The notes beneath the pieces are model-generated. The model saw only the letters and a list, made by a program, of their open reading frames with translations, did not search any database and was not told the DNA's origin. A program made the translations under genes and the position numbers. Positions 1 to 64,000 of a stretch of 64,000 nt of DNA are shown piece by piece. Source of the DNA: Halapricum desulfuricans (GTDB taxonomy: Archaea > Halobacteriota > Halobacteria > Halobacteriales > Haloarculaceae). The stretch lies in the NCBI RefSeq assembly GCF_017094465.1, contig NZ_CP064791.1, positions 2,294,001 to 2,358,000 on the forward strand, in the 5' to 3' direction. How positions within the stretch are numbered: position 1 is the first letter of the stretch; each line of letters starts with the position of its first letter.

Positions 1-88
1 GTCCGATCGTCGCGCTGGCGAGGACGGCAGCGACTAACGCCGCCAGCAAGAGCCCCGACCAGACGGCGACTCGGTATCGGATCCGCAT
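1..88 (-). CDS. btuC: BtuC-type (FecCD family) corrinoid ABC permease, N-terminal fragment
   Basis: Only the first 29 codons lie in the window; the gene continues past base 1. The peptide starts with a short basic head (MRIRYRVAVW) and runs straight into a hydrophobic, alanine- and leucine-rich first membrane helix, as in FecCD-family permeases. It is divergent from the substrate-binding protein gene at 150, the usual btuF/btuC arrangement in haloarchaea. The permease would carry corrinoid across the cytoplasmic membrane. Assignment rests on the start of one membrane helix plus context, so another FecCD permease is possible. Confidence 0.6.
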   Translation of the reverse strand, partial: MRIRYRVAVWSGLLLAALVAAVLASATIG

Positions 89-112
89 CTACTCCAAGTC
101 CATTTGCTTTAG

Positions 113-124
113 ATAAATATTTAT
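113..124. promoter_or_regulatory. Palindromic AT element, probable shared TATA region of the btuC/btuF divergent promoters
   Basis: ATAAATATTTAT is a perfect 12-base palindrome in otherwise GC-rich DNA. Its centre (118/119) lies about 29 bases from the btuF start and 30 bases from the btuC start. That fits a single TATA-like element serving two leaderless transcripts in opposite directions. Function is inferred from spacing. Confidence 0.5.
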
Positions 125-149
125 TGGACTGTCCGCAACGAGCGAGGTG

Positions 150-1262
150 ATGACGCGATCACGACTCGCGGTCGTCGCGATGGCGCTACTGTTGGTCGTC
201 TCGACCGGCGCCGTCGGGGCGGTCGCACCGACCCAATCAGTCGAATCAGCGGACGGAGCACAGGCACACGGCGCGTCGATCGCGCCGGAGATGGATCACG
301 GACAGGTCCTGCAGGCACAGCAGTCGAGTTGTTCGTTCCCGGTCGAGGTGACCGACGCGACCGGCGAGACGGTCACCGTCGAGGAGGAACCCGACCGAGT
401 GGTCGCGCTGGGTGCGAGCGTCGCCCAGACGATGTGGGCGATCGACGCCGAATCGAAGGTCGTCGGGTTGCCGACCGGGTACACGACGGCGTATCTGAAC
501 GGCTCGCAGAACCGGACGAACGTCCTCGGGACGAGCATGAACCCAATCGTCGAGAATATCGTCGATCTCGATCCCGATGTGGTGCTGGCGGCGAACATCA
601 TCGACGAGGACGACGTCGAAACGCTCAGGGAGAACGGGTTGACAGTCGTCTACTTCGAGGAAGCGGGCTCCCTGGACGACGTGAGCGAGAAGACACGACT
701 GACGGGCGAACTCGTCGGCTCGTGTGAAGACGCCGACGCGGTGGCCGACGAGATGGAATCGACGATCGAGTCGATCCGCGAGAGCGCCGACGACGGGGAG
801 AACCCGACTGTCTACTACGCGATGGGCGGGGGCTACACGGCCGGTCCGGACACGTTCATCGGCGACGTGATCGCGACCGCGGGCGGGGACAACGTCGCGG
901 CCGCGGCGGACATTCAGACGTACGGCGAGATCAGCGAGGAAGTGATCGCACAGGAGAACCCCGACTGGATCGTCATGCCGGAGGGACGGCAACTCCGGAC
1001 GAGTGCCGCGATCAACGCCACGACGGCCGTCCGGAACGACCAGATCATCAGGGTGAACGCGAACTTCATCAGTCAGCCCGGACCGCGCGTGACTGAGCCG
1101 TTTCAGGATCTCTCGGCGGCGTTTAACCCCGAAAACGCCCCCAGTTCGACGACAGACACACCGGGGACGACCGAGGCCGGCGACGGCTTCGGTCCCGGCT
1201 TCGGACCGGTCGCAGCACTGGTCGCGATCGTCAGCGCCGGACTGCTCGCGCGTCGCCCCTGA
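150..1262 (+). CDS. btuF: PGF-CTERM-anchored corrinoid ABC transporter substrate-binding protein
   Basis: Extracellular binding protein of the periplasmic-binding-protein family used by BtuF and siderophore systems. Residues 1-28 form a Sec signal peptide; the mature part has the family's opening (VEVTDATGETVTV, then RVVALGASVAQTMWAI) and the DLDPDVVLAAN stretch. The C-terminus is Thr-rich and then PGF followed by a hydrophobic segment and arginine, an archaeosortase (ArtA) sorting signal that anchors the protein to lipid. A GTG codon lies directly upstream at 147; ATG 150 was preferred. It heads a cluster of cobalamin salvage genes and is divergent from the permease, which favours corrinoid over iron-chelate as ligand. 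Confidence 0.85.
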   Translation: MTRSRLAVVAMALLLVVSTGAVGAVAPTQSVESADGAQAHGASIAPEMDHGQVLQAQQSSCSFPVEVTDATGETVTVEEEPDRVVALGASVAQTMWAIDAESKVVGLPTGYTTAYLNGSQNRTNVLGTSMNPIVENIVDLDPDVVLAANIIDEDDVETLRENGLTVVYFEEAGSLDDVSEKTRLTGELVGSCEDADAVADEMESTIESIRESADDGENPTVYYAMGGGYTAGPDTFIGDVIATAGGDNVAAAADIQTYGEISEEVIAQENPDWIVMPEGRQLRTSAAINATTAVRNDQIIRVNANFISQPGPRVTEPFQDLSAAFNPENAPSSTTDTPGTTEAGDGFGPGFGPVAALVAIVSAGLLARRP

Positions 1263-1263
1263 G

Positions 1264-1890
1264 ATGCACGCGGGGTCGCACGACGCAGTCTCGTTCGATT
1301 GCTTCGGGACGCTGCTATCGGTCGATCAGCCGGACGATCCGGCCGCCGCGATCGCCGAGTCGCTGGCGAGTCGCGGGATCGAGCGACCGGACGACTGGGA
1401 GCGCGCCTACGCGACGCCACACCAATCTGTCGAACCCGGCCGCGAACAGTCGCTGGTGGCCCACGTCAGTGCGGCGCTTTCGAGTCGCGGGATCGATCCC
1501 CCGGATTCGGCCGTGCGTGACGCCGTACTGGCGGCGTTCGAGTCGCCCGTCCGGACGCGTGACGGCGCAGGCGAGGCGGTCGCGGCCGCCGAGCACGTCG
1601 GCTCGGTTGGGGTCTGCTCGAACTGCAGCGTCCCCGGACTGGTCGAACGCTCGCTGGAGCGATCGGCGCTCGGCCCCGACCGGTTCGACGCGGTCGTGAC
1701 GAGCGTCGGCTGTGGCTGGCGCAAGCCCGATCGGCGGGCGTTCGAGGCCGTCGCGGACGCGCTCGGAACCGTGCCGGCCGACCTGTTACACGTCGGTGAC
1801 GATCCGGAGACCGACTGGGCCGCGCCCGAATCGGTCCTGCTTTCCGAGCGGTCGCTGTCTGAGCTGGCCGGGCGATGGAGGGGCGACTGA
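1264..1890 (+). CDS. HAD-superfamily hydrolase of the cobalamin cluster
   Basis: Haloacid dehalogenase-like hydrolase of 208 residues. Motif I is DCFGTL near residue 11 (nucleophile Asp followed by the acid/base position occupied by Phe-Gly-Thr, as in many dehalogenase-like members). Motif II is the VCSNCS stretch, motif III the WRKPDRRAF lysine, and motif IV GDDPETD. Substrate unknown. It begins one base after btuF stops and its TGA overlaps the cbiB ATG, so it is translated with the corrinoid genes. A phosphatase step in nucleotide-loop assembly (alpha-ribazole phosphate or a similar ester) is a reasonable guess but not shown by the sequence. Confidence 0.75.
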   Translation: MHAGSHDAVSFDCFGTLLSVDQPDDPAAAIAESLASRGIERPDDWERAYATPHQSVEPGREQSLVAHVSAALSSRGIDPPDSAVRDAVLAAFESPVRTRDGAGEAVAAAEHVGSVGVCSNCSVPGLVERSLERSALGPDRFDAVVTSVGCGWRKPDRRAFEAVADALGTVPADLLHVGDDPETDWAAPESVLLSERSLSELAGRWRGD

Positions 1891-2795
1891 TGGGGGCGGC
1901 TGCCGCGCTAGCGATCGGACTGGCGGTCGGCCTCGACGGGCTCGTCGGCGAGTTACCCAACCGGCTGCACCCGGTCGCGTATCTCGGCCGACTCGTCGGA
2001 TGGACGGATCGCGAGTGGCGCCATCCCCGGCTCGTCGGCGCGCTCGCGGCCGTGACGATCCCGATTATCGCCGCCGCGATCGCCTGGGGGTTCGTCACGG
2101 GCGCTGGGCGCGTCGGCTGGATCGCCGGCGCGCTCGCGGCCGGGTTCGTCCTGTTCGTGACGACGAGCCTGCGCGCGCTCGTCGAGACTGCCCGGGACGT
2201 GATCGAGGCGACGGAAACCGACCGCGAACGGGCCCGCGAGCGGGTGCCGGCACTGATCGGTCGCGACCCCGAGGACCTGTCGCCGTCGGAGCTCCGCAGC
2301 GGTGCCGTCGAGAGCGCCGCCGAGAACCTCGCTGACGGGCTGGTCGCGCCGCTCGTAGCGTTCGTCGTCGGCGTTTCCCTGGGCGGAGTTGCGCTCGGAG
2401 CCGCGGCCGCCGGCTGGGTCAAGGGCGTCAACACGCTCGATTCGATGCTCGGGTACCGCTCGAAGCCGGTGGGCTGGGCCGGCGCCCGCCTGGACGATCT
2501 CGTGATGGCCGTGCCCGCCCGCGTGGCCGCCGTCGCGATCGCGCTCGCGGCCGGTCGGCCCGGTGCGGTCGTGGCCGCTCGCCGGTGGGCCCGCGAGCCC
2601 CTGTCGCCGAACTCGGGGTGGCCGATGGCGACGCTGGCGGTCGCGCTCGACGTGGGGCTGGTCAAGCCCGGTGCTTACGATCTCAACTCCGATGCGGCAC
2701 TGCCGGATCGCGAGCGAGGCCGACGCGGCGTACGGGTCGTCACCGGGGCGGGCGTCCTGTCGATCCTCGCGGGCGGGGTGATCGCGTGGTTGTAG
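1890..2795 (+). CDS. cbiB: Adenosylcobinamide-phosphate synthase CbiB/CobD
   Basis: Membrane enzyme that attaches the aminopropanol (phosphate) arm to adenosylcobyric acid. The 301-residue protein has the family signature near its start (GELPNRLHPVAYLGRLV), the conserved SAAENLADGLVAPL segment in the middle, VNTLDSMLGYR, and NSGWPMAT near the C-terminus, with several membrane helices. Two starts are possible: ATG 1875 and ATG 1890. The second overlaps the stop of the HAD gene (TGATG) and has a GGAGGGG ribosome site 8 bases upstream, so it was chosen. It overlaps cobS by 10 bases. Confidence 0.92.
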   Translation: MGAAAALAIGLAVGLDGLVGELPNRLHPVAYLGRLVGWTDREWRHPRLVGALAAVTIPIIAAAIAWGFVTGAGRVGWIAGALAAGFVLFVTTSLRALVETARDVIEATETDRERARERVPALIGRDPEDLSPSELRSGAVESAAENLADGLVAPLVAFVVGVSLGGVALGAAAAGWVKGVNTLDSMLGYRSKPVGWAGARLDDLVMAVPARVAAVAIALAAGRPGAVVAARRWAREPLSPNSGWPMATLAVALDVGLVKPGAYDLNSDAALPDRERGRRGVRVVTGAGVLSILAGGVIAWL

Positions 2796-3538
2796 ACGCC
2801 CTCCGCGGGGCGGTGGGCTTTCTCTCGCGGCTCCCGATCGGCCAGGACGACACCGCCTGGGAGGCGTTCCGGCACCGGCCCGCGTCGTTCCCGCTCGCGG
2901 GCTACCCCATCGGCGCGCTCGCGGCGGTCCCGCTGGCCGTCCTCTCGCCGCCGGCGACCGCCGCGGCCGCGTTCCTGGCGTGGACGTACGTCCTCACGGG
3001 GGTCGCCCACGCCGACGGGCTGACCGACCTCGGTGACGCGCTGGCGGTCCACGGCGACGCCGCGAAACGGCGGGAAGTGATGCGAGACACGACCGTCGGC
3101 GTCGGCGGCGTGCTCGCGCTGGCGATCGTGGTGCTCGCGCTGGCGCTCGGCGCGATCGGACTGACCGGGACGACTCGCGGGTGGCCCGCGATCGTGGCCG
3201 TCGTCGTGGCGAGCGAAGTGGGCGCGAAGGGGGCCGTCGCGACGCTGGTCTGTCTCGGCACGGCGACCCACGAGGGACTCGGCTCGGCGCTGACTGCAAA
3301 CGCGGGCCCCGGGTCACTGCTCGCCGTCGTCGGTGCGCTCGCCCCCGCGTTCGGCCTGGTCGCGATCACGCCGGCGGCACCGGTCGCGACGCTCGGCGCC
3401 CTGACGACCGGAGCGGTAGTCCTGTGGCTCGCCCGCTCGACGGTCGGCGGGGTCAGCGGCGACGTGCTCGGCGCGACCAACGAACTGGCGCGGGTCGTCG
3501 CGATACACGCGGGGGTGGTCGCGTGGGCACACTGGTGA
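2786..3538 (+). CDS. cobS: Adenosylcobinamide-GDP ribazoletransferase (cobalamin synthase)
   Basis: Polytopic membrane enzyme joining adenosylcobinamide-GDP to alpha-ribazole, the last step of nucleotide-loop assembly. The 250-residue product opens with a GTG start inside the end of cbiB and shows the family's N-terminus (ALRGAVGFLSRLPIG), the HADGLTDLGDALA motif near residue 75 with acidic residues that bind metal, and RREVMRDTTVGVGG shortly after. Length matches the family (about 250). The overlap with cbiB implies translational coupling. Confidence 0.92.
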   Translation: MVVDALRGAVGFLSRLPIGQDDTAWEAFRHRPASFPLAGYPIGALAAVPLAVLSPPATAAAAFLAWTYVLTGVAHADGLTDLGDALAVHGDAAKRREVMRDTTVGVGGVLALAIVVLALALGAIGLTGTTRGWPAIVAVVVASEVGAKGAVATLVCLGTATHEGLGSALTANAGPGSLLAVVGALAPAFGLVAITPAAPVATLGALTTGAVVLWLARSTVGGVSGDVLGATNELARVVAIHAGVVAWAHW

Positions 3539-3548
3539 CGGGGCGCGT

Positions 3549-3559
3549 GGAGGTGATCC
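3549..3559 (+). promoter_or_regulatory. Strong Shine-Dalgarno site of cobY
   Basis: GGAGGTGATCC is complementary to the 3' end of archaeal 16S rRNA over its whole length and lies just before a GTG codon at 3561. It fixes the cobY start at that GTG. Such strong sites are uncommon in this window, where most genes are leaderless or coupled. Confidence 0.75.
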
Positions 3560-3560
3560 C

Positions 3561-4106
3561 GTGGACGCGCTAGTGATGTGCGGGGGCCGCGGGACGCGTC
3601 TGGACGCCCCCGTCGAGAAACCGCTCTACGAGATCGGCGGCCGACCGATGGTCGATCGGGTCCTCGAGGGCGTCAGGCCGGCCGTCGGGACGACCTACGC
3701 CGTCGTCTCGCCGCACACACCCGAGACGGCCGCCCACGTCGACGCCCCGACGATCGAAACCCCGGGCGAGGGATACGTCGCTGATCTCGAACGGGCGCTT
3801 TCGACCGTCGAACAGCCGGTACTGACAGTGGCAGCCGATCTGCCGCTGCTGACTGGTTCGATCGTGGCCGGCGTCGTCGACGCCCACGAGCGGGGCTCGC
3901 TGTCGGTGTCCGTCCCGGCCGATCTGAAGCGCGACCTCGGAGTCAGCGCCGATACGACCGTCGAGAGCGAGAGCGGGGAACTCGCTCCGACCGGCCTCAA
4001 CGTCGTCGGCGACGGGCCGGAGCGGCGACTCGTGCTGGCGGACGAACGGCTGGCGGTCAACGTCAATCGACCCGGTGACGCGAGGATCGCGGAGGAGTTA
4101 CTATGA
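3561..4106 (+). CDS. cobY: Adenosylcobinamide-phosphate guanylyltransferase CobY
   Basis: Archaeal, non-orthologous replacement for the bacterial CobU guanylyltransferase. It transfers GMP to adenosylcobinamide phosphate. The 181-residue protein begins with the MobA-like nucleotide-binding loop (ALVMCGGRGTRL, then EKPLYEIGGRPM) and contains the metal-binding AADLPLLTG stretch near residue 92. GTG start with an excellent ribosome site. The last four bases overlap the start of cobT (ATGA). Confidence 0.9.
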   Translation: MDALVMCGGRGTRLDAPVEKPLYEIGGRPMVDRVLEGVRPAVGTTYAVVSPHTPETAAHVDAPTIETPGEGYVADLERALSTVEQPVLTVAADLPLLTGSIVAGVVDAHERGSLSVSVPADLKRDLGVSADTTVESESGELAPTGLNVVGDGPERRLVLADERLAVNVNRPGDARIAEELL

Positions 4107-5113
4107 CCCACGACACGAACGAACACGCGAGAGCAGCGATGGGACTGGTCGTCGGGACGACCGAGACGGCGACGATCGAGGGGATCAGCGCTGCCGGGGC
4201 AGATCCCGAAGCAATGGCACACACGCCCGCGGCCGACGCGGAGTTGATCGCCTACGGCGACGTGCTCGAAGCGCCGGCGGTGCCAGTCAGCCCGAGCGGC
4301 TGTCCGACCCCGGCGCTGGTTACCCGCGCCGTCCGGGACCTGGTCGGGTTCGACCTCGTGACGATCGACGCCGGTCTCGGCGTCGAAACGGCCGCTCCGA
4401 CGGTCTCACTCGGAGATCGGGCGGGAAACGACATCCGCAAACCGACCGCGGTCCCCGACGCGGCCTCGCTGTGGGAGCGGGGACGACGGTACGGCCGGCG
4501 GCTCCCGGCGGATCGACTCGTGCTCGCCGAGAGCGTTCCCGGCGGCACGACGACGGCGCTCGCGGTCAGCGAGGCCCTGGGCGTCGACCTGTCGGTCTCC
4601 TCGTCGCTGCCCGAGAACCCTATCGACCGCAAACGGGCGGTCGTGACCGCGGCACTCGCGACGAGCGGCTACTCGCCGGGCGAGCTGGCGGGCCAGCCAC
4701 GAGAAGCGCTGGCGGCGGTCGGCGATCCCGTGCTGGCCGTCCTCGCCGGGACTGCGGCCGGCGCGCTCGAAAGCGAGACCGACCTGCTGCTGGCCGGCGG
4801 GACCCAGCAACTCGCTGTCGTCGGTCTGCTGCGGGCGGCCGGAATAGATCAGCCGGTATCGGTCGCGACGACGCCGTTCATCGCCGAGGACCCGTCGGCG
4901 AACGTCCGGGAGGCGGCCGAGCGGCTGGGGGTGGAGGTGCTCGTGACCGACCCCGGATTCGATCGCGAGTCCGGGACCGTCTTCGAACGCTACCGCGCCG
5001 GCGAAGCCAAGGAGGGGGCCGGAATGGGCGGCGCGCTCGCGACGGCGGCCCGCGAGGACGTCTCGATGGAGCGGGTTCGAACGCGAATCGCCACACGCTA
5101 CGAACACCTATGA
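4103..5113 (+). CDS. cobT: Archaeal CobT-like nicotinate mononucleotide-dependent phosphoribosyltransferase
   Basis: The 336-residue protein belongs to the archaeal CobT-like family (TIGR00303 type). It is expected to activate the lower-ligand base as alpha-ribazole phosphate for CobS. Supporting segments are the Gly-rich SVPGGTTTALAVSEALG around residue 143-160, a LLAGGTQQLAVVGLL stretch near 231-245 and GAGMGGALATA near the C-terminus. It is coupled to cobY by a 4-base overlap and sits between CobY and CobD genes, supporting a nucleotide-loop role. Confidence 0.85.
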   Translation: MTHDTNEHARAAMGLVVGTTETATIEGISAAGADPEAMAHTPAADAELIAYGDVLEAPAVPVSPSGCPTPALVTRAVRDLVGFDLVTIDAGLGVETAAPTVSLGDRAGNDIRKPTAVPDAASLWERGRRYGRRLPADRLVLAESVPGGTTTALAVSEALGVDLSVSSSLPENPIDRKRAVVTAALATSGYSPGELAGQPREALAAVGDPVLAVLAGTAAGALESETDLLLAGGTQQLAVVGLLRAAGIDQPVSVATTPFIAEDPSANVREAAERLGVEVLVTDPGFDRESGTVFERYRAGEAKEGAGMGGALATAAREDVSMERVRTRIATRYEHL

Positions 5114-5132
5114 TCAGAGCACGGACACGAGT

Positions 5133-6143
5133 ATGAACCGAGAGACAGCACACGGCGTCGGGCCGGTCACCCACGGGAGCAGCGACGATCCGGACCTGCT
5201 GGATTTCAGCGCGAACACGAACCCGCGGACGCCACCCGGCGTCGACGAGGCCTACGAGACAGCACTGAACGCAGCGACGTCGTACCCCCCGGAACCGCCG
5301 AGCGAGTACCGCGAGGCCGCCGCGGCGTACGTCGGCGTCGCGCCCGAAGCGGTCATCCCGACTCCGGGCGGGCTGGCCGCGATCAGGATGGCGATCGGGC
5401 TGGCCGTCGAGCCCGGGGACAGCGCACTCGTTCCGGCCCCGAGTTTCGGCGAGTACGCCCGGGAAGTCCGACTGCAGGGCGGGACGCCGGCGTTCGTCCC
5501 GCCGGCGGAGATCACCGAATCGGATCCGGGCGATTACGCGCTGGCGGTCGTCTGCAACCCGAACAACCCGACGGGCGAGGCGATCGACCACGGAGCGCTG
5601 CGCGCGTTCGCCCGGCGGTGTCGCGAGGGCGACACGCCGTTGCTCGTCGACGAGGCGTTTCTGGGATACACCGACCGCCCGTCGATGGCCGGCACCGAGG
5701 GCGTCGTCGTCGCGCGATCGCTGACGAAGCTGTTCGGACTGCCGGGGATCAGGGCCGGCTTCGCCGTCGCGACCGGCTCGTTCGGCGACGCGATGGAAAA
5801 CGCCAGACGCCCGTGGAACCTGGGTGCGCCGGCGCTGGCCGTTGGAAGCCACGCGATGAGACAGACGGCGTTCGTCGAGGCGACGCGAACGCGAGTCGAG
5901 CGCGAGCGTCGGCGGATGCGCGAGACGCTGGACGGTCGGTTCGACGTGCGCGAGTCGGCGACGCCGTTCCTGTTGCTCGACGTGGGTGACCGACCGGTCG
6001 GCCCGCTCGTCGCCGCGGTGCGCGAACGGGGCATCGCCGTCCGGGACGCCACCACGTTCCGGGGGCTGGATTCCCACATCCGGGTCGCCGTCCGCGAGCC
6101 CGAGGAAAACGACCGGCTGCTGGAGGTCCTGCTGGATGTTTGA
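5133..6143 (+). CDS. cobD: CobD/CobC-type threonine-phosphate decarboxylase (PLP enzyme)
   Basis: Fold-type I PLP enzyme of 336 residues that would make the aminopropanol phosphate arm used by CbiB. It starts with the family's HG and DFSANTNPRTPP segments, has the cofactor-binding CNPNNPTGE motif near residue 131, VDEAFLGY near 170 and the Schiff-base lysine in SLTKLFGLPGIRAGF near 190-204. A histidinol-phosphate aminotransferase function is the main alternative on sequence alone, but the gene is embedded in the cobalamin cluster and overlaps cbiZ by 8 bases. Confidence 0.87.
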   Translation: MNRETAHGVGPVTHGSSDDPDLLDFSANTNPRTPPGVDEAYETALNAATSYPPEPPSEYREAAAAYVGVAPEAVIPTPGGLAAIRMAIGLAVEPGDSALVPAPSFGEYAREVRLQGGTPAFVPPAEITESDPGDYALAVVCNPNNPTGEAIDHGALRAFARRCREGDTPLLVDEAFLGYTDRPSMAGTEGVVVARSLTKLFGLPGIRAGFAVATGSFGDAMENARRPWNLGAPALAVGSHAMRQTAFVEATRTRVERERRRMRETLDGRFDVRESATPFLLLDVGDRPVGPLVAAVRERGIAVRDATTFRGLDSHIRVAVREPEENDRLLEVLLDV

Positions 6144-6846
6144 AACGACAATCCGAGAGGGAGTGTTGCAGCTCTCCCGGCCGGGGACGCGCTGGCTCTC
6201 GACTGGCTGGGACGGCGGCCGCTCGCACGGTAAGGCGGCCTACAACGTGACCGTCCCCAGCGGCTGGGAGCGGACTGACCTCGAACGCTACGCGACCGAT
6301 CGGCTGGAATCGGCCGGCTTCGACGCTGACGGTCCCGTCCTGCTGACCGGCGTCTCCCAGGAACACGCGCGGTTCGCCCGACACGGACCGGTCGTCGCGG
6401 TGGCCACTGTCGGGCTCTCGAACCCGGCGGCGCTGGCGGTCGATCCGGACGACGAACCGGCCGACAGTGACGCGACGACAGAGCGTGGTCGCGCGCCGAC
6501 GGGGACCTGCAACCTCTTCGTGGGGACGACCCGGGATCTGGCAGCCGGAGCGCTGGCGAACGTCCTGACCGTCGCGGCGGAGGCGAAGGCGGCGACGCTC
6601 CTGTCGGCAGTCGGATTCACGGGGACGACGAGCGACGCCGTCGTCGCGGCGTGCGATCCGGCGGGTGAGCCGGCGGCGTTCTCCGGCAGCGCGACGCCCG
6701 TGGGTGACGCCGTCCGAGCCTGCGTCCGGGACGCCCTGACAGCTAGCCTCGAGTCGCGGTACGCCGACGGATCCCCGCCGGCGAGCGTCGCCGACGCCGA
6801 CCACGGAATCGTCACGACGACGACAGCGGAGGTAGACAAACTATGA
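6136..6846 (+). CDS. cbiZ: Adenosylcobinamide amidohydrolase CbiZ
   Basis: Salvage enzyme that removes the aminopropanol arm (or pseudo-nucleotide loop) from incomplete corrinoids to give adenosylcobyric acid, the CbiB substrate. The 236-residue product has family features: LSTGWDGGRSHGKAAYNV near residue 25-42, VLLTGVSQEHARF near 74-86, ATVGLSNPAA, and TCNLFVG near 130. The start lies inside the end of cobD. The stop overlaps the cobA start (ATGA). Presence of CbiZ shows the cluster handles imported, not de novo, corrinoids. Confidence 0.88.
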   Translation: MFETTIREGVLQLSRPGTRWLSTGWDGGRSHGKAAYNVTVPSGWERTDLERYATDRLESAGFDADGPVLLTGVSQEHARFARHGPVVAVATVGLSNPAALAVDPDDEPADSDATTERGRAPTGTCNLFVGTTRDLAAGALANVLTVAAEAKAATLLSAVGFTGTTSDAVVAACDPAGEPAAFSGSATPVGDAVRACVRDALTASLESRYADGSPPASVADADHGIVTTTTAEVDKL

Positions 6847-7415
6847 CAGACAACGGCCGAGGGGACCACGCACAGCAATCGGAAACGCCGGGGCAGGGCG
6901 TCATACGGTCGGTTGTACCGATTTACCGGTCGATCGCCTCCCGGCTCCGATCGATCCGGAACAGACGTACAACCGACCGTATCAGGCCCGTCGCGGAGCC
7001 GATCGAGGCAGCTGCACCCGAGGAATTCGGCCGCGTCCAGGCCTGGTACGGCGACGGGAAAGGCAAGACGACGGCCGCGCTCGGGATGGGGCTGCGGGCG
7101 GCCGGTCACGGCTACCGCGTCCACGTCCTGCAGTTCATGAAGGGCGGGGCCGACAGCGTCGAGGCCGCCCGCGGCGAGTACAACGCCATCGCACGGCTGC
7201 CGGGCATCACCTACGAGAACAGCGGTCACTACGGCTGGCACGGGCTGCTCGACGGCTCCAGCGACGACGAACACGCCGCCACGGCCCGGGCGGCCTTCGA
7301 GCGCGCCCGCGAGCTCGTCGACGCCGCGAGCGAGGCGGATCTGTCCTCGCCACTGCAACTGGACGGCGAACCCGACGCGGGCGTCCGGGGCAGCGTACGT
7401 ATTCACACGCAGTGA
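6843..7415 (+). pseudogene. cobA: cobA corrinoid adenosyltransferase, 3'-truncated and carrying an in-frame palindromic element
   Basis: CobA/BtuR-type cob(I)yrinic acid a,c-diamide adenosyltransferase. The P-loop (YGDGKGKTTAALGMG) begins near residue 69, followed by VHVLQFMKGGADSVE and YENSGHYGWHGL, all typical of the haloarchaeal enzyme. Native sequence ends at about residue 181; the last nine residues are read out of frame from an FG-GAP gene, so the C-terminal part with the conserved VLDE region is missing. Residues 20-48 are encoded by an 84-bp palindromic element (28 codons, so frame is kept) inside the variable N-terminal tail. The truncation should inactivate the enzyme. Either a genomic deletion or an assembly join could explain it. 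Confidence 0.85.
6901..6984. repeat. 84-bp palindromic element, copy 1 (inside cobA)
   Basis: Starts TCATACGGTCGGTTGTAC and ends with GTACAACCGACCGTATCA, so the 18-base terminal inverted repeats differ at one position only. Nearly the same sequence occurs at 42882-42966. Being 84 bp long, it adds exactly 28 codons and leaves the cobA frame open. No transposase is encoded. Confidence 0.88.
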
Positions 7416-7752
7416 CGGCACCTGGAGCCAGCAAGCCAAACTCACCGCCAACCGCGGCGATGGTGACGACAAATTTGGGAGTTCAATCGCACTGGCAGGA
7501 GACACTGCCCTGATTGGATCCGAGGGTGACGAAGAGCCAGACTGGGATAACGCCGGATCGGCATACGTCTTCACCCGCAGTGACGGCGCCTGGAGCCAGC
7601 AAGCCAAACTCACTGCGTACGACAGTGATGAAGGCGACTACTTTGGCAACGCGGTGGAGCTGGCAGCCGATACTACATTGATTGGGGCCGAGCGCGATAA
7701 TGATCCAAATGGAGAGAATGGCGGATCGGCGTATATATTCGATATCAAATAG
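7390..7752 (+). pseudogene. FG-GAP repeat protein, 3' fragment without start
   Basis: An open frame of about 120 codons with no start codon of its own begins at the cobA breakpoint and ends at TAG 7750-7752. It encodes two similar FG-GAP (beta-propeller type) repeats: AYVFTRSDGTWSQQAKLTA, then a DDKFGSSIALAGDTALIG segment, then again AYVFTRSDGAWSQQAKLTA with DYFGNAVELAADTTLIGAE, and a final SAYIFDIK. Such proteins are large, exported surface or adhesion-like proteins in haloarchaea. Only the end is left. The frame differs from that of cobA, so no fusion protein forms. Confidence 0.85.
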
Positions 7753-7957
7753 CCCTCGAAATTCGGCGATATACTGAGCCCTGTCCTGGCGAGGAAAGAC
7801 GCAAGACTGTCAAAGGGTCGGCTATGGTCTGAACGCGTTCGATACGTGATGACGAAGACGGGGCCATTAACGCTCGAATAGCCCCGAGAACTGAGAGGGA
7901 AACAGCGCACTCGCCCGACCAGTAAGGCGTTTACGTCCGGCCCGCCCACCAGAAGAT

Positions 7958-8236
7958 ATGGTCGAGAACGTCATCTGGCCCGCGGCCCTCGACGCGACCC
8001 GGACCCGCAACGAGGGGCGCCGGGTCGCCGAGGACCTGGCCGTCCCGGAGCCGACGGTCGAGGAGATCGCCAAGTCCGTCCAGCAGGTGGGCTACGACGC
8101 CCGGATCGAACGCGAAAAGACCTACCCGCGGGAGTACGAACCGCGCGGGCGGGTCGTCGTCACGAACGCCGACGACGCGAGCAAGAGCGATCTCCTGGGG
8201 GCCGTCGCGGCCTACCTCCAGGTGCTTCGGGACTGA
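7958..8236 (+). CDS. srp19: Signal recognition particle protein SRP19
   Basis: RNA-binding subunit that clamps SRP RNA helices 6 and 8 and promotes SRP54 binding, acting in co-translational targeting. The 92-residue protein has the family pattern: [19 protein letters not shown] at the N-terminus (basic and Arg-rich RNA contact), a central [11 protein letters not shown] helix and the [12 protein letters not shown] strand near residue 60-72. Its last base overlaps the start of gar1 (TGATG), a pairing seen in other haloarchaea. No SRP RNA was recognised in the 205 bases upstream. Confidence 0.92.
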
Positions 8237-8469
8237 TGCAGCGCGCCGGCACTGTCCGGGAGATCGCCCAGAGCGTCGCCGTCGTGCGCTGTCCCGGCGA
8301 CGCCCATCCCGACCTCGGAACGCCGCTGCTGGACGACCAGCTCGATACGGTCGGGCGGGTGGTCGACGTGTTCGGCCCGGTGGATCGGCCGTTCCTGGCG
8401 GTCTCGCCGGACGACGGCGTCCGGCTCGCCCCGCTTCTGGGTGAGACACTCTATTATCGCGATTCCTGA
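8236..8469 (+). CDS. gar1: H/ACA RNP protein Gar1
   Basis: Small beta-barrel subunit of archaeal H/ACA ribonucleoprotein, which binds Cbf5 and helps product release during pseudouridylation. The 77-residue product matches the archaeal form: a GTV opening near residue 5, a DDQLDTVGRVVDVFGPVDRP stretch in the middle with the conserved Gly-Val-Val and GPV turn, and a short tail. Coupled to srp19 by a one-base overlap, so two RNA-binding RNP proteins are co-expressed. Confidence 0.88.
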   Translation: MQRAGTVREIAQSVAVVRCPGDAHPDLGTPLLDDQLDTVGRVVDVFGPVDRPFLAVSPDDGVRLAPLLGETLYYRDS

Positions 8470-8571
8470 CACTCTCGGGTACACGATCGGAGGCTAATCC
8501 GACCACGAGTTGGAGACCGGGTCCGACCGCGACTCACAGGAGTTATTCGGCTCGCTGGCGGATGGCCGCCC

Positions 8572-9618
8572 ATGGAACAACGGACGCGAGCGGCCGTGGC
8601 TGCGCTTGGGATTGCGATGATCTTCCTGCTGGTCCAGCTCGGTGCGCTGGCGCTGGTCGGGCCGTTCGAACAGGCGGGACTGCAGGCGACCGAGGACCCA
8701 CAGAACGCGACCAACAGCGTCGTCTACATCGGCGCGTTGCTGGTGATGACCGGGTTCATGCTGCTGGCGTTCAAGTACGATCTCGACATCGTGATCCGGG
8801 GGCTCGTCGTATTCGTCGGTGGCTACATCGGCTTTATAGTCCTCGCGTCAGTCGTCCCGACCACGATCGTCCCCGTCGCCGGTGCGAGTGCGCTCGCCTG
8901 GGCGGCCGCGGGGGCGATCGTCCTCGGGTTGGTCGTCCACCCGGAGTGGTACGTCATCGACGCGGCCGGGACCCTGATGGGTGCCGGGGCGGCAGGTCTG
9001 TTCGGGATCTCCTTCGGCGTGCTCCCGGCGCTCGTGTTGCTCGCCGCGCTGGCGGTCTACGACGCGATCAGCGTCTACGGGACCGAGCATATGCTCACCC
9101 TCGCGGAGGGTGTGATGGATCTCCGCGTTCCGGTCGTGCTGGTCGTCCCGCTGTCGCTGTCGTACTCGTTTCTGGACGCGGACACGCCCGACAGCGTCAC
9201 CGAGGCGGAATCGGAGAGTGAGGGCCGAGAGGATTCAGACAGAGCAGACGGGGACGACTACAGCGAGCAAGGCGCAGACACGGAAACGGACGGCGACGAA
9301 GAGCCGCTCGACCGGGACGCATTGTTCATCGGGCTGGGCGACGCGGTGATCCCGACAGTCCTGGTCGCGAGTGCGGCCGCGTTTGCCCCCGCATCGGTCC
9401 CGACGGTCGCGGCCGGCGGGCTGGCGGTGCCGATGACGGCCATCGGCGCGATGGTCGGGACGTTCCTCGGGCTCGCCGTGCTGCTTCGGATGGTCCTGCG
9501 CGGGCGCGCCCATGCCGGACTGCCGCTGCTCAACGGCGGCGCGATCGCCGGCTACCTCCTCACCGCACTGGCGAGCGGGCTCTCGGTCGCGGAGGCAGTC
9601 GGGCTCGCCGGCGTCTAG
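8572..9618 (+). CDS. Presenilin-like (A22 family) intramembrane aspartyl protease
   Basis: Multi-helix membrane protein of 348 residues of the archaeal presenilin homologue family. The two catalytic aspartates are in the expected motifs: YD at residues 163-164 and GLGD at 254-257. A C-terminal LPLLNGG (317-323) stands where the PAL motif is found; the first residue of PAL is kept as Leu-Pro-Leu. A long acidic, Asp/Glu-rich cytoplasmic loop of about 45 residues separates the two catalytic helices. It would cleave substrates within the membrane; natural substrates in haloarchaea are not known. No operon partner is apparent. Confidence 0.88.
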   Translation: MEQRTRAAVAALGIAMIFLLVQLGALALVGPFEQAGLQATEDPQNATNSVVYIGALLVMTGFMLLAFKYDLDIVIRGLVVFVGGYIGFIVLASVVPTTIVPVAGASALAWAAAGAIVLGLVVHPEWYVIDAAGTLMGAGAAGLFGISFGVLPALVLLAALAVYDAISVYGTEHMLTLAEGVMDLRVPVVLVVPLSLSYSFLDADTPDSVTEAESESEGREDSDRADGDDYSEQGADTETDGDEEPLDRDALFIGLGDAVIPTVLVASAAAFAPASVPTVAAGGLAVPMTAIGAMVGTFLGLAVLLRMVLRGRAHAGLPLLNGGAIAGYLLTALASGLSVAEAVGLAGV

Positions 9619-9833
9619 TCTCGCGACCCAGTTGCTGACGAGCTTGTTATAGAAAGCTTCGCAGGCTCTGCCTACTGTCAAGACTCGCGTGTGAGATAGA
9701 AAGCGCTTATCGGCCACCTGTGTGCTCTTATAAAGGGCAAGGAGAATACCCGCGCCTTTAGACTGGGATGAGCCGATGCAGTGCCCGACTACCTGGCAGC
9801 AACCGTGAACGCGGAGAGGGATGTCAATTCTTT

Positions 9834-10565
9834 TCACTCACTTGGGAGACTCGTAATAATCGATTCAGTGAGAGCCGGCTCTAGTCCAGTGTCCCGGTAT
9901 CCCGCTGCGAGGTTGACGTCGACAGCCCAATACTGGCCGTCGCCATCTTTGACCAAGTCAACCCCGACACCCCGAAGGTCAAATCGTTCAACAAATTCTC
10001 GGAGCGACGCTGCAAGTGCTGGCCTGATCTCTATCTGGCCGATGAATTGTTTCTCCCCGTGGAGCTTCGAGGTGACGCGCCGCCCCGCGACGTGTATTTC
10101 TGACCCGTCGTTGACGGCATAATACTTGTAATCGACTGGTTCCGTCGGAACCAGCTCCTGATAGAAATCTCCCTCGCCGTTGAGTTCGGGTTCGTCGTTC
10201 CAGATGTAGTAGCCTTTAGCGACGTACTCACCATCAGGTTTCTCGAAGGAGACTTCAGGTGTGAGAAATCCCATCTCCGAAAGCGCTCGAAGACCGACAA
10301 GCCGTGAACTGAACAAAATCACCGCCTGCAAGTTGTTCCACAGCACTATCCCCGTCCGTCGAGCATGCCTGAGAGCTGGGAGTGCACTCGGGAGTGTTTT
10401 CTTGTTAACGATCAACGAGAGGTCGGCGATCTGTTCTGGTGAGAGGGGTGATTGGGGATGGAAGAATCGAACCTGAAAGCCTGCACTCCGAAGACGCTCG
10501 GCTACGTCGCTGAACACCGGCTTGTGCTTTTGACACAGGATACCGATACCGCGATTACGTTCCAT
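9834..10565 (-). CDS. Small RimK-like ATP-grasp ligase
   Basis: A 243-residue protein with ATP-grasp features. The N-terminal half is Rossmann-like (GIGILCQKHKPVFSDVAERL), then a pre-grasp segment with VNKKTLPSA and RLVGLRALSEMGFLTPE. The ATP-binding Lys is probably in VAKGYYIW, FYQELVP carries the hinge acidic residue, and the metal-binding DVNLAAGYRDTG near residue 215-226 resembles the Asp/Asn pair of the fold. It is shorter than typical RimK (about 290). Reaction unknown: ligation of an amino acid or amine to a carboxylate is expected for the family. It is divergent from the amphi-Trp gene at 10727 in AT-richer DNA, suggesting transfer as a pair. Confidence 0.72.
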   Translation of the reverse strand: MERNRGIGILCQKHKPVFSDVAERLRSAGFQVRFFHPQSPLSPEQIADLSLIVNKKTLPSALPALRHARRTGIVLWNNLQAVILFSSRLVGLRALSEMGFLTPEVSFEKPDGEYVAKGYYIWNDEPELNGEGDFYQELVPTEPVDYKYYAVNDGSEIHVAGRRVTSKLHGEKQFIGQIEIRPALAASLREFVERFDLRGVGVDLVKDGDGQYWAVDVNLAAGYRDTGLEPALTESIITSLPSE

Positions 10566-10694
10566 ACGGCTCTACGGTGGTGTTCAAGCGCGAATTTGAA
10601 TAGCATTCGGGTGTGTAGCGATTTCAATGAGTGGGGATGGCCCGACAGATGTGAACACACTGGCCAGTCCTATCGACTCAATACGGCGGGCGCA

Positions 10695-10700
10695 TTTATT
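10695..10700 (+). promoter_or_regulatory. TATA-like box of the amphi-Trp gene
   Basis: TTTATT lies about 29 bases before the ATG at 10727, the spacing expected for a leaderless haloarchaeal transcript. On the other strand a GAATTTGAATAG stretch near 10590-10605 could serve the divergent ATP-grasp gene. Confidence 0.45.
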
Positions 10701-10726
10701 GGTGCAGGCTGTGTACTACCTTTTGT

Positions 10727-11014
10727 ATGCCTGAAGAAGTACTGTTCAAATCAGAAAGCGACCAGAGTCGAGAAGAGATTGCATCGTACCTACGGAAAGT
10801 CGCGGACACCCTCGACAGCGGCAACGCTATCACGCTGAAAGCAGGCTCCGAATCTGTAACGCTGAATCCCCCTGCCCGACCGACCTTCGAAGTCAAAGCT
10901 GAACGCGAAGGTCCGGCTGGCAACATGACTGAACGAAGTATCGAGTTCGAACTCGAATGGGACGAGAACGACGGGGAGGAGGGTGGCGGAAGTGATCAGT
11001 TAGAAATCGAGTAG
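10727..11014 (+). CDS. amphi-Trp domain protein
   Basis: A 95-residue acidic protein. The pattern SREEIASYLRKVADTL (amphipathic helix), then a strand pair with ITLKAGSESVTLNPP and a C-terminal FELEWDEN with the conserved tryptophan near residue 83, is that of the amphi-Trp domain (TIGR04354). The tail is rich in Glu, Asp and Gly. Biochemical role is unknown. It stands divergent from an ATP-grasp ligase with 161 bases between the starts, so the two may be co-regulated and the ligase may act on this protein or in its pathway; that link is inference from proximity. Confidence 0.72.
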   Translation: MPEEVLFKSESDQSREEIASYLRKVADTLDSGNAITLKAGSESVTLNPPARPTFEVKAEREGPAGNMTERSIEFELEWDENDGEEGGGSDQLEIE

Positions 11015-11206
11015 TCACTTCGGACGCACGCTGAGCAGCTGATTCAGGGGAACAGGTCTGGAGCAAATGTGGCCTCTGTGCTGACTTGGTCTCCTACATC
11101 TTTCATAATGGATTGAATATGGTTTGAGACTGACGGATAGATTAGGAACTGATGCGGAGGTGCGCTAATCGACTGTGAGATGTCTTATGAAACGCTATGC
11201 TGGCGT

Positions 11207-12199
11207 TTAGTCCATCGCTTCGCTCGCGGGGGCGAACGAGATCGACTCACCGAGATCGCGATCGGCGGCCTTCTCGTAGAGCATATGAGCGGCAGCGACG
11301 GTCTCGATCGCAGTGCCGCCGCTGTCGAACAGCGTGATCTCCTCGTCGCTGGTTCGGCCCTCGGCGGTCCCCGCGACGACGTCCCCGAGTTCCGCGTGGA
11401 CGTGGTCGTCGTCGACGGCGCCCGCCTCGCGAGCGAGGATGAACGCCCCGGCGTCCTGTTCGATCCGGGCGCGCAGGTCCGGGACGTAGGTCGCCCGCTC
11501 GACGGTCCGCGCGTCGACCTCACGTTTCTCGGGGTGATATTGCCCCATCGCCGTGACGTGCGTGCCGGGTTCGAGCCGATCGCCGTCGAACACCGGCTCG
11601 CCGGATTTCGTCGCCGTGATGACGATGTCTGCGCCTTCGACGGCGGCCGCGGGCGAGGCGACGGCGGCGACGGTCGCGTCCAGTTCAGCGTTCATGTCGG
11701 CGGCGAAAGTCTCGCGGTGGTCGGCAGTCGGCGAGTAGACGGCCACCTGATCGAGGTCGCGGACGGTCGCCGTCGCCCGGAGCTGCCCCCTGGCCTGGAT
11801 GCCGCTGCCGAACAGCCCGACCGTGCTGGCGTCGGCACGGGCGAGCGCGTCCACACCGACGGCCCCGGTCGCGCCGGTCTTGCGCGGATTGAGATGCGCT
11901 CCGTCGAACACCGCCAGCGGTCGCCCCGATTCGGCATCGTACACCGGTAACATGAAGTGCGCGTCCCCATCGCCGAACCCGGCGGCGTACGTGTAGCCAC
12001 CCATTGCGCCCGTCTCGGGCAGAATCGCGAGATACCCCGTCAACATCCCTGGCGGATCATCCCGCGTCAGCGCGGTCCGTGGCTCGGCCGGGGCACCCTC
12101 GCCGCGCTGGCGATACCCCTCCCGAACCGCCGTGACGTACTCCGCAGGCGTCGCGAGCTCCTCTGTCTCCTCGCTCCGATAGAACGGTACTTCGACCAT
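11207..12199 (-). CDS. Ornithine cyclodeaminase / mu-crystallin family NAD(P)-dependent dehydrogenase
   Basis: 330-residue member of the ornithine cyclodeaminase/mu-crystallin family, which includes alanine dehydrogenases and imine reductases. The Rossmann motif GLFGSGIQARGQL begins near residue 128. The family's substrate-side lysine region (LNPRKTGATGAVG) precedes it, and TATKSGEPVFDGDRL plus HVTAMGQYHPEKREVD follow. The C-terminal FDSGGTAIETVAAA is also typical. Substrate cannot be chosen from sequence: L-alanine/pyruvate, ornithine/proline or another imino acid are possible. It stands alone, upstream of an intergenic stretch. Confidence 0.82.
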   Translation of the reverse strand: MVEVPFYRSEETEELATPAEYVTAVREGYRQRGEGAPAEPRTALTRDDPPGMLTGYLAILPETGAMGGYTYAAGFGDGDAHFMLPVYDAESGRPLAVFDGAHLNPRKTGATGAVGVDALARADASTVGLFGSGIQARGQLRATATVRDLDQVAVYSPTADHRETFAADMNAELDATVAAVASPAAAVEGADIVITATKSGEPVFDGDRLEPGTHVTAMGQYHPEKREVDARTVERATYVPDLRARIEQDAGAFILAREAGAVDDDHVHAELGDVVAGTAEGRTSDEEITLFDSGGTAIETVAAAHMLYEKAADRDLGESISFAPASEAMD

Positions 12200-12491
12200 A
12201 CGAGATGGGTTCGGTCCCGACGGTTGTATACCTGGCCGTCGCTGGATCGCGCCGGTCGAAACGGAGTTATCGGGCGTGATAACAGAGGTTGGCAGCCAGT
12301 AGCAGCCGGAAGAGCGTAGGCAGACCAGTACAAGGGTGGCATGTGGAACGCTCCGCAGTCAGGCAGTTTCAGTACCTGACGGCGAGATTTGTTGTTTTAT
12401 CGAATGATAATCAGGGGCTAGCCCTTATACGAGAGGGATCCCCAGTTGAAAGTAGGCGGACGGTGGAACAAAACCCCGTCCACACAGGACA
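12200..12491. other. Intergenic region with promoter signals
   Basis: 292 bases between the divergent cyclodeaminase-family gene and a small gene at 12492. AT-rich patches (TTGTTGTTTTATCGAATGATAATC near 12390, shown here in part, and CCCTTATACGAG near 12421-12432) could hold promoter elements for the downstream gene. No convincing ORF or RNA seen. Confidence 0.35.
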
Positions 12492-12659
12492 ATGGACAGT
12501 GATGCTACGGACGACACGGCCGGGCTAGCGGGGGACGACGACCAGTCTCAGCGATACGCCGAGCTGACACTCGACGACGAGTTCGTGATCTACGACCGGG
12601 AGAACCACGAGGCCTGGATCCAGTCGACCGTGGCGGTGTCGATCGAGGACTATCAGTAA
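12492..12659 (+). CDS. Small haloarchaeal protein, DUF7331-like
   Basis: A 55-codon gene below the usual ORF size cut-off. The product is very acidic at its start (Asp-rich first 20 residues), followed by RYAELTLDDEFVIYDRENHE and AWIQSTVAVSIEDYQ. The FVIYDREN...AWIQS block resembles a family of tiny haloarchaeal proteins I know as DUF7331; the family name is from memory. No function is known. Coding is supported by strong third-position G/C and absence of conflicting genes. Confidence 0.65.
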   Translation: MDSDATDDTAGLAGDDDQSQRYAELTLDDEFVIYDRENHEAWIQSTVAVSIEDYQ

Positions 12660-12695
12660 GGGTCCGTTTTCGTGCGGCGTTCGTTTCGCAGTCGA

Positions 12696-13118
12696 TCACC
12701 CGCCGTACAGCCACGCGATCGTCATCCGCCAGGGAACGAGCAGCGCCAGTCCGACGCCGATCGAGACGGCCACAAACGTGAGCGCGACGCCGCCGGGGAC
12801 GAACGGCAGCGCGCGAATCGCCATCGTGATCAGGACGGCCATCACCCAGGCTGGAGCCGTCCACGAGAACGCCCGAAGCGGGAATTTCCACGCGTCCGCC
12901 GTATAGAGACCCCCGACGAAGGCGGCCAGCAGCCAGCCGAGCAGGAAGGGGACGAACGCCTCGATTGCCGCGACCGGGGCGTTCCACGGCGGCGAGCCGT
13001 GTGTGAACTCCCCGATCGCGACGAACAGCCCGATCAGGACGACGTCACCGGCGGCGACCAGCGCGGACAGCCCCGTTCGATCGACGCGGCGATCGATCGC
13101 TCCGACCACCTGTATCAT
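12696..13118 (-). CDS. DUF3054 family membrane protein
   Basis: 140-residue hydrophobic protein with about four membrane helices. It has the DUF3054 pattern: an N-terminal DRTGLSALVAAGDVVLIGLF helix, the PPWN and FLLGWLLAAFVGGLY block near residue 50-80, a WTAPAWVMAVLI helix and a short C-terminal tail ending WLYGG. The start at 13118 was preferred over longer frames because the preceding 47 residues look unlike protein. It runs parallel to the downstream methyltransferase gene on the same strand. Function unknown. Confidence 0.75.
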   Translation of the reverse strand: MIQVVGAIDRRVDRTGLSALVAAGDVVLIGLFVAIGEFTHGSPPWNAPVAAIEAFVPFLLGWLLAAFVGGLYTADAWKFPLRAFSWTAPAWVMAVLITMAIRALPFVPGGVALTFVAVSIGVGLALLVPWRMTIAWLYGG

Positions 13119-13140
13119 ACCGGTAGCTCGGACCCCGAGC

Positions 13141-13716
13141 CTATGTGCCTTCGCGTTTCGAGGCGACACCGGCGACCGTGTATCCGAACCCGCCGTCGAG
13201 GAGGTGCGTCTCGAAGCCGGCAGTTTCGAGGCGGTTTCGAAGCTCGTCGGGAGCGACAAAGCGAGAGTCGAAGCCCACGAGTCGTTCGCCGACAGCCAGC
13301 ACCCGGCCCGGGACAGTCGTCGGGTCGAAGTCGCTGACGACGATCACGCCGCCGGGGGCGAGCACGCGAAACGCCTCTTCGAAGAGACGGTCCCACTCGT
13401 AGATGTGATGGAGCGCGTCGACGATCGTGATCGCATCGACGGCGCCCGTCGACAGCGGCATGCGGCCGGCGTCCCCCTGCACGCTCGGAAGCGTCGCCTG
13501 TTCGAGCATCCCTCTGGACGCGTCGAGGACGAGTCGCTGTTCGACCGCGAGCGTCTGCGCCGCACGCCCGGTCCCGCCGCCGACGTCGACCAGTCGCCGG
13601 ACGGGACGGTCGGCCAGTTCGAGCCCGCGAGTGAGATGAGTCGCCTGTGCGCCAGGCATAAACAGATCGTAATAGCGCGCGAACCGATCGAAGAGAGCGA
13701 CGTCGCCAGTGGACAT
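13141..13716 (-). CDS. Class I SAM-dependent methyltransferase
   Basis: 191-residue methyltransferase. Motif I is VDVGGGTGRAAQ near residue 42-53, with the acidic residue of strand 2 in LVLDASRGML, the GDAGRMPLSTGAVDAI segment (motif II/III) and VDALHHIYEWDRLFEE with FRVLAPGGVIVVSDF typical of UbiE/methyltransferase-11 domains. The N-terminal FDRFARYYDLFMPG also recalls UbiE-like enzymes. Substrate unknown. Translation probably starts at ATG 13716, 9 codons inside the longest frame. Divergent from the GNAT gene at 13793. Confidence 0.8.
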   Translation of the reverse strand: MSTGDVALFDRFARYYDLFMPGAQATHLTRGLELADRPVRRLVDVGGGTGRAAQTLAVEQRLVLDASRGMLEQATLPSVQGDAGRMPLSTGAVDAITIVDALHHIYEWDRLFEEAFRVLAPGGVIVVSDFDPTTVPGRVLAVGERLVGFDSRFVAPDELRNRLETAGFETHLLDGGFGYTVAGVASKREGT

Positions 13717-13792
13717 GCTACAGATAAGGCCCGGGACGATCAAAAGGAACGCGGAGCAATACGTCTTTGCCGCCGGGCGCCCTGGCCGACGT

Positions 13793-14317
13793 ATGGAATT
13801 CGAACTGCTCGGCTGGGCCGACGACGGGCCGACGCTACGGCTCGACCACGAGCGGTTCAGCTACGCCGGGAAGTTCGTCATGTCGGCGACCGGCAAGGCC
13901 GCCGTTCGCGACGGAGCGATCGTCGCCGCGGCGGCGTTCGACCGCGACCGGACGGACGAGTCGACGCTGCGGATCCGCTACGTGACGGTCCGGCGCGACC
14001 GCCAGGGTGAGGGGATCGGATCGCAGCTCCTGCGGACGATCCGGGAGCGGGCGGCCGCTCGGGACTTCGAGCGAGTCGTGATCGCGGTGAACAACCCGTT
14101 CGCCTACGAGGCCGCCTCGAAGGCCGGGTTCGGCTACACGGGCGAGCAAACCGGGCTGGCCGAACGCGTCATGGCGTGGCCCGCGCCGGATCGCTCGGGA
14201 TGGTACCGCGAGGGGATCGAAAGTTTCCGTGACGAAGAACTACCGCCGGAAGCCAGTGCGTTCATCGACGCGCGCGAAACGGCCCCACCGGTCGTCGATT
14301 CGTTTCCGGACGCGTAA
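13793..14317 (+). CDS. GNAT family N-acetyltransferase
   Basis: 174-residue acetyltransferase. The acetyl-CoA-binding loop is RRDRQGEGIGSQLLRTIRER (Q/R-x-x-G-x-G/A motif) near residue 69-88, preceded by the strand LRIRYVTV and followed by VVIAVNNPFAYEAASKAGF, as in RimI-like folds. The C-terminal 40 residues are acidic and probably extra to the fold. Substrate not deducible. The stop codon lies inside the first unit of a 38-bp tandem duplication. Confidence 0.8.
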   Translation: MEFELLGWADDGPTLRLDHERFSYAGKFVMSATGKAAVRDGAIVAAAAFDRDRTDESTLRIRYVTVRRDRQGEGIGSQLLRTIRERAAARDFERVVIAVNNPFAYEAASKAGFGYTGEQTGLAERVMAWPAPDRSGWYREGIESFRDEELPPEASAFIDARETAPPVVDSFPDA

Positions 14318-14368
14318 GTCGGCGTTCGACCGTCGATTCGTTTCCGGACGTATAGGTCGGCGGCTACA
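14293..14368. repeat. 38-bp tandem duplication over the GNAT stop codon
   Basis: Unit 1 is 14293-14330, unit 2 is 14331-14368. Both begin CGTCGATTCGTTTCCGGACG; within the first 32 positions three bases differ. Unit 1 includes the GNAT stop TAA; unit 2 is non-coding. It looks like a past slippage duplication of the gene end. Confidence 0.7.
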
Positions 14369-14394
14369 GCACAGCGAGACGAAACAGCGCTCGT

Positions 14395-14982
14395 TCACGC
14401 CGACTGTCCGTCGATCGGCGCGGACTCGAACAGCCGCGAACCACACTCGTCACAGTCGACGGCTGCGACCTGATAGCTGCCACAGCAGGACTCGACGGTC
14501 TCGGTGTCGAACACGACCGGCGTGCCACACTCGGGACAGGTCTCCAGAAACAGTCGCAGTCCCTTGAGCAGGCGGCTCCGGTCGGCAACCGGCAGATCGT
14601 GCCACTCCTCGAGGCGGTCTTCGAGCAATCGAGCGGCGGCCAGATCCGCGTAAAAGGCCGCCTGTGACTCCAGCGCACCGATCAGCGCGCCGTCGACGGT
14701 GATGCGAAACGCATCGTCGACGGCCTCGAGTTCGACTTCGCCCGCCGAATCGATCCCCATCACGTCGATCAGTTCCTCGCGGTTGGTTCCGTCGCTGGAC
14801 TTGACGGCCGCGATCTCCGCCTGCCAGGCCTCGTTGAACGACGAGGTGACCTGCAGATCCCCGGATGGCGCTTCTTCGAGGGCACCCGCCGCGAGTAACT
14901 CCGTCTCGGGATTCTCGACTGTCGGCCCCCCGTCAGTGCGAACCCGCCGTCGTGACGACGACTGTCGGTCTCGATCGGTCAT
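14395..14982 (-). CDS. Conserved haloarchaeal protein with C-terminal zinc-binding cysteines
   Basis: 195-residue protein of unknown function. The first 30 residues are basic, Ser/Arg-rich and probably disordered; the middle (residues 45-135) is an acidic helical domain with EELIDVMGIDSAGEVELEAV. The C-terminal 50 residues hold CPECG, CCGSY and CDECG, three cysteine groups able to form a zinc ribbon, separated by about 14 and 12 residues. The start ATG 14982 avoids a non-protein-like extension. Divergent from the fen gene at 15083. Confidence 0.6.
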   Translation of the reverse strand: MTDRDRQSSSRRRVRTDGGPTVENPETELLAAGALEEAPSGDLQVTSSFNEAWQAEIAAVKSSDGTNREELIDVMGIDSAGEVELEAVDDAFRITVDGALIGALESQAAFYADLAAARLLEDRLEEWHDLPVADRSRLLKGLRLFLETCPECGTPVVFDTETVESCCGSYQVAAVDCDECGSRLFESAPIDGQSA

Positions 14983-15082
14983 ACGCCCGCCGATTAGACA
15001 CCGGGGCTTGTAAATTAATCCACTCGTGTCGTCGAACGCACGTCCGGTAAGGTGAAACCGCTGTCGGCCTAACGGCCGCTCG

Positions 15083-16063
15083 ATGGGAAACGCAGCGCTT
15101 CGCGATCTGGCGGTTATCGAGGACGTGCCGTTCGCCGAGTTGCAGGGCTCGGTCGTCGCGGTGGACGCCCACAACTGGCTGTACCGCTATCTGACGACGA
15201 CCGTCAAGTGGACCAGCGACGACGTGTACACGACGAGCGACGGCGAGGAAGTCGCAAACCTCGTCGGCGTCGTGCAGGGGCTCCCGAAGTTCTTCGAGCA
15301 CGATCTGACGCCGGTGTTCGTCTTCGACGGTGCGGTCACGGATCTCAAGGACGACGAGGTAAAGCAGCGACGCGAAAAGCGCGAGGCGGCAGAGCAGCGC
15401 CTCGAGCAAGCACGCGAGCGCGGTGACGACCTCGCAGTCGCTCGATTGGAGTCACGGACCCAGCGACTGACCGAGACGATCGTCGAGACGACACGGGAGT
15501 TACTCGAACTGCTCGACGTGCCGATCGTCGATGCGCCGGCCGAAGGAGAGGCCCAGGCGGCGGTGATGGCCCGCCGCGGTGACGTCGATTACGCCGGCAC
15601 GGAAGACTACGACGCCCTGCTGTTCGGCGCGCCGCTGACGCTCAGGCAACTGACCAGCAAGGGCGATCCCGAGTTGATGGATCTGGACGCGACGCTGTCC
15701 GAACACGACCTCACCTGGGAACAGTTGATCGACGTGGCGATCCTCTGTGGGACCGACTTCAACGAGGGCGTCTCCGGATACGGCCCGAAGACGTCGGTCA
15801 AGGCGGTCAGGGAACACGGGGATCTGTGGGGCGTCATCGAGGCCGAGGGGCTACAGGTCGAGAACGTCGACCGGATCAGAGGGCTCTTCCGGGATCCGCC
15901 GGTCGCCGAAACGCCGGCGTTGGATCTCGATATCTCGCCCGACGTGAGCGCGGCCCGCGAGTACGTCACCGAGACCTGGGAGGTCGACCCCGGAGAGGTC
16001 GAGCGCGGGTTCGAACGGATCGAGCAGTCACAGGTCCAGACCGGGCTCGATCAGTGGTCATAG
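15083..16063 (+). CDS. fen: Flap endonuclease FEN-1
   Basis: Structure-specific nuclease that removes RNA primers and 5' flaps in Okazaki fragment maturation and repair. The 326-residue protein has the N-domain ([20 protein letters not shown]) and I-domain acidic metal ligands ([34 protein letters not shown]), then the DNA-binding helix-three-turn-helix [14 protein letters not shown] near residue 233-246. The C-terminus ends QTGLDQWS, a PCNA-interacting (PIP) box. Length fits archaeal FEN-1. Confidence 0.95.
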
Positions 16064-16108
16064 CCGGGGTCGCAACACTCACCAACGGTCCAGTCGGAAG
16101 GTACGTGT

Positions 16109-17158
16109 ATGTATCAAGTGCGTTCTCCCGGGGCGACAGTCCTGTTCGGAAGCCGGACGATGGACAGCGACGGATACGCGCTGGCGATGGCGACGGACCG
16201 AGCGACGACGATCGAGGCGACGCCGTCGGAGGCGGTGACGGTCACCGCAGGGGGCGAAACCCGGACGTTCGCGACCGACGAGACCGACCCAGTCGGCGAC
16301 TGGACCGACCCGATCCGAGGGTGTTATGCCGTCCTGGCGGAGCGCGGTTTCGAACCCGGCGGGTTCGAGGGGACGATCGACGGGGAGCTGTACGAACGCT
16401 GGGCGGAGGTGGGCGATTCTGGAATCGGCGACCCGGAGGCGAGGGTGAGCCTGGAACTCGCGGTCCTGGCGTTGCTGGGCGCGGTGTCCGACCTGGACCT
16501 CGATCGGGCGGACATCGCCGGATTGGCAGAGCGCGTCGAGGCCGAGTTCTTCGGCCGCGAATACCGGACCCCGTTGCCGTCCGCGATTGCGCTTTCGAAG
16601 GCCGGGTCGGTGCTCTTTCTGGACGGGAGTAGTGACTCACAGGCCCGAATGGCCGTCCCGGAGCCCCTGGAGTTTCTCGCCGTCGAAACCGACGGCAGCG
16701 GGACACACGCTGACGACGTGCGGGCAAGCGTCCGGCAGGCACTGGACGAACTGGGCGTCGATTCCTCGACGGCGGTCGACCTGGCGACGCTCTCGCGGTT
16801 GGAGGGGGCAGACGCCGAGGACCTCGGCTACGTCGTCCGCGAAAACGCCCGGGCGCGCCAGGCGACAGTGGCCCTCGACGACGGCGAGTCCGAGCGGTTC
16901 GGCGCACTGCTCGACGAAGCACACCACGACGCGATGGAACACATCGGAGTGGGGACGGCCGAAGAGAGTCGAATCATCGAGACAGCAACGGAGAACGGCG
17001 CGTACGGTGCGCGAACGACCGAGACAGGTATCCTCATCGCGGTCGAGGGCGCTCGTATGGCCGCAGTGAGGGAGGCCATCGACGAAGTCAGCACGGACGG
17101 ACGAGAAACGATACGTCTCGACCCGGCCGACGGCGTCGTCGTCTCGGAAGACGAATAG
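16109..17158 (+). CDS. Galactokinase-like GHMP-family protein lacking the catalytic loops
   Basis: 349 residues. The N-terminus matches galactokinase (SPGATVLFGSRTMDSDGYAL near residue 6-25 corresponds to the sugar-binding PGRVNLIGEHTDYNDGY segment), and helices around 110-125 and a C-terminal NGAYGARTTETG (296-307) also align in order. But the GHMP phosphate loop (usually GLSSSA) reads GIGDPEARVSLEL at 105-117, and the C-terminal Gly-rich GGGFGG reads TTETG. Both ATP-phosphate contacts are therefore gone. I expect no kinase activity; a sugar sensor or scaffold is possible. It sits downstream of fen without obvious partners. Confidence 0.6.
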   Translation: MYQVRSPGATVLFGSRTMDSDGYALAMATDRATTIEATPSEAVTVTAGGETRTFATDETDPVGDWTDPIRGCYAVLAERGFEPGGFEGTIDGELYERWAEVGDSGIGDPEARVSLELAVLALLGAVSDLDLDRADIAGLAERVEAEFFGREYRTPLPSAIALSKAGSVLFLDGSSDSQARMAVPEPLEFLAVETDGSGTHADDVRASVRQALDELGVDSSTAVDLATLSRLEGADAEDLGYVVRENARARQATVALDDGESERFGALLDEAHHDAMEHIGVGTAEESRIIETATENGAYGARTTETGILIAVEGARMAAVREAIDEVSTDGRETIRLDPADGVVVSEDE

Positions 17159-17161
17159 CGG

Positions 17162-17476
17162 TTACTCCGGGTCGCTCCGGGCTTCGTGACCCAGGTGCTG
17201 TTCGACCGCCTCGACTTTCTCGCTGGCCTGCTGTGCTGTGGTCCGCTTGTCGTCAATCTTCAGGAACGTCTCGACGCGGTCGGCGTCCACGGCCTGGTGG
17301 GCCGCCTGTGCGGCCGCGAACAGCTCGTCGGGATCGTCGGTCTCGATGATCGTCCCCATCGGCGTCGTCTCGTAGCTGACCCCGAAGTCCTCGAGGGCGG
17401 CGACGGCCTTCGCGACCTCGCCGGACATGCTCCCCTCGATCACCGGTGCGACGCTCAGAAACGCGATCAACGTCAT
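17162..17476 (-). CDS. MTH1187 family thiamine-binding protein
   Basis: 104-residue protein of the MTH1187/YkoF-like (DUF77) family that binds thiamine as a small tetramer. Typical segments are SVAPVIEGSMSGEVAKAVA at the start (ligand loop), YETTPMGTIIETDD in the middle, and VETFLKIDDKRT toward the C-terminus. It is the last gene of a minus-strand run after the Lrp regulator and aminotransferase genes, 18 bases downstream of the aminotransferase stop. Confidence 0.85.
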   Translation of the reverse strand: MTLIAFLSVAPVIEGSMSGEVAKAVAALEDFGVSYETTPMGTIIETDDPDELFAAAQAAHQAVDADRVETFLKIDDKRTTAQQASEKVEAVEQHLGHEARSDPE

Positions 17477-17494
17477 ATCTGAATGCAGCGGAGA

Positions 17495-18640
17495 TCAGGA
17501 AATAAAGGTCTCGATGCGATCCAGCGCCTCCTTCAGGTCCGACATCCCGGTCGCATACGAGACGCGGAGATGGCCCTCGCCGCCCTCGCCGAAGGCCGTG
17601 CCGGGGACGACCGCCACGTGCTGGTCTTCCAGCAGTGCCTCGGCGAACGCTTCGCTGTCGTCCCAGGGCGATTCCGGGAAGGCATAGAAGGCACCCGAAG
17701 CGGGGAAACACTCGATTCCCATCTCCTCGAACCGCGAGAGCACCAGCCGACGGCGGCGGTCGTACTGCCGTCGCATCTCCCCGACGGCGTCGTCACAGCT
17801 CTCCAGCGCCTCGATCGCGGCGTACTGGGCGGTCGTGGGCGCCGACAGCATCGTGTACTGGTGGATACGGTTCATCGCCGCGATGGCCTCGGGCGGGCCG
17901 AGCGCGTAGCCCAGCCGCAGCCCGGTCATCGCGTAGGCCTTCGAGAAGCCGTTGAAGACGATCGTCCGCTCGCGCATCCCCGGCAGCGTCGCGATCGAGG
18001 TGTGGTCGTGTTCGTATGTCAGCTCCGAGTATATCTCATCGGAGAGGACGACCAGATCGTGCTCGCGCGCGAACTCGGCGATCGGCTCCAGCTCCGAGCC
18101 GGTCATCGTCGCGCCGGTCGGATTGTTCGGATAGCACAGCACCAGCGCGTCGGCCTCGTCGGCACCGGCGTCGTACAGCGCCTCAGTCGTGAGCTTGAAA
18201 TCCGTCTCCGTGGTGGTCGGGACGGGCAACGGCTCGCCGCCGGCGAAGATCACGCCGGGGACGTACGAGACGTAGCTCGGCTGGACGACCGCGACGGTGT
18301 CACCGGGGTCGATGACCGCGCGCAGCGCCAGATCGAGGCCCTCGCTCGCGCCGGTCGTGACGAGGACCTCCTCGTCGGGATCGTACGTGAGGTCGTATCG
18401 GCGATCGGCGTCCTCGGCGATCAGCTCCCGGAGTTCGCGCCGGCCACGGTTGGCGGTGTAGGAGGTCTTGCCGAGCTCCAGCGAGGTGATCGCGGCTTCA
18501 CGGGCGGCCCACGGCGCCGAGAAGTCCGGCTCGCCGACCCCCAGCGAGATGATCTCGTCCATCTCCTCGGCGAGTTCGAAGAACCGACGGATTCCCGAGG
18601 GCGGGACCGTCTCGACACGCTGGGACGGTTCGATCGTCAT
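17495..18640 (-). CDS. Class I/II PLP-dependent aminotransferase
   Basis: 381-residue fold-type I aminotransferase resembling archaeal aspartate/aromatic aminotransferases. It has ISLGVGEPDFSAPW near residue 31-44, TTGASEGLDLAL, CYPNNPTGATM (cofactor Asn), VLSDEIYSELTYE and the Schiff-base lysine in NGFSKAYAMTGLRLGYALG near residue 230-248. The C-terminal HLRVSYAT provides the carboxylate-binding Arg. The start overlaps the end of the Lrp-type regulator gene by 4 bases, so both are translated together, and the regulator probably controls this amino-acid enzyme. Confidence 0.88.
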   Translation of the reverse strand: MTIEPSQRVETVPPSGIRRFFELAEEMDEIISLGVGEPDFSAPWAAREAAITSLELGKTSYTANRGRRELRELIAEDADRRYDLTYDPDEEVLVTTGASEGLDLALRAVIDPGDTVAVVQPSYVSYVPGVIFAGGEPLPVPTTTETDFKLTTEALYDAGADEADALVLCYPNNPTGATMTGSELEPIAEFAREHDLVVLSDEIYSELTYEHDHTSIATLPGMRERTIVFNGFSKAYAMTGLRLGYALGPPEAIAAMNRIHQYTMLSAPTTAQYAAIEALESCDDAVGEMRRQYDRRRRLVLSRFEEMGIECFPASGAFYAFPESPWDDSEAFAEALLEDQHVAVVPGTAFGEGGEGHLRVSYATGMSDLKEALDRIETFIS

Positions 18641-19125
18641 GGTGAGATCGAGAGCCGGTCGTCGTCGTCGCCGTCCCCGAGGACGATACCCTGTGTCTTG
18701 TAGGTGTCCATGTGGTAGTGAGTCACCGTCTGGGTGATCTCGGGGATGGGCGCGATCTTGTCGCTGATGAAGTGGCTCACCTCCCGCATCGAGTCGCCCT
18801 GCACCTCCATGTCGAAGTCGTAGTCGCCGCTGACCAGCCGCAGCTCCCGCACTTCGGGGAACTGGACGATCCGATCGGCAATATCGCCGTAGCTCGTCTC
18901 CCGATCGAGCGTGACGTTGAGTTCGACGATCGCCCGAACGCGCTCGCGCTCGGTCTCCTCGAAGTCCACAACGGCCTGATACCCGCGGATGACCCCCTCC
19001 GACTCGAGGCGCTCGATCTCGGCCTCGACCTCGTCTGGTTCGGCGTCGGTCATGCGGGCGAGGTCGTCGATGCTGTACCGGGCGTTCTCCTGGAGTAACT
19101 CCAGAAGTTCCTCGTGCAGGTCCAT
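18637..19125 (-). CDS. Lrp/AsnC family transcriptional regulator
   Basis: 162-residue regulator with an N-terminal winged helix-turn-helix (residues 1-50, LLELLQENARYSIDDLARM and RLESEGVIRGYQAVVD) and a C-terminal RAM/AsnC ligand-binding domain (VRAIVELNVTLDRE, RLVSGDYDFDMEV). The last 20 residues are Asp-rich. It is the first gene of an operon with the aminotransferase gene. An amino acid is the likely effector. Confidence 0.88.
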   Translation of the reverse strand: MDLHEELLELLQENARYSIDDLARMTDAEPDEVEAEIERLESEGVIRGYQAVVDFEETERERVRAIVELNVTLDRETSYGDIADRIVQFPEVRELRLVSGDYDFDMEVQGDSMREVSHFISDKIAPIPEITQTVTHYHMDTYKTQGIVLGDGDDDDRLSISP

Positions 19126-19426
19126 ATCGGCTCAGGGGCCACCGCGAGCAAAAGGATTTCCCATCCGTGAGACGTCTTGTCGATCGACCGTTTGCCGGCC
19201 CCAGATAGATGACAGCGAGATCGACGACTGTGTGTCGTCGACAATTGCCATGATAAAGCGTGATATTTTGGCCGTGAATCCGGATACAGGCCGGCGTGAA
19301 TCGAATTTCAATCCTGAAAGTGGGGTTTCTCAACCACAGAAAACGGCAAAACACCCACGGTCTTTATACCAATACAATCGAATAGCACTGCACACGCACG
19401 CAGAAGCAGCGTGCAGGTGAACGACA
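19126..19426. other. Divergent promoter region between the Lrp gene and pilin 1
   Basis: 301 bases without ORF, clearly richer in A and T than the surroundings. TTTATA at 19363-19368 suits a promoter for pilin 1 with a leader of about 35 bases. A second AT-rich stretch near 19250-19270 has no clear partner. I see no RNA gene. Confidence 0.5.
19363..19368 (+). promoter_or_regulatory. TATA box of pilin 1
   Basis: TTTATA followed by ACC, 59 bases before the pilin 1 ATG. The region between TATA and ATG is AT-rich early on and then contains GCAGGTGAACG, a plausible ribosome site. Confidence 0.45.
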
Positions 19427-19852
19427 ATGAACCCGAAAGAACTACTCACAGACGACGACGCAGTCAGCCCGGTCATCGGCGTGATCCTGATGGTCGCGAT
19501 CACCGTGATCCTCGCGGCCGTCATCGCCTCGTTCGTCCTCGGACTTGGCGACTCGACGAGCACGACGCCGACCGCGGACTTCAACTTCGACTACGACAAC
19601 AGCACGAAGAACGTGACGGTCTCACACAGTACTGGCGACAATATCGACGCTGATCGAGTCGAAGTGCTGATCGACGGTGATCCGGCAGACGTTCAGTTCT
19701 CGGGCGAGATATCGTCCGGCTCTTCGATCTCGTTCAACCAGACTGAGACTGGTGACAAGATTGGCGGCGGCGAGACCATCAAGGTCACCTGGGAGTCCGA
19801 GGATCAGGAATCCTCAAGTACGCTCAGCGAGTACGACGTCCCGGACAACTAA
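19427..19852 (+). CDS. Type IV pilin (PilA family), copy 1
   Basis: 141-residue prepilin. Residues 8-40 carry the haloarchaeal PilA signature: DDDA, then [20 protein letters not shown], the hydrophobic core that polymerises the pilus. Cleavage by the prepilin peptidase PibD would fall between DA and VSPVIG. The mature part is small, Ser/Thr/Asp-rich and probably N-glycosylated (several N-x-S/T). Protein exported to the cell surface for adhesion. It shares an almost identical N-terminus with the gene at 20143; the globular parts differ. Followed by a terminator hairpin. Confidence 0.85.
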   Translation: MNPKELLTDDDAVSPVIGVILMVAITVILAAVIASFVLGLGDSTSTTPTADFNFDYDNSTKNVTVSHSTGDNIDADRVEVLIDGDPADVQFSGEISSGSSISFNQTETGDKIGGGETIKVTWESEDQESSSTLSEYDVPDN

Positions 19853-19863
19853 CGACTCACCAT

Positions 19864-19882
19864 CCACCCGCATTTCGGGTGG
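19864..19882 (+). terminator. Stem-loop after pilin 1
   Basis: CCACCCG (19864-19870) and CGGGTGG (19876-19882) form a 7-bp stem with a 5-base loop, then CGCGTTTCG. It lies 11 bases after the pilin stop. A related stem follows pilin 2. Confidence 0.6.
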
Positions 19883-20079
19883 CGCGTTTCGAACCACAGA
19901 GACCGAAGAGACTGCTTGCTGCCGGAATATAACCATCGTCTATCTTGACTCGGCAAACGGATAGCTTGCCGAGTGTGGCGTGTGATTCCGCCTGTTCGGA
20001 CATCGACGCAGACGTCGTGACTGTCTATTCCACCCACCGCAAACATTTTCAGATGAAGAAATCTGAGAAAGATTCGATG

Positions 20080-20088
20080 TATTTATTA
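20080..20088 (+). promoter_or_regulatory. TATA-like box of pilin 2
   Basis: TATTTATTA, 55 bases before the pilin 2 ATG, a spacing like that of the pilin 1 TATA box to its start. This shows that pilin 2 has its own promoter. Confidence 0.45.
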
Positions 20089-20142
20089 CGGTGCGACTGG
20101 TCGTCACCGATTGCACACGTGAAATCGGGTGCGAAGAACATC

Positions 20143-20586
20143 ATGAATCCGAAGAAACTCCTCACAGACGACGACGCAGTCAGTCCGGTCATCGGCGTGA
20201 TCCTGATGGTCGCGATCACCGTGATCCTCGCGGCCGTCATCGCCTCGTTCGTCCTCGGTCTTGGCGATTCGACGAGTACGACGCCGACCGCAGATTTCGA
20301 CTTCGAATATAACAACAGCGGCGACGGTAACGTAACCATCACGCACAACACTGGCGACACACTCGATGGCGACCGAGTGTCGGTACTGATTAACGGAGAG
20401 GAAGTAGATTCGAAATATCAGTTCGGCAGCGGTGACATTTCGTCAGGTTCGAGGACTGTGCTTGATAATAGTAGTAGTGGTCTCTCGGACAAGATTAAAG
20501 GCGGCGACACGATCAAGGTCACGTGGACATCCGAGAGTGGCGATTCGTCGAGTACGCTCGGCGAGTACACCGTCCCCGACAACTGA
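20143..20586 (+). CDS. Type IV pilin (PilA family), copy 2
   Basis: 147-residue prepilin, tandem paralogue of the gene at 19427. The first 52 residues are almost identical (same [10 protein letters not shown] cleavage site and hydrophobic core, same [14 protein letters not shown] start of the head). Beyond that only short patches ([19 protein letters not shown]) are shared, so the head domain has diverged. A start at 20143 fits the paralogue; upstream codons of the longer frame are not pilin-like. Flanked by its own TATA and a terminator. Confidence 0.85.
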
Positions 20587-20599
20587 CGACTCCTAAGCT

Positions 20600-20625
20600 C
20601 CACCCATATTCAGGTGGGCGTTTTT
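20600..20625 (+). terminator. Stem-loop and T-run after pilin 2
   Basis: CCACC (20600-20604) pairs with GGTGG (20613-20617), followed by a run of five T at 20621-20625. The resemblance to the stem after pilin 1 fits duplication of the whole transcription unit. Confidence 0.65.
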
Positions 20626-20858
20626 CACGCTCGGTAGTAGCAACTGCGTGACCCCTGTTATTGAGCATACTCAGCCCGGTATCGGCCCGATCAGACGATG
20701 CTGTAGTAGAATGATCTCAACAGTCTGCATCTGCTATGCAGTCCACGTCAAGCCGTACCGCTGGCGAGGACGCCAATTAGACAACCAGAACAGCCAACAC
20801 ATCAGTCACGTTCACGGGCTCACCACTGTCCCTTCTCGTTTAGTTCACAGCAGAATAA

Positions 20859-20932
20859 TGGGCCAAACCGGATTTGAACCGGTGACCTCCCGGTTATCAG
20901 CCGAGCGCTCAACCTGACTGAGCTATTGGCCC
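20859..20932 (-). tRNA. tRNA-Ile (anticodon GAT)
   Basis: 74 nucleotides with a complete cloverleaf on the minus strand: acceptor GGGCCAA pairs with TTGGCCC, discriminator A, D-arm with GCTCAGTCAGGTTGAGC, anticodon loop CTGATAA (GAT), and T-arm CCGG-TTCAAAT-CCGG. No intron. Decodes ATC/ATT. CCA is not encoded. Nearby there is no integrase, so no sign of an integrated element at this tRNA. Confidence 0.95.
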
Positions 20933-20965
20933 AGGCGAGCGCATTCCTGCCTACTGGGCAAGTAG

Positions 20966-20973
20966 TTTTAAAC
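20966..20973 (-). promoter_or_regulatory. TATA box of tRNA-Ile
   Basis: On the minus strand GTTTAAAAC lies about 35 bases upstream of the tRNA 5' end, in an AT-rich island between the tRNA and fxsA genes. Confidence 0.5.
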
Positions 20974-21010
20974 GTTGCCTTTCGATCCAGTCTCGGGGAC
21001 GGCTCCCGTG

Positions 21011-21526
21011 TTAGTTGTCGTCACCGTCGTCGATGTCGTAGTCGTCCGCGCCCACGTCGTACGTGTCATTGCCCGGTTGCCCGCCGGGGACTCCGTCGCC
21101 GCCGTTGCCGGGGAACCCGGTGGTATAGATCCGGCCGGTGGCGAACCCGCCGGTCTTGCTGTCGACGTAGGGAGTGATGACCCACTTCTTGAGCGCGACG
21201 CGGACCGGATAGCGGGTCACCGGGACGACCAACAGCAGGCCGACGAGGTCGGTCACCAGCCCGGGCGTCAGCAGGAACGCGCCGGCGGCGATCAACAGCC
21301 CGCCGTCGATCAGCTCGTCGGTCGGCGGCTCACCCCGGGCAAGTTTGCGCTGGATCTTCGAGATGGTGTGGCGTCCCTCGGCGCGGGCCAGCAGCATCCC
21401 GACGAGCGCGGTCAACACGACGACCAGCACCGTCTCGAGCCCGCCGATGACCCCTGCGACCGCGAGCAACAGCAGGATATCTAACAGCGGGATGAGTAGC
21501 AGGACCGCGATCAACCGAAGCATCAT
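21011..21526 (-). CDS. fxsA: FxsA family membrane protein
   Basis: 171-residue membrane protein of the FxsA family. The first 100 residues hold the family's helices (LLLIPLLDILLLLAVAGVIGG with the PLLD signature, then LVGMLLARAEGRHTISKI and GGLLIAAGAFLLTPGLVTD). The C-terminal 40 residues are Gly/Asp-rich and extra to the domain. In bacteria FxsA suppresses phage F exclusion; the archaeal role is not known. Starts with two successive ATG codons (21526 and 21523). Confidence 0.82.
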   Translation of the reverse strand: MMLRLIAVLLLIPLLDILLLLAVAGVIGGLETVLVVVLTALVGMLLARAEGRHTISKIQRKLARGEPPTDELIDGGLLIAAGAFLLTPGLVTDLVGLLLVVPVTRYPVRVALKKWVITPYVDSKTGGFATGRIYTTGFPGNGGDGVPGGQPGNDTYDVGADDYDIDDGDDN

Positions 21527-21615
21527 CTCTCCCTATCGGGGCACGATGTATCAACCTTTTCGAGTTACGCCTCGTAGTGCAAGCGTTCTTTTCTCCGCGC
21601 CTCAGACGAGGCCGT

Positions 21616-23226
21616 ATGGACGAACAGCCGAAAGTCGAGTGGCGCGAGTGGGGGCCGGAAGCGTTCGCGACAGCCGAGCGGACGGGCTCGCCAATCTTGC
21701 TGTCGCTCGTGACGCCGTGGTCGCCCGAATGTGCGGCGATGGACGCGAGTACCTACGCCGAGCCGCGGATCGCCGCCCACGTCAACGACGGGTTCGTCCC
21801 GATCCGGGTCGACGCGGACCGACATCCACAGGTCCGTGATCGGTACACGATGGGCGGGTTTCCCTCGACGGTCTTTCTGACCCCCGACGGGCGAGTGCTC
21901 ACCGGCGCGACGTACCTGGGTGTCGACGGCTTCCGGGAGATCCTCGATCGCGTCCGGGAGACCTGGGACGCCAAGGGCGAGGCGGGCGGATCGATCCCGC
22001 GCCAGTTGCGGGAAACCGAGCCACCGGGCGGGTCGCTGTCCGCAGCGGTCGAAGAGCGGATGATCGAGCAGTTGCTCGCGGCCTACGACGAGGAGTTCGG
22101 CGGGTGGGGTGCGGACGTGAAGTTCCCGCTGCCCCGCACGATCGAGTTCGCGCTGGTGCGGGCGCGCGAACAGGCCACACGAACGCTCGAGGCGGTACGG
22201 ACCCACCTGCTGGACACCTACGGCGGCGGGTTCTACCGGTACGCGACCGAGCGCGACTGGAGCGAGCCCCGACGGGCGAAGTTGCTCGACGACAACGCGG
22301 CGCTGATACGGGCGTTCGCCCACGGGTATCGCTACACCGGCGAGGAACCCTACCGCGAGACGGCCGAGCGAGCGATCGAGTACCTAACGACCACGCTGTG
22401 GACCGACGACGCGCCCGGGACCGGCGCGTTCGCGGCCAGCCAGGCCGGGCGAGCCCGCTACTATCAGCTCGACGCGACCGAGCGCGAAGACGCCGACCCG
22501 CCGCCAGTCGACGGCACAGTGTTCGCCGACCGGAACGCGCTGGCGGTCGACGCGCTGTGTACCTACTACGCCTACACCGACGACAACCGCTCGCGACGGT
22601 TCGCCGAGCGTGCGCTGGATACGGTAACTGAACTCGTCGATGAGGAGGGGGCCGTCACACACTACCCGGGAGCGGACAGCCCGCGCGGGCTACTCGTCGA
22701 TCAGTCACGCGTGCTCACCGGACTGACGACCGCCTGGCAGGTGCTTGGCGAGCCCGGGCCGGCGCGAGCGGTCGCGGACTGGACGATCGAGCACCTCGCC
22801 GAGGACGACGTGTTCAGGGACGGGCCGCCCGGTGAGGCCGGACTGCTGGATCGGTCGCTGTATCCGTTCGACTACGCCGTCGCGTTCGCCGACGCCGCGA
22901 TCACGCTGGCGGCGCTCACCGGCGAGTCGAGCTACCGGGAGACGGCTCGCGAAACGCTCGCGGCCTACGCGGACGCCACCGACCGGATGGGCGTCGAGGC
23001 GGCCGAGTACGCCACGAGCGTCGCCCGCGTCCGCCAGCCGCGGACGATCGAAGTCGGCCCGGCGGCGGGCAGTGACCTCCACCGTGCCGCGCTCCGGCTG
23101 GCCGATCACGAGGCCGTCGTCGTGCCCGGCGTCGGCGGCGAAACGACGACAGTACTCGACGGGGAGGCGACGGTCGGATCGGCCGAGACGCCGACGGAAC
23201 TGGAATCGCTGCTCACGGACGCGTGA
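21616..23226 (+). CDS. DUF255 / YyaL-Spata20 family protein with altered thioredoxin motif
   Basis: 536 residues, shorter than the usual 650-700. The N-terminal 120 residues are a thioredoxin-like DUF255 domain, but the conserved CHWCHVM active site reads TPWSPECAAM, so the first cysteine is missing and no CxxC remains. The following segment is an (alpha/alpha)6-barrel-like region (YDEEFGGWG, TYGGGFYRYATERDW, KLLDDNAALIRAFAHGY, LYPFDYAVAFADAAITLAAL) related to N-acylglucosamine epimerase folds. Activity unknown. ATG 21616 chosen because the preceding 13 codons are not family-like. Confidence 0.78.
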   Translation: MDEQPKVEWREWGPEAFATAERTGSPILLSLVTPWSPECAAMDASTYAEPRIAAHVNDGFVPIRVDADRHPQVRDRYTMGGFPSTVFLTPDGRVLTGATYLGVDGFREILDRVRETWDAKGEAGGSIPRQLRETEPPGGSLSAAVEERMIEQLLAAYDEEFGGWGADVKFPLPRTIEFALVRAREQATRTLEAVRTHLLDTYGGGFYRYATERDWSEPRRAKLLDDNAALIRAFAHGYRYTGEEPYRETAERAIEYLTTTLWTDDAPGTGAFAASQAGRARYYQLDATEREDADPPPVDGTVFADRNALAVDALCTYYAYTDDNRSRRFAERALDTVTELVDEEGAVTHYPGADSPRGLLVDQSRVLTGLTTAWQVLGEPGPARAVADWTIEHLAEDDVFRDGPPGEAGLLDRSLYPFDYAVAFADAAITLAALTGESSYRETARETLAAYADATDRMGVEAAEYATSVARVRQPRTIEVGPAAGSDLHRAALRLADHEAVVVPGVGGETTTVLDGEATVGSAETPTELESLLTDA

Positions 23227-23279
23227 TTGGATGCGTAAACTCACGATAGGTTTTTGATCGGCCGCCGCGACAATCCGAT

Positions 23280-24083
23280 ATGGCCACACTCCGCGACCTC
23301 GGGCTGTCGGAATACGAGACTCGAGCGTACCGATCGTTGCTCGAAACTGGGCCGACAACGGCAAAGGAGTTGTCCAGGATCAGCGACGTGCCGATGGGTC
23401 GGATCTACGACGTGCTCAACAGCCTGGAGACACAGAACCTCGTCCGGAGCCAGGCCGCGAGCCGACCGAAAAAGTACGTCGCGGTCGAGCCAGAGACCGC
23501 GCTCGATCGGCTACTGGAGGACAAAAAGCAGGAGCTCGAAGAACAGGCCAACCAGTACGAGGAGATCGTCGACTCGCTGGCGGAGGACCTGGAGGCGGCC
23601 GAACCGATCGGGGAGACGTTCTGGACGGCCGCGGTCGGGCCCGAAGAGACCGCGGAACTGCTCATCGAGCGGTTGACCGCCGCCGACGATCGGATCGTCA
23701 TCGTCACCTCGCAGTTCTCACAGCAGTTCGACCTCGACGAGATCGGCGATCGGAGCGTCGCCACCCTGAAAGACGCACTCGACCGCGGCGTCGAAGTCAA
23801 ACTGCTCATGCCGCCGGAGATGGTCGAGGCGCTGCCGGACAGCGTCGGCGAGCGCTACCGGGAACTCCTGCAACCGCACGACGGCTTCGAGGTCCGGACC
23901 AGCGAAGACGTCATCGGAACCTTCGAGACGATTGACGACACCGAAGTCTGCATCGAGGTGCCACACCCGCTCCGGGAGAACGAGACGTTCGCTGTCATCG
24001 ACTTCAAGGATCCGGAGTTCGCCGCGACGGTCACGGCTGAATTCGAGGCGCGCTGGGCGGACGCCGATCCCCTCGAACTGTAG
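23280..24083 (+). CDS. TrmB family transcriptional regulator
   Basis: 267 residues. The N-terminal winged helix (LRDLGLSEYETRAYRSLLE, then GRIYDVLNSLETQNLVRSQ at 40-58) is typical of TrmB, followed by a coiled-coil linker (residues 75-110, EDKKQELEEQANQYEEIV) and a C-terminal effector domain (120-265) of the PLD-like class with VIVTSQFS and VIDFKDPEF. TrmB proteins in haloarchaea respond to sugars or control metabolism. It stands alone, with no sugar genes next to it, so its target is unclear. Confidence 0.85.
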   Translation: MATLRDLGLSEYETRAYRSLLETGPTTAKELSRISDVPMGRIYDVLNSLETQNLVRSQAASRPKKYVAVEPETALDRLLEDKKQELEEQANQYEEIVDSLAEDLEAAEPIGETFWTAAVGPEETAELLIERLTAADDRIVIVTSQFSQQFDLDEIGDRSVATLKDALDRGVEVKLLMPPEMVEALPDSVGERYRELLQPHDGFEVRTSEDVIGTFETIDDTEVCIEVPHPLRENETFAVIDFKDPEFAATVTAEFEARWADADPLEL

Positions 24084-24109
24084 CGCGGAATCACCCTACT
24101 CGAAAGTCG

Positions 24110-24745
24110 TTACTCGTCCTGCATCGGGACGAATCGAACGCCACCGTGTCGGGTACGCTCGAGGGTGCCGTCCTCGCGTTTGATCGCTTTGACCAGCGTC
24201 TGATGACCCTCGCCCAGCGGCCCGAGCAACACGCCGCCGGGCCGGACCTGCTCGACGACCGCCTCGGGAAAGGCGGGCGCAGCGCAGGTCAGGTACGCCC
24301 GGTCGTAGGGGGCGTGCTCGGCCCAGCCGTCGTGGCCGTCGCCGGCGCGGATGGAGACGCCGTCGTATCCCAGCTCGGCCAGCCGCTCGCGGGCCTCGCG
24401 GGCGAGCGATTCGTAGTATTCGACGCTGTAGACGCCCTCGGATCCGACGAGCTCGGCCGTGACAGCGGCGTGATAGCCACAGCCAGTGCCGATCTCCAGG
24501 ACCGTCTGGCCGGCTTCGAGATCGAGGAGTTCGGCCATGATCGCGACCATGTGCGGGGCGCTGATGGTCTGGCCCTCGCCGATCGAAAGCGGACGGTCGG
24601 CGTAGGCGCTCGAGCGCTGGCTGTCGGGGACGAACGCCTCGCGCGGGACCGCGGCCATCGCGTCGACGACCGCCTGGTCGTCGACCCGCTGGCGAAGCCC
24701 CGCTAACAGGCGGTCTCGGCTCGCGTCGTCGTCGCTCCCGAACAT
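24110..24745 (-). CDS. pcm: Protein-L-isoaspartate O-methyltransferase
   Basis: SAM-dependent repair enzyme for isoaspartyl damage. The 211-residue product has REAFVPDSQRSSAYADRPLS with the family's first block, GEGQTISAPHMVAIMAELL, motif I (VLEIGTGCGYHAAVTA) near residue 87-102, SVEYYESLA (acidic ribose contact) and the C-terminal GGVLLGPLG. The ATG at 24745 was chosen over an upstream Arg-rich extension. One base separates it from the zinc-finger gene upstream on the same strand. Confidence 0.92.
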   Translation of the reverse strand: MFGSDDDASRDRLLAGLRQRVDDQAVVDAMAAVPREAFVPDSQRSSAYADRPLSIGEGQTISAPHMVAIMAELLDLEAGQTVLEIGTGCGYHAAVTAELVGSEGVYSVEYYESLAREARERLAELGYDGVSIRAGDGHDGWAEHAPYDRAYLTCAAPAFPEAVVEQVRPGGVLLGPLGEGHQTLVKAIKREDGTLERTRHGGVRFVPMQDE

Positions 24746-24746
24746 C

Positions 24747-25394
24747 CTACCACGCCGACCACGCGGTCGAACTCTCATCGCGGACGAGCAGGCGCTTGAT
24801 GTCCTTGGCGAAGGCCATATCGCCGTCGTGATCGAGTTTCTCGTGGTTGTAGCCGTGGGCGTCCTCCCGGAGGTGGATCCCTTCGACGGTGAACTCTAAC
24901 TCGCCCAGTTCGTCGATCTCGCCGACGACGAACTCGTAGTCGCCGGGGACGTGCAACTCCTCGCTGCGGGTTCCCTCGCGGTCGCCGCCCTTCGGATGGA
25001 CAGTCGTGTTGACGCTGACGTTGCCGACCGCCCGTGTCCAGATCGTGCGCACGTCCTCGGCCGGGGCTTCCTCGACGCGGCCGGTGGCCAGTTCGAGGCT
25101 GGTGATCCGGACAGTCAGAATCGCCTCGTCGGTTTCCAGCAGAAACTCCTCGCCGACTGCAAGCGTCTCCTCGGCGGGCACGTCGGTGCTCGCGCTGAAT
25201 GAGTCGCCGTCCTGGGAGACGACGACGTCCCGCTGGAGTGTCGTCTCTTCGGGCAACGTCGTCTTGTGGACGTGCCCGCACTCGGTACATTTGACGGTGG
25301 CTTGCCCGCCCTCCGAGAGCACCTCGTGGACGGTCTCGAAGTCCGGCGAGCAGGCCGGACACGGCACTGCAACCTGATCCGTGGCGTCGGTCAT
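24747..25394 (-). CDS. HVO_0476 family zinc finger protein
   Basis: 215 residues, similar to the haloarchaeal HVO_0476 family. The N-terminus has CPACS and KCTECGHVHKT, four cysteines for one zinc ribbon in residues 12-42. The rest is a beta-rich domain with GEEFLLETDEAILTVRITSL, ELHVPGDYEFVVGEID and FTVEGIHLREDAHGYNHEKL. Function unknown; likely nucleic-acid or RNA-polymerase related, but this is only by analogy to zinc ribbons. Paired with pcm in an operon. Confidence 0.8.
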   Translation of the reverse strand: MTDATDQVAVPCPACSPDFETVHEVLSEGGQATVKCTECGHVHKTTLPEETTLQRDVVVSQDGDSFSASTDVPAEETLAVGEEFLLETDEAILTVRITSLELATGRVEEAPAEDVRTIWTRAVGNVSVNTTVHPKGGDREGTRSEELHVPGDYEFVVGEIDELGELEFTVEGIHLREDAHGYNHEKLDHDGDMAFAKDIKRLLVRDESSTAWSAW

Positions 25395-25466
25395 ACGTGT
25401 CGATACTCGGCACGTACGTAAAAGCCGTGTGACAGCCTGCGGGAGAAAGATCCGGTCCGAACGCCG

Positions 25467-25631
25467 CTACTCGGCGCGGTCGATATCAAGTTGGTCTTCG
25501 ACGCCCTCAAGCCACTCCGAATCCGCGAGTTCCTCCATCCGCTCGCGGAAGTGCTCCTTGCAGACGCCGACCTTGATCCCGTCTTTCTCGACGGTGACCT
25601 CGGCGTCGCGATCGCAGTAGTGACAGTTCAT
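25467..25631 (-). CDS. Small zinc-binding haloarchaeal protein (DUF6757-like)
   Basis: 54-residue protein. Cysteines in MNCHYCDRD at the start and GVCKEHFRER further on could hold one zinc (Cys-Cys-Cys-His). The C-terminal half is an acidic helix (ELADSEWLEGVEDQLDID). It resembles a family I know as DUF6757, recalled from memory. Start at 25631 is chosen because the 24 residues upstream are not protein-like. No known function. Confidence 0.62.
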   Translation of the reverse strand: MNCHYCDRDAEVTVEKDGIKVGVCKEHFRERMEELADSEWLEGVEDQLDIDRAE

Positions 25632-25699
25632 GCCTGACGGTAGAACGGCGACGACATTGAACCCTGCGCTGTCGTCTTGCGCGTGTCGGACGGCGCCCG

Positions 25700-26488
25700 T
25701 CAACGACGGGGATGAGGGAGTCGCTTGCGGACGCGTTCGAACTGCTCGGCGTCGAGCCCGGCGATCCCGAGTCGGCGCCCGTGTGCGTCACTGCCGCCGG
25801 TCGCCAGCAGGCCGTGGCGATCGATCGCACGCCGGACCGGGCGTCGGTCGGCGTCGTGATCGTAGGGATAGGCCAGTTCGACGGCGTCCAGATCCGCCGC
25901 CAGGGCGAGCGCGTGATCGGGGTCCCGATAGCGAAGCGGATGCGCGAGCCCGACGAACGCGGCCGCCTCCGCGAGCAGTCGCCGCCCGGTCTCGAACGTC
26001 GGGATCTCCCTGGAGACGAAACAGGGGTCGTCGTCCCCGATGAGTGTCTCGAAGGCTTCCTGATACCCGAGATCCGCGTCGCTCGCGTCGATCGCGCGAG
26101 CGATATGCGGTCGACCGACACCGGGGTGAAACTCGACGTTCAATGTGACACCGAGTCGGTCCTCGACACAGTCGACGATCGCGCGGGCGCGCTCGACCCG
26201 GTCGCGCTGGATGCGCTCGCAAGCCGCCTCGAGATCGGGTGTCGGATCCAGCCCATATCCGAGCAGATCGACCCGCTGTTTTCCGGCATCGACCCGGAGT
26301 TCGATACCGTGGACGACAGTCACGCCGTCGCGACGGACGACAGGGGCGTCCAGGCCGGGCTGGATCCGATCGTGGTCGGTGATCGCCACAGCGTCGAGTC
26401 CGGCCTGTCGCGCGGTCGCCGGCACCGCTGCCGGGTCGAGTTCGCCGTCGGAGACCGTCGTATGCACGTGGAGATCCGCCCGGACCAT
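25700..26488 (-). CDS. PHP domain phosphoesterase
   Basis: 262-residue PHP-domain protein. Metal-binding motifs are visible in order: DLHVHTTVSDGELDP (motif I, residues 5-19), AITDHDRI (motif II), GIELRVDA (motif III glutamate), FHPGVGRPHIARAI, GLAHPLRYRDPD and a final GGSDAHGRRLG. This is the layout of RNase AM/TrpH-like phosphoesterases that act on 3',5'-bisphosphates or RNA 5' ends. Substrate is not resolved. The gene runs on the same strand as the small zinc protein gene. Confidence 0.85.
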   Translation of the reverse strand: MVRADLHVHTTVSDGELDPAAVPATARQAGLDAVAITDHDRIQPGLDAPVVRRDGVTVVHGIELRVDAGKQRVDLLGYGLDPTPDLEAACERIQRDRVERARAIVDCVEDRLGVTLNVEFHPGVGRPHIARAIDASDADLGYQEAFETLIGDDDPCFVSREIPTFETGRRLLAEAAAFVGLAHPLRYRDPDHALALAADLDAVELAYPYDHDADRRPVRRAIDRHGLLATGGSDAHGRRLGIAGLDAEQFERVRKRLPHPRR

Positions 26489-26578
26489 ACCCCGCGTTGG
26501 ACCGACTGGCCAAAGCGACTTCCGATCCTAGAACACATACCGATACCTTCGAGCATTCTGTATGATTAATAGTTAAGG

Positions 26579-26584
26579 TTTATT
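26579..26584 (+). promoter_or_regulatory. TATA box of the DUF5789-like gene
   Basis: TTTATT, centred about 28 bases before the ATG at 26609, inside an AT-rich stretch that includes TTAATAGTTAAGG. The spacing predicts a leaderless mRNA. Confidence 0.55.
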
Positions 26585-26608
26585 GCCGTCCACCAATTTC
26601 ACGGTTGT

Positions 26609-26893
26609 ATGCGACTCACAGCCGCAATAGAGCAGTTCGAGACCCACGAGTATCCGGCGACGACCGAGGAGTTGATCGAGGCCTACGGCGATACGGAGTT
26701 GGTCCTGCCGAACGGAACCGAGTCACTGGGCGAAGTCCTGGGACGGCTCGGCAACGAGACCTTCGAGTCGGCGACCGACGCGCACATGGCCGCCTACGGT
26801 GCTGTCTCGAGCAAGGGCATCGGCCGCAAGTACTACAGCGACAGAGATCCGGTCGGGCCCGGCGAGGACGGACCGGATCCGCTCTCGCTGTAG
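26609..26893 (+). CDS. DUF5789-like small haloarchaeal protein
   Basis: 94-residue acidic protein. The pattern EYPATTEELIEAYGDTELVLPN, with ETLGEVLGRLG nearly matched as ESLGEVLGRLG, resembles the DUF5789 family in haloarchaea (short helical proteins with a YP-x-TxEEL motif). A conserved GIGRKYYSDRDP near the C-terminus follows. Function unknown. Strong promoter-like sequence upstream suggests solid expression. Confidence 0.65.
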   Translation: MRLTAAIEQFETHEYPATTEELIEAYGDTELVLPNGTESLGEVLGRLGNETFESATDAHMAAYGAVSSKGIGRKYYSDRDPVGPGEDGPDPLSL

Positions 26894-26908
26894 GATCGCA
26901 TCGATCGA

Positions 26909-27316
26909 TTACTTGTCCAGGAAGTCCGGTTTCGAGACGCGATCGCGACTGTCGGCGTCCGGACGGTCGAGGATTTTCGCCTTGTCGAGGGCCGCAGGCA
27001 GGCGGTTCTGCCCGCCGGTCGGCACCTCGTCGCGTTCGACGGTGACCGTCTCGCCCTCGACCAGTTCGGACCAGACGTCGTCCTCGTCACCGTTGTCGCT
27101 CTCGTGGCGTTTCTTTTTGGCCTTGTTCTTGCCCTCTTCGAAGGCCAGCTCGACGATACTCCGGTTGTAGGAGCTGTCCATCTCGGCGACAATCCGCTCG
27201 TACTCCTCGGAGTAATCGTGGCCGAACGACGCCGCGACACCGATGGCGAACGCGCGGCTCATCGCCCCGTCGCGATCGAGCGATTCCCAGTCGGTGTCGT
27301 AGGTCTGTTCGTACAT
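26909..27316 (-). CDS. Hypothetical protein downstream of the RAD55/KaiC-like gene
   Basis: 135 residues, not recognised with certainty. The first half is a helical region (AFAIGVAASFGHDYSEEYER, SIVELAFEEGKNKAKKKRHE) that is suggestive of a haloarchaeal DUF; the second half contains VWSELVEGETVTVERDEVP, a basic-acidic hinge and a Lys/Asp-rich tail. It starts one base after the RAD55-like gene stops, so it is translated from the same mRNA. A role with that ATPase is inferred only from this coupling. Confidence 0.6.
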   Translation of the reverse strand: MYEQTYDTDWESLDRDGAMSRAFAIGVAASFGHDYSEEYERIVAEMDSSYNRSIVELAFEEGKNKAKKKRHESDNGDEDDVWSELVEGETVTVERDEVPTGGQNRLPAALDKAKILDRPDADSRDRVSKPDFLDK

Positions 27317-27317
27317 G

Positions 27318-28031
27318 TCAGCTCTGTATCTTCTCGTCGGTGTGGACCATCAGCCCGCTATCGCTGAAGGAGATTCGACGGATGTCACAGTCGATGGCCG
27401 TACCGCGCATCTTGATCACCTGAATACCGCGGGTCATCCCACCGGACTCCAGGTAGTTGTGGAAGAAGATGACGCCGTGGGCGAGGTAGTGCTCGTCCGA
27501 GTACGCTGAGGGATCGGTCATCTCCGAGATCAGTATGATCGTCGTGTCGGTCTGTTTCAGCGCCGAGAGGAAGCCGGTGATCTCCTGGTTGGCGTCCGAG
27601 AAGAAGTGCTGGAGCAACATCGTCGAGTCGATCACCGCACGGTCGATGTCGTTCGAATCGAGAAACGCGACCAGCCGGTTGGTCAGTCCACCCTCGTGGC
27701 CGAACTGCGTGATGGTCCGCTTGCCGCTCTCGGTGACCAGATTGAGGAACTGGACGGCGTCGGACTGCATGGCCTTGTCGAAGCCGAAGTCGAACCCGGC
27801 CATGTCCTGCATCAGTTCCTCCTTGGTCTCGTGCATCGTCACGTACAGGCAGTTGTCGCCCTGCTTGGCGCCCTGGGTGATGAACTGCGAGGAGAAGGTC
27901 GTTTTCCCGCTGCCCGGCGGTCCGCTCACGACGTACAGTCGCTGTGGGAGCAAGCCGCCGTCGACGAGCTCGTCGAAGCCGGGAACGCCACTCGAGATGC
28001 GCATGTCCGAAACAGCGTGACCTCGCGACAT
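27318..28031 (-). CDS. RAD55/KaiC-like ATPase
   Basis: 237-residue RecA-fold ATPase. Walker A is GPPGSGKT (residues 37-44) preceded by FDELVDGGLLPQRLYVVS, typical of KaiC/Gvp-like RAD55 proteins. VYVTMHETKEELM-like CLYVTMHETKEELMQDM follows, Walker B is in DRAVIDSTMLL, and LKQTDTTIILISEM is the next strand. Haloarchaeal RAD55-family ATPases often work in signalling. It is encoded 40 bases downstream of the DUF7504-like gene in one direction with the receiver-GAF protein, forming a four-gene set. Confidence 0.85.
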   Translation of the reverse strand: MSRGHAVSDMRISSGVPGFDELVDGGLLPQRLYVVSGPPGSGKTTFSSQFITQGAKQGDNCLYVTMHETKEELMQDMAGFDFGFDKAMQSDAVQFLNLVTESGKRTITQFGHEGGLTNRLVAFLDSNDIDRAVIDSTMLLQHFFSDANQEITGFLSALKQTDTTIILISEMTDPSAYSDEHYLAHGVIFFHNYLESGGMTRGIQVIKMRGTAIDCDIRRISFSDSGLMVHTDEKIQS

Positions 28032-28071
28032 AGATGTTTCTGCATTGTTCCCAAGAGTGATAACTCCCCCG

Positions 28072-28725
28072 TCACGGGACCGGATGCCAACCGTCGGGCT
28101 GGTCGGGCAGCCCGCGGACCCGAAATTCCGGGCCATCGTCACCCTCTCGAACGATCACGCGAGCGTCGAACGCCTGCGCAACTGTCGCGAAGGCCTCGTC
28201 GTCGATCGCGTCGGGATCGATCGCGAACACGCCGAGTCCGTCGGCGGTCCTGATCCGGCCGGTAACAGTATGCAAGAATCGATAGACTGCCCGGAAGTCC
28301 TCGGCGAATGCAAGCAGCGTCGGGATCGAGTACAGCCCGACCCGTGCTCGGTCGACGCCGCTCTCGCGCAGCGATTCGTACAGCGAGGAGAACTCGATGC
28401 CGATGCCCGTGAGGTCGCTCGGCCCCGAGACCTGCCTGACAGCGCCGGTCGACTCCGGACTGTGGTCGGTGCAGTCGATGACACACATCCGGCTGGGGTC
28501 GAACGTGTGCCCGGCCGTCTCGTAGTCCTCGATGATGCTGACTCCGTCCTCGTCGGCCGAGACGAACAGCAGACCCTCGCCCTCGTCGGCCCCGGTGACC
28601 ATCGAGAGCAGGAGTCGCTGGGTCCCGACCAGCGGCGGGCCGGTGAGCAACAAGTTCGTTCCGGCGTCGACCGGATCGAGCGGCAGTTCCGGGAACGCGT
28701 ATGCGTCCTGTAGTTGGGCCGTCAT
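28072..28725 (-). CDS. DUF7504-like degenerate RecA-fold protein
   Basis: 217 residues. It resembles the RAD55/KaiC fold (TNLLLTGPPLVGTQRLLL near residue 23-40, LLFVSADEDGVSII, VIDCTD, GIGIEFSSLYESL), but the Walker A lysine is absent: the loop reads GPPLVGTQ, not GxxxxGK[ST]. It is thus likely a non-hydrolysing partner of the neighbouring RAD55-like ATPase. The name DUF7504 is from memory of haloarchaeal annotations. Its start overlaps the stop of the receiver-GAF gene by 4 bases (ATGA), so synthesis of both is coupled. Confidence 0.7.
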   Translation of the reverse strand: MTAQLQDAYAFPELPLDPVDAGTNLLLTGPPLVGTQRLLLSMVTGADEGEGLLFVSADEDGVSIIEDYETAGHTFDPSRMCVIDCTDHSPESTGAVRQVSGPSDLTGIGIEFSSLYESLRESGVDRARVGLYSIPTLLAFAEDFRAVYRFLHTVTGRIRTADGLGVFAIDPDAIDDEAFATVAQAFDARVIVREGDDGPEFRVRGLPDQPDGWHPVP

Positions 28726-29654
28726 TTGATCCCCTCGTGATCGGGTTTCGGAACGGCCCGCTCGACGTCCGAGAGCCGTCGGCGCAGTTCCAGTTGCTCC
28801 ATCAGTTCCTCGGCGAAGCGGTGCAGATCCTCGATGTCGTCGTCGGAATACGACCGGGGCTCGTCGTGGATGAGGCACATCGCGCCGATCGGAAGCCCAT
28901 CGGGAGTCGTCAGTGGCACGCCCGCATACGATCGGATGTCCAGCTCCGCAAGGACCTCAATGTCGGCGAACCGCGCGTCGGACTGGACGTGTTCGACGAT
29001 CAGGTGTTCGTCCTCGAGCAGTGTGTGGCTACAGATAGCGTCCTCACGGTCGAGGCGGTCCCAGTCGGCCCCCTTGCAGGCGAGAAACCGCTCCTCGTGT
29101 GCGTCGACGATCCCGACGAACGCGACAGCGACGTCGAAGTGGTTGGCGAGCAGTTCGGTGAGACGATCGACCGCCGTCGTCGCCTCGAGGTCGTCGACAT
29201 CGTAGCGCTGGATGGCCGCCAGTCGCTCGTCTTCTGTCTCCGGGAGGGGGTAGGCGAGCTGGCTGCGTTCGTCGAGGACGTTCCGGACGAGCCGGGCCAG
29301 CGACCGGACCGGGTCCGGGATGTCTCGCGGGAGGTATTCGACGACGGCGTCCCGCGCAGCCCCAGTGTGGATCGCATCCGGCCCGACGTCGGTGTAGAGG
29401 ATACAGGGAACGTCCGGGCGGTCGTCTCTGAGCCGGTCCAGCAGGTCGATCCCGGTGGCATCGGACAGTTCGTACTCGGTGACGACGCAGTCGATTGCGT
29501 CGGCTTCCAGCGTCTCAATCGCCGTCGAGAGGGAGCTGCAGGTCCGGACGTCCACGTCGAGCAGCGGAGACGCTTCGAGATCGGTCCGCGTCTCCAGGCA
29601 CGCCTGCTCGTCGGGGTCGACATAGAGGAGTGAGACGGCCTCGTCGCCTGACAT
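28722..29654 (-). CDS. Receiver-like plus GAF domain signalling protein
   Basis: 310 residues. Residues 8-125 are a response-regulator-like domain (SLLYVDPDEQACLETR, CVVTEYELSDATGIDLL, PCILYTD), then a GAF domain at about 150-290 (ETTAVDRLTELLANHF-type helix, FVGIVDAHEERFLACKG, ICSHTLLEDEHLIVEHVQSD, YAGVPLTTPDGLPIGAMCLI). The phosphoacceptor aspartate is replaced by Glu60 (TEYEL), and the conserved lysine of the active site is Arg110. This suggests phosphorylation-independent signalling. First gene of the four-gene set with DUF7504-like, RAD55-like and hypothetical proteins. Confidence 0.8.
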   Translation of the reverse strand: MSGDEAVSLLYVDPDEQACLETRTDLEASPLLDVDVRTCSSLSTAIETLEADAIDCVVTEYELSDATGIDLLDRLRDDRPDVPCILYTDVGPDAIHTGAARDAVVEYLPRDIPDPVRSLARLVRNVLDERSQLAYPLPETEDERLAAIQRYDVDDLEATTAVDRLTELLANHFDVAVAFVGIVDAHEERFLACKGADWDRLDREDAICSHTLLEDEHLIVEHVQSDARFADIEVLAELDIRSYAGVPLTTPDGLPIGAMCLIHDEPRSYSDDDIEDLHRFAEELMEQLELRRRLSDVERAVPKPDHEGIK

Positions 29655-29758
29655 AGCACACACTGACGGCTCCGACCCTATAGATTTGCTGGGGGAGTCC
29701 CGAACGCGAAGCGCTTTTGCTTGCAGGCTGACTGCAACACATCAATGACTGTTCGAAC

Positions 29759-30781
29759 GTGCCGGATAGCGACGACGGTCCGCACGCGCCGGAGGTGTCG
29801 CCCGTGACGAGCGAGATGACCGAGATCACGGTCGTCGGCGAGGACGACACCGGACTGATCGCCAACGTCACCTCGCTGTTGTTCGAGCGTGGCATCAACA
29901 TTGAGGACCTCGACCAGGCCGTCCGGGAGGGAGTCTTCCGGATGACGATGCACGTCGACACCGGCGAGATGGTCTGTACGGAGGCGAAACTCCGCGAGGA
30001 CCTCCGAGAGCTGGGCGACGAACTCGACGTCGACATCAAGGTCCGCTTCCCGAAAGACCGGGAGACCCAGTCGATCGCCGTCCTCGTGACGAAGGAATCG
30101 CACTGTCTGGAAGCGATCTTCGAGGCCTGGGCCAGCGGCGAACTCGGGGCCGACATCGACGTGGTGATCGGCAACCACTCCGACCTGGAGCCCCTCGCCG
30201 AGAAGTACGAGGTCCCGTTCCACGACATCGGCGACGAGAAGGGCACGCCCGACGAGGCGGAGCTGCTCGATCTGCTCGAGGAGTACGACTCGGATCTGAT
30301 CGTACTGGCCCGATACATGCGCATTCTCAGCCCGGACGTCGTCTTCCGGTACGAGAAACAGATCATCAACGTCCATCCGAGCCTGCTGCCCGCGTTCCCG
30401 GGCGCGTCGGCGTACATGCAGGCCATCGAGGAGGGCGTTCGTATCGCCGGCGTGACCGCCCACTACGTGACGACCGACCTCGATCAGGGGCCGATCATCA
30501 CCCAGCGCGCGTTCAACGTCCCCGACGACGCCACCGAGGAACAGCTCCAGCGGATCGGCCAGCCGCTGGAGGCCGAAGCACTGCTTGAAGCGATCAAACT
30601 CCACCTCGACCAAGAGGTCTCGGTCCATCGCGGCCGCACGAAGCTCCGCAACCCCGAAGAAACCGACGCGCAGTTGGGCGCACCGGAGCAGCTAGACGAA
30701 CTCACTCCCGACCGGCCGGTCGACGGGCTCGGGGAGTTCCTCGCGGAGCAAGACGACGCCCAGGCCGAAGCCGACGACTAG
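29759..30781 (+). CDS. purU: Formyltetrahydrofolate deformylase PurU-like protein (ACT + formyltransferase)
   Basis: 340 residues. An ACT domain (VVGEDDTGLIANVTSLLFER, near residue 24-95) precedes a PurN-type formyltransferase domain with VIGNHSDLEPLAEKYEVPF, the catalytic Asn/His in INVHPSLLPAFPG and the catalytic Asp in HYVTTDLDQGPIITQ. This is the PurU order; it would release formate from 10-formyl-THF or act in purine synthesis as PurN does. The C-terminal 45 residues are acidic and extra. The start is uncertain: GTG 29759, or ATG 29816 (MTEITVV), which fits family members better. Confidence 0.83.
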   Translation: MPDSDDGPHAPEVSPVTSEMTEITVVGEDDTGLIANVTSLLFERGINIEDLDQAVREGVFRMTMHVDTGEMVCTEAKLREDLRELGDELDVDIKVRFPKDRETQSIAVLVTKESHCLEAIFEAWASGELGADIDVVIGNHSDLEPLAEKYEVPFHDIGDEKGTPDEAELLDLLEEYDSDLIVLARYMRILSPDVVFRYEKQIINVHPSLLPAFPGASAYMQAIEEGVRIAGVTAHYVTTDLDQGPIITQRAFNVPDDATEEQLQRIGQPLEAEALLEAIKLHLDQEVSVHRGRTKLRNPEETDAQLGAPEQLDELTPDRPVDGLGEFLAEQDDAQAEADD

Positions 30782-31081
30782 GCGAACGCTGTCCGCTGTC
30801 GGGACCGTGATAGCGCGGAATTATAAATTGTAAACTCGTGTCGAGTTGTCAAACGCTTATGAGCACTCACCACAGAGCTACGGATAGAGAACGATGTACG
30901 CCACGAGCGACCGGACAGATACTGTCGTCGCGTCGACTTCGGCGGACCGGTTGGTCGGACCGGAGAGACGAGTACGCCCACTAGACGATAACTATCGCGA
31001 CCGAACGGCTCTGAGGCGGGTGACATCACGGGACGATCGTCCCGGAAACGTTGGTGGTGGACGGATCGGGGGCGGTCGTGC
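30782..31081. other. Intergenic region before the COG1361 gene
   Basis: 300 bases, AT-rich at 30815-30840 (GCGGAATTATAAATTG, TATA-like) and GC-rich later. It contains the perfect 16-base palindrome CGGGACGATCGTCCCG at 31029-31044, about 38 bases before the ATG, a possible operator or stem. A 63-codon frame within it has no homology that I recognise and was not called. Confidence 0.4.
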
Positions 31082-34000
31082 ATGACCCGAACGCGGCGAT
31101 CGGGGGGCCGAGGCGAACGGATCGTCGCGCTCGCGCTCGTGACCCTGCTCGTGGCGAGTTCGATCGGCGGCGTCATCACGTTCGAGACGGGTATCGCCAG
31201 GGCAGCCACGTCCGGATACGTCGAAGGGACGCCGTATCTCAACGCCAGCGCGCCCGACGCGCAGCTGACGCCCGGAGAAGACGGCTCGATTTCGGTCAGC
31301 CTGACGAACAACGCCGAGATCGACGACAACAACGAGACCCACCCGGCCGGGGCGCGCGAGCGGGCCGGTGAGGCACGGTCGATCGAGGTCAACGTCAGTG
31401 ATACACGGGACGCGCCGTTGACAGTCGAGACGGGGGCACAGCAGGCCGGCACGATCCAGGACGGCGACACGGGCGGGCCGTACACGTTCGACGTACAGGT
31501 CGAGGAGGACGCCGAACCGGGCACCTACGAGGTGAACGTCACGACCGACTACCGCCACGCGAAGAACGTCACCTACGACGAGGTCGCCGACGGCGAGTAC
31601 CAGTACAGCGAAGAAGTCATCAATCGGACGGAAACCAGTACAATCACCGTCGAGATCGAGCCCGAACCCGACATCGCGGTCGAGTACGATTACCACGACG
31701 TCCCCGTCGGAGGCGAGGGGATCGTCTACGTCAACGTGCACAACGACGGCGGCGAGGGTGTCACGGACGCGACGCTATCGCTGAGTTCGAGCGACTCCGA
31801 CTTCTATTTCGGCTCGGGCACGGCAACCTCCGAGACGAATATCGGTGATCTGGGAGCCGGGGAAACGAAGGTGCGCCGGTTCCGCGCGGGGACCGTCGAG
31901 AGCGCGGTCGATCGACCCTATCCGATCGACGCGACGGTCCAGTACACCGACAGCGACGACAACCAGGCGAGTCAGTCCGACTCGTTTTCGATCGTCCCGG
32001 ACGAGCGGACGCGCTTTACCGTCGGGGAGTTGACCCACGACGTGCCCCGTGGCGGTGAAGGCACCGTCACGATGAACGTGACCCATACCGCCGGCAAGGA
32101 CCTCGAAGACGTCACCGTCACCGCGACCACCAACGACGGTGACGTGTATCTCGGATCCCAGGGCTCGCGGTCCTCGTCCACGCAGTTCGATCAGTGGGGT
32201 GCCCGGCAGGCCCGCCAACTTACCTTCCGGGCCGGGACCGACGACAGCGCCGTCAACCGCTCCTATCCGATCGAACTGGAGTTTCAGTATACCGACAGCG
32301 AGGACAACGACAACACGCGGACGACGACAGTCGAGTTCTCCCCACGCGAGCGAAGCGAGTTTCGCGTCAGGGAGCTCGCCCACAGCGTGCCCCAGGCCGG
32401 TGAGGGCACCATCACGATGAACGTCACGCAGATCGTCGGCAAGGACATCGAGGACGTCACCGTCACCGCGACGGCCCCCGACACGGCGGTGTATCTCGGC
32501 ACAGAGGCCTCTCAGTCGGCGACGACACGATTCGAACAGTGGGACGACGGCGACTCCCAGCAGCTCACCTTCCGGGCCGGCACGGACGACAGCGCCGTCG
32601 ATCGCTCCTATCCCATCGAGTTGCAGTTCGAATACACCGACAGCGAGGACAACGACAACACCCGCACCGAGTACGTCCAGTTCACGCCGCGGGCGCGACC
32701 GGATTTTTCGGTTCGGACGGTCGACCAGCAGGTCCCTCGCGAGGGAACCGGATACCTGACTGTCAACGTGACCAGTGCGGTCCCACGGAACATCTCGGAA
32801 GTGACAGTAACCGCGACATCCCCGGATTCGGAGGTCTATCTCGGCTCGGAAGCCTCCCCGTCGGGGACGGCGTTCGTCGAGACCTGGAGGGCGGGCGAGC
32901 GAAGACAGCTCACCTTCCGTCCGGGAACGACCGCGAACGCGGTCGCCGACCGGAGCTATCCCATCGAGTTGCAGTTCCAGTACACTGACAGCCAGAACAA
33001 CGACAACACCCGCACCGAGTACGTCCAGTTCACGCCGCGGGAGCGTCCGCAGTTCACAGTCGAATCAGTCGATCACGGGGTTCCGATCGGCGACAGCGGA
33101 CTGATCGAGGTGACGTTGCGAAACGAGGGGCCGTTGAACGCGACCGACGCGACGCTGACGGCCAGTTCGAACGTCGACGCGCTGTTCTTCGGAACGGGCG
33201 GCGCACAGGACCCGGTCGAGGCCCCGGGCGGGTTCTCCTTCGAACCGCCCCAAACGGGAACCCCGACCTCGGCCGCCTACATCGGCGAGTGGGCCGCGGG
33301 CGAGACCCGGACGGTGACGCTCCGGGGCGGATTCGACGAGAACGCGATCCGGCAGGCCTACACGGCGGATCTCAGCGTCGATTACGAGAACGAATACGGC
33401 GACGATATGCCAACTCGATCGACGACAGTCGGGATCGAACCCGCGCCCGAGCAGACGTTCGACTTCGAGCGCGTCGAGAGCGACCTCTACGTCGGCGAGG
33501 AGGGCGACCTAATCGGGGAAGTCACGAACCGCGCGAACCGGACCGTCGACGGCGTCGTCGTCACCGTCGCGAACGACCGGCAGGCGATCAACTTCTACAA
33601 CACGCGCTACGCGGTGGGACGGCTCGAACCGGGCGAGTCCGCGACGTTCCGCTATCGCGTCGGCGTCACCGGGGAGGCCGCACACGGCCCGAAGCTGTTC
33701 GAACTCTCCACGCGGTATCGCGGCAGCGAGGGGACGGTCCAGCAGACCGACTCGCGGGACCTCTCCGTCGAGGTCCGGCCCGAGCGTGACGATTTCTCGA
33801 TCGAGCGCACGGACGGGTCGTTCAATCCCGGAGGGGGTGGATCGCTGACACTCACCGTCACCAACCAGCGCAACGAGACTGTCTCGAACGTCCAGGCGAA
33901 ACTGTTCAGCGACGATCCGCTCGACAGCAGTGACGACGAGGCGTTCGTCTCGTCGCTCGAACCCGGCGAGTCGGAGACGGTGACGTTCGACCTGTCAGTC

Positions 34001-34237
34001 GGCGCGAGCGCGATGGCCAAAGACTACTCCGTCTCGGTGGATTTCCGGTACGATAACGCTCGCGGCGAGAGTCAACTCTCGGATACCTACCGAGTGCCGG
34101 TGACCGTCGAAGTCTCCGATTCTGGCCTCAGTCCGGCGTTCATCGGGGGCGGGCTCGTCCTGGTCCTGGTCGCCATCGCGCTGCTGGTCTGGTGGTTCGA
34201 TCTCGTTAGCGCGCTACGCGAGCGACTGAGCAGCTGA
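31082..34237 (+). CDS. COG1361-type repeat-rich surface protein, anchored by a C-terminal helix
   Basis: 1051 residues. It has a signal sequence (residues 13-40, LALVTLLVASSIGGVITF), then beta-sandwich modules of about 110-125 residues. At least four, at about 196-660, are tandem copies built around V-P-x-G-x-G-x-x-x-(V/M)NVT, VTVTAT, VYLGS, the LTFRAGT element and SYPIEL-QYTDS-NDNTRT. Later modules (ESVDHGVPIGDSG, FERVESDLYVGE, FSIERTDGSFNPGG) diverge. A hydrophobic helix (GGGLVLVLVAIALLVWWF) close to the end anchors it in the membrane. COG1361-type proteins with such modules are often next to RND/MMPL pumps, as here (start of the pump gene 34 bases after the stop). Confidence 0.82.
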   Translation: MTRTRRSGGRGERIVALALVTLLVASSIGGVITFETGIARAATSGYVEGTPYLNASAPDAQLTPGEDGSISVSLTNNAEIDDNNETHPAGARERAGEARSIEVNVSDTRDAPLTVETGAQQAGTIQDGDTGGPYTFDVQVEEDAEPGTYEVNVTTDYRHAKNVTYDEVADGEYQYSEEVINRTETSTITVEIEPEPDIAVEYDYHDVPVGGEGIVYVNVHNDGGEGVTDATLSLSSSDSDFYFGSGTATSETNIGDLGAGETKVRRFRAGTVESAVDRPYPIDATVQYTDSDDNQASQSDSFSIVPDERTRFTVGELTHDVPRGGEGTVTMNVTHTAGKDLEDVTVTATTNDGDVYLGSQGSRSSSTQFDQWGARQARQLTFRAGTDDSAVNRSYPIELEFQYTDSEDNDNTRTTTVEFSPRERSEFRVRELAHSVPQAGEGTITMNVTQIVGKDIEDVTVTATAPDTAVYLGTEASQSATTRFEQWDDGDSQQLTFRAGTDDSAVDRSYPIELQFEYTDSEDNDNTRTEYVQFTPRARPDFSVRTVDQQVPREGTGYLTVNVTSAVPRNISEVTVTATSPDSEVYLGSEASPSGTAFVETWRAGERRQLTFRPGTTANAVADRSYPIELQFQYTDSQNNDNTRTEYVQFTPRERPQFTVESVDHGVPIGDSGLIEVTLRNEGPLNATDATLTASSNVDALFFGTGGAQDPVEAPGGFSFEPPQTGTPTSAAYIGEWAAGETRTVTLRGGFDENAIRQAYTADLSVDYENEYGDDMPTRSTTVGIEPAPEQTFDFERVESDLYVGEEGDLIGEVTNRANRTVDGVVVTVANDRQAINFYNTRYAVGRLEPGESATFRYRVGVTGEAAHGPKLFELSTRYRGSEGTVQQTDSRDLSVEVRPERDDFSIERTDGSFNPGGGGSLTLTVTNQRNETVSNVQAKLFSDDPLDSSDDEAFVSSLEPGESETVTFDLSVGASAMAKDYSVSVDFRYDNARGESQLSDTYRVPVTVEVSDSGLSPAFIGGGLVLVLVAIALLVWWFDLVSALRERLSS
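31670..33060 (+). repeat. Internal tandem modules of the COG1361 gene
   Basis: Four modules of about 345 bases each. The second and third modules are nearly identical in DNA around 32230-32330 and 32575-32675; both include the string GACAGCGAGGACAACGACAA. Codon positions are kept, so units can recombine without loss of frame. Confidence 0.7.
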
Positions 34238-34271
34238 CTACCATGACCACGCGAGCCAGGGGTGAGAGGCG

Positions 34272-36695
34272 GTGATCGATCACGAGCGCGTGCTCGACGC
34301 GCTGAGTCACTGGATCGTCGACAACCCCGAGCGGATCGTCGTCGCGTTCCTGCTCGTGACGGCCGTGTTCGCCGGCGGACTCAGCGGCGTCGAGATCGAC
34401 TCCGGGACCGATCGGTTCTTCGAGAGCGTCCCGGAACACGACACCCAGCAGTACGTCGACGATCAGTTCGGCGCGACCTTCGAGACGGGCGAGGACACGA
34501 CACAGCTCGTCGTCACCGACGAGAACGTCTTCAGCAAGCGCGCCGTGTTGCGGACGCTCGAACTCCAGCAGGATCTCCAGTCCGACCCGTCGTTGCGGGT
34601 GCGCGAGACGACCGGGCTCGCGACCGGGATCGCACAGGTGCTCGATCCGTTCGCGACGACGCCCGAACAGCGGATTCAGGCCGTCGAGACGGCGTCACCG
34701 GCCGAGATACGGGACGCAGCCAGAACGTTGCTCGATCGCAGACCGGGGATCACACAGGTGTTGAGCGAGGACCGCAACCTCGAGGAGCCGCGGGCATCCG
34801 CGACGATCGTTGTCGTCACACACACAGTCCCCGAAGGCGATCAGGCGACGCTGGAATCCATCCAGGAGCGGATGAAAGGCACCGCTGAAACCGCGGACGG
34901 GGACATCCGGGTCTTCGGCGCGGCGATCCAGCAGGCCGGGTTCGATCAGGCGATCTTCGAGTCGCTGTCGTTGATCGTGCCGGCGGTGGTCGTGTTCATC
35001 CTGCTGTGTCTCGTGCTCGCCTACCGGGATCCGATCGATCTGTTGCTAGCGCTCGTGAGCCTGATCTTCGCGCTCGTCTGGACGTTCGGGTTCATGGGCT
35101 ATGCCGGCATCAGGTTCAACCTCATGATGATCGCCGTCCCGGTGATTTTGCTCGGCGTGGGGATCGACTTCGGGATTCACGCCGTCAACCGCTACCGCGA
35201 GGAGCGGGTCGACGGCGCCGAGCCCCGCGAGAGCATGCTGCTGGCCAACGATCAGTTGCTAGTTGCCTTCTTCATCGTCACGGTGACGACCGTCATCGGC
35301 TTTCTAGCAAACGTCACCAGCAAGCTCGAACCGGTCCGGGAGTTCGGCCTCGTCGTCGCGGTCGGACTCGTCTTCACCTTTTTTGTGTTCGGGATCTTCC
35401 TGCCCGCGCTGAAGCTCGCGACCGACCGCCGTCGGGCAGCGCTGGGGATCGGACAGTTCTCGATCGCGCCATTCGGCGGGGAGGACTCCCGTCTGGGCGC
35501 CGCGCTTCGATCAAGCGCCGTCGTCGCCAAACGCCATCCGTTCGCACTGCTGGCGGTGATCCTGCTGATCACCGGCGCGGCCGGCGCGTCGGCGACCAAC
35601 GTCGAGTCGAAGTTCGAGACCGAGGACTTCCTGCCCTACGCCGACCATCCGCCACAGATCGAGGTCATTCCCGAAGAGATCGCCCCCTCCGAGTTCGAGA
35701 TTACTGACACGTCGAATTACATCAAAGACACCTTCGAGACGACCAACACCGAACAGGTGACCGTCTACGTCGAGGGGCCGATGGAGCAGGACAACGCCCT
35801 CGAAGTCGTCCATCGTGCGGGGGCGGATCCGCCCCCGTCGTTCGTCCGCGAGGACGGGCGTGCGGTCTCGCAGGGCCTGATTTCGGTCATCCGGACCTAC
35901 GCAAACCAAGACCCTGAGTTCGCGGCGATGGTCGAGCGCAACGACCTCACCGACAACGGCGTCCCCGACCGGAACCTCGATGCGATCTACGCGGAGCTGT
36001 TGCGCTCGGAGTACGCCGATCAAGCCGAGCAGTACCTCACCGAGGACCGCCGCGCGACGAAGGTCGTCTACCAGGTCGAATCGAGTTCGACCCAGAAGGA
36101 GATCACCGCGGACTCACGCGCGTTCGCGGCGGACGTACACTTCGACGCGGAGGCGACCGGGGACACGATCGTCTTCCGGGCGCTGACCGAGGCGCTGATG
36201 TCCTCTGCCGTGGTGAGTTTCGCAGTCGCGTTCGGTCTGACGGCGGTCTTCCTCGTGGTCGTGTTCGGCCTGCTGGAAGGGCGGTGGTCGCTCGGACTGG
36301 CGACGATGGCCCCGATCGTCGTCGCCGTCGTCATGCTCGTCGGCTCGATGCCGGTGCTCGGGATCGCGTTCAACGCGCTGACGGCGACGATCCTGGCGAT
36401 CACGATCGGGCTCGGCGTCGCCTATTCCGTCCACATCGTCCATCGCTTCATCGACGAGTACGACGAGCGCGGGGACGTCCACGGCTCGCTGTTGACGACG
36501 CTCGGGGGCACCGGCGGCGGCGTCACCGCGAGCATGCTCACTACTTCCGGCAGCGTCGCGTGTATGACCCTGGCGGTCAACCCCATTCTCGGGCAGTTCG
36601 GACTGTTGACCGCGATCAGCACCTTCTACTCGTACGTGACTGCCATCGTCGTTCTGCCGCTCGCACTGCGTGCGTGGGCACGGCTGTTCGGGTGA
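34272..36695 (+). CDS. RND/MMPL family transporter
   Basis: 807-residue membrane protein with two RND halves. Each begins with a transmembrane helix followed by a large extracytoplasmic domain (residues 30-225 and 425-625), then a five-helix bundle (FESLSLIVPAVVVFILLCLVLAY; LMSSAVVSFAVAFGLTAVFLVVV). The conserved DFGIHAVNRYREE and GVAYSVHIVHRFIDEYDE segments lie within the helical parts and fit MMPL/SSD-type pumps. GTG start. Together with the COG1361 protein it probably exports a lipid or cell-surface component. Substrate unknown. Confidence 0.85.
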   Translation: MIDHERVLDALSHWIVDNPERIVVAFLLVTAVFAGGLSGVEIDSGTDRFFESVPEHDTQQYVDDQFGATFETGEDTTQLVVTDENVFSKRAVLRTLELQQDLQSDPSLRVRETTGLATGIAQVLDPFATTPEQRIQAVETASPAEIRDAARTLLDRRPGITQVLSEDRNLEEPRASATIVVVTHTVPEGDQATLESIQERMKGTAETADGDIRVFGAAIQQAGFDQAIFESLSLIVPAVVVFILLCLVLAYRDPIDLLLALVSLIFALVWTFGFMGYAGIRFNLMMIAVPVILLGVGIDFGIHAVNRYREERVDGAEPRESMLLANDQLLVAFFIVTVTTVIGFLANVTSKLEPVREFGLVVAVGLVFTFFVFGIFLPALKLATDRRRAALGIGQFSIAPFGGEDSRLGAALRSSAVVAKRHPFALLAVILLITGAAGASATNVESKFETEDFLPYADHPPQIEVIPEEIAPSEFEITDTSNYIKDTFETTNTEQVTVYVEGPMEQDNALEVVHRAGADPPPSFVREDGRAVSQGLISVIRTYANQDPEFAAMVERNDLTDNGVPDRNLDAIYAELLRSEYADQAEQYLTEDRRATKVVYQVESSSTQKEITADSRAFAADVHFDAEATGDTIVFRALTEALMSSAVVSFAVAFGLTAVFLVVVFGLLEGRWSLGLATMAPIVVAVVMLVGSMPVLGIAFNALTATILAITIGLGVAYSVHIVHRFIDEYDERGDVHGSLLTTLGGTGGGVTASMLTTSGSVACMTLAVNPILGQFGLLTAISTFYSYVTAIVVLPLALRAWARLFG

Positions 36696-36728
36696 GTTCG
36701 GCGCGGAATCGACTGGTTCCTCGCAGTC

Positions 36729-37784
36729 CTACAATTCCTGCACGGCTTCGACGGCGTCCCCGATATCGGGGGCGTCGAAGATATCGCTGCCGACGTAGGC
36801 GTTCGTGCCGGCACAGTAGAGATCGCTCGCGGCCTCGATCACGGCGTCGTCGAGCGGCTCCGGAGTGCGATCGCACAGCGACTTCCAGTCGGCGACCCCA
36901 CGCTCGTCGGCCTCGGATTTGGCCTCGGAGACGGCCTCGACCCATTCGGGTTGGGTGCGCTTGTGGTACTGGCGGATGACCTCCTTGCTGACCTCCTGGC
37001 CGTCGTAGGAAAAGCGGTTCTCGTCGAAGGTGCCGACCACGTCGGCGACGCGGATCTCGCCCCGATAGTAGAGACACTCGATCTTGCCGTCCTCGTGGAC
37101 GAACCCGGCCCGCTCGGCCTGCCGGTTCAGGATGTGATCGACCGACAGCGCGAGCTCTTCCAGCCGGTCGATATCGACCGTCCCGGCGATCCGGTCGGCC
37201 TCCTCACGGTCGAGATACCGGTCCTGGCGCTCGTATTTCGTCGAGAACTCGACGACCGGCTGGGGAAGGTCGACCGGCTCGTCGGGCCAGACATTGTAGT
37301 CCAGGCCGTGATCGGCGGGGTCAGTGCGCTTGCGCAGCGAGGACCCGACCGGGACAGTGTTCCGGAAGACGATCTCCAGGGGGATCAGATAGTTCTCCCC
37401 GGCGGCGTCGTGGTAGGCGTCGTAATCGTAGTCGTCACCGTCGTGGGGAAGGTCGGGGACCTGTGTCAGCGAGATCGCCATCTCGCGGGGCGCGACCCCG
37501 GCGGCGAGCGCGTCCGCGAGATCCACCGTCACCCGCGAGTCCGCGGCCCCGACCGCGTCCCCGTCGATGGCGACGCCCTCGTAGTGTGTCGGGACGTGGT
37601 TCTGTTCGAGCAGCTCGAAGTTGCGTGCGCCCATCGCGCACAGCGACGCGCCCTTGTGGGGTATCTCGTCGGGCATCTTCCCCCAGTCGAACACGGAGTA
37701 GTCGTCGGTGAACACGAACGCCCCGCGGCCGAGTGCCTCGGCGGTCGGCTCCTCGTCGACGCGGAAGTCTTTGACGCTGGTCAT
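36729..37784 (-). CDS. purC: Phosphoribosylaminoimidazole-succinocarboxamide synthase PurC
   Basis: Purine biosynthesis enzyme that joins aspartate to CAIR. 351 residues, longer than bacterial PurC (about 240), as in other haloarchaea. Recognisable blocks are [58 protein letters not shown] near residue 140-160 and [31 protein letters not shown] (given in full in the gene; key residues are the Asp-Glu and Arg-Ile-Ala-Asp). A start at ATG 37784 is used; an upstream Met-Val extension is not family-like. It ends close to the downstream Usp-antiporter genes on the other strand. Confidence 0.88.
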
Positions 37785-37850
37785 TGGCGGCGTTTCCCCC
37801 CGGACCACCATAGGGTTTCACATCGACTCGCGAGAAACACTCTAGTTGGG

Positions 37851-38732
37851 ATGTACGAAAAGATCCTCTTTCCGTTCGACGGGAGCGACGGGGCGGCCGA
37901 AGTACTCCACCACGCGGGCGAGCTCGCCCACTGGGCGGACGGCTCGATCCGGCTGTTGTACGTCGCGGACACCAACGAGGCCAGCGTCACGCGTGTCGGC
38001 GGCGAGGTCGTCGACGGCCTGATCGAGCGGGGAGAGGAGATCCTCACGGAAGGAGGTGGCGCGCTCGATACGCTCGAGGTGCAATACACGACGGACGTCG
38101 TCCAGGGGACGCCCGCGGAGACGATCGTCGAATACGGCGACGAGCACGACTTCGACGTGATCGTGATGCCGACACAGGGGCGCAGCGGCCTGTCACGGTA
38201 CCTGCTCGGGAGCGTTACCGAAAAGGTCGTCCGCCTCTCGGAGACTCCCGTCCTGACGGCCCGGATGGCCAGCGACGAGAAGTTCGTCGTCCCGTTCGAC
38301 CGGCTCCTCGTGCCGACTGACGGGAGCGAGGCGGCCGAGAGCGCGGCGAAACACGCCTTCGATCTGGCGACCGCGATGGACGCCGAAATACACGCGCTGT
38401 CGGTCATCGACACCGGGGCCTTCGGTTCGGACGCCCGGACGGAGCAACTGGCCAGCGCGGGCGAGCAACACGCGAGAGAGGCCGTCGAAACCATCGAGAA
38501 CGCCGCCCAGAAGGAAGGGATGGGTGCCGTGACGAGCCACGTCGAAACCGGGTCGCCCGCGGCGGAGATTCGTGACGTCGTCGAGCGCGAGGGAATCGAC
38601 GCCGTCGTGATGGGGACGACCGGTCGCCAGGGGGTCGAACGGATCCTGCTCGGCAGCGTCGCCGAGAAGGCCGTCCGGTCGGTTCCGGTGCCGGTCATCA
38701 CGGTCCGAAACGGCCCCCGAGCGTTGCTGTAG
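37851..38732 (+). CDS. Universal stress protein with two UspA domains
   Basis: 293 residues, made of two UspA domains. Each starts with the strand-loop for ATP (YEKILFPFDGSDGAAEVL; FDRLLVPTDGSEAAESA) and ends with the G-2x-G-9x-G-S/T motif (QGRSGLSRYLLGSVTEKVV; TGRQGVERILLGSVAEKAV), so both halves may bind nucleotide. Soluble cytoplasmic protein. It lies upstream of a cation antiporter gene on the same strand; a link through stress or ion homeostasis is possible but not shown. Confidence 0.88.
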   Translation: MYEKILFPFDGSDGAAEVLHHAGELAHWADGSIRLLYVADTNEASVTRVGGEVVDGLIERGEEILTEGGGALDTLEVQYTTDVVQGTPAETIVEYGDEHDFDVIVMPTQGRSGLSRYLLGSVTEKVVRLSETPVLTARMASDEKFVVPFDRLLVPTDGSEAAESAAKHAFDLATAMDAEIHALSVIDTGAFGSDARTEQLASAGEQHAREAVETIENAAQKEGMGAVTSHVETGSPAAEIRDVVEREGIDAVVMGTTGRQGVERILLGSVAEKAVRSVPVPVITVRNGPRALL

Positions 38733-38782
38733 AAGGGTAGCGATCGGTAGATAGTTACAGCCGACGGCCGACCACCGACCTA

Positions 38783-39805
38783 ATGGCGACGCTGGTAGTC
38801 GATGTCGCGATCATCCTCGTGACGACGGGAGCGATCTGGCTCGGAAGCGGGTGGCTCGAAGGCGCAAGCGAGAAGCTTGCGGCCTACTACGGGCTCCCGG
38901 AGGTCGTCCAGGGGTCGATCGTCACCGCCGTGGGATCGAGTTTCCCCGAACTGGCGACGGTCGTCTTCGCCGCAATCACGGTCGGCGACCTCGAACTCGG
39001 CGTGGGGGCGATCGTCGGGTCGGCGATCTTCAATATCCTCGTGATCCCCGCGGTCGCCGGCATCGCCACCGACGAGGACATCGAGTCCAACCGGACGCTG
39101 GTCTACAAGGAAGCGCAGTTCTACATGCTCGCGGTCTCGGTACTCGTGATCACCTTCGCGCTGGGCGTGATCTACTATCCCGCGCCCGACGCCGCCGACC
39201 TCGCGGGCGATATCACGCGTCCGCTTGCGCTGATCCCGCTGGGGCTGTACGGGCTGTACGTCTTCATCCAGTATCAGGACACCGCCGACTACGACGCTGA
39301 CCCGTCGGACGCCGACGGCATCGACGCCACCCGCCAGTGGGGACTGCTCGTGGCGGGCCTGGTTGTCATTCTGGTCGCCGTCGAGCGGCTGGTTCACTCG
39401 GTTGATATCATCGGCTCCGCGCTGGGCGTGCCCGGGTTCATTATGGGTGTGACAATCGTCGCGGGTGCGACCAGCCTCCCCGACGGACTTGTCAGCGTCC
39501 GCGCCGCCCGGAACAACCGCGGAGTGGCCTCGCTGGCGAACGTCCTCGGCAGCAACACCTTCGACCTGCTCGTGGCGATCCCAGTGGGCGTGCTCATCGC
39601 CGGGAGCACGACGATCAACTTCGCAATGGCGATCCCGATGTTCGGCGTGTTGACGCTGGCGACGATCCTGCTGTTTACCGTGTTGCGGACCGGTCTGGCC
39701 CTGTCGGACGCCGAGTCGTACGCGCTGTTGGTCTCCTATCTCGTCTTCGTCGGCTGGGTCGTCCTGGAAACGGTGAGCGACGCGGTGAATCTGCTGCCGA
39801 ACTGA
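38783..39805 (+). CDS. Sodium/calcium exchanger family (CaCA) membrane protein
   Basis: 340 residues with about ten membrane helices in two inverted halves. The alpha repeats are visible: GSSFPELATVV near residue 53-63 (alpha-1) and GATSLPDGLVSVRAARNN near residue 229-246 (alpha-2), the second followed by LGSNTFDLL. This is the YrbG/CaxA arrangement for Ca2+ or K+ exchange against Na+ or H+. Ion specificity is not deducible. Downstream of the Usp gene by 50 bases. Confidence 0.86.
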   Translation: MATLVVDVAIILVTTGAIWLGSGWLEGASEKLAAYYGLPEVVQGSIVTAVGSSFPELATVVFAAITVGDLELGVGAIVGSAIFNILVIPAVAGIATDEDIESNRTLVYKEAQFYMLAVSVLVITFALGVIYYPAPDAADLAGDITRPLALIPLGLYGLYVFIQYQDTADYDADPSDADGIDATRQWGLLVAGLVVILVAVERLVHSVDIIGSALGVPGFIMGVTIVAGATSLPDGLVSVRAARNNRGVASLANVLGSNTFDLLVAIPVGVLIAGSTTINFAMAIPMFGVLTLATILLFTVLRTGLALSDAESYALLVSYLVFVGWVVLETVSDAVNLLPN

Positions 39806-39835
39806 TAAGACAGGGGGATCTGGCGACAGAAAGAT

Positions 39836-41410
39836 CTACGCGACAGCTTCCTCACCGTCGACGCTCTCCTCGATGTACTTGTCCTTCCAGGTCCCCCGGA
39901 GGAACCACGGGATGGCGATGAGTGCGCCGACGATATTACCCATCGCCATCCCGACCCAGATCCCGGTCGCGTCCCAGCCGAGCCCGAACACCAGGAGTGC
40001 GATCGTGCCGACGCGCCCGACCCACAGCGTCAGGATCGACAGTACCATCGCCGTCCGGGTGTTCCCGGCCCCGCGGAACGCGCCGAAGAGCACCTGCGAG
40101 ACGCCGATGAAGGCGAACTCGACCGACCGGATCCGGACGTACTCGACGCCGAGACCGATCGTTTCGATCCGATCCTCGACGCCGCTGCCGAGGAAGACGC
40201 TGACGATGGGCTCGGTGAACGCCAGCGCGACCACGGCGACAACGAGCATGACGCCCGCGCCGGTCCCGGCCGCGAGCCACGTCGCCCGTGCCGCCCGGTC
40301 GGCGCGGTCGGCTCCGAGGTTCTGGCCGACCATCGTGTCGATGGCCCGCCCAAGCCCCATCGCCGGCAGGAACACAAGCGAGATGAGCCGGTTGCCCAGC
40401 CCGTAGGCGGCCACGACCGGCGGCGCGAACGTGACAACGACTGCCGTGAGCGTGATCATCGCCAGCGCGCTCGCGGACTGCTCGACCATGCTGGGCGTCC
40501 CCAGCCTGATGATGTCCTCGATGACGCCCAGATCCGGGCGGAGATGCGAGAGCGACACGGCGGGGCCGATCCCGGTCGCGAACAGCAGGTACAGCCCGAT
40601 CGCGGTCGCGACGCCGCGCGAGAGGATCGTCGCCAGGGCGGCTCCGCCGATCCCCATCCCGGTAAAGCCGGTCGCCGACTGCAGCGCCGCTTCGAGTCCA
40701 CCCAGCCCGAGCATCCCAAAGAGCGGGTTAGACTGGAAGCCGAAGATGAAGATCGGATCGACCACGACGTTCAGCCCGACCGAGATCGCCATCACGAACA
40801 TCGGCGTCCGCGTGTCGCCGTACCCGCGCATCAGCGCCGAGAAGACGAAGAATCCGAACATCAGCGGGATTCCCAGGAAGATGACCTCCATATAGTCGGC
40901 CGCCAGCGGAATGACCGCGGCGGACGTCTGAGGATCGCTAGGGAGCAACTCCAGGGCCGGTCGGGTGTAGAAGTACCCGACGATCCCGATCACGACCGAC
41001 AAAAGCGAGACGAACGTGACGGTCTGACCGGTGACCAGCCCCGCAGATCGCTCGCCTTTCGCCCCGGTGTACTGGGCGACGAGTATCGCACCCGCGGTGG
41101 TGAACCCGCCGGCGACCGCGATCAGCAGGAAGATCAGCGGGAATGCGAGGCTGATCGCGCCGACGGCGTCCGTCGAGAGCCGCCCGAGCCAGAGCGTGTC
41201 GGCGATGTTGTAGGTGACCTGCAGCAACTGGATGACGATGATCGGCCACGCGAGTTTGATCAGCGGGCCGATCAGACCGCCCTCCGTGATCGAATCGGCC
41301 GGCTCGTCGCCCGGCCCGGAGGACGGATCGTCGCGTTCATCGGAGGGCGATCGCCGATCGGTCTCGTCCCACGAAGAGCGATCGGACTCCTCGTCGGTGG
41401 GATCTGTCAC
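39836..41410 (-). CDS. MATE family efflux transporter
   Basis: 524-residue multidrug and toxin extrusion family protein with 12 helices. Typical blocks are LAWPIIVIQLLQVTYNIADT at the first helix, GRLSTDAVGAISLAFPLIFL, GGFTTAGAILVAQYTGAK, and AYGLGNRLISLVFLPAMGLG followed by GQNLGADRADRA in the second half. The first 45 residues are very acidic and cytoplasmic, unusual for MATE. GTG start. It lies divergent from cofH with 127 bases between the starts. Confidence 0.88.
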   Translation of the reverse strand: MTDPTDEESDRSSWDETDRRSPSDERDDPSSGPGDEPADSITEGGLIGPLIKLAWPIIVIQLLQVTYNIADTLWLGRLSTDAVGAISLAFPLIFLLIAVAGGFTTAGAILVAQYTGAKGERSAGLVTGQTVTFVSLLSVVIGIVGYFYTRPALELLPSDPQTSAAVIPLAADYMEVIFLGIPLMFGFFVFSALMRGYGDTRTPMFVMAISVGLNVVVDPIFIFGFQSNPLFGMLGLGGLEAALQSATGFTGMGIGGAALATILSRGVATAIGLYLLFATGIGPAVSLSHLRPDLGVIEDIIRLGTPSMVEQSASALAMITLTAVVVTFAPPVVAAYGLGNRLISLVFLPAMGLGRAIDTMVGQNLGADRADRAARATWLAAGTGAGVMLVVAVVALAFTEPIVSVFLGSGVEDRIETIGLGVEYVRIRSVEFAFIGVSQVLFGAFRGAGNTRTAMVLSILTLWVGRVGTIALLVFGLGWDATGIWVGMAMGNIVGALIAIPWFLRGTWKDKYIEESVDGEEAVA

Positions 41411-41537
41411 TGCAATACCGGACGGGGGTCCGGCAAATCAGCGTTGCGTTTGCCGGGCGTCAGCGCGTCAGTTTCGATACAGGACAACCGCGACGCGACC
41501 CGTGCCGTTTTCACGCTCGCAGCCCCGTGTCGAACTG

Positions 41538-42884
41538 ATGGTTGCCTTCGAATCGGGGACGAACACCGCCGGGGGCGCGCTCGATTTCGAGCATCGCCCC
41601 ACGAGTGACCAGCACTTCGAGAACGCGCTGGCGAAGGCTCGCGACGGGACGCGGCTGGCGGTCGCGGACGCGATCGAACTGCTGACGACCGGCAGCGACA
41701 CCGCGGGGATCGACCGCGAGCGCAAGGAGGCCGTACTGGAGGTTGCCGACCGCCGCCGTGCCGAGGTCGTCGGTCAGGAAGTCACGTTCGTCGCCAACCT
41801 CAACAACAACGTCACGACCGCCTGCAACACGGGCTGTCTGTTCTGCAACTTCAAGGACCGCTCCGATCAGTTCCTCGAAGCCAACGACGATGATCACGGC
41901 GGGTTCACGAAGACGCCCGAACAGTCCCGGGAGATCGTCGCCGACGCCGTCGATCGCGGGATCTACGAGGTGACATCCGTCTCGGGGCTCCATCCCGCGC
42001 TGGCGCTCGATTCCGAACACCGCGAGCTCCTGGAGGCCAGCGAGCGCGGCGACCTGAACTACCGCTCACCGGCGGCCTACGAGGTCGACCCGGGCACCTA
42101 CGTCGAACAGATCGAGGCCATGAGCGTCGACGGCGTCCACGTCCACTCGATGACCCCTGAGGAGGCCGCCCACGCGCGCCGCGGCACCGACTGGAGCTAC
42201 GAGGAGGTCTACCGTCGACTCGTCGATGCCGGCCTGGATTCGGCGCCGGGGACGGCCGCCGAGATTCTCGTCGACGAGGTACGGGACGTCATCTGTCCCG
42301 GCAAGATCGACACCGACGGCTGGCTGGAAGCGATGGCGGCCGCCGCCAGGGTCGGGCTGGACGTCACCGCGACGATCATGTACGGCCACGTCGAGAACGA
42401 GGCCCACCGGGCGATCCATCTCGACCGCGTTCGCGATCTGCAGGACCGGACGGGCGCGATCACGGAGTTCGTCCCGCTATCTTTTGTCCACCAGAACACG
42501 CCGCTGTACGACTACGGGATGGTTGAAGGCGGGCCAAGCGTCCACGAAGACGAGTTGCTGATCGCCGTCTCGCGACTGTTCCTCGATAACATCGAGCACA
42601 TCCAGGCTTCGTGGGTCAAGTACGGCGACGAGCAGGGCCTGAAGATGCTCAACGCCGGGGCGGACGACTTTATGGGGACGATCCTCTCCGAGGAGATCAC
42701 CAAACGCGCCGGCGGCGAGTTCGGCGAGTATCGCTCGTTCGATCAGTACGTCGAGTTGATCGAGTCGATCGGTCGGATCCCCGTCGAGCGCTCGACCGAC
42801 TACCGGCAGCGTCGCCGGATCGACAGTGAGCCACCCCACGGGCCGACACTCGGCCCGAAGGCCGACGGGACACCGCTGCTCTGA
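41538..42884 (+). CDS. cofH: FO synthase subunit 2 CofH
   Basis: Radical SAM enzyme of F420 synthesis that couples tyrosine with 5-amino-6-ribitylamino-uracil, making the substrate of CofG. The 448-residue product has the radical SAM cluster C96-N-T-G-C100-L-F-C103 with NVTTACNTGCLFC, then YEVTSVSGLHPAL and a conserved C-terminal FVPLSFVHQNTPLYDY. ATG 41538 starts the family-like region. The TGA stop is formed by the first three bases of the palindromic element copy 2. It is convergent with cofG. Confidence 0.93.
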   Translation: MVAFESGTNTAGGALDFEHRPTSDQHFENALAKARDGTRLAVADAIELLTTGSDTAGIDRERKEAVLEVADRRRAEVVGQEVTFVANLNNNVTTACNTGCLFCNFKDRSDQFLEANDDDHGGFTKTPEQSREIVADAVDRGIYEVTSVSGLHPALALDSEHRELLEASERGDLNYRSPAAYEVDPGTYVEQIEAMSVDGVHVHSMTPEEAAHARRGTDWSYEEVYRRLVDAGLDSAPGTAAEILVDEVRDVICPGKIDTDGWLEAMAAAARVGLDVTATIMYGHVENEAHRAIHLDRVRDLQDRTGAITEFVPLSFVHQNTPLYDYGMVEGGPSVHEDELLIAVSRLFLDNIEHIQASWVKYGDEQGLKMLNAGADDFMGTILSEEITKRAGGEFGEYRSFDQYVELIESIGRIPVERSTDYRQRRRIDSEPPHGPTLGPKADGTPLL

Positions 42885-42966
42885 TACGGTGGGTTGTACC
42901 GATTTACCGGTACGATCGCATACCGGGTGCGATCGATCCGAAACAGACGTACAACCGACCGTATGA
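42882..42966. repeat. 85-bp palindromic element, copy 2 (starts at the cofH stop codon)
   Basis: Begins TGATACGGTGGGTTGTAC and ends GTACAACCGACCGTATGA. It matches copy 1 (in cobA) closely, about nine of ten bases, including the middle. Its first three bases are the TGA stop codon of cofH. Non-coding, no transposase. Confidence 0.87.
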
Positions 42967-42977
42967 GGCAGTGTCTT

Positions 42978-43061
42978 TCATACTGGTGGCTATACGTTCG
43001 TACAGATATCCGGCACACCGTCGTGCCGGATCAGTTCGAAATGGTATAGCCACCAGTATCA
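42978..43061. repeat. 84-bp palindromic element, copy 3 (ends at the cofG stop codon)
   Basis: Begins TCATACTGGTGGCTATAC and ends GTATAGCCACCAGTATCA; the 18-base inverted ends differ at one base. The middle has its own stem (CCGGCAC...GTGCCGG). Its last three bases (TCA, plus strand) are the TGA stop of cofG, which runs on the minus strand. Ends are like copies 1, 2 and 4, but the inside differs. Confidence 0.85.
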
Positions 43062-44174
43062 GGAATCGTCCAGCACCGCACGGAACCGCCGGCCGGCTTC
43101 GTCCGCTGCTTCGATGGCGTCCTCGATGCGGTCCGGACACCATCCCTCGCGGTAGTAGCGTTCGTACACCGGCAGTCGTTCGCGCAGGGGGACACCCGCC
43201 GCCGAAGCGATTGAGCGCAACTCCTCGACGGCCGGCCAGGCGTGATCCGGGTTGATGTGATCGTCAGTCACCGGCGAGACGCCGCCCAGGTCGTCGATCC
43301 CACAGTCCAGCAGTTCTCTGACGGGCGCGAGGTTCGGCGGGGACTGAATGCTGACTGCCTCGGGCAGCGCGGCCCGGGCCATCGCGGTCGCCCGCCGCAG
43401 CGTCGCCAGATCGGGCGTGCCGCCGTTCCACCGCTCGTTCTCGACGACCGGCTGGACGATCACCTCCTGAATGTGGCCGTACCGTTCGTGGAGCGTGCGG
43501 ATGGCGAGCAAGCTCTCGGCGCGGTCGCGCCAGTCCTCGCCGATCCCGACGAGGATTCCGGTCGTGAAGGGCACGCCCAACTCGCCGGCCGTCCGGATCG
43601 TCGCCAGACGCTGGCCGGGCGATTTCGCCCGCGGGCCACCGTGAGCCTGTACGTCGGCGGTCGTCTCCAGCATCACGCCCATCGAGGCGTTGAGATCGGC
43701 GACCGTCGCCATCTGCTCGCGAGTCTGGTCGCCGGGGTTGGCGTGGGGAAGTAGCCCCTCCTCCAGGGCGATCTCGCTGGCTGCCCGCAGATACTCGTGG
43801 ATAGAGTCGTGACCCCACTCGGCCAGCTGGTCGTGAACGTCGGTGTATCGAGCGTCTGGATCGTCACCGAAGGTAAACAGCGCTTCCGTACAGCCTCGCT
43901 CGGCGCCGGTTCGACAGATATCCCGGATCTCCTCCGGTGAGAGGAGCGAAGCCTGCCCGGGCGGATCGTAGTAGGTACAGTACGTGCACGTGTACCGACA
44001 GGCCGTCGTCAGTGGAACGAAGACGTTCCTGGCGAAGGTCAGCTCCCCAGCCGGCTCGACGTCCGCAGGCATCACTGTCAGCAACCGCTCGACATCCTCC
44101 TCGTCGATCGCGATGTCCACGTCGTAGTCGTCCGATCCCGGAAACACGGGCGAGCATAGCAGTGAGAGGGGCAA
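43059..44174 (-). CDS. cofG: FO synthase subunit 1 CofG
   Basis: Radical SAM enzyme that closes the deazaflavin ring of FO from the CofH product. 371 residues with cluster C59-R-Y-T-C63-T-Y-C66 near VFVPLTTACRYTCTYC, then TEALFTFGDDPDARY, LPHANPGDQTREQMA, GVMLETTADVQAHGG and the characteristic SPPNLAP-DCGIDDLGGVSPVTDDH. The stop codon coincides with the end of element copy 3. Upstream lies element copy 4, 22 bases before the ATG. Convergent with cofH. Confidence 0.93.
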   Translation of the reverse strand: MPLSLLCSPVFPGSDDYDVDIAIDEEDVERLLTVMPADVEPAGELTFARNVFVPLTTACRYTCTYCTYYDPPGQASLLSPEEIRDICRTGAERGCTEALFTFGDDPDARYTDVHDQLAEWGHDSIHEYLRAASEIALEEGLLPHANPGDQTREQMATVADLNASMGVMLETTADVQAHGGPRAKSPGQRLATIRTAGELGVPFTTGILVGIGEDWRDRAESLLAIRTLHERYGHIQEVIVQPVVENERWNGGTPDLATLRRATAMARAALPEAVSIQSPPNLAPVRELLDCGIDDLGGVSPVTDDHINPDHAWPAVEELRSIASAAGVPLRERLPVYERYYREGWCPDRIEDAIEAADEAGRRFRAVLDDS

Positions 44175-44195
44175 AAGGGTGGCTTTCGGCCACGC

Positions 44196-44279
44196 TCATA
44201 CTGCCGGCTGTAATCACGTGACGAATTTCGCCACCCCGGGGCGGCGAATATTTCCACGAAGTTACAGCCGGTAGTATCA
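44196..44279. repeat. 84-bp palindromic element, copy 4 (upstream of cofG)
   Basis: Begins TCATACTGCCGGCTGTAA and ends TTACAGCCGGTAGTATCA (two mismatches between inverted ends). The inside includes CGCCACCCCGGGGCGG, another stem. It lies between the cofG start (44174) and the end of the MFS gene (44300), where a cofG promoter would be expected. Confidence 0.85.
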
Positions 44280-44299
44280 ATCCGGATATCCGGGCGAGT

Positions 44300-45562
44300 C
44301 TACGAGGAATCCGGCATCAGACTCGTGAGAACCACGATAAGCGCCATCAGCCCCGCGAAGACGAGATACCCGACATCGAACCCCGAAAACACGAGTGCGT
44401 CCGTGCCGGCGAAGATGAAGTCCGGGATCGGGATTTCGAAAGGGCCGCGTTCGGCGATCGAGCCGAACGCAACGGGGCCGAGCGAACCGAGCGAGGCGGC
44501 GGTCGTCCGCACGACGCCGAGTCCGGTCCCGCGGATGTCGGCCGGGATCGCGTCGGAGAGATACGACTGGGTGATCGCGCCGGATCCGAGCATCGTCGAG
44601 ATGACGGCAGTGAGCCCCACGATCGGCCAGAACCCCTCGACGAACGGCAACGCGGCCAGGCCGAACACCGGCCCGACGAGCACGGCCAGAAGCGACCCAC
44701 GCATACCGATCCGATCGTAGGCAGAGCCGGCGATCGGCTTCACGACGACGCCGAAGCCGAAAAACAGCGCGAATATCGACCCGGCGACCGGCTCCGAGAG
44801 CCCCTTCATCTCGGCGAGATACGTCGGGTAAAAGCCGGTGAACGACTGCCAGACCAGAATGTACAGAAAGAGAACGACAGTGACAAGCGCCATCGTCTTC
44901 GTCCGCAGCGCCGCGAATACCTCCCTGGCCAGGTCCGGCGACAGTTCGATATCCTGTGAGTCGACGACGCCGTCGGGGACGACGACCCAGACGAGCCCAG
45001 CCAGGACGAGCAGGGCCGGCACGAGGAGTCCAAGCCCGAGTTGCCAGGCGACGGCAGCGGCGACAAACCCGACCGCCGGCGGGAGCACCGTCTGGCCGAT
45101 GTCACCGGTCGCCATCGTCACCCCCAGCGCGCGCCCGACTGCGTTCGGATAAATCTCCGTCAGCACGGTGATGCGAGCGATGGGATACAGCGAGAGCCCG
45201 AGTCCGACGAGTCCCGTCGCGAGAAAGAGGACGACCGGGCTGTTCGTCGAGGCGACAAGCGACAGTGCCACCGCGACGGCCGCCAGCCCGACGGCCATGA
45301 TGCGTCGCTCACTGTAGCGGTCGGCCAGGATCCCGCCGGGGAGTTGTCCGAGCGCCGAGCCGAGCCAGAGGACCGTCACCAGCAGCCCGGCGACCGAAAG
45401 CGAGAGCCCGTAGGTGTCCTGAATGTACGGGAGGAGCACGGGATAGGCCATCCGCGTCCCGACCAGCAGTCCCCAGCCCGAGGCGACCGCGAACAGGATC
45501 CGCCCGCGACCCGCACCACGAAGCGACGCGATCGACCGCTGAAACGACCGAAGTGGGTTCAT
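44300..45562 (-). CDS. MFS transporter
   Basis: 420-residue, 12-helix major facilitator protein. The helix 2-3 loop motif is GQLPGGILADRYSERRIM, typical of MFS, and the start has RGRILFAVASGWGLLVGTRMAYPVLLP. Later segments include GFYPTYLAEMKGLSEPVAG and GTGLGVVRTTAASLGSLG. Substrate not deducible. It is located between cofG and GtrA/cofC genes on the same strand, so it may be expressed with F420 genes, but there is no evidence that it exports related compounds. Confidence 0.82.
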   Translation of the reverse strand: MNPLRSFQRSIASLRGAGRGRILFAVASGWGLLVGTRMAYPVLLPYIQDTYGLSLSVAGLLVTVLWLGSALGQLPGGILADRYSERRIMAVGLAAVAVALSLVASTNSPVVLFLATGLVGLGLSLYPIARITVLTEIYPNAVGRALGVTMATGDIGQTVLPPAVGFVAAAVAWQLGLGLLVPALLVLAGLVWVVVPDGVVDSQDIELSPDLAREVFAALRTKTMALVTVVLFLYILVWQSFTGFYPTYLAEMKGLSEPVAGSIFALFFGFGVVVKPIAGSAYDRIGMRGSLLAVLVGPVFGLAALPFVEGFWPIVGLTAVISTMLGSGAITQSYLSDAIPADIRGTGLGVVRTTAASLGSLGPVAFGSIAERGPFEIPIPDFIFAGTDALVFSGFDVGYLVFAGLMALIVVLTSLMPDSS

Positions 45563-45630
45563 CGAGTGGCGGGAGTTAGAGACAGTCCGTGAAAGGCCGT
45601 TCCGTTCGACGGCGATCCGTGAAAGAGAGA

Positions 45631-45708
45631 CACGGTAGCACGCCACCTTCGATGGACACGATAGCACGCCACATCCGAGGGGCACGATAGCACGTCACTT
45701 TCGATGCA
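45631..45708. repeat. Three tandem 26-bp units at the 3' end of the GtrA gene
   Basis: Units at 45631-45656, 45657-45682 and 45683-45708, each of the form CACG(A/G)TAGCACG followed by a short variable part (CCACCTTCGATGGA, CCACATCCGAGGGG, TCACTTTCGATGCA). The last unit overlaps the stop codon and last codons of the GtrA gene (minus strand). It is a local tandem duplication. Confidence 0.8.
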
Positions 45709-46132
45709 CACGCCAGGTAAGCAGGCTCTCGAAGGTGTAGTTGACGAAGAAACCGACGCCGATCCCGACGGCGTTAGCCAGCGGATACCAGAGTCCGACC
45801 GTCTCCGTGAGAGTGAGCAGCACTACCGTAGCCGTCACAAGGCCGCCGAGACGGACGCCGTTAGAAGTTCCGAACCGTCGGATCCGGGCTCGAAACGAAG
45901 AGTCACCGAACGACGAGAACGTCCAGCGCTCGTTGATCACGAACATCACGAGATACGAGATCTCCGCCCCGGCGAGTTTCGAGACCACCAGCGGCAGACC
46001 CGCGACGCTGTGAAAGAGGACGAGCAAGGACATATCGACGCTCGCGCCGATCGTTCCGACCGCGACAAACTGCATGAGTCGGTCGGCCGCGACCAGACTG
46101 CGGAGCCGGTCGCGAAACGGGATCGACACCAT
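45695..46132 (-). CDS. GtrA family membrane protein
   Basis: 145-residue protein with four membrane helices, GtrA-like (flippase or polysaccharide-related). Segments include LMQFVAVGTIGASVDMSLL, ISYLVMFVINERWTF, GLWYPLANAVGIGVGFFVNY (typical conserved end) and a final SLLTWRVHRK. Usually works with glycosyltransferases; none is next to it. The stop codon lies in a tandem repeat. Confidence 0.85.
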   Translation of the reverse strand: MVSIPFRDRLRSLVAADRLMQFVAVGTIGASVDMSLLVLFHSVAGLPLVVSKLAGAEISYLVMFVINERWTFSSFGDSSFRARIRRFGTSNGVRLGGLVTATVVLLTLTETVGLWYPLANAVGIGVGFFVNYTFESLLTWRVHRK

Positions 46133-46245
46133 GCGATTCAGTCGTCGGTCTCGTCTCAGGGCGCATATATGCTTTCATGTGTGACTCGTCAATCGAGTGA
46201 AACCACGTCGACCGTGGATACCGTTGATGATCGGTTGTGGCCGCG

Positions 46246-46860
46246 CTATGTACCCCGATCGATCGTGACGCGTCCCTCAGAGACAGCAGGGGTGATATCG
46301 TGCTCACGAAGCCAGGTAGCCGCCGCACGGTCGCTGTGCAACAGGACTTCCGCGAGATCCGGCGGCTCGTCCACGTCCGTCGCGAGCCGAAACGAATCGA
46401 CAGTCGTGGGCTCGACGCCGATCGCGGCCGCCTGCTTGCGGTGGTCGCGGATCGAAACCCCGTGATAGTCGACCCGGAAGTCGGACCGACGAGTGAGGAC
46501 GGCGTTCGTCCCGCCGCCCCGCCCCGGCACGAGGACGACCTCGCCGTCAGCCGCGAAGACGCGTTCCAGCGATTCGGGCGTCGCCAGCGCGAGATCCGCC
46601 ATGACGACCGCGACCGCCCGGTCGCTGTCCGCGATGGCGCCGTTGACAGCGTCGCTCAGCGGTCGATCGTCGACCACGACGGGCCAGTTGGTGTCAACGT
46701 CGGTCGTCGAAAGGACCGTCGGCTCACGATCGGTCGCGGCGATGGCCGCACAGACGTCAGCCAGCATCACGCGCGCAAACTCGCGGCGCTCGTCGGTGTC
46801 GAGAACGGGGAAAAGGCGGGTTTTCGGCTCGCGAGCGTCGAACGGAACGAGAACGTCCAT
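46246..46860 (-). CDS. cofC: 2-phospho-L-lactate guanylyltransferase CofC
   Basis: Activates 2-phospholactate (or phosphoenolpyruvate) with GTP for transfer to FO by CofD. 204 residues with [18 protein letters not shown] at the N-terminus (nucleotide loop), [16 protein letters not shown] in the middle and [17 protein letters not shown] near residue 109-125. The start codon overlaps the stop of the upstream gene by one base (TAATG), indicating translational coupling. It completes the F420 genes of the window (cofH, cofG, cofC); cofD and cofE are not here. Confidence 0.88.
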
Positions 46861-47639
46861 TACCGGAGTTTGTCGTAGCTGTCCTGCTGTTGGCTGCGGT
46901 AGTAGTAGACGCCGCCACCGATCAGCACCAGGACGACGATGGCACCGATCCCGTAGAGGAGGACGGGCGTGTCGTTGGATCCCTGGGCGTTATTGGCGGC
47001 CTGTTCGGCGCTCTCGGCGTTGCTGATCGCCCGATCGAACTCGCCTTCGTTGTACCAGTCGATCGCGTTCTGCAGGTCCGACTCCGCGTCGGCGCTGTCG
47101 GTACCGTTGACCGCGGCCTCTGCGCTTTCGATCGCGTTCCGGGCCTCGCGACTATCCTCAGTGTAGTGGTGGATCTCGACGGTCTCGATGTCGGATTCGC
47201 CGCCACCGAGGGCTTTCGTCAGCTTCATCCCGTCGAACGTCTGCGGGGAGTTGTAGGAGAAGTCGTCGATATCGGGTGCGTCACCGGTAACTGAGATAGT
47301 TATCGACCGGAAACTATCGCCCGAGGACACGTCCAGTTCGAACTCCGACTGCCCCGCGTAGTTCTCGTCTGGCTCTACGGTTGTGCCGTTGAGAGATGTC
47401 TGAGTTACTTGCCAGGACGTGACGTTGTCGAGCTGGGTCGTCCCCCGGAGCGTCCAGTCGTCATCCGGCTCGTACAGCTCCGTGATGGTGACTTCGACGG
47501 TCACTTCCTCGTCGACTTGTGCCTCCTCGGGAGCCGTCGTCTCCGAAGTCGTGACCGCAGCGGCAGTACCGACTGCCGCCATCGCGATCAACAGCGTTAC
47601 CAGCAGCGCCGTGCCCTTAGAAGAGGGGATCGAGTTCAT
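46860..47639 (-). CDS. Exported, membrane-anchored protein of unknown function
   Basis: 259 residues (ATG 47639; ATG 47648 three codons earlier is also possible). A signal peptide ([19 protein letters not shown], residues 10-28) leads to an outside beta-rich domain ([17 protein letters not shown]) and then an alpha-helical region ([37 protein letters not shown]) resembling tetratricopeptide-like helices, and a C-terminal membrane helix ([18 protein letters not shown]). No family recognised. The gene begins inside the last codons of cetZ and overlaps cofC by one base, forming a probable operon of cetZ, this gene and cofC. Confidence 0.7.
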
Positions 47640-48795
47640 CTTCGTCATCTTCGACCAACTGCTCTAAGTTTTCTTCGCTTTCTGCGCGGATCTCGTCGAT
47701 GTTCTCCTGGGCCTCGATGGCCACCTGCTGGAGTTCCTTGATCCGGGGCACGTTGTGCACGCCGGATAGCAGGATGACGCTGGCGACGTACGAGGAATCG
47801 GAGACGGGGTAGTCGCCGCCGCGGACCTCCATGCTTCCGGTCTGCTCTTCGAGCCACTTGCGGCCGCGCTCGATTCCCTTCCGATTGAGTTCCGTCGGCG
47901 GACCCGATAGCACGAGCAGCGCACGCTCGGCGCCGTCGATCTCACAGGGTAGCGTCAGCCGGCCGAGTGCGGCCTTGCGGACCAGCGACGTGATCCGATT
48001 GGTGGTGTTGGCCGCGTCCATGTTGTCGTCGCTGCCGTCGCTTTTGAACCGCGAGAGGAGCCCACCGCTGGATTCCCTCGTGACCTGTTCGGCGGCGTAT
48101 CCGACCGTCGAGACGCCGCCGGAGGCGAGCGTGTTGACGATCTCGCTGGAGTCGACGACGCTCTCGGCGACCTCGCTGTCACCGGTGACTTCCCCGGCTC
48201 CGAAGAGGATGCCGAACCGCTTGACGATCTCGTCGTTGATCTCCTCGTAGCCGCTCTCCATCGACTCGCCGGTCTTGCGCCAGGCGTCGTTGTCGAACAC
48301 CAGGAGGTTGTCGACCTCGCGGACGAACGTCTGGAACGACCGGGCGGCGTTGAGCGTGTAGATTCCACCCTCGTCGCTGGAAGGGAGGATGCCAAGGCCA
48401 TAAACCGGCTCGGTGTAGATCCGCTTGAGATGCTTTGCGAGCACCGGCGAACCGCCCGAGCCCGTCCCGCCGCCGAGACCGGCGATGATGAGGAACGCGT
48501 CGATCTCGTGGACCGGGATGTTGTCGATGACGCTCTGGACCTCGTCGATGTCCTCCTCGGCGATCTCCGCGCCGAGTTCGTTGTCGGCACCGACGCCGTG
48601 CCCTTTCACGCGTGTCTGACCGATCAATACGCGGTTCTCCTCCGGGACGCGTTCGAGTCCGAGCAGGTCTGCCTTCGCCGTGTTGACCGCCACGGCCGAC
48701 CGGACGATTCCGCTACCCGTCCGATCGTCGTATTCCAGGAACTTGTCGACGATCTTCCCGCCGGCCTGCCCGAAGCCGATCATGGCGAGCTTCAT
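47617..48795 (-). CDS. cetZ: Tubulin-like cell-shape protein CetZ
   Basis: FtsZ/tubulin-superfamily GTPase that affects cell shape and motility in haloarchaea. 392 residues. The N-terminal KLAMIGFGQAGGKIVDKFLEY and the tubulin signature GLGGGTGSG (residues 106-114) bind GTP; the SGGVSTVGYAAEQVTRE region near the T7 loop and the acidic C-terminus ([11 protein letters not shown]) are CetZ-like, not FtsZ-like. ATG 48795 was selected since the 12 residues upstream are not conserved. It heads the operon with an exported protein and cofC. Confidence 0.9.
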   Translation of the reverse strand: MKLAMIGFGQAGGKIVDKFLEYDDRTGSGIVRSAVAVNTAKADLLGLERVPEENRVLIGQTRVKGHGVGADNELGAEIAEEDIDEVQSVIDNIPVHEIDAFLIIAGLGGGTGSGGSPVLAKHLKRIYTEPVYGLGILPSSDEGGIYTLNAARSFQTFVREVDNLLVFDNDAWRKTGESMESGYEEINDEIVKRFGILFGAGEVTGDSEVAESVVDSSEIVNTLASGGVSTVGYAAEQVTRESSGGLLSRFKSDGSDDNMDAANTTNRITSLVRKAALGRLTLPCEIDGAERALLVLSGPPTELNRKGIERGRKWLEEQTGSMEVRGGDYPVSDSSYVASVILLSGVHNVPRIKELQQVAIEAQENIDEIRAESEENLEQLVEDDEDELDPLF

Positions 48796-48945
48796 AGCTG
48801 GTTCTTGACGTGGAAAGTGACGTATAACCACTAAAAGCCTTGTGCCCGACTATCGCTCCTAATAACGAGGCAAGTGTGGAAACAAACACGGCCGGGCGGT
48901 GTTCGTCGCTGACACGACGGACGGGACTGGTCGGTCGTGCTCCGT

Positions 48946-49851
48946 TCACTCGACGCCGAGATACGCCGCGAGAGTCGTCAGCGAGTCGGCCGTGACGCCG
49001 AACGCCTCGATGTCGTTGTCGTCGGTCGTGTTGTCGAACTGCAGCGACCGGTACTGGTCAGCCCCCATCGGGAACCCGGGGACGGACCCCAGCGTCTTGA
49101 GTCCGATGCCGGCCAGTCCCATCGGCAGACTCACGATCCTGATCGATCGGTCCTCGCTCTCGTAGACCAGTTCCGTGACCTCCCGGAGCGTCAGTACGTC
49201 CGGTCCGCCGAGTTCGTAGGTCTCGCCCGCGTGAGATGCCCCGGCGACCGCGTCGGCGAGCATCGGTGCCAGATCGCCGACCCAGATCGGCTGGAATCGC
49301 GTCTGCGTCCCGCCGCCGGGTAGAGGATACACCGGCACACCCGGGGCGAACAGCTTCTTCAGGCGCTTGGTGAAACTCACGAACTCCCCACCCTCACCGA
49401 AGATGACCGACGGCCGGACGATCACGTCCGCGAGCCCCGACTCCCGAACGACTCCCTCGGCGCGTCCTTTCGCCCGGATATAATGGGTCGGTCCGTCCGG
49501 GTCGGCACCGAGCGCGCTCATCTGGACGATGCGATCGACGCCGGCCGCTTCGGCGGCCGCGACGACGTTCTCGGTGCCACCGAGGTGGATCCGTTCGTGC
49601 ATCTCGTCGCCGCCGCTGGGCGTGAAAAGCGGCGACAGCGCCACGAGGTTGACCACAGCGTCGACACTCTCGAACGCGTCGCCAAAGGAGTCGGGATCGG
49701 TGACGTCGCCCGGGACGGTCTCGACGCCGTCGGGTAACACCGACGGGTCAGGGTCCCGGGAGAGGCTCACCACGTCGTGGTCGCGATCGGTCAGTTCGGC
49801 ACACAGGTGACGGCCGACGAAGCCGTCACCGCCGGTTACGAGGACGCGCAT
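48946..49851 (-). CDS. NAD(P)-binding epimerase-like protein, NDUFA9 family
   Basis: 301-residue atypical short-chain dehydrogenase of the complex I NDUFA9-like class. The N-terminal [19 protein letters not shown] binds NAD(P). Next are [14 protein letters not shown] and [20 protein letters not shown]; the active Tyr-x-x-x-Lys is YIRAKGRAE. Later [12 protein letters not shown] and [14 protein letters not shown] are typical of NDUFA9 proteins, which may bind quinone or stabilise complex I. Starts at ATG 49851. Divergent from tmk. Confidence 0.85.
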
Positions 49852-49990
49852 GTCGATATACAGGGTCGGATCCTTGATAAATCCCTGGCGCAACCGGTTC
49901 GGTCGCCGGGAGTTGAAACCGTCCACGGATGTGACCGCCCGTGCCGAGGGCAAGCGCGGCGTTTACGGGTCGGGGCCGCGAGGTGCGGAT

Positions 49991-50581
49991 ATGCTCATCA
50001 CGCTGGAGGGGATCGACGGCAGCGGCAAAACGAGCGCCTGGGAGGCGCTCCGGGCGGCCGAGCTGGGCGTCGAGACGACGTTCACGCGCGAACCGACCGA
50101 GTCGTGGTACGGCGAGGCTGTCGCCCGCTCGATCGCCGACGACGACGCCGATCCGCTGGCCGAACTGTTCCTCTATACGGCCGACCACGCCGATCACCTC
50201 TCGCGCGTCGTCCGGCCCGCGCTCGACCGGGGCGAGGTCGTGATTTCGGATCGCTACTCGGACTCGCGGTACGCCTATCAGGGAGCGACGCTTTCGGACC
50301 ATCCCGAACTCGACGACCCGCTCGCGTTCGTCCGCGAGGTCCACGACCCCTGGACGCGCGAGCCCGATCTGACGATCTATCTGGACGTCTCGCCGGCTGT
50401 CGGAGCCGAGCGGGCGGGCGCGACAAACAAGTTCGAACAGACGGGCTATCTCCAGTCGGTCGCCGAAAACTACGAACAGTTGATCGCGGCCGAGCCCGAG
50501 CGGTTCGTCCGGATCGACGCCGAGCGGCCGCCGGACATCGTTCAGCGTGATGTCGTCGAAACCGTCCGTGAACGACTCTGA
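49991..50581 (+). CDS. tmk: Thymidylate kinase
   Basis: dTMP kinase, 196 residues. The P-loop [17 protein letters not shown] begins near residue 5. The DR(Y/H) segment is [13 protein letters not shown] (residues 84-96), and the lid is at [14 protein letters not shown]. Provides dTTP for DNA synthesis. The start is at ATG 49991, since the frame before it is not conserved; upstream is an AT-poor region with no clear promoter. Confidence 0.92.
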
Positions 50582-50629
50582 ACGTGCAGAGCAAGGGTAT
50601 TATCGATGCCGGGTCGACATCCAGTCGTC

Positions 50630-51621
50630 ATGCACTCTCTCGGCGAGTACTTCGACGAGTTTACCCACCGAGACTGGCAGACTCTCGATCCAACTGTCGT
50701 CGACGACACAGTCAGGCTTGCAGTCGTCGGCCTCGGCTGGTTCACCCGCGAGTGGGCACTTCCCTCGAATATGCCGAAATCGCAGCCGATCAGGGCACTG
50801 CTCTCCTCTGTGAGAAACCGCTGGAGGCATCTCTCGACCGAGCAAGACGCCTCGTGACCGCTTGCAACGATGCTGATATCCCCCTGATGGTGGGATCTCG
50901 GATGCGGACCGACCCCGTAGTGCGTCGTCTCAAAGAACTGCTCCGCGGGGACTTCATCGGTGATGTCCTCCACATTCACGGCACCATGTCACAGTCGATG
51001 CTCGGAGAGTTGAGCGAGGAGACCGATCAATGGCGATTGGACCCCGACCTCTCGGGCGGGTGTGCACTCATGGACATCGGCATCTACCCACTCAACACGA
51101 CGCGGTTCATCCTTGAGGCCGACCCGACAGAAGTGTACGGTCACACACGCTCGGAGCACGATCCCTTCGAAGCGGTCGACGAACACGCCACCTTCCAGTT
51201 GCGATTCCCCGATGGCGTTCGCGCGCTCTGTTCAGTGAGTCAGAACGCACAGCACGCCAGCCGACTTGAGATCACTGGCACCGACGGACAACTCTTACTC
51301 GATCCCGCGTTCTACGAGCGGGAAGACCGAGAGCTCACACTCGTCCGCGATGGCGTCGAGTCGGAAATCGAATTCGACCCCGTCCACCAGCTCGAAGAGG
51401 AGTTCGCGTACTTCGGCCATCACCTGCTGACCGACACCAATTTTGTCTCTATCAGAGATCGTCACTGCCAGAAGTCGCGTTTCGACGATATCTGTGGTGA
51501 TACGTCCCCGATATCTTGTACGCCCATTCTAACATCTATCCGACACGTCCCTCTCTCGGGCAAGACAGAGAGCGCGTATCTCGCACCGAACCCAACACGA
51601 GCGAGGCAAAGGTGCACCTGA
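50630..51621 (+). pseudogene. Gfo/Idh/MocA family (xylose/glucose dehydrogenase-like) oxidoreductase, broken by internal deletion and 3' truncation
   Basis: Two pieces of one oxidoreductase in different frames. Piece 1 (50630 to about 50763) encodes DEFTHRDWQTLDP and the Rossmann start RLAVVGLGWFTREW. Piece 2 (about 50758-51438) encodes LEYAEIAADQGTALLCEKPL (the EKP motif), then DQWRLDPDLSGGCALMDIGI, the catalytic DIG. About 65-75 residues between the two are missing and the frame shifts. After HHLLTDT (near 51438) the sequence no longer fits the family, so about 40 residues are lost. Homologues are about 360 residues and include haloarchaeal sugar dehydrogenases. Inactive remnant. Confidence 0.82.
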
Positions 51622-51951
51622 AGAGGGAGGGTTCGAGTAGGCGAATAGTAACTGTCTTGCCTGAATCTTGTGCACCTCAGACGCGCTACTGCATCTGGAT
51701 TGTTTAGGAGAATTACGAACACTCTAAGACTCAGAGATGGGTTTCGACTGGACGGTTAGGAAGATCCTACTCCGAACACCGGGACGGAGGCATCCTCCGT
51801 ATCAGTCACGCCGTTCCTGATGGACTTCGGATAAGTAAATGCGTGCAAAATGGAGTTCCGATAGTTAGCGACACGGTGTCTCTTGTTGAGTAGTAATTAA
51901 TTCACTTCGAGAGGGAAATTATTTCCCGAGTGGTCACATTATCTCACAAGA
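51622..51951. other. AT-richer intergenic region
   Basis: 330 bases between the oxidoreductase remnant and the CPBP protease gene. AT-rich tracts (TTGTTGAGTAGTAATTAATTC and AAATTATTTCC near 51880-51930, each cited in part) are probable promoter elements of the protease gene. I cannot recognise ORF, IS or RNA in it. Confidence 0.4.
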
Positions 51952-52842
51952 ATGACTGGTCCACGAACGACAGCGGATGGGCGGGATGCTGAGTCTCCGT
52001 TGCGGCGGATAATCGAGCGCCGACCGCTCCAGTCGTTCGTGCTCCTGGCGATACTGGTTTCATGGCCAGCCTGGGGGATGCTTGCCGTGTATGGCCTCGT
52101 GCCCGGCCTCAACTTGGCCGGCGTGTTGTGGTTACTCGGTGGGCTCGGCCCACCGATCTCGGCAGTCATCGTGCTCGGTGCCGCCGAGGGGGGCCATGCA
52201 GTGTGGCGGCTTCTCGACCGATTGATGCTCTGGCGTGTCGAACGCCGATGGTACATCGTTGCGGTTCTGCTGCCCGGGGTCGTGGTAGGTGTGGCTCTTT
52301 TCATTGACGCGATAGTGTTCGACGTACCCACACCGGTACCCTCGCTCGATTTAGTGCCCTTATTCGTCGGTTCGATTCTCGCAAACATGGTGATCGGTGG
52401 CGGGTTAGAGGAAATCGGTTGGCGTGGCTTTGCGCTCCCTCGATTGCAGGCAGAATACAGTGCCTTGACTGCGAGTCTGATGATTGGCGTCGTGTGGGTG
52501 GGCTGGCACGCACCGCTGTTCGTCGTGCCTGGAGCGATCCAGGCCGAGTTAGCTTTCCTGCCGTTCTTCGTTCAGGGCATTGCACTGTCGGTACTGTTCA
52601 CGTGGCTGTACAACAGCACGCGGGGTAGTCTGTTGCTCGTCGTACTCCTTCATGGCGCGGTCAACGCCTGGCTGACGAGTGTGTGGTTTCTGCGTGGGGA
52701 CGTCAATTCAACTACGCTGTGGGTGTTCGCCGGTCTAGTTGGTGTGACGGCGGTTTGCGTGGTCGTCATGTACGGCGGCGAGCATCTCTCCCGGCATCGG
52801 CGACAGATTGATCGGACGACTGGTTCGGACGGGTCGAGGTGA
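51952..52842 (+). CDS. CPBP family intramembrane glutamic endopeptidase
   Basis: 296-residue membrane protein of the Abi/CPBP (CAAX protease-like) family. The EExxxR motif is at E153-E154-I-G-W-R158 in GGGLEEIGWRGFALPRL; conserved His residues follow in WVGWHAPLF (about residue 187) and LLHGAVNAW (about 233). This family removes or cleaves prenylated or other membrane proteins and often serves in immunity or bacteriocin resistance. The gene is in AT-richer DNA next to a broken oxidoreductase, hinting at recent acquisition. Confidence 0.85.
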   Translation: MTGPRTTADGRDAESPLRRIIERRPLQSFVLLAILVSWPAWGMLAVYGLVPGLNLAGVLWLLGGLGPPISAVIVLGAAEGGHAVWRLLDRLMLWRVERRWYIVAVLLPGVVVGVALFIDAIVFDVPTPVPSLDLVPLFVGSILANMVIGGGLEEIGWRGFALPRLQAEYSALTASLMIGVVWVGWHAPLFVVPGAIQAELAFLPFFVQGIALSVLFTWLYNSTRGSLLLVVLLHGAVNAWLTSVWFLRGDVNSTTLWVFAGLVGVTAVCVVVMYGGEHLSRHRRQIDRTTGSDGSR

Positions 52843-52874
52843 TGCCATGAGCGAGTTTTACCAGTGAACACATC

Positions 52875-53486
52875 TCACGGACCGCCGGGAGACTCAGCCT
52901 CCAACTCGCTCGCCAGCCACGACGCGACCGTCCGGGCGATCCGGTCGCGCTGGCCGACGAAGAAGTGATCGCCGTCGACGCACTCGACAGTCGCACTGCG
53001 CTCGCGGGCGGCCTCGAAGACGCTTCGCCACGCGACGGTCTCGTCGCGATCGCCGACCAGTACCTGCATCGGGACGACGACATCGGCCACTGCGGCTGCC
53101 ACGTCGCGATCACCGATCGTCGCCGCGGGCGCGAGCGCTGAGAGCGCGTCAGGCTTGGCCTCGGGTGCAGCCAGGATCGCGACCCCACCGCCGAAACTGT
53201 AGCCGAACAGCCCGACGCGGTCGTATCGCTCGCGCGCCCATCGACAGGCTGCGACGGCGTCGCTCACCTCCCCGTACCCCTCGTCCCAGGTGCCGTAATC
53301 GAACCGCAGCGTTGCGATCGAGCGCGTTGCGAGGGTGTCGGCGACAGCTGTCAGCCGGCTGTCCGTCCGCGAGCCCCCCATCTGTGGGTGCGGTGGACAC
53401 GCCACGACGAGCGCCGGGGCGTCCGCAGGGCCGTCCAGAGTCGCCCGAACGTCACGTCCGCCCGGAATCGGAACGCGATCGGCCAT
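52875..53486 (-). CDS. Alpha/beta hydrolase
   Basis: 203-residue hydrolase. Nucleophile elbow G-Y-S-F-G-G (GLFGYSFGGGVAI near residue 92-104); acid Asp in VLVGDRDETV and the terminal His in VDGDHFF (about residue 172-178) complete the triad. The N-terminal CPPHPQMGGSRTDSRL resembles the dienelactone-hydrolase/YqiA-like cluster of archaeal proteins. Substrate unknown. It is divergent from pspA. Confidence 0.82.
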   Translation of the reverse strand: MADRVPIPGGRDVRATLDGPADAPALVVACPPHPQMGGSRTDSRLTAVADTLATRSIATLRFDYGTWDEGYGEVSDAVAACRWARERYDRVGLFGYSFGGGVAILAAPEAKPDALSALAPAATIGDRDVAAAVADVVVPMQVLVGDRDETVAWRSVFEAARERSATVECVDGDHFFVGQRDRIARTVASWLASELEAESPGGP

Positions 53487-53604
53487 ACGGACGCATAGCT
53501 CGCCTCGTCCTTCAGGATGGTCGTTGTGCCCCGTTCAAGACCAGGGCACACCATGTGACGAGACGTGTAAGAGATTTAAGAGTGCCCACACCCAAACGAC
53601 GGGC

Positions 53605-54477
53605 ATGGGAATCATCTCGCGCGCGTCGTACATCATCCGGTCGAAGGTCAACAGCCTCCTCAACCGGGCGGAGAACCCCGGAGAGACGCTGGATTACTCC
53701 TACGAACAGCTTCGCGACCAGCTACAGGACGTCAAGCAAGGAATCGCAGATCTGACCACCCAGAAAAAGCGCCTCGAAATCCAAAAGCGCCGTCTCGAAC
53801 AGAACGTCGAGAAACACAACGACCAGGCTCGCGAGGCAGTCAGACAGGATCGCGAAGATCTGGCCCGCAAGGCCCTTGAGAAGAAAAAGCAGAAAATGAG
53901 CCAGATCGAGCAACTGGAGAGCCAGATCAGTGACCTCCAGCAACAGCAAGAGCAGCTCGTCGAGCAGAAGAACACCCTGCAGAGCCGGATCGAGGAGTTC
54001 CGGACCAAAAAGGAGACGATGAAGGCTCGCTACGAGGCGGCCGAGGCCTCCTCGAAAGTCAGCGAGGCGATGACCGGCGCCGGCGACGAGTTCGAGGACG
54101 TCGGCCGGGCGATCGAACGCGCCGAGGAGCGGACCGAGGACATGGAAGCACGGGCAGAGGCGATGGACGAACTGCAAGAGACCGGCGCGTTCGAGGACGT
54201 CATCTCCGATAAAGATCAGGTCGACCGGGAGCTGGAGCAGCTGGGAACCGACAGCGCGGTCGATTCCGAGCTCGAGACGATCAAATCCGAGATGGGTGAG
54301 GCGGAAACGGACACCGCCGACGAGTCAGCGTCAGAGAGCGCGAGCGAACCGGCAGATACGGATGAATCCGACCTCGAGACGGATGACGTCGAAGACGTCG
54401 ACGTTGAGGCGGAGATCGATCAGTCGGAGGTCGACGCGGAACTCGAAGACCTCAAGCAGGAAGAGAGCAGCCAGTGA
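53605..54477 (+). CDS. PspA/IM30 family protein with acidic tail
   Basis: 290 residues. The first 25 (GIISRASYIIRSKVNSLLNR) form the amphipathic membrane-binding helix; residues 30-185 are a long coiled coil (DVKQGIADLTTQKKRLEIQ, then QSQ-rich repeats). This is the PspA/IM30/ESCRT-III-like architecture that stabilises stressed membranes. The C-terminal 70 residues are Glu/Asp/Ser-rich and extra to the family. A start at ATG 53605 is well supported. A Usp gene follows 61 bases downstream. Confidence 0.88.
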   Translation: MGIISRASYIIRSKVNSLLNRAENPGETLDYSYEQLRDQLQDVKQGIADLTTQKKRLEIQKRRLEQNVEKHNDQAREAVRQDREDLARKALEKKKQKMSQIEQLESQISDLQQQQEQLVEQKNTLQSRIEEFRTKKETMKARYEAAEASSKVSEAMTGAGDEFEDVGRAIERAEERTEDMEARAEAMDELQETGAFEDVISDKDQVDRELEQLGTDSAVDSELETIKSEMGEAETDTADESASESASEPADTDESDLETDDVEDVDVEAEIDQSEVDAELEDLKQEESSQ

Positions 54478-54538
54478 CGACGGCTCCGAGTGGTGTGTGC
54501 ACGTACAACTATGTCGGGGGCGGCCGAACACACGGGTG

Positions 54539-54976
54539 ATGTACGATCACATCCTCGTGCCGACCGACGGGAGCGATGGGACTGTCGAATCGATCGATCA
54601 CGCGAGTGCGATCGCCCGGGACAACGATGCGACGGTCCACGTCCTGTACGTGATCGACGAACGGCTCTACCGGGCAGCGTCGAAAGACACCAAAGACGAG
54701 GTCATCAAGTCCCTCGAGGAAGAGGGAGACCACGCGATCGAGGACGCCGTCACCCGCATCGAGGAGCGCGGAGTGGACACTGTGACCGAGCGACGGCGCG
54801 GGATCCCGTACAAATCGATCCTGAGCTACGCCGGCGAGGAACCGATCGATCTGATCGTCATGGGGACCCACGGCCGAACGGGACGCGATCGGGTCGCGAC
54901 GCTCGGTAGCGTCACCGAGCGCGTCGTCAAACAGGCCGAGGTGCCGGTGCTCGTGGTCGACATCGACGGGGAGTAG
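54539..54976 (+). CDS. Universal stress protein (single UspA domain)
   Basis: 145-residue UspA domain protein. The start is DHILVPTDGSDGTVES (ATP loop), the middle has DNDATVHVLYVIDER, and the end GTHGRTGRDRVATLGSVTE carries the G-2x-G-9x-G-S/T nucleotide motif. It follows the pspA gene in the same direction and may be part of a membrane-stress response unit; linkage is inferred. Confidence 0.88.
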   Translation: MYDHILVPTDGSDGTVESIDHASAIARDNDATVHVLYVIDERLYRAASKDTKDEVIKSLEEEGDHAIEDAVTRIEERGVDTVTERRRGIPYKSILSYAGEEPIDLIVMGTHGRTGRDRVATLGSVTERVVKQAEVPVLVVDIDGE

Positions 54977-55022
54977 CGGCGATCCACAAGCGTTTTCTCC
55001 CGGCGTCACGGCCGGTCCAGTA

Positions 55023-55274
55023 ATGGCTGACTACACCGCGACAGTGACAGTGCGGCTCAAAAGCGGGGTGCTCGATCCCGAGGCCGAGACGACCCAGCAG
55101 GCGCTGGAGCGACTCGGATTCGAGCTGGCGGATCTCCGGTCGACCGATCGCTTCGAGATCGATCTGGACGCGGAGTCGGCCGACGCAGCCGCGGACCGAG
55201 CCGACGAGATGGCCGAGCGACTGCTCGCGAACCCGACCATCCACGACTACGAGGTCGCTGTCACGGAACGATGA
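55023..55274 (+). CDS. purS: Phosphoribosylformylglycinamidine synthase subunit PurS
   Basis: Small subunit of the three-part FGAM synthase in purine synthesis. 83 residues with YTATVTVRLKSGVLDPEA at the start (typical), QQALERLGFELADLRS and FEIDLDAESAD. The stop TGA is in an ATGACTGTCGC sequence that resembles the start of purQ 50 bases downstream. Forms an operon with purQ; purL is not in the window. Confidence 0.9.
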   Translation: MADYTATVTVRLKSGVLDPEAETTQQALERLGFELADLRSTDRFEIDLDAESADAAADRADEMAERLLANPTIHDYEVAVTER

Positions 55275-55323
55275 CTGTCGCTACACCGACGCCGACGTGC
55301 TGTCCGCATGTGGGGTGGTCGCT

Positions 55324-56004
55324 GTGACTGTCGCAGTCATCAGATTCGGGGGGAGCAACTGCGACCGGGATACCGTCCAGGCCCTGGAGTCGTTGGGGAT
55401 CGACGCCGAACTCATCTGGCACGAGGATAGTCTACCCGGGGACACCGACGGTATCGTCCTGCCGGGCGGGTTCTCGTACGGCGACTACCTGCGGGCCGGC
55501 GCGATGGCCGCCCACTCCCCGATCATGGACGAGGTCCGGGACGTGGCCGAGGCCGGGACGCCCGTACTGGGAATCTGCAACGGCGCACAGGTCGGCTGTG
55601 AGTCGTCGTTGACCCCCGGCGCGTTCACGACCAACGAGAGCGCACGCTTCCAGTGTGAGCACGTCCACGTCCGGGTCGAAAACGCCGACACGCCCTGGAC
55701 ACGGCAGTTCGAGGCGGGCGAGATCCTCGAACTCCCGATCGCGCACGGCGAGGGACGGTTCGAGATCGAGGACGAACGCCTGGCGGCGCTCGAAGCCGAT
55801 GATCGCGTGCTCTTTCGATACTGCGAGTCCGACGGGACTGTCACGCCGGAGGCCAATCCCAACGGCTCGAAACACAGCGTCGCCGGCGTCACGGGCGAGG
55901 CCGGCGACCACGTGGCCGTCCTGATGCCCCATCCCGAGCGAGTCACGCTCGAAGATATCGGCCCGACCGACGGACAGGGCATCCTCGAAGGGTTCGAAGC
56001 GTAG
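55324..56004 (+). CDS. purQ: Phosphoribosylformylglycinamidine synthase glutaminase subunit PurQ
   Basis: Glutaminase of FGAM synthase. 226 residues. It opens TVAVIRFGGSNCDRDT (usual start), the oxyanion strand is LPGGFSYGDYLR, the nucleophile Cys is in LGICNGAQVG (about residue 86), and the His-Glu pair is in VLMPHPERVT near the C-terminus. GTG start at 55324. The sequence ATGACTGTCGC 53 bases upstream, overlapping the purS stop, is a near copy of this start and suggests a short duplication or insertion. Confidence 0.92.
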   Translation: MTVAVIRFGGSNCDRDTVQALESLGIDAELIWHEDSLPGDTDGIVLPGGFSYGDYLRAGAMAAHSPIMDEVRDVAEAGTPVLGICNGAQVGCESSLTPGAFTTNESARFQCEHVHVRVENADTPWTRQFEAGEILELPIAHGEGRFEIEDERLAALEADDRVLFRYCESDGTVTPEANPNGSKHSVAGVTGEAGDHVAVLMPHPERVTLEDIGPTDGQGILEGFEA

Positions 56005-56055
56005 CAGGCGCTCCCGGACAGTGTTCCGAAAAACGGTCCGTGAGGACCGAGTGTA

Positions 56056-56279
56056 CCATGGCAGGCTGGCAGCGTGTACTACCGTCCCGCCAGGTTGGCC
56101 TACGCGCGGGAGAACTTACGTTACTCGGATCGTGCAAAAGTTGGTGACAAGCAATCGGCGGCATGGCCACTCGCAGCGTGGAAGCAAAGGGGAGCGGGGC
56201 CATGGAGCGTGTGACAGTGATCCGAGGCCCCGTAACAGTAGTTAGCGACTCCCCGGATATGAACCCCAGCCTACCGTGG
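56056..56279. ncRNA. Candidate structured RNA or palindromic element between purQ and the EamA gene
   Basis: In the 312-base gap no ORF is convincing, but nested inverted pairings span 224 bases: 56056-56069 with 56266-56279 (14 pairs; one mismatch, one wobble on either strand), 56120-56131 (GTTACTCGGATC) with 56219-56236 (GATCCGAG then a bulge then TAAC), and CATGGCC (56162-56168) with GGCCATG. This is more ordered than expected. It does not match SRP RNA, RNase P RNA or tRNA as I know them. Either a non-coding RNA or a mobile palindrome. Confidence 0.35.
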
Positions 56280-56316
56280 CGAAAGTGAAAGTGCGGGACG
56301 CGACGGAGCCGTCGAA

Positions 56317-57249
56317 TCAGCGCCGCCGGAATATCGGGGCCGCATCGAGCAGCGCCTTCCGTTTGAGTAGCGCGAAGCCGGTGAAGATCGCGGCGAACCC
56401 GCCGAGCGTCGAGAGCGCGATCGTCTGGCCGAGCACGAGCCAGGAGAGGCCATTGGCCACGACGGGTTCAGTGTATCCGACGAGGTTGATCTCCGTCGGG
56501 CCGAGCTGATCGAGCAGGCGGAAGTACAGCGCGTATGCGACAGCTCCGGAGATCACGCCCAGATAGACGAGCGCGGCAACCGTCGACGGCGTCACGGCTG
56601 CGGCCGAAAACACCTCGCCACGCAACGGACTCGCCAGATGCAGGAAGGCAGCCCCGACGAGCATCGCCCAGGCCTGGACGGTCGACAGCGGCAGATCGAC
56701 GTCGATCGGCCGGGACGCGACGGTTCCGAACGCGAAACTGACTGACCCGAGCAGGACGATCCCGACGCCGATCGTGTTCGTGTCTAGCAGGGCTCCGGGG
56801 CTGGGATCGGCGACGAGCACCACGCCCGCAATCGCAGCGAGGAAGCCGAGCGCGCCGATCCGGTTCGGCGGCTCCTCGATGCCGAGCGTGGTCGCGAAGC
56901 CGGCAGTCAGGACCGGCCCGAGGCTGATGACGATCGACGCGACAGCCCCGGAAACGTGGTCGATCCCGATGTAGATCAGGGCGTTGTACGCGCCGAACAT
57001 GAACAGTCCGAGAAAGGAGACCAGCGTCCACTCCCGGCGCGAGCGCGGCCGCCACCGATCGGTCCTGTGAGCCGCATATCCGAGGACGAGCGCGCCCGCG
57101 ATGTCGTAGCGCATCGCCGCGAACAACACCGGCGGAAGATCCCGAAGCCCGATGTCGATCGCCACGAACGAGCCGCCCCAGAGTAGCGAAAGCAATACGA
57201 ACAGCAACCCGGTCGTTGGGACAGAGATCCAACTCCTCTGCGATATCAT
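56317..57249 (-). CDS. EamA/RhaT family (DMT superfamily) transporter
   Basis: 310 residues with ten membrane helices in two EamA domains. First: LLFVLLSLLWGGSFVAIDIGL, LPPVLFAAMRYDIAGALVLG, FGAYNALIYIGIDHVSGAVAS; second starts at about residue 155 and has YLGVISGAVAYALYFRLL and a conserved PTEINLVGYTEPVVA. Exports metabolites such as amino acids. Divergent from an Lrp/AsnC regulator with a 190-base intergenic region that has inverted repeats; this supports amino acid or related substrates. Confidence 0.85.
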   Translation of the reverse strand: MISQRSWISVPTTGLLFVLLSLLWGGSFVAIDIGLRDLPPVLFAAMRYDIAGALVLGYAAHRTDRWRPRSRREWTLVSFLGLFMFGAYNALIYIGIDHVSGAVASIVISLGPVLTAGFATTLGIEEPPNRIGALGFLAAIAGVVLVADPSPGALLDTNTIGVGIVLLGSVSFAFGTVASRPIDVDLPLSTVQAWAMLVGAAFLHLASPLRGEVFSAAAVTPSTVAALVYLGVISGAVAYALYFRLLDQLGPTEINLVGYTEPVVANGLSWLVLGQTIALSTLGGFAAIFTGFALLKRKALLDAAPIFRRR

Positions 57250-57335
57250 AGATCCTATTCAACAATCTCTCTCACCATCAGTTAAATCTTTCTTCAATAG
57301 ATTTCGCGTTGGGAGGTAGAATTTCTCAGAGAAGT

Positions 57336-57419
57336 GTTCCGACTTGCATTTATCTACAAAATATCCCCTATATTCGGAACAGATCTAGTGGTGTCTTTAT
57401 CCCCGACGTTGATAGGGGA
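57336..57419. promoter_or_regulatory. Inverted repeats upstream of the Lrp gene
   Basis: GTTCCGA (57336-57342) and TCGGAAC (57374-57380) are perfect inverted halves separated by 31 bases of AT-rich DNA; TCCCC (57400-57404) and GGGGA (57415-57419) form a smaller pair around a possible start region after CTTTATCC. Candidate operators for the Lrp regulator (57440) and the EamA gene. Confidence 0.4.
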
Positions 57420-57439
57420 GTACGTCGAACGCTCGGGCG

Positions 57440-57925
57440 ATGGACGAGCGCGACATCCGTATTCTCAAGGCGATCGCAGATCTGGGGACGGGCAGTCCGG
57501 ACGAGTTACACGAGGAGACCGGGATTCCGGTCTCGACGATCCACTACCGGCTGGGGAATCTGCGGGAGGAGGGGATCATCGAGAACGACCTCTACGACCT
57601 CGACCTCTCGGAGCTGGGGCTAGACGTCACCGTCCTCGTCGAGGTGCTGTCGGATTACAGCGACGACCACGAGGACGTCCTCGAAAAGCTTCGCGAGGTC
57701 GAGGGCGTGACCCAGATCTTCTCGACGATGGGCGAGACGGACTTCATCGCCATCGCGAGACTCCCCGGCAGCGACGAAGTCGAGCGGCTCATCAGAGACT
57801 TCGAGATGATCGAGGAGGTCGACCGCACGAACTCGACGTACGTGATCTCGACCGACCGGGACTTCACGCGCGGTATCGAGAGCTACAGCCTGGAGACGCT
57901 CGTCGAAACGCTCGTCGAGGAGTGA
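57440..57925 (+). CDS. Lrp/AsnC family transcriptional regulator
   Basis: 161 residues. N-terminal HTH (RDIRILKAIADLGTGSPDEL, TIHYRLGNLREEGIIEND; residues 3-47) and C-terminal RAM domain (LDVTVLVEVLSDYSDD, MGETDFIAIARLP, YVISTDRDFTRG). Regulation of the divergent EamA transporter is probable by arrangement. Amino acid or similar small molecule as effector. Confidence 0.88.
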   Translation: MDERDIRILKAIADLGTGSPDELHEETGIPVSTIHYRLGNLREEGIIENDLYDLDLSELGLDVTVLVEVLSDYSDDHEDVLEKLREVEGVTQIFSTMGETDFIAIARLPGSDEVERLIRDFEMIEEVDRTNSTYVISTDRDFTRGIESYSLETLVETLVEE

Positions 57926-57962
57926 CGACGAGGGGGAGAGTGAGAACGCAACAGACGGACGA

Positions 57963-59060
57963 TTACCGCGCGAGCGGGAGATTATAGCCTGTCTCCCGTT
58001 CGACGACGGTCTCCCAGGTCAGTTCACAGTCACAGGAGACTTGCCCGAAGACGCTGGGATCCTGGCGGAGGTTGAAGTCCTTGATCGCCGTCTGGACACG
58101 GTCGTCACACTCCCCGCAGTTGTGCGCGCCGCGGTCGGAGCCGTGCCCGACCGGATCGGAGACGACGATGACGTCTTCGTCGACCGTCGCTTCCAGCACC
58201 TCGGCGACGCTCCAGAGCCACGGCGGTCGGTAGCCGTCCGCAAAGTACAGCTGCTCGACCTCGGTGTACTTCTGGACGTTGGTCGGGTTCATCGAGACGG
58301 TGTGACAGCCCTCGACGCCCGCACAGCGACGGATCGAGGATTTCATATCCTCGATGGCTTCCGACTCGCTGAGGAACGGGGGCTTCATCAGGAGGTATGC
58401 CTTGATCCCCACGTCGACAGCGTCGGCCTCGGCGTCGGCAGCCCGCGCTTCCGCGCAGGCGTCCTCGAAGTCCGCGAAGTCGAAGTACTTGTTCACGCAG
58501 TCGTGGCGGACGCGATCCGTGGCGGTCTCCAGGCCGACGGCGACGTCGGTCGCCAGACCCTGGTCGGTGAAGTCGGCGATCTTCTCGCGGTCGACGAAGT
58601 CAGGCAGGCTCTCGACGACGATCCGCTCGCGATCACTGAAGGTCTCGGCGATGGCCTGTCTGGTCTCGGCCGGGACCTCGCGCTCGTCGAGGAACGAGCC
58701 CGAGGTGTAGATCTTGATCAGCCCGGATTTGTCGTCCGCGTTCTCTTGCTCGTGCTCCAGACAGGCGTCGATCTGAGTCATCAGGTCATCGTGGGCAACA
58801 GTGCCGCCCTCGACGCTCTCGGCGACGTAGCCACACATCGTACAGCCGCCGGCGCGGGCCCACCGACAGCCGCCGGTGTTGAGGATGATCGTCAGGCTCT
58901 GGTAGACTCCGTCGGGCGTGTTGTCCTCGTCGAGCCAGACCCGCGTCGGCTCGGTCGGGTCGTAGCTCTTGTCGTTGCGCCCGCGGATCTCCCGCATCAC
59001 CTGGTTGTGGGCGTCCATCCCCTTGCCCTGCTCGTAGACCTCGGGGCTCGGCTTGCTCAT
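57963..59060 (-). CDS. Archaeosine biosynthesis radical SAM protein RaSEA
   Basis: 365 residues. A radical SAM enzyme of archaeosine synthesis: works with ArcS to convert the lysine-charged preQ0 base in tRNA to archaeosine (G+). Cluster cysteines are C65, C73 and C76 (NTGGCRWARAGGCTMCGY), with KIYTSGSFLDEREVP, ESLPDFV and VGLETATDRVRHDCVNK further on. The C-terminus carries CGECD and CDCEL, a probable zinc site. Starts at ATG 59060. In a run of three genes with VanZ and arcS. Confidence 0.85.
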   Translation of the reverse strand: MSKPSPEVYEQGKGMDAHNQVMREIRGRNDKSYDPTEPTRVWLDEDNTPDGVYQSLTIILNTGGCRWARAGGCTMCGYVAESVEGGTVAHDDLMTQIDACLEHEQENADDKSGLIKIYTSGSFLDEREVPAETRQAIAETFSDRERIVVESLPDFVDREKIADFTDQGLATDVAVGLETATDRVRHDCVNKYFDFADFEDACAEARAADAEADAVDVGIKAYLLMKPPFLSESEAIEDMKSSIRRCAGVEGCHTVSMNPTNVQKYTEVEQLYFADGYRPPWLWSVAEVLEATVDEDVIVVSDPVGHGSDRGAHNCGECDDRVQTAIKDFNLRQDPSVFGQVSCDCELTWETVVERETGYNLPLAR

Positions 59061-59112
59061 CGCCGTGACGTAGCCGGTGCGGTCGTAAATCCCCTGCGTT
59101 CGGTCGCGACGC

Positions 59113-59499
59113 TCATCGCAGGCGGACGTACAGAGCCCATCCAACGAGCACGATCCCCGCGCCGATGGCATTTGCTATCGCGTCTGCGACGCTGGCGTGG
59201 CGGTACGGCACCAGCAACTGGACTCCCTCGATGAGGAGGCCGTAGGCCGTCACGACCGGGGCCGTCACGGGGATCGACAGCGCACTGGTCGGTAGCGACA
59301 GCTCCCGGGAGCCGACGATCGCCGCGAGAACCGCGGCTTCCAGCACGGCGTACGCCAGCGCGTGGAGCCACAGATCCAGCCCCAGGCCGAACGGACCGGC
59401 CCGGGCGACGGCGTCACCAGTCGGGACGACCGCCGAGACGAGAATCACGAGGGCGACGACCGCGACGACCACGATCCGTCGAGAGCGATTCCAGTGCAC
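59113..59499 (-). CDS. VanZ family membrane protein
   Basis: 128 residues, four membrane helices, VanZ-like domain: the LGLDLWLHALAYAVLEAAVL block and YGLLIEGVQLLVPYRHASVADAIANAIGAG are the conserved parts (the Glu of EGVQ and the Asp of VADAIAN). Function not known. It lies between RaSEA (52 bases away) and arcS (9 bases away), all on one strand. Confidence 0.82.
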   Translation of the reverse strand: MHWNRSRRIVVVAVVALVILVSAVVPTGDAVARAGPFGLGLDLWLHALAYAVLEAAVLAAIVGSRELSLPTSALSIPVTAPVVTAYGLLIEGVQLLVPYRHASVADAIANAIGAGIVLVGWALYVRLR

Positions 59500-59508
59500 G
59501 GAGGCCGA

Positions 59509-61257
59509 TCACTTCTCTTCGGTGTGCCGAACTTCGCTCGCGATCCCGCGAGTACTCTCGACCATCTCCGGGCCGGACATCTCCGCGCGGCCGATCGAAA
59601 TGGCTTTCGGTCCCTCGAAGACCACCTCGTCACCGGGTCGGATGTCATCGTCGGCGTCGACGATCCCCGGCGCGAGGACGCTCCCTCGCGGGACGAACGC
59701 GTCGATCTCGGCGCGCTTGGTCGGGATGTCGCTGTCGAGCCAGCGTCGCGCCCCCGCGAGCGTCAGCGACAGTGTCCCGTAGTTCGGGACCAGTGCCGCC
59801 AGCTGCTCGCCGTCGGCGTCGTGGGCGCGTAGCTTGGGATAGCGACTCTCGATGTGCAGGTCCTCGAAGAGCTCCTCGCCCGCACCCTCGCCGAACTGGT
59901 AGTCTGCGATGGCCCTGATCGTGTTGTGCTGGCGCTCGCGCTTGCGATACTTCGGTTCGCCCGAAAGGGTGCTCGCAAGGTTCGCAAGTGACTCCGTGTC
60001 TGTCGGGTGCTCGGCGACGGTGTACTCGAACTCGATATCCAGCCGGTCCTCGACGCGCTCGACGATCGGCAGGTAGTCCTCGGGCAGGTGAGCGATATAC
60101 CGGGGATACTCGTTGCGTTCGAGGTAGGCCGCCAGCACGTCGGCGACGAACTCGATCTCGGTTGCACTCCAGCGACCGGTCACGACCGAATCGTAGTGCT
60201 GGGCGGGGTAGGTCAGCTCCAGTTCCTGCGGGACGACGCCGATGGGTGACGTCATCGAGACGGTGTGGCCGCGGAACTGGACGGCGTCGTGGAACTGCCC
60301 GTGACTCCGGGACTCGCTGTATGGCTTCCGCGCCGAGCAGGGAACGAGCACCAGTGGGGCCTCAAAGCGGTTGCGATAGCGGTTCGTGACCCGGTCGGCG
60401 AAGCGCTGGATCTCGACCCGCCGCAGCGTGTCGTCGCTGGCGGCGGTGATCTCGGCCCCCCGGACGATCGGCGTCCGCTGTTCGAGATACGCGTACTGCT
60501 GATCGAGCCGTCGGAAGGCGGCTGTCAGCCACTGGTCGTGGCGGGCCTGGCCCTCGATGTAGTCCCGGAGCCGGCCCGACCGGATCCGCTCGCGAACGCG
60601 GGCCAGTTCCGCCCGCAGGGCGTTGACGTTGTGCTCGATACAGGCCTCGCGGTCCGCGCTCTCGGCGGGTTGCTGGCAGGCCGGGCACGAACAGGGCAGC
60701 TCTTCCAGATCCTCGAAGAAGACCTCGCCGTCGCCGGTGAGATACTTGCCCTGGGTGCCCTTGATCACGGCACGATCGGTATCGACGAGATCGACGCCGG
60801 CGTAGACCAGCGTCGCGACGTTGGCAGGGGTGGCGACACCCGGCAGATAGAGAGCGCTGTCGGCGGGAATCGACTCGCGGACGTCGACGATCGTCTCGAC
60901 GAACGCCTCGGCGTGGCCGACGATGCCCTGTGCACCCGAGAGGACGTAGACGTCCGCACCGAAGTCGGCGGCCGTCTCCTGGGAGACGACGACGCCGTTC
61001 GGGTACTCGACCTCGGGATACTCGGGCGCGAACGCGTCCTGGACTTCCTCGGGCGTCCCGCTGGGGAACCCGCGATGGGGCAGGATCGTTACCTCGTCCT
61101 CGCTGCCCGCCGGGAACTCTCGACCGCCGGGCCACTCGCTGCCGGCGTCGATCGTCAGATCGTCGGCCAGCGTCGGCGTCCGGACGGCGTCGGACAGGCG
61201 GAGTTCACCGACCCGCGCGGCCCCATCGCGGTGGTGAACCTCGAAGTAGTCAGTCAT
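59509..61257 (-). CDS. arcS: Archaeosine synthase subunit ArcS
   Basis: 582 residues. The N-terminal 290 residues are TGT-like, with a zinc site C189-S-C191-P-A-C194 and C206 (LPCSCPACQQPAES), followed by the ArcS-specific domain with PCSARKPYSES at 306-316, and a C-terminal PUA domain (about 505-575) with RGSVLAPGIVDADDDIRPGD for tRNA binding. The enzyme forms the lysine adduct of preQ0 at tRNA position 15, which RaSEA then splits to archaeosine. The partner RaSEA is in the same operon-like run. Confidence 0.9.
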   Translation of the reverse strand: MTDYFEVHHRDGAARVGELRLSDAVRTPTLADDLTIDAGSEWPGGREFPAGSEDEVTILPHRGFPSGTPEEVQDAFAPEYPEVEYPNGVVVSQETAADFGADVYVLSGAQGIVGHAEAFVETIVDVRESIPADSALYLPGVATPANVATLVYAGVDLVDTDRAVIKGTQGKYLTGDGEVFFEDLEELPCSCPACQQPAESADREACIEHNVNALRAELARVRERIRSGRLRDYIEGQARHDQWLTAAFRRLDQQYAYLEQRTPIVRGAEITAASDDTLRRVEIQRFADRVTNRYRNRFEAPLVLVPCSARKPYSESRSHGQFHDAVQFRGHTVSMTSPIGVVPQELELTYPAQHYDSVVTGRWSATEIEFVADVLAAYLERNEYPRYIAHLPEDYLPIVERVEDRLDIEFEYTVAEHPTDTESLANLASTLSGEPKYRKRERQHNTIRAIADYQFGEGAGEELFEDLHIESRYPKLRAHDADGEQLAALVPNYGTLSLTLAGARRWLDSDIPTKRAEIDAFVPRGSVLAPGIVDADDDIRPGDEVVFEGPKAISIGRAEMSGPEMVESTRGIASEVRHTEEK

Positions 61258-61329
61258 ACCTGCACTGGGTGGCGGCGCGTGAATGAGACTGTCGGTCCCT
61301 GTCGGAGAGCACGAGTCGCGATGCGGTGA

Positions 61330-62286
61330 TCAGTAGGAGTCGACGTTCGTCCCGACCGAGCAGACGTACTCGCCGGTCGCGACCTGCGGGAGCCGGCGGG
61401 TCCGCCAGAAGATCCCCTCCGAGTCGGCCGTGACCCGTTCTTTGACTTGGCCGAACACGTCGGTGATCGCAAAGAGCGTCTCTCCACGCTCGACTTCGTC
61501 GCCGAGTTCGAGCTTGAAATCCACGAGCCCGCCGGCGGGTGCCCCGTACTGATCGAAGCCGCCGGCCCGGGTCTGGGTCGAGAGGGTCACGTCGCCTTTG
61601 AGGAAATCGTAGTATTCGAGGACGTTCCACAGCCCCTGGAGGCCGTATTCGATGCTCTGGTTGTCCCAGCCGACGGCCCCGCCCAGTTCAGGGTCAATCG
61701 TCGGGACGCCCTCGTCGGGAGCGGCACGGGCGAGCTGGCCGTCCGGCCCTTTCTGATCGAGTACGTACCCGCAGTTGAACACCTTCGCGAGCTCCAGACA
61801 GGACTGATGGCGGCGGTGGCGCCGTCCGCACCGCACCCGGACCTCGTTGATCATCCGGCTGGTCGATCCCTGATGGAGGTCGACAACCAGGTCGGCACGG
61901 GTGGCGGCCTCGAAGGTCGCCGCCGCGATGCGCTCGCTGGAAGTTCCCTCCTCGTCGCCTGGGTAGACCCGGTTCATCTTCGTGTCGTCGACCGGGTTGC
62001 GGTGTTCGGCGACCTGGAAAGCGTGGTAGTTGACGATTCCGGTGACGAGAATCGTCCCGGAGATGGCCTCGGGATCGAGCCGCGGGAGCCAGCGCTGGAG
62101 GACGCCGACACCGTTGAGTTCGTCGCCGTCGCTCGCGGCCTGCACGTAGAGGGTCTTGCCCGTCTCGGCGCCGTTGACGACCGCTACCGGCAGCTCGATG
62201 TCGGTGCCGTCGCGCGTCTCGCCGACCCACAGCCGCCCCGTGTCGATCTCGCCCGGGGCCGCACTCGCCGTGCCGAGGCTCGTCAT
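61330..62286 (-). CDS. Succinylglutamate desuccinylase/aspartoacylase family metallohydrolase
   Basis: 318 residues of the AstE/AspA zinc peptidase-like family. ASDGDELNGVGVLQRW (zinc-ligand region; His is replaced here by Asp-Gly-Asp-Glu), HRNPVDDTKMNRVYPGD and VVDLHQGSTSRMINEVR (His) follow in order. The C-terminal part (FDQYGAPAGGLVDFKLELG, TLFAITDVFGQVKERV) is a barrel-sandwich domain as in haloarchaeal paralogues. The start may be 62286 or 62292 (two Mets close together). Substrate unknown. Confidence 0.78.
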   Translation of the reverse strand: MTSLGTASAAPGEIDTGRLWVGETRDGTDIELPVAVVNGAETGKTLYVQAASDGDELNGVGVLQRWLPRLDPEAISGTILVTGIVNYHAFQVAEHRNPVDDTKMNRVYPGDEEGTSSERIAAATFEAATRADLVVDLHQGSTSRMINEVRVRCGRRHRRHQSCLELAKVFNCGYVLDQKGPDGQLARAAPDEGVPTIDPELGGAVGWDNQSIEYGLQGLWNVLEYYDFLKGDVTLSTQTRAGGFDQYGAPAGGLVDFKLELGDEVERGETLFAITDVFGQVKERVTADSEGIFWRTRRLPQVATGEYVCSVGTNVDSY

Positions 62287-62417
62287 TACCATAGAGAGAC
62301 GGACGGACGGTCTTAGTCGATTCGATCCCGGCCGAAAAACACGCTCACCTCGCAGTGACGGGCGCGTCGGCGGTCGCGACCAGTGCGGTTTTGTCGCCCG
62401 GAGCCGAACGGTCGGGC

Positions 62418-62675
62418 GTGTCGAACGATCGCCCCGAGTCCGGCCGCGCGCGCTTTCTAGAAGCACTCGAGGTCCGCAAGCACGCGATCCGCGGGTTCGG
62501 GCTCGGGATCGCCCTGACGGTCCTGGCGTACGTCCTCCTCGTCGTCCTGCCGGGCGGGGGCGAGTCGTGGATCTGGTATCTCGGACTGGGCGCGTCGCTG
62601 GCGCTGTCGCTCGGCGGACTGCTCACGATGGTACTCGTGGCCGTCCAAGCGCGCAGACTCGCGAAAGAGCTGTGA
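62418..62675 (+). CDS. Small haloarchaeal membrane protein (DUF7536-like)
   Basis: 85 residues with GTG start. A basic N-terminal region (RARFLEALEVRKHAIRGFG) is followed by two membrane helices (LGIALTVLAYVLLVVLPG and LGLGASLALSLGGLLTMVLV). This resembles DUF7536, a name from memory. The gene ends 9 bases before the end of the convergent PhoU/TrkA-C gene. Function unknown. Confidence 0.6.
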   Translation: MSNDRPESGRARFLEALEVRKHAIRGFGLGIALTVLAYVLLVVLPGGGESWIWYLGLGASLALSLGGLLTMVLVAVQARRLAKEL

Positions 62676-62684
62676 TCCAGCCGC

Positions 62685-63899
62685 TCAGCCGACGAGTTCG
62701 GCCAGTCGATCGGCCCCGGTGCGAGTCCCCTTCGCGAGGAGGATGTCACCGGGTTCGATTTCGGTCGTCGCCCCCGGAGAGATGACCCAGTCGCCGCCCT
62801 CAAGGCCGGTGCGGCGGCTCTCGCGGTCGGGGTGTCGAACCGCGATGACGCGCATTCCCGTCTCGGTTTTGACCGCCACCTCGCCGAGGGTCCGCCCCGC
62901 CAGGCCGCTGTCGGGGTCGACAGTCGCGCGGACGATCACCTCGTCGCTCTCCTCGACGGCCGCCGCGACGACGGGGTGGGTGCCGATCCCGCGGAGGACG
63001 CCCTCGCTGATCTCCAGGGCGGCGTCGGAGATGACCTCCGTCGAACGGGCAAGTTGCACGAGTCCCCGCAGATCGACCGGATCGTCGACGCGGCTGGCCG
63101 CCCGGAGCACCCAGGCCTCGAAGCGCGATTGCAGGGCGTCGACCTCGGCTTCCAGTTCGAGGACTTCCTCGGCGACGGGTTTGCTGTCGAACAGGACCGA
63201 CCCGTAGGCCAGATCGACCGCGAGTTCGCTCATATTCTTCATCAGGACGATCGAATCGACCGCCCGCTCCAGGTCCGAGGAGTCGCGTTCGGGAGGGTCC
63301 GGCGGGACGTATTCCTCGCCGGTCAGCGTCTCGTAGACCTCCGTGAGTCCGTCGCGCGGACCGCGAAGCAGCGCGACGTCCTCGGCCCGGACGGTCGTCT
63401 CGGGGCCGGGGTTGAGCAGCCACTCGCCGTCCCGGCGGATCGCGATCACGCGGACGCCGGTCTCGGTCTCTAAGGTGATCTCGCCCAGCGTCCGCTCGGC
63501 GTAGGCCGACCCGAGGGCGACCGTCGCGCGCTCGACAGACTCGACGGCCTCGGGCAGGGCGGCCCGCATCGCCTCCGGGAGGCCGATGTCCTCCAGGACG
63601 ACCTTCGCGATGTCGCCGGCGGCGTCGCTGATCTTCTCGGCGGCCCCGACCACGCCGAGCACGGGCGCGAGCGACTCGGCGTCCTCGGGGCTGCGCGCGG
63701 CCATCAGCAGACTCATCCGCGCCTGTAGGTGCAGCACTTCCATCTGGGATTCCAGATCGAGCACCTCCTCGGCGATGTCGTCGCTGCCCAAAAGCACCGC
63801 CGAATACGAGAGGTCGATCAGCAACTCGGCGGTGTCTTTCATCTCGGCCAGCACGTCCTTGACGCTGACCGGTTCGTAGGCCACCCTGTCCTCGTCCAT
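62685..63899 (-). CDS. PhoU-like and TrkA-C domain protein (ion channel regulator type)
   Basis: 404 residues in two repeats. Each repeat has a PhoU-like helical domain (residues 10-110 and 205-310: MKDTAELLIDLSYSAVLL / MKNMSELAVDLAYGSVLF, EVLDLESQMEVLHLQ / EVLELEAEVDALQSR), then a TrkA-C (RCK C) domain with RTLGEITLETETGVRVIAI / RTLGEVAVKTETGMRVIAV and EDVALLRGP / GDILLAKGT. A regulator of K+ channels, likely ligand-binding. Internally duplicated. No membrane helices of its own; a channel partner may lie beyond the window. Confidence 0.85.
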   Translation of the reverse strand: MDEDRVAYEPVSVKDVLAEMKDTAELLIDLSYSAVLLGSDDIAEEVLDLESQMEVLHLQARMSLLMAARSPEDAESLAPVLGVVGAAEKISDAAGDIAKVVLEDIGLPEAMRAALPEAVESVERATVALGSAYAERTLGEITLETETGVRVIAIRRDGEWLLNPGPETTVRAEDVALLRGPRDGLTEVYETLTGEEYVPPDPPERDSSDLERAVDSIVLMKNMSELAVDLAYGSVLFDSKPVAEEVLELEAEVDALQSRFEAWVLRAASRVDDPVDLRGLVQLARSTEVISDAALEISEGVLRGIGTHPVVAAAVEESDEVIVRATVDPDSGLAGRTLGEVAVKTETGMRVIAVRHPDRESRRTGLEGGDWVISPGATTEIEPGDILLAKGTRTGADRLAELVG

Positions 63900-64000
63900 A
63901 CCCGGTCAGTTCGCGGGCCGCCGGAAAAAGCGTTCCCCAGAGGATGGGAAGCCACCACGGCGGTCGCACGTGCCAGCACCTCCCGCGGAACGCTTTTGCG

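Follow-up and report, generated by a model that had tools for sequence, protein, structure and literature searches.

Two separate two-gene units, a pseudo-receiver-GAF/DUF7504 pair and a KaiC-like/small-protein pair, probably brought together by rearrangement in Halapricum desulfuricans

Four tightly packed genes lie on the minus strand of the window, the 64,000-nucleotide stretch of the Halapricum desulfuricans genome that was analysed here. They most probably represent two separate, widely conserved two-gene signalling units that came to adjoin through a chromosome rearrangement in a few Halapricum strains, and we assign this reading a probability of about 0.7. The first unit (pair A) encodes a receiver-GAF protein and a DUF7504 protein, and the second unit (pair B) encodes a KaiC/RAD55-like protein and a small protein. 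The coordinates, the ATGA overlap and the 40- and 1-base gaps of the four open reading frames were as given in the initial annotation of this locus. The features are as follows.

29780-30781, plus strand: purU (ACT and formyltransferase domains), divergent neighbour.
28722-29654, minus strand: receiver-GAF gene (pair A, gene 1), 310 aa; Pfam Response_reg 3.9e-9, GAF 2.2e-14.
28072-28725, minus strand: DUF7504 gene (pair A, gene 2), 217 aa; 4-base ATGA overlap with the receiver-GAF gene; Pfam DUF7504 9.3e-33.
28029-28063, minus strand: predicted promoter element of pair B, within the gap; TTATCA(N4)TGGGA and BRE/TATA-like GAAACATCTATG.
27318-28031, minus strand: KaiC/RAD55-like gene (pair B, gene 1), 237 aa as annotated; 40-base gap to the DUF7504 gene; Pfam KaiC 4.5e-41.
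26909-27316, minus strand: small-protein gene (pair B, gene 2), 135 aa; 1-base gap to the KaiC-like gene; no Pfam family.

Both pairs are inherited as units. When the receiver-GAF protein was used as the sole query, a DUF7504 gene was found directly downstream of the receiver-GAF gene at 30 of 30 loci, the window's own locus counted. The same arrangement was found at 60 of 63 loci of a wider receiver-GAF set, which was partly seeded by DUF7504 searches. The small protein was detected in 72 and the KaiC-like protein in 73 of the 195 genomes of the order, and their genes were adjacent in 72 of these 73 genomes. Receiver-GAF homologues were present in 52 of the 195 genomes (E<=1e-40). At that threshold, 24 of the 52 pair-A genomes had no pair B, and 45 of the 73 pair-B genomes had no pair A. 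Both pair-A genes are under purifying selection, with a dN/dS (NG86) of about 0.18 between this genome and its congener G198, and the value was 0.08-0.15 for the pair-B genes.

The two pairs are far apart in every other genus examined by coordinate comparison. Within Halapricum, the order purU-A-B was found only in this genome and in G198. In the congener G196, pair A adjoins purU and pair B is located 580 kb away, and in the draft genome G197 the two pairs fall on separate contigs. Pair B directly follows purU in G109, G195 and H. hydrolyticum, with no pair A in between, and purU marks the empty site there. In other Haloarculaceae, pair A is flanked by purU and purS/Q, with purC further out in most cases, and pair B precedes DUF5789, a PHP gene and one more small gene. 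A rearrangement in the ancestor of some Halapricum would have joined the purU-A end to the block carrying pair B, and a later loss of pair A in some species would have left purU next to pair B. The adjacency of the two pairs in this genome and G198 does not argue for a joint function of the four proteins, although selection may act on it in these two species.

The initial annotation had read the locus as a single switch gated by a GAF ligand, with the receiver as a constitutive phosphomimic, the RecA-like protein as a dead subunit, the KaiC as the active ATPase, and the small protein. The four genes run in the same direction and are closely spaced in this genome and in G198, the KaiC pair of Halorubrum and its relatives is followed by another DUF7504 subfamily, and the two pairs occur together somewhat above chance (28 genomes observed versus about 19.5 expected, a comparison not corrected for phylogeny). 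However, the pairs are apart in G196 and everywhere else, pair A is missing beside pair B in G109, G195 and H. hydrolyticum, pair B has a separate predicted promoter element, and Glu60 of the receiver is not conserved as Glu. We therefore consider a four-protein switch very unlikely. The four-gene module is rejected by synteny, since the gene order, whose conservation in other haloarchaea the initial annotation had proposed to check, is not kept among relatives; separation of the genes elsewhere, which the initial annotation had named as refuting its reading, is what was observed. A partnership of the active ATPase with the inactive one is likewise not supported, the two being unlinked by descent. 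Such a switch would in itself not matter, as there is no conserved unit behind it.

The place of pair A between purU and purS/Q raises a different explanation, namely that pair A regulates purine or one-carbon metabolism. The order purU-A-purS/Q is found in Haloarcula-like genomes, in Halapricum G196 and in other genera of the family. Yet no purC, purU or purS/Q was found near pair A in any sampled family other than Haloarculaceae, and in the window purC lies about 6 kb and purS/Q about 25 kb from pair A. Inherited synteny within one family suffices as an explanation. A purine-related role is therefore unlikely, and the purine-cluster link was set aside as a clue to the function of pair A because it is limited to this family. 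In the Halomicrobium-like genomes G172 and G103 (L196, L197), the receiver-GAF gene is gone and the DUF7504 gene (GPSLGGLR) still lies between purU and purS/Q.

The second protein of pair A belongs to DUF7504 (PF24336) with a score of 114.6 bits against a gathering cut-off of 27 bits, and it has further weak Pfam scores for DUF7090, DUF835 and KaiC. The DUF7504 profile matched the structure of KaiC (8zn5, 5.7e-10) and also those of RecA, SSO2452 and ArlH. In hhalign, its match to the profile of the pair-B KaiC family reached 95%. The DUF7504 protein is thus a predicted KaiC/RecA relative, and these profile matches back the RecA-like fold that had been proposed for it. The fold assignment comes from sequence profiles only, since the AF2 model of DUF7504 (nine sequences) was unusable with a pLDDT of 46. 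Hits to DUF7504 also came from other lineages of the phylum.

The DUF7504 protein of the window carries GPPLVGTQ in place of the Walker A motif, with Thr where Lys belongs, as had been noted previously, and Tyr132 at the position of the Walker-B Asp. The Walker-A Lys was found in none of the 60 paired DUF7504 proteins versus 41 of the 49 unpaired ones, a contrast that reflects one evolutionary event and not independent replicates, so that its Fisher value gives no independent support. Two of the unpaired proteins that lack Lys (L171 and L228) actually have as neighbour a receiver-GAF gene that is broken or differently spaced. In the case of L171/L193 (G197:C231), frameshifts or errors of assembly interrupt the receiver-GAF gene in a draft that is 78% complete, and the neighbouring DUF7504 gene is intact. 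Of the 41 Lys-bearing DUF7504 proteins, 18 have the Walker-B Asp, and essentially none of those without Lys do. A tree of 107 DUF7504 proteins required two changes in pairing and three changes at the Lys position. This points to a single origin, with the loss of the Walker Lys together with pairing as one ancient event, after which the receiver gene was lost once in Halomicrobium-like genomes. Repeated independent loss of the Lys with pairing was rejected on the same tree.

Some P-loop proteins bind nucleotide without a Walker-A Lys. A DUF7504 protein that lacks this residue could therefore still bind ATP through other contacts, under the control of the GAF protein. This would fit the paired proteins of the GPxxxGAR class, which largely retain the glycines G29 and G34 of the P-loop. 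However, no P-loop is left in a second class of paired DUF7504 proteins (GDDxxALE), and the Walker-B Asp is absent as well, which makes ATP binding rather unlikely. The GDDxxALE class comprises L094, L097, L100-L102, L105, L108-L110, L112, L115, L203 and L204.

The first protein of pair A has a receiver (REC) fold according to Pfam (Response_reg, 37.1 bits versus a cut-off of 30.2 bits), followed by a GAF domain at residues ~159-285. In its receiver domain, Glu60 (within CVVTEYEL) and Arg110 were read in the sequence as the initial annotation had stated, and Thr88 is kept. Among the 63 homologues, position 60 is occupied by Glu in 43, Ala in 14, Asp in 2, Gly in 2 and Ser in 1, with a gap in the remaining 1. 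Thr88 is present in 59 of the 63, and position 110 is Lys in 36 and Arg in 23. The receivers found at other loci in the genus kept the Asp in 10 of 15 cases, one of the 15 being a fragment of the G197 orthologue. Thus, the predicted loss of key residues held across haloarchaeal homologues for the phosphoacceptor Asp and for the Walker-A Lys of the paired DUF7504 proteins, but not for position 110, where more than half of the homologues have Lys.

On the receiver-GAF tree, position 60 changed between Glu and not-Glu about ten times. Since Glu was gained or lost this often, mostly against Ala, it is the absence of Asp that was kept and not Glu. Phosphomimicry through a conserved Glu60 was rejected on these grounds. 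Judged from the alignment and the tree, the phosphoacceptor, and probably phosphorylation with it, was lost for good across the subfamily, with no requirement for a negative charge. The GAF domain of the pair-A protein is similar to a GAF domain from a bacterial diguanylate cyclase (4zmu, 4.9e-16); its residues Cys193, Cys208 and Cys260 are conserved in 93-98% of the family.

For pair A, co-inheritance, the loss of the phosphoacceptor Asp, the Walker-A Lys and the Walker-B Asp, and purifying selection are directly supported, and the idea of a GAF-ligand switch is reasonable for this pair alone. The most likely working of pair A would be a protein-protein switch driven by a GAF ligand, without phosphotransfer or ATP hydrolysis. 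The receiver would serve as a fixed docking surface, and the GAF domain would bind a small ligand. Ligand binding would alter the complex with DUF7504, which would act as a non-hydrolysing adaptor and transmit to a target. A bolder version is that the pseudo-receiver-GAF protein and the pseudo-KaiC form a ligand-gated adaptor, independent of phosphorylation and ATP, that is widespread in haloarchaea and would supply inactive subunits to KaiC-family rings. It is hinted at by the separate DUF7504 genes beside KaiC genes in Halorubrum, and we regard it as doubtful.

The KaiC-like protein of pair B corresponds to the intact KaiC/RAD55-like ATPase described in the initial annotation: Walker A (GPPGSGKTT), the catalytic Glu (His67-Glu68) and Walker B (Asp135-Ser136) are invariant in 17 homologues. 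It is a predicted single-domain ATPase, probably of the CirD type. The AF2 model of the small protein was confident over a helical domain (residues 1-87), which is followed by a disordered tail that ends, according to the alignment, in a conserved PxFL motif. The fold search gave no significant PDB match for the small protein. For pair B, co-inheritance, intact motifs and a conserved promoter element are directly supported. From the pairing and the anatomy of the two proteins, the small helical protein may bind and target the KaiC-like ATPase. Pair B is most likely unrelated to pair A. In Halorubrum and relatives (L027, L030, L032, L033, L153-L160), a different, Walker-Lys-bearing DUF7504 is encoded by the third gene after the KaiC and small-protein genes. 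This DUF7504 subfamily hints that there may be a general connection between DUF7504 and KaiC.

Upstream of the KaiC genes, a conserved TTATCA(N4)TGAAAA is followed by BRE/TATA-like AAACATCTATA. The strict pattern was found upstream of the KaiC gene at 17 of 39 loci, all of Haloarculaceae type, against a background of 0.005 per 130 bp. The TTATCA(N4)TGAAAA element precedes the KaiC TATA box in L123-L142 and L161, and Halorubrum shows related forms (TTCTCA(N4)TGAAAA). In the window, the element lies within the 40-base gap with its right half changed (TTATCA(N4)TGGGA), and pair B thus keeps its own predicted promoter element inside the gap. Invariance among the KaiC-like homologues begins at Met10, and the annotated ATG of the gene overlaps the TATA-like box. 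Therefore, the true start is probably Met10 at 28004, which would widen the gap to about 67 bases.

The pair-B element is similar to TATCA(N4)TGATA, the CsmR motif of Haloferax volcanii (PMC13286277). Two perfect TATCA(N4)TGATA palindromes were located close upstream of genes elsewhere in the genome, at G000:C1:1968449-1968462 (L288) and G000:C1:2540661-2540674 (L293), and both are possible candidate sites of a CsmR-like regulator.

Single-domain KaiC homologues have been studied in Haloferax volcanii, where no phenotype was reported beyond light-dependent cir expression; the qPCR primers for cirD encode FDELI and FINLVS, and a hypothetical gene flanks cirD (PMC3941300). The Haloferax elongans orthologue of the pair-B KaiC contains FDQLI and FINLVS at the spacing of about 230 bp of the cirD primers, with 3 and 5 base mismatches, and no carrier of the exact H. 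volcanii primer pair was found among 392 genomes. CirD and the pair-B KaiC both consist of a single KaiC domain with an intact Walker A motif, their probable orthology being deduced from the primers alone.

The combination of a pseudo-receiver with a KaiC-like protein that lacks the ATP-binding lysine is a real but modest find. It provides the first functional context for DUF7504, a Pfam family of unknown function, and pair A represents a subfamily that has long been running without phosphotransfer. Among the papers listed by a literature search, none used the name DUF7504, and the pair might already be described by Makarova et al. 2017 in their work on archaeal KaiC-like ATPases. The DUF7504 of the window belongs to a REC-GAF-linked clade without the Walker-A Lys and the Walker-B Asp, whereas other DUF7504 clades keep GPxMxGK.

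Archaeal REC-GAF regulators without an output domain are common, and the partners of REC-PAS/GAF regulators were stated to be unknown (Galperin et al. 2018, PMC5847659). Pair A is similar to these REC-GAF regulators in architecture, in the lack of an output domain and in the expected protein-protein contact. It differs from them in that the phosphoacceptor is lost subfamily-wide and the partner gene, DUF7504, is genetically fixed. This fixed pairing makes DUF7504 a named candidate partner for REC-GAF regulators without an output domain. In methanogens, REC domains are fused to inactivated KaiC (iKaiC, DUF835; PMC5847659, table of output domains), so that, as in pair A, a receiver is coupled to an inactivated KaiC-fold protein. 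In contrast to iKaiC-REC, pair A is haloarchaeal and encoded by separate genes, contains DUF7504 instead of DUF835 (with a weak DUF835 score only), and has a receiver that is also dead. Pair A is thus a haloarchaeal two-gene variant of the REC and inactivated-KaiC theme.
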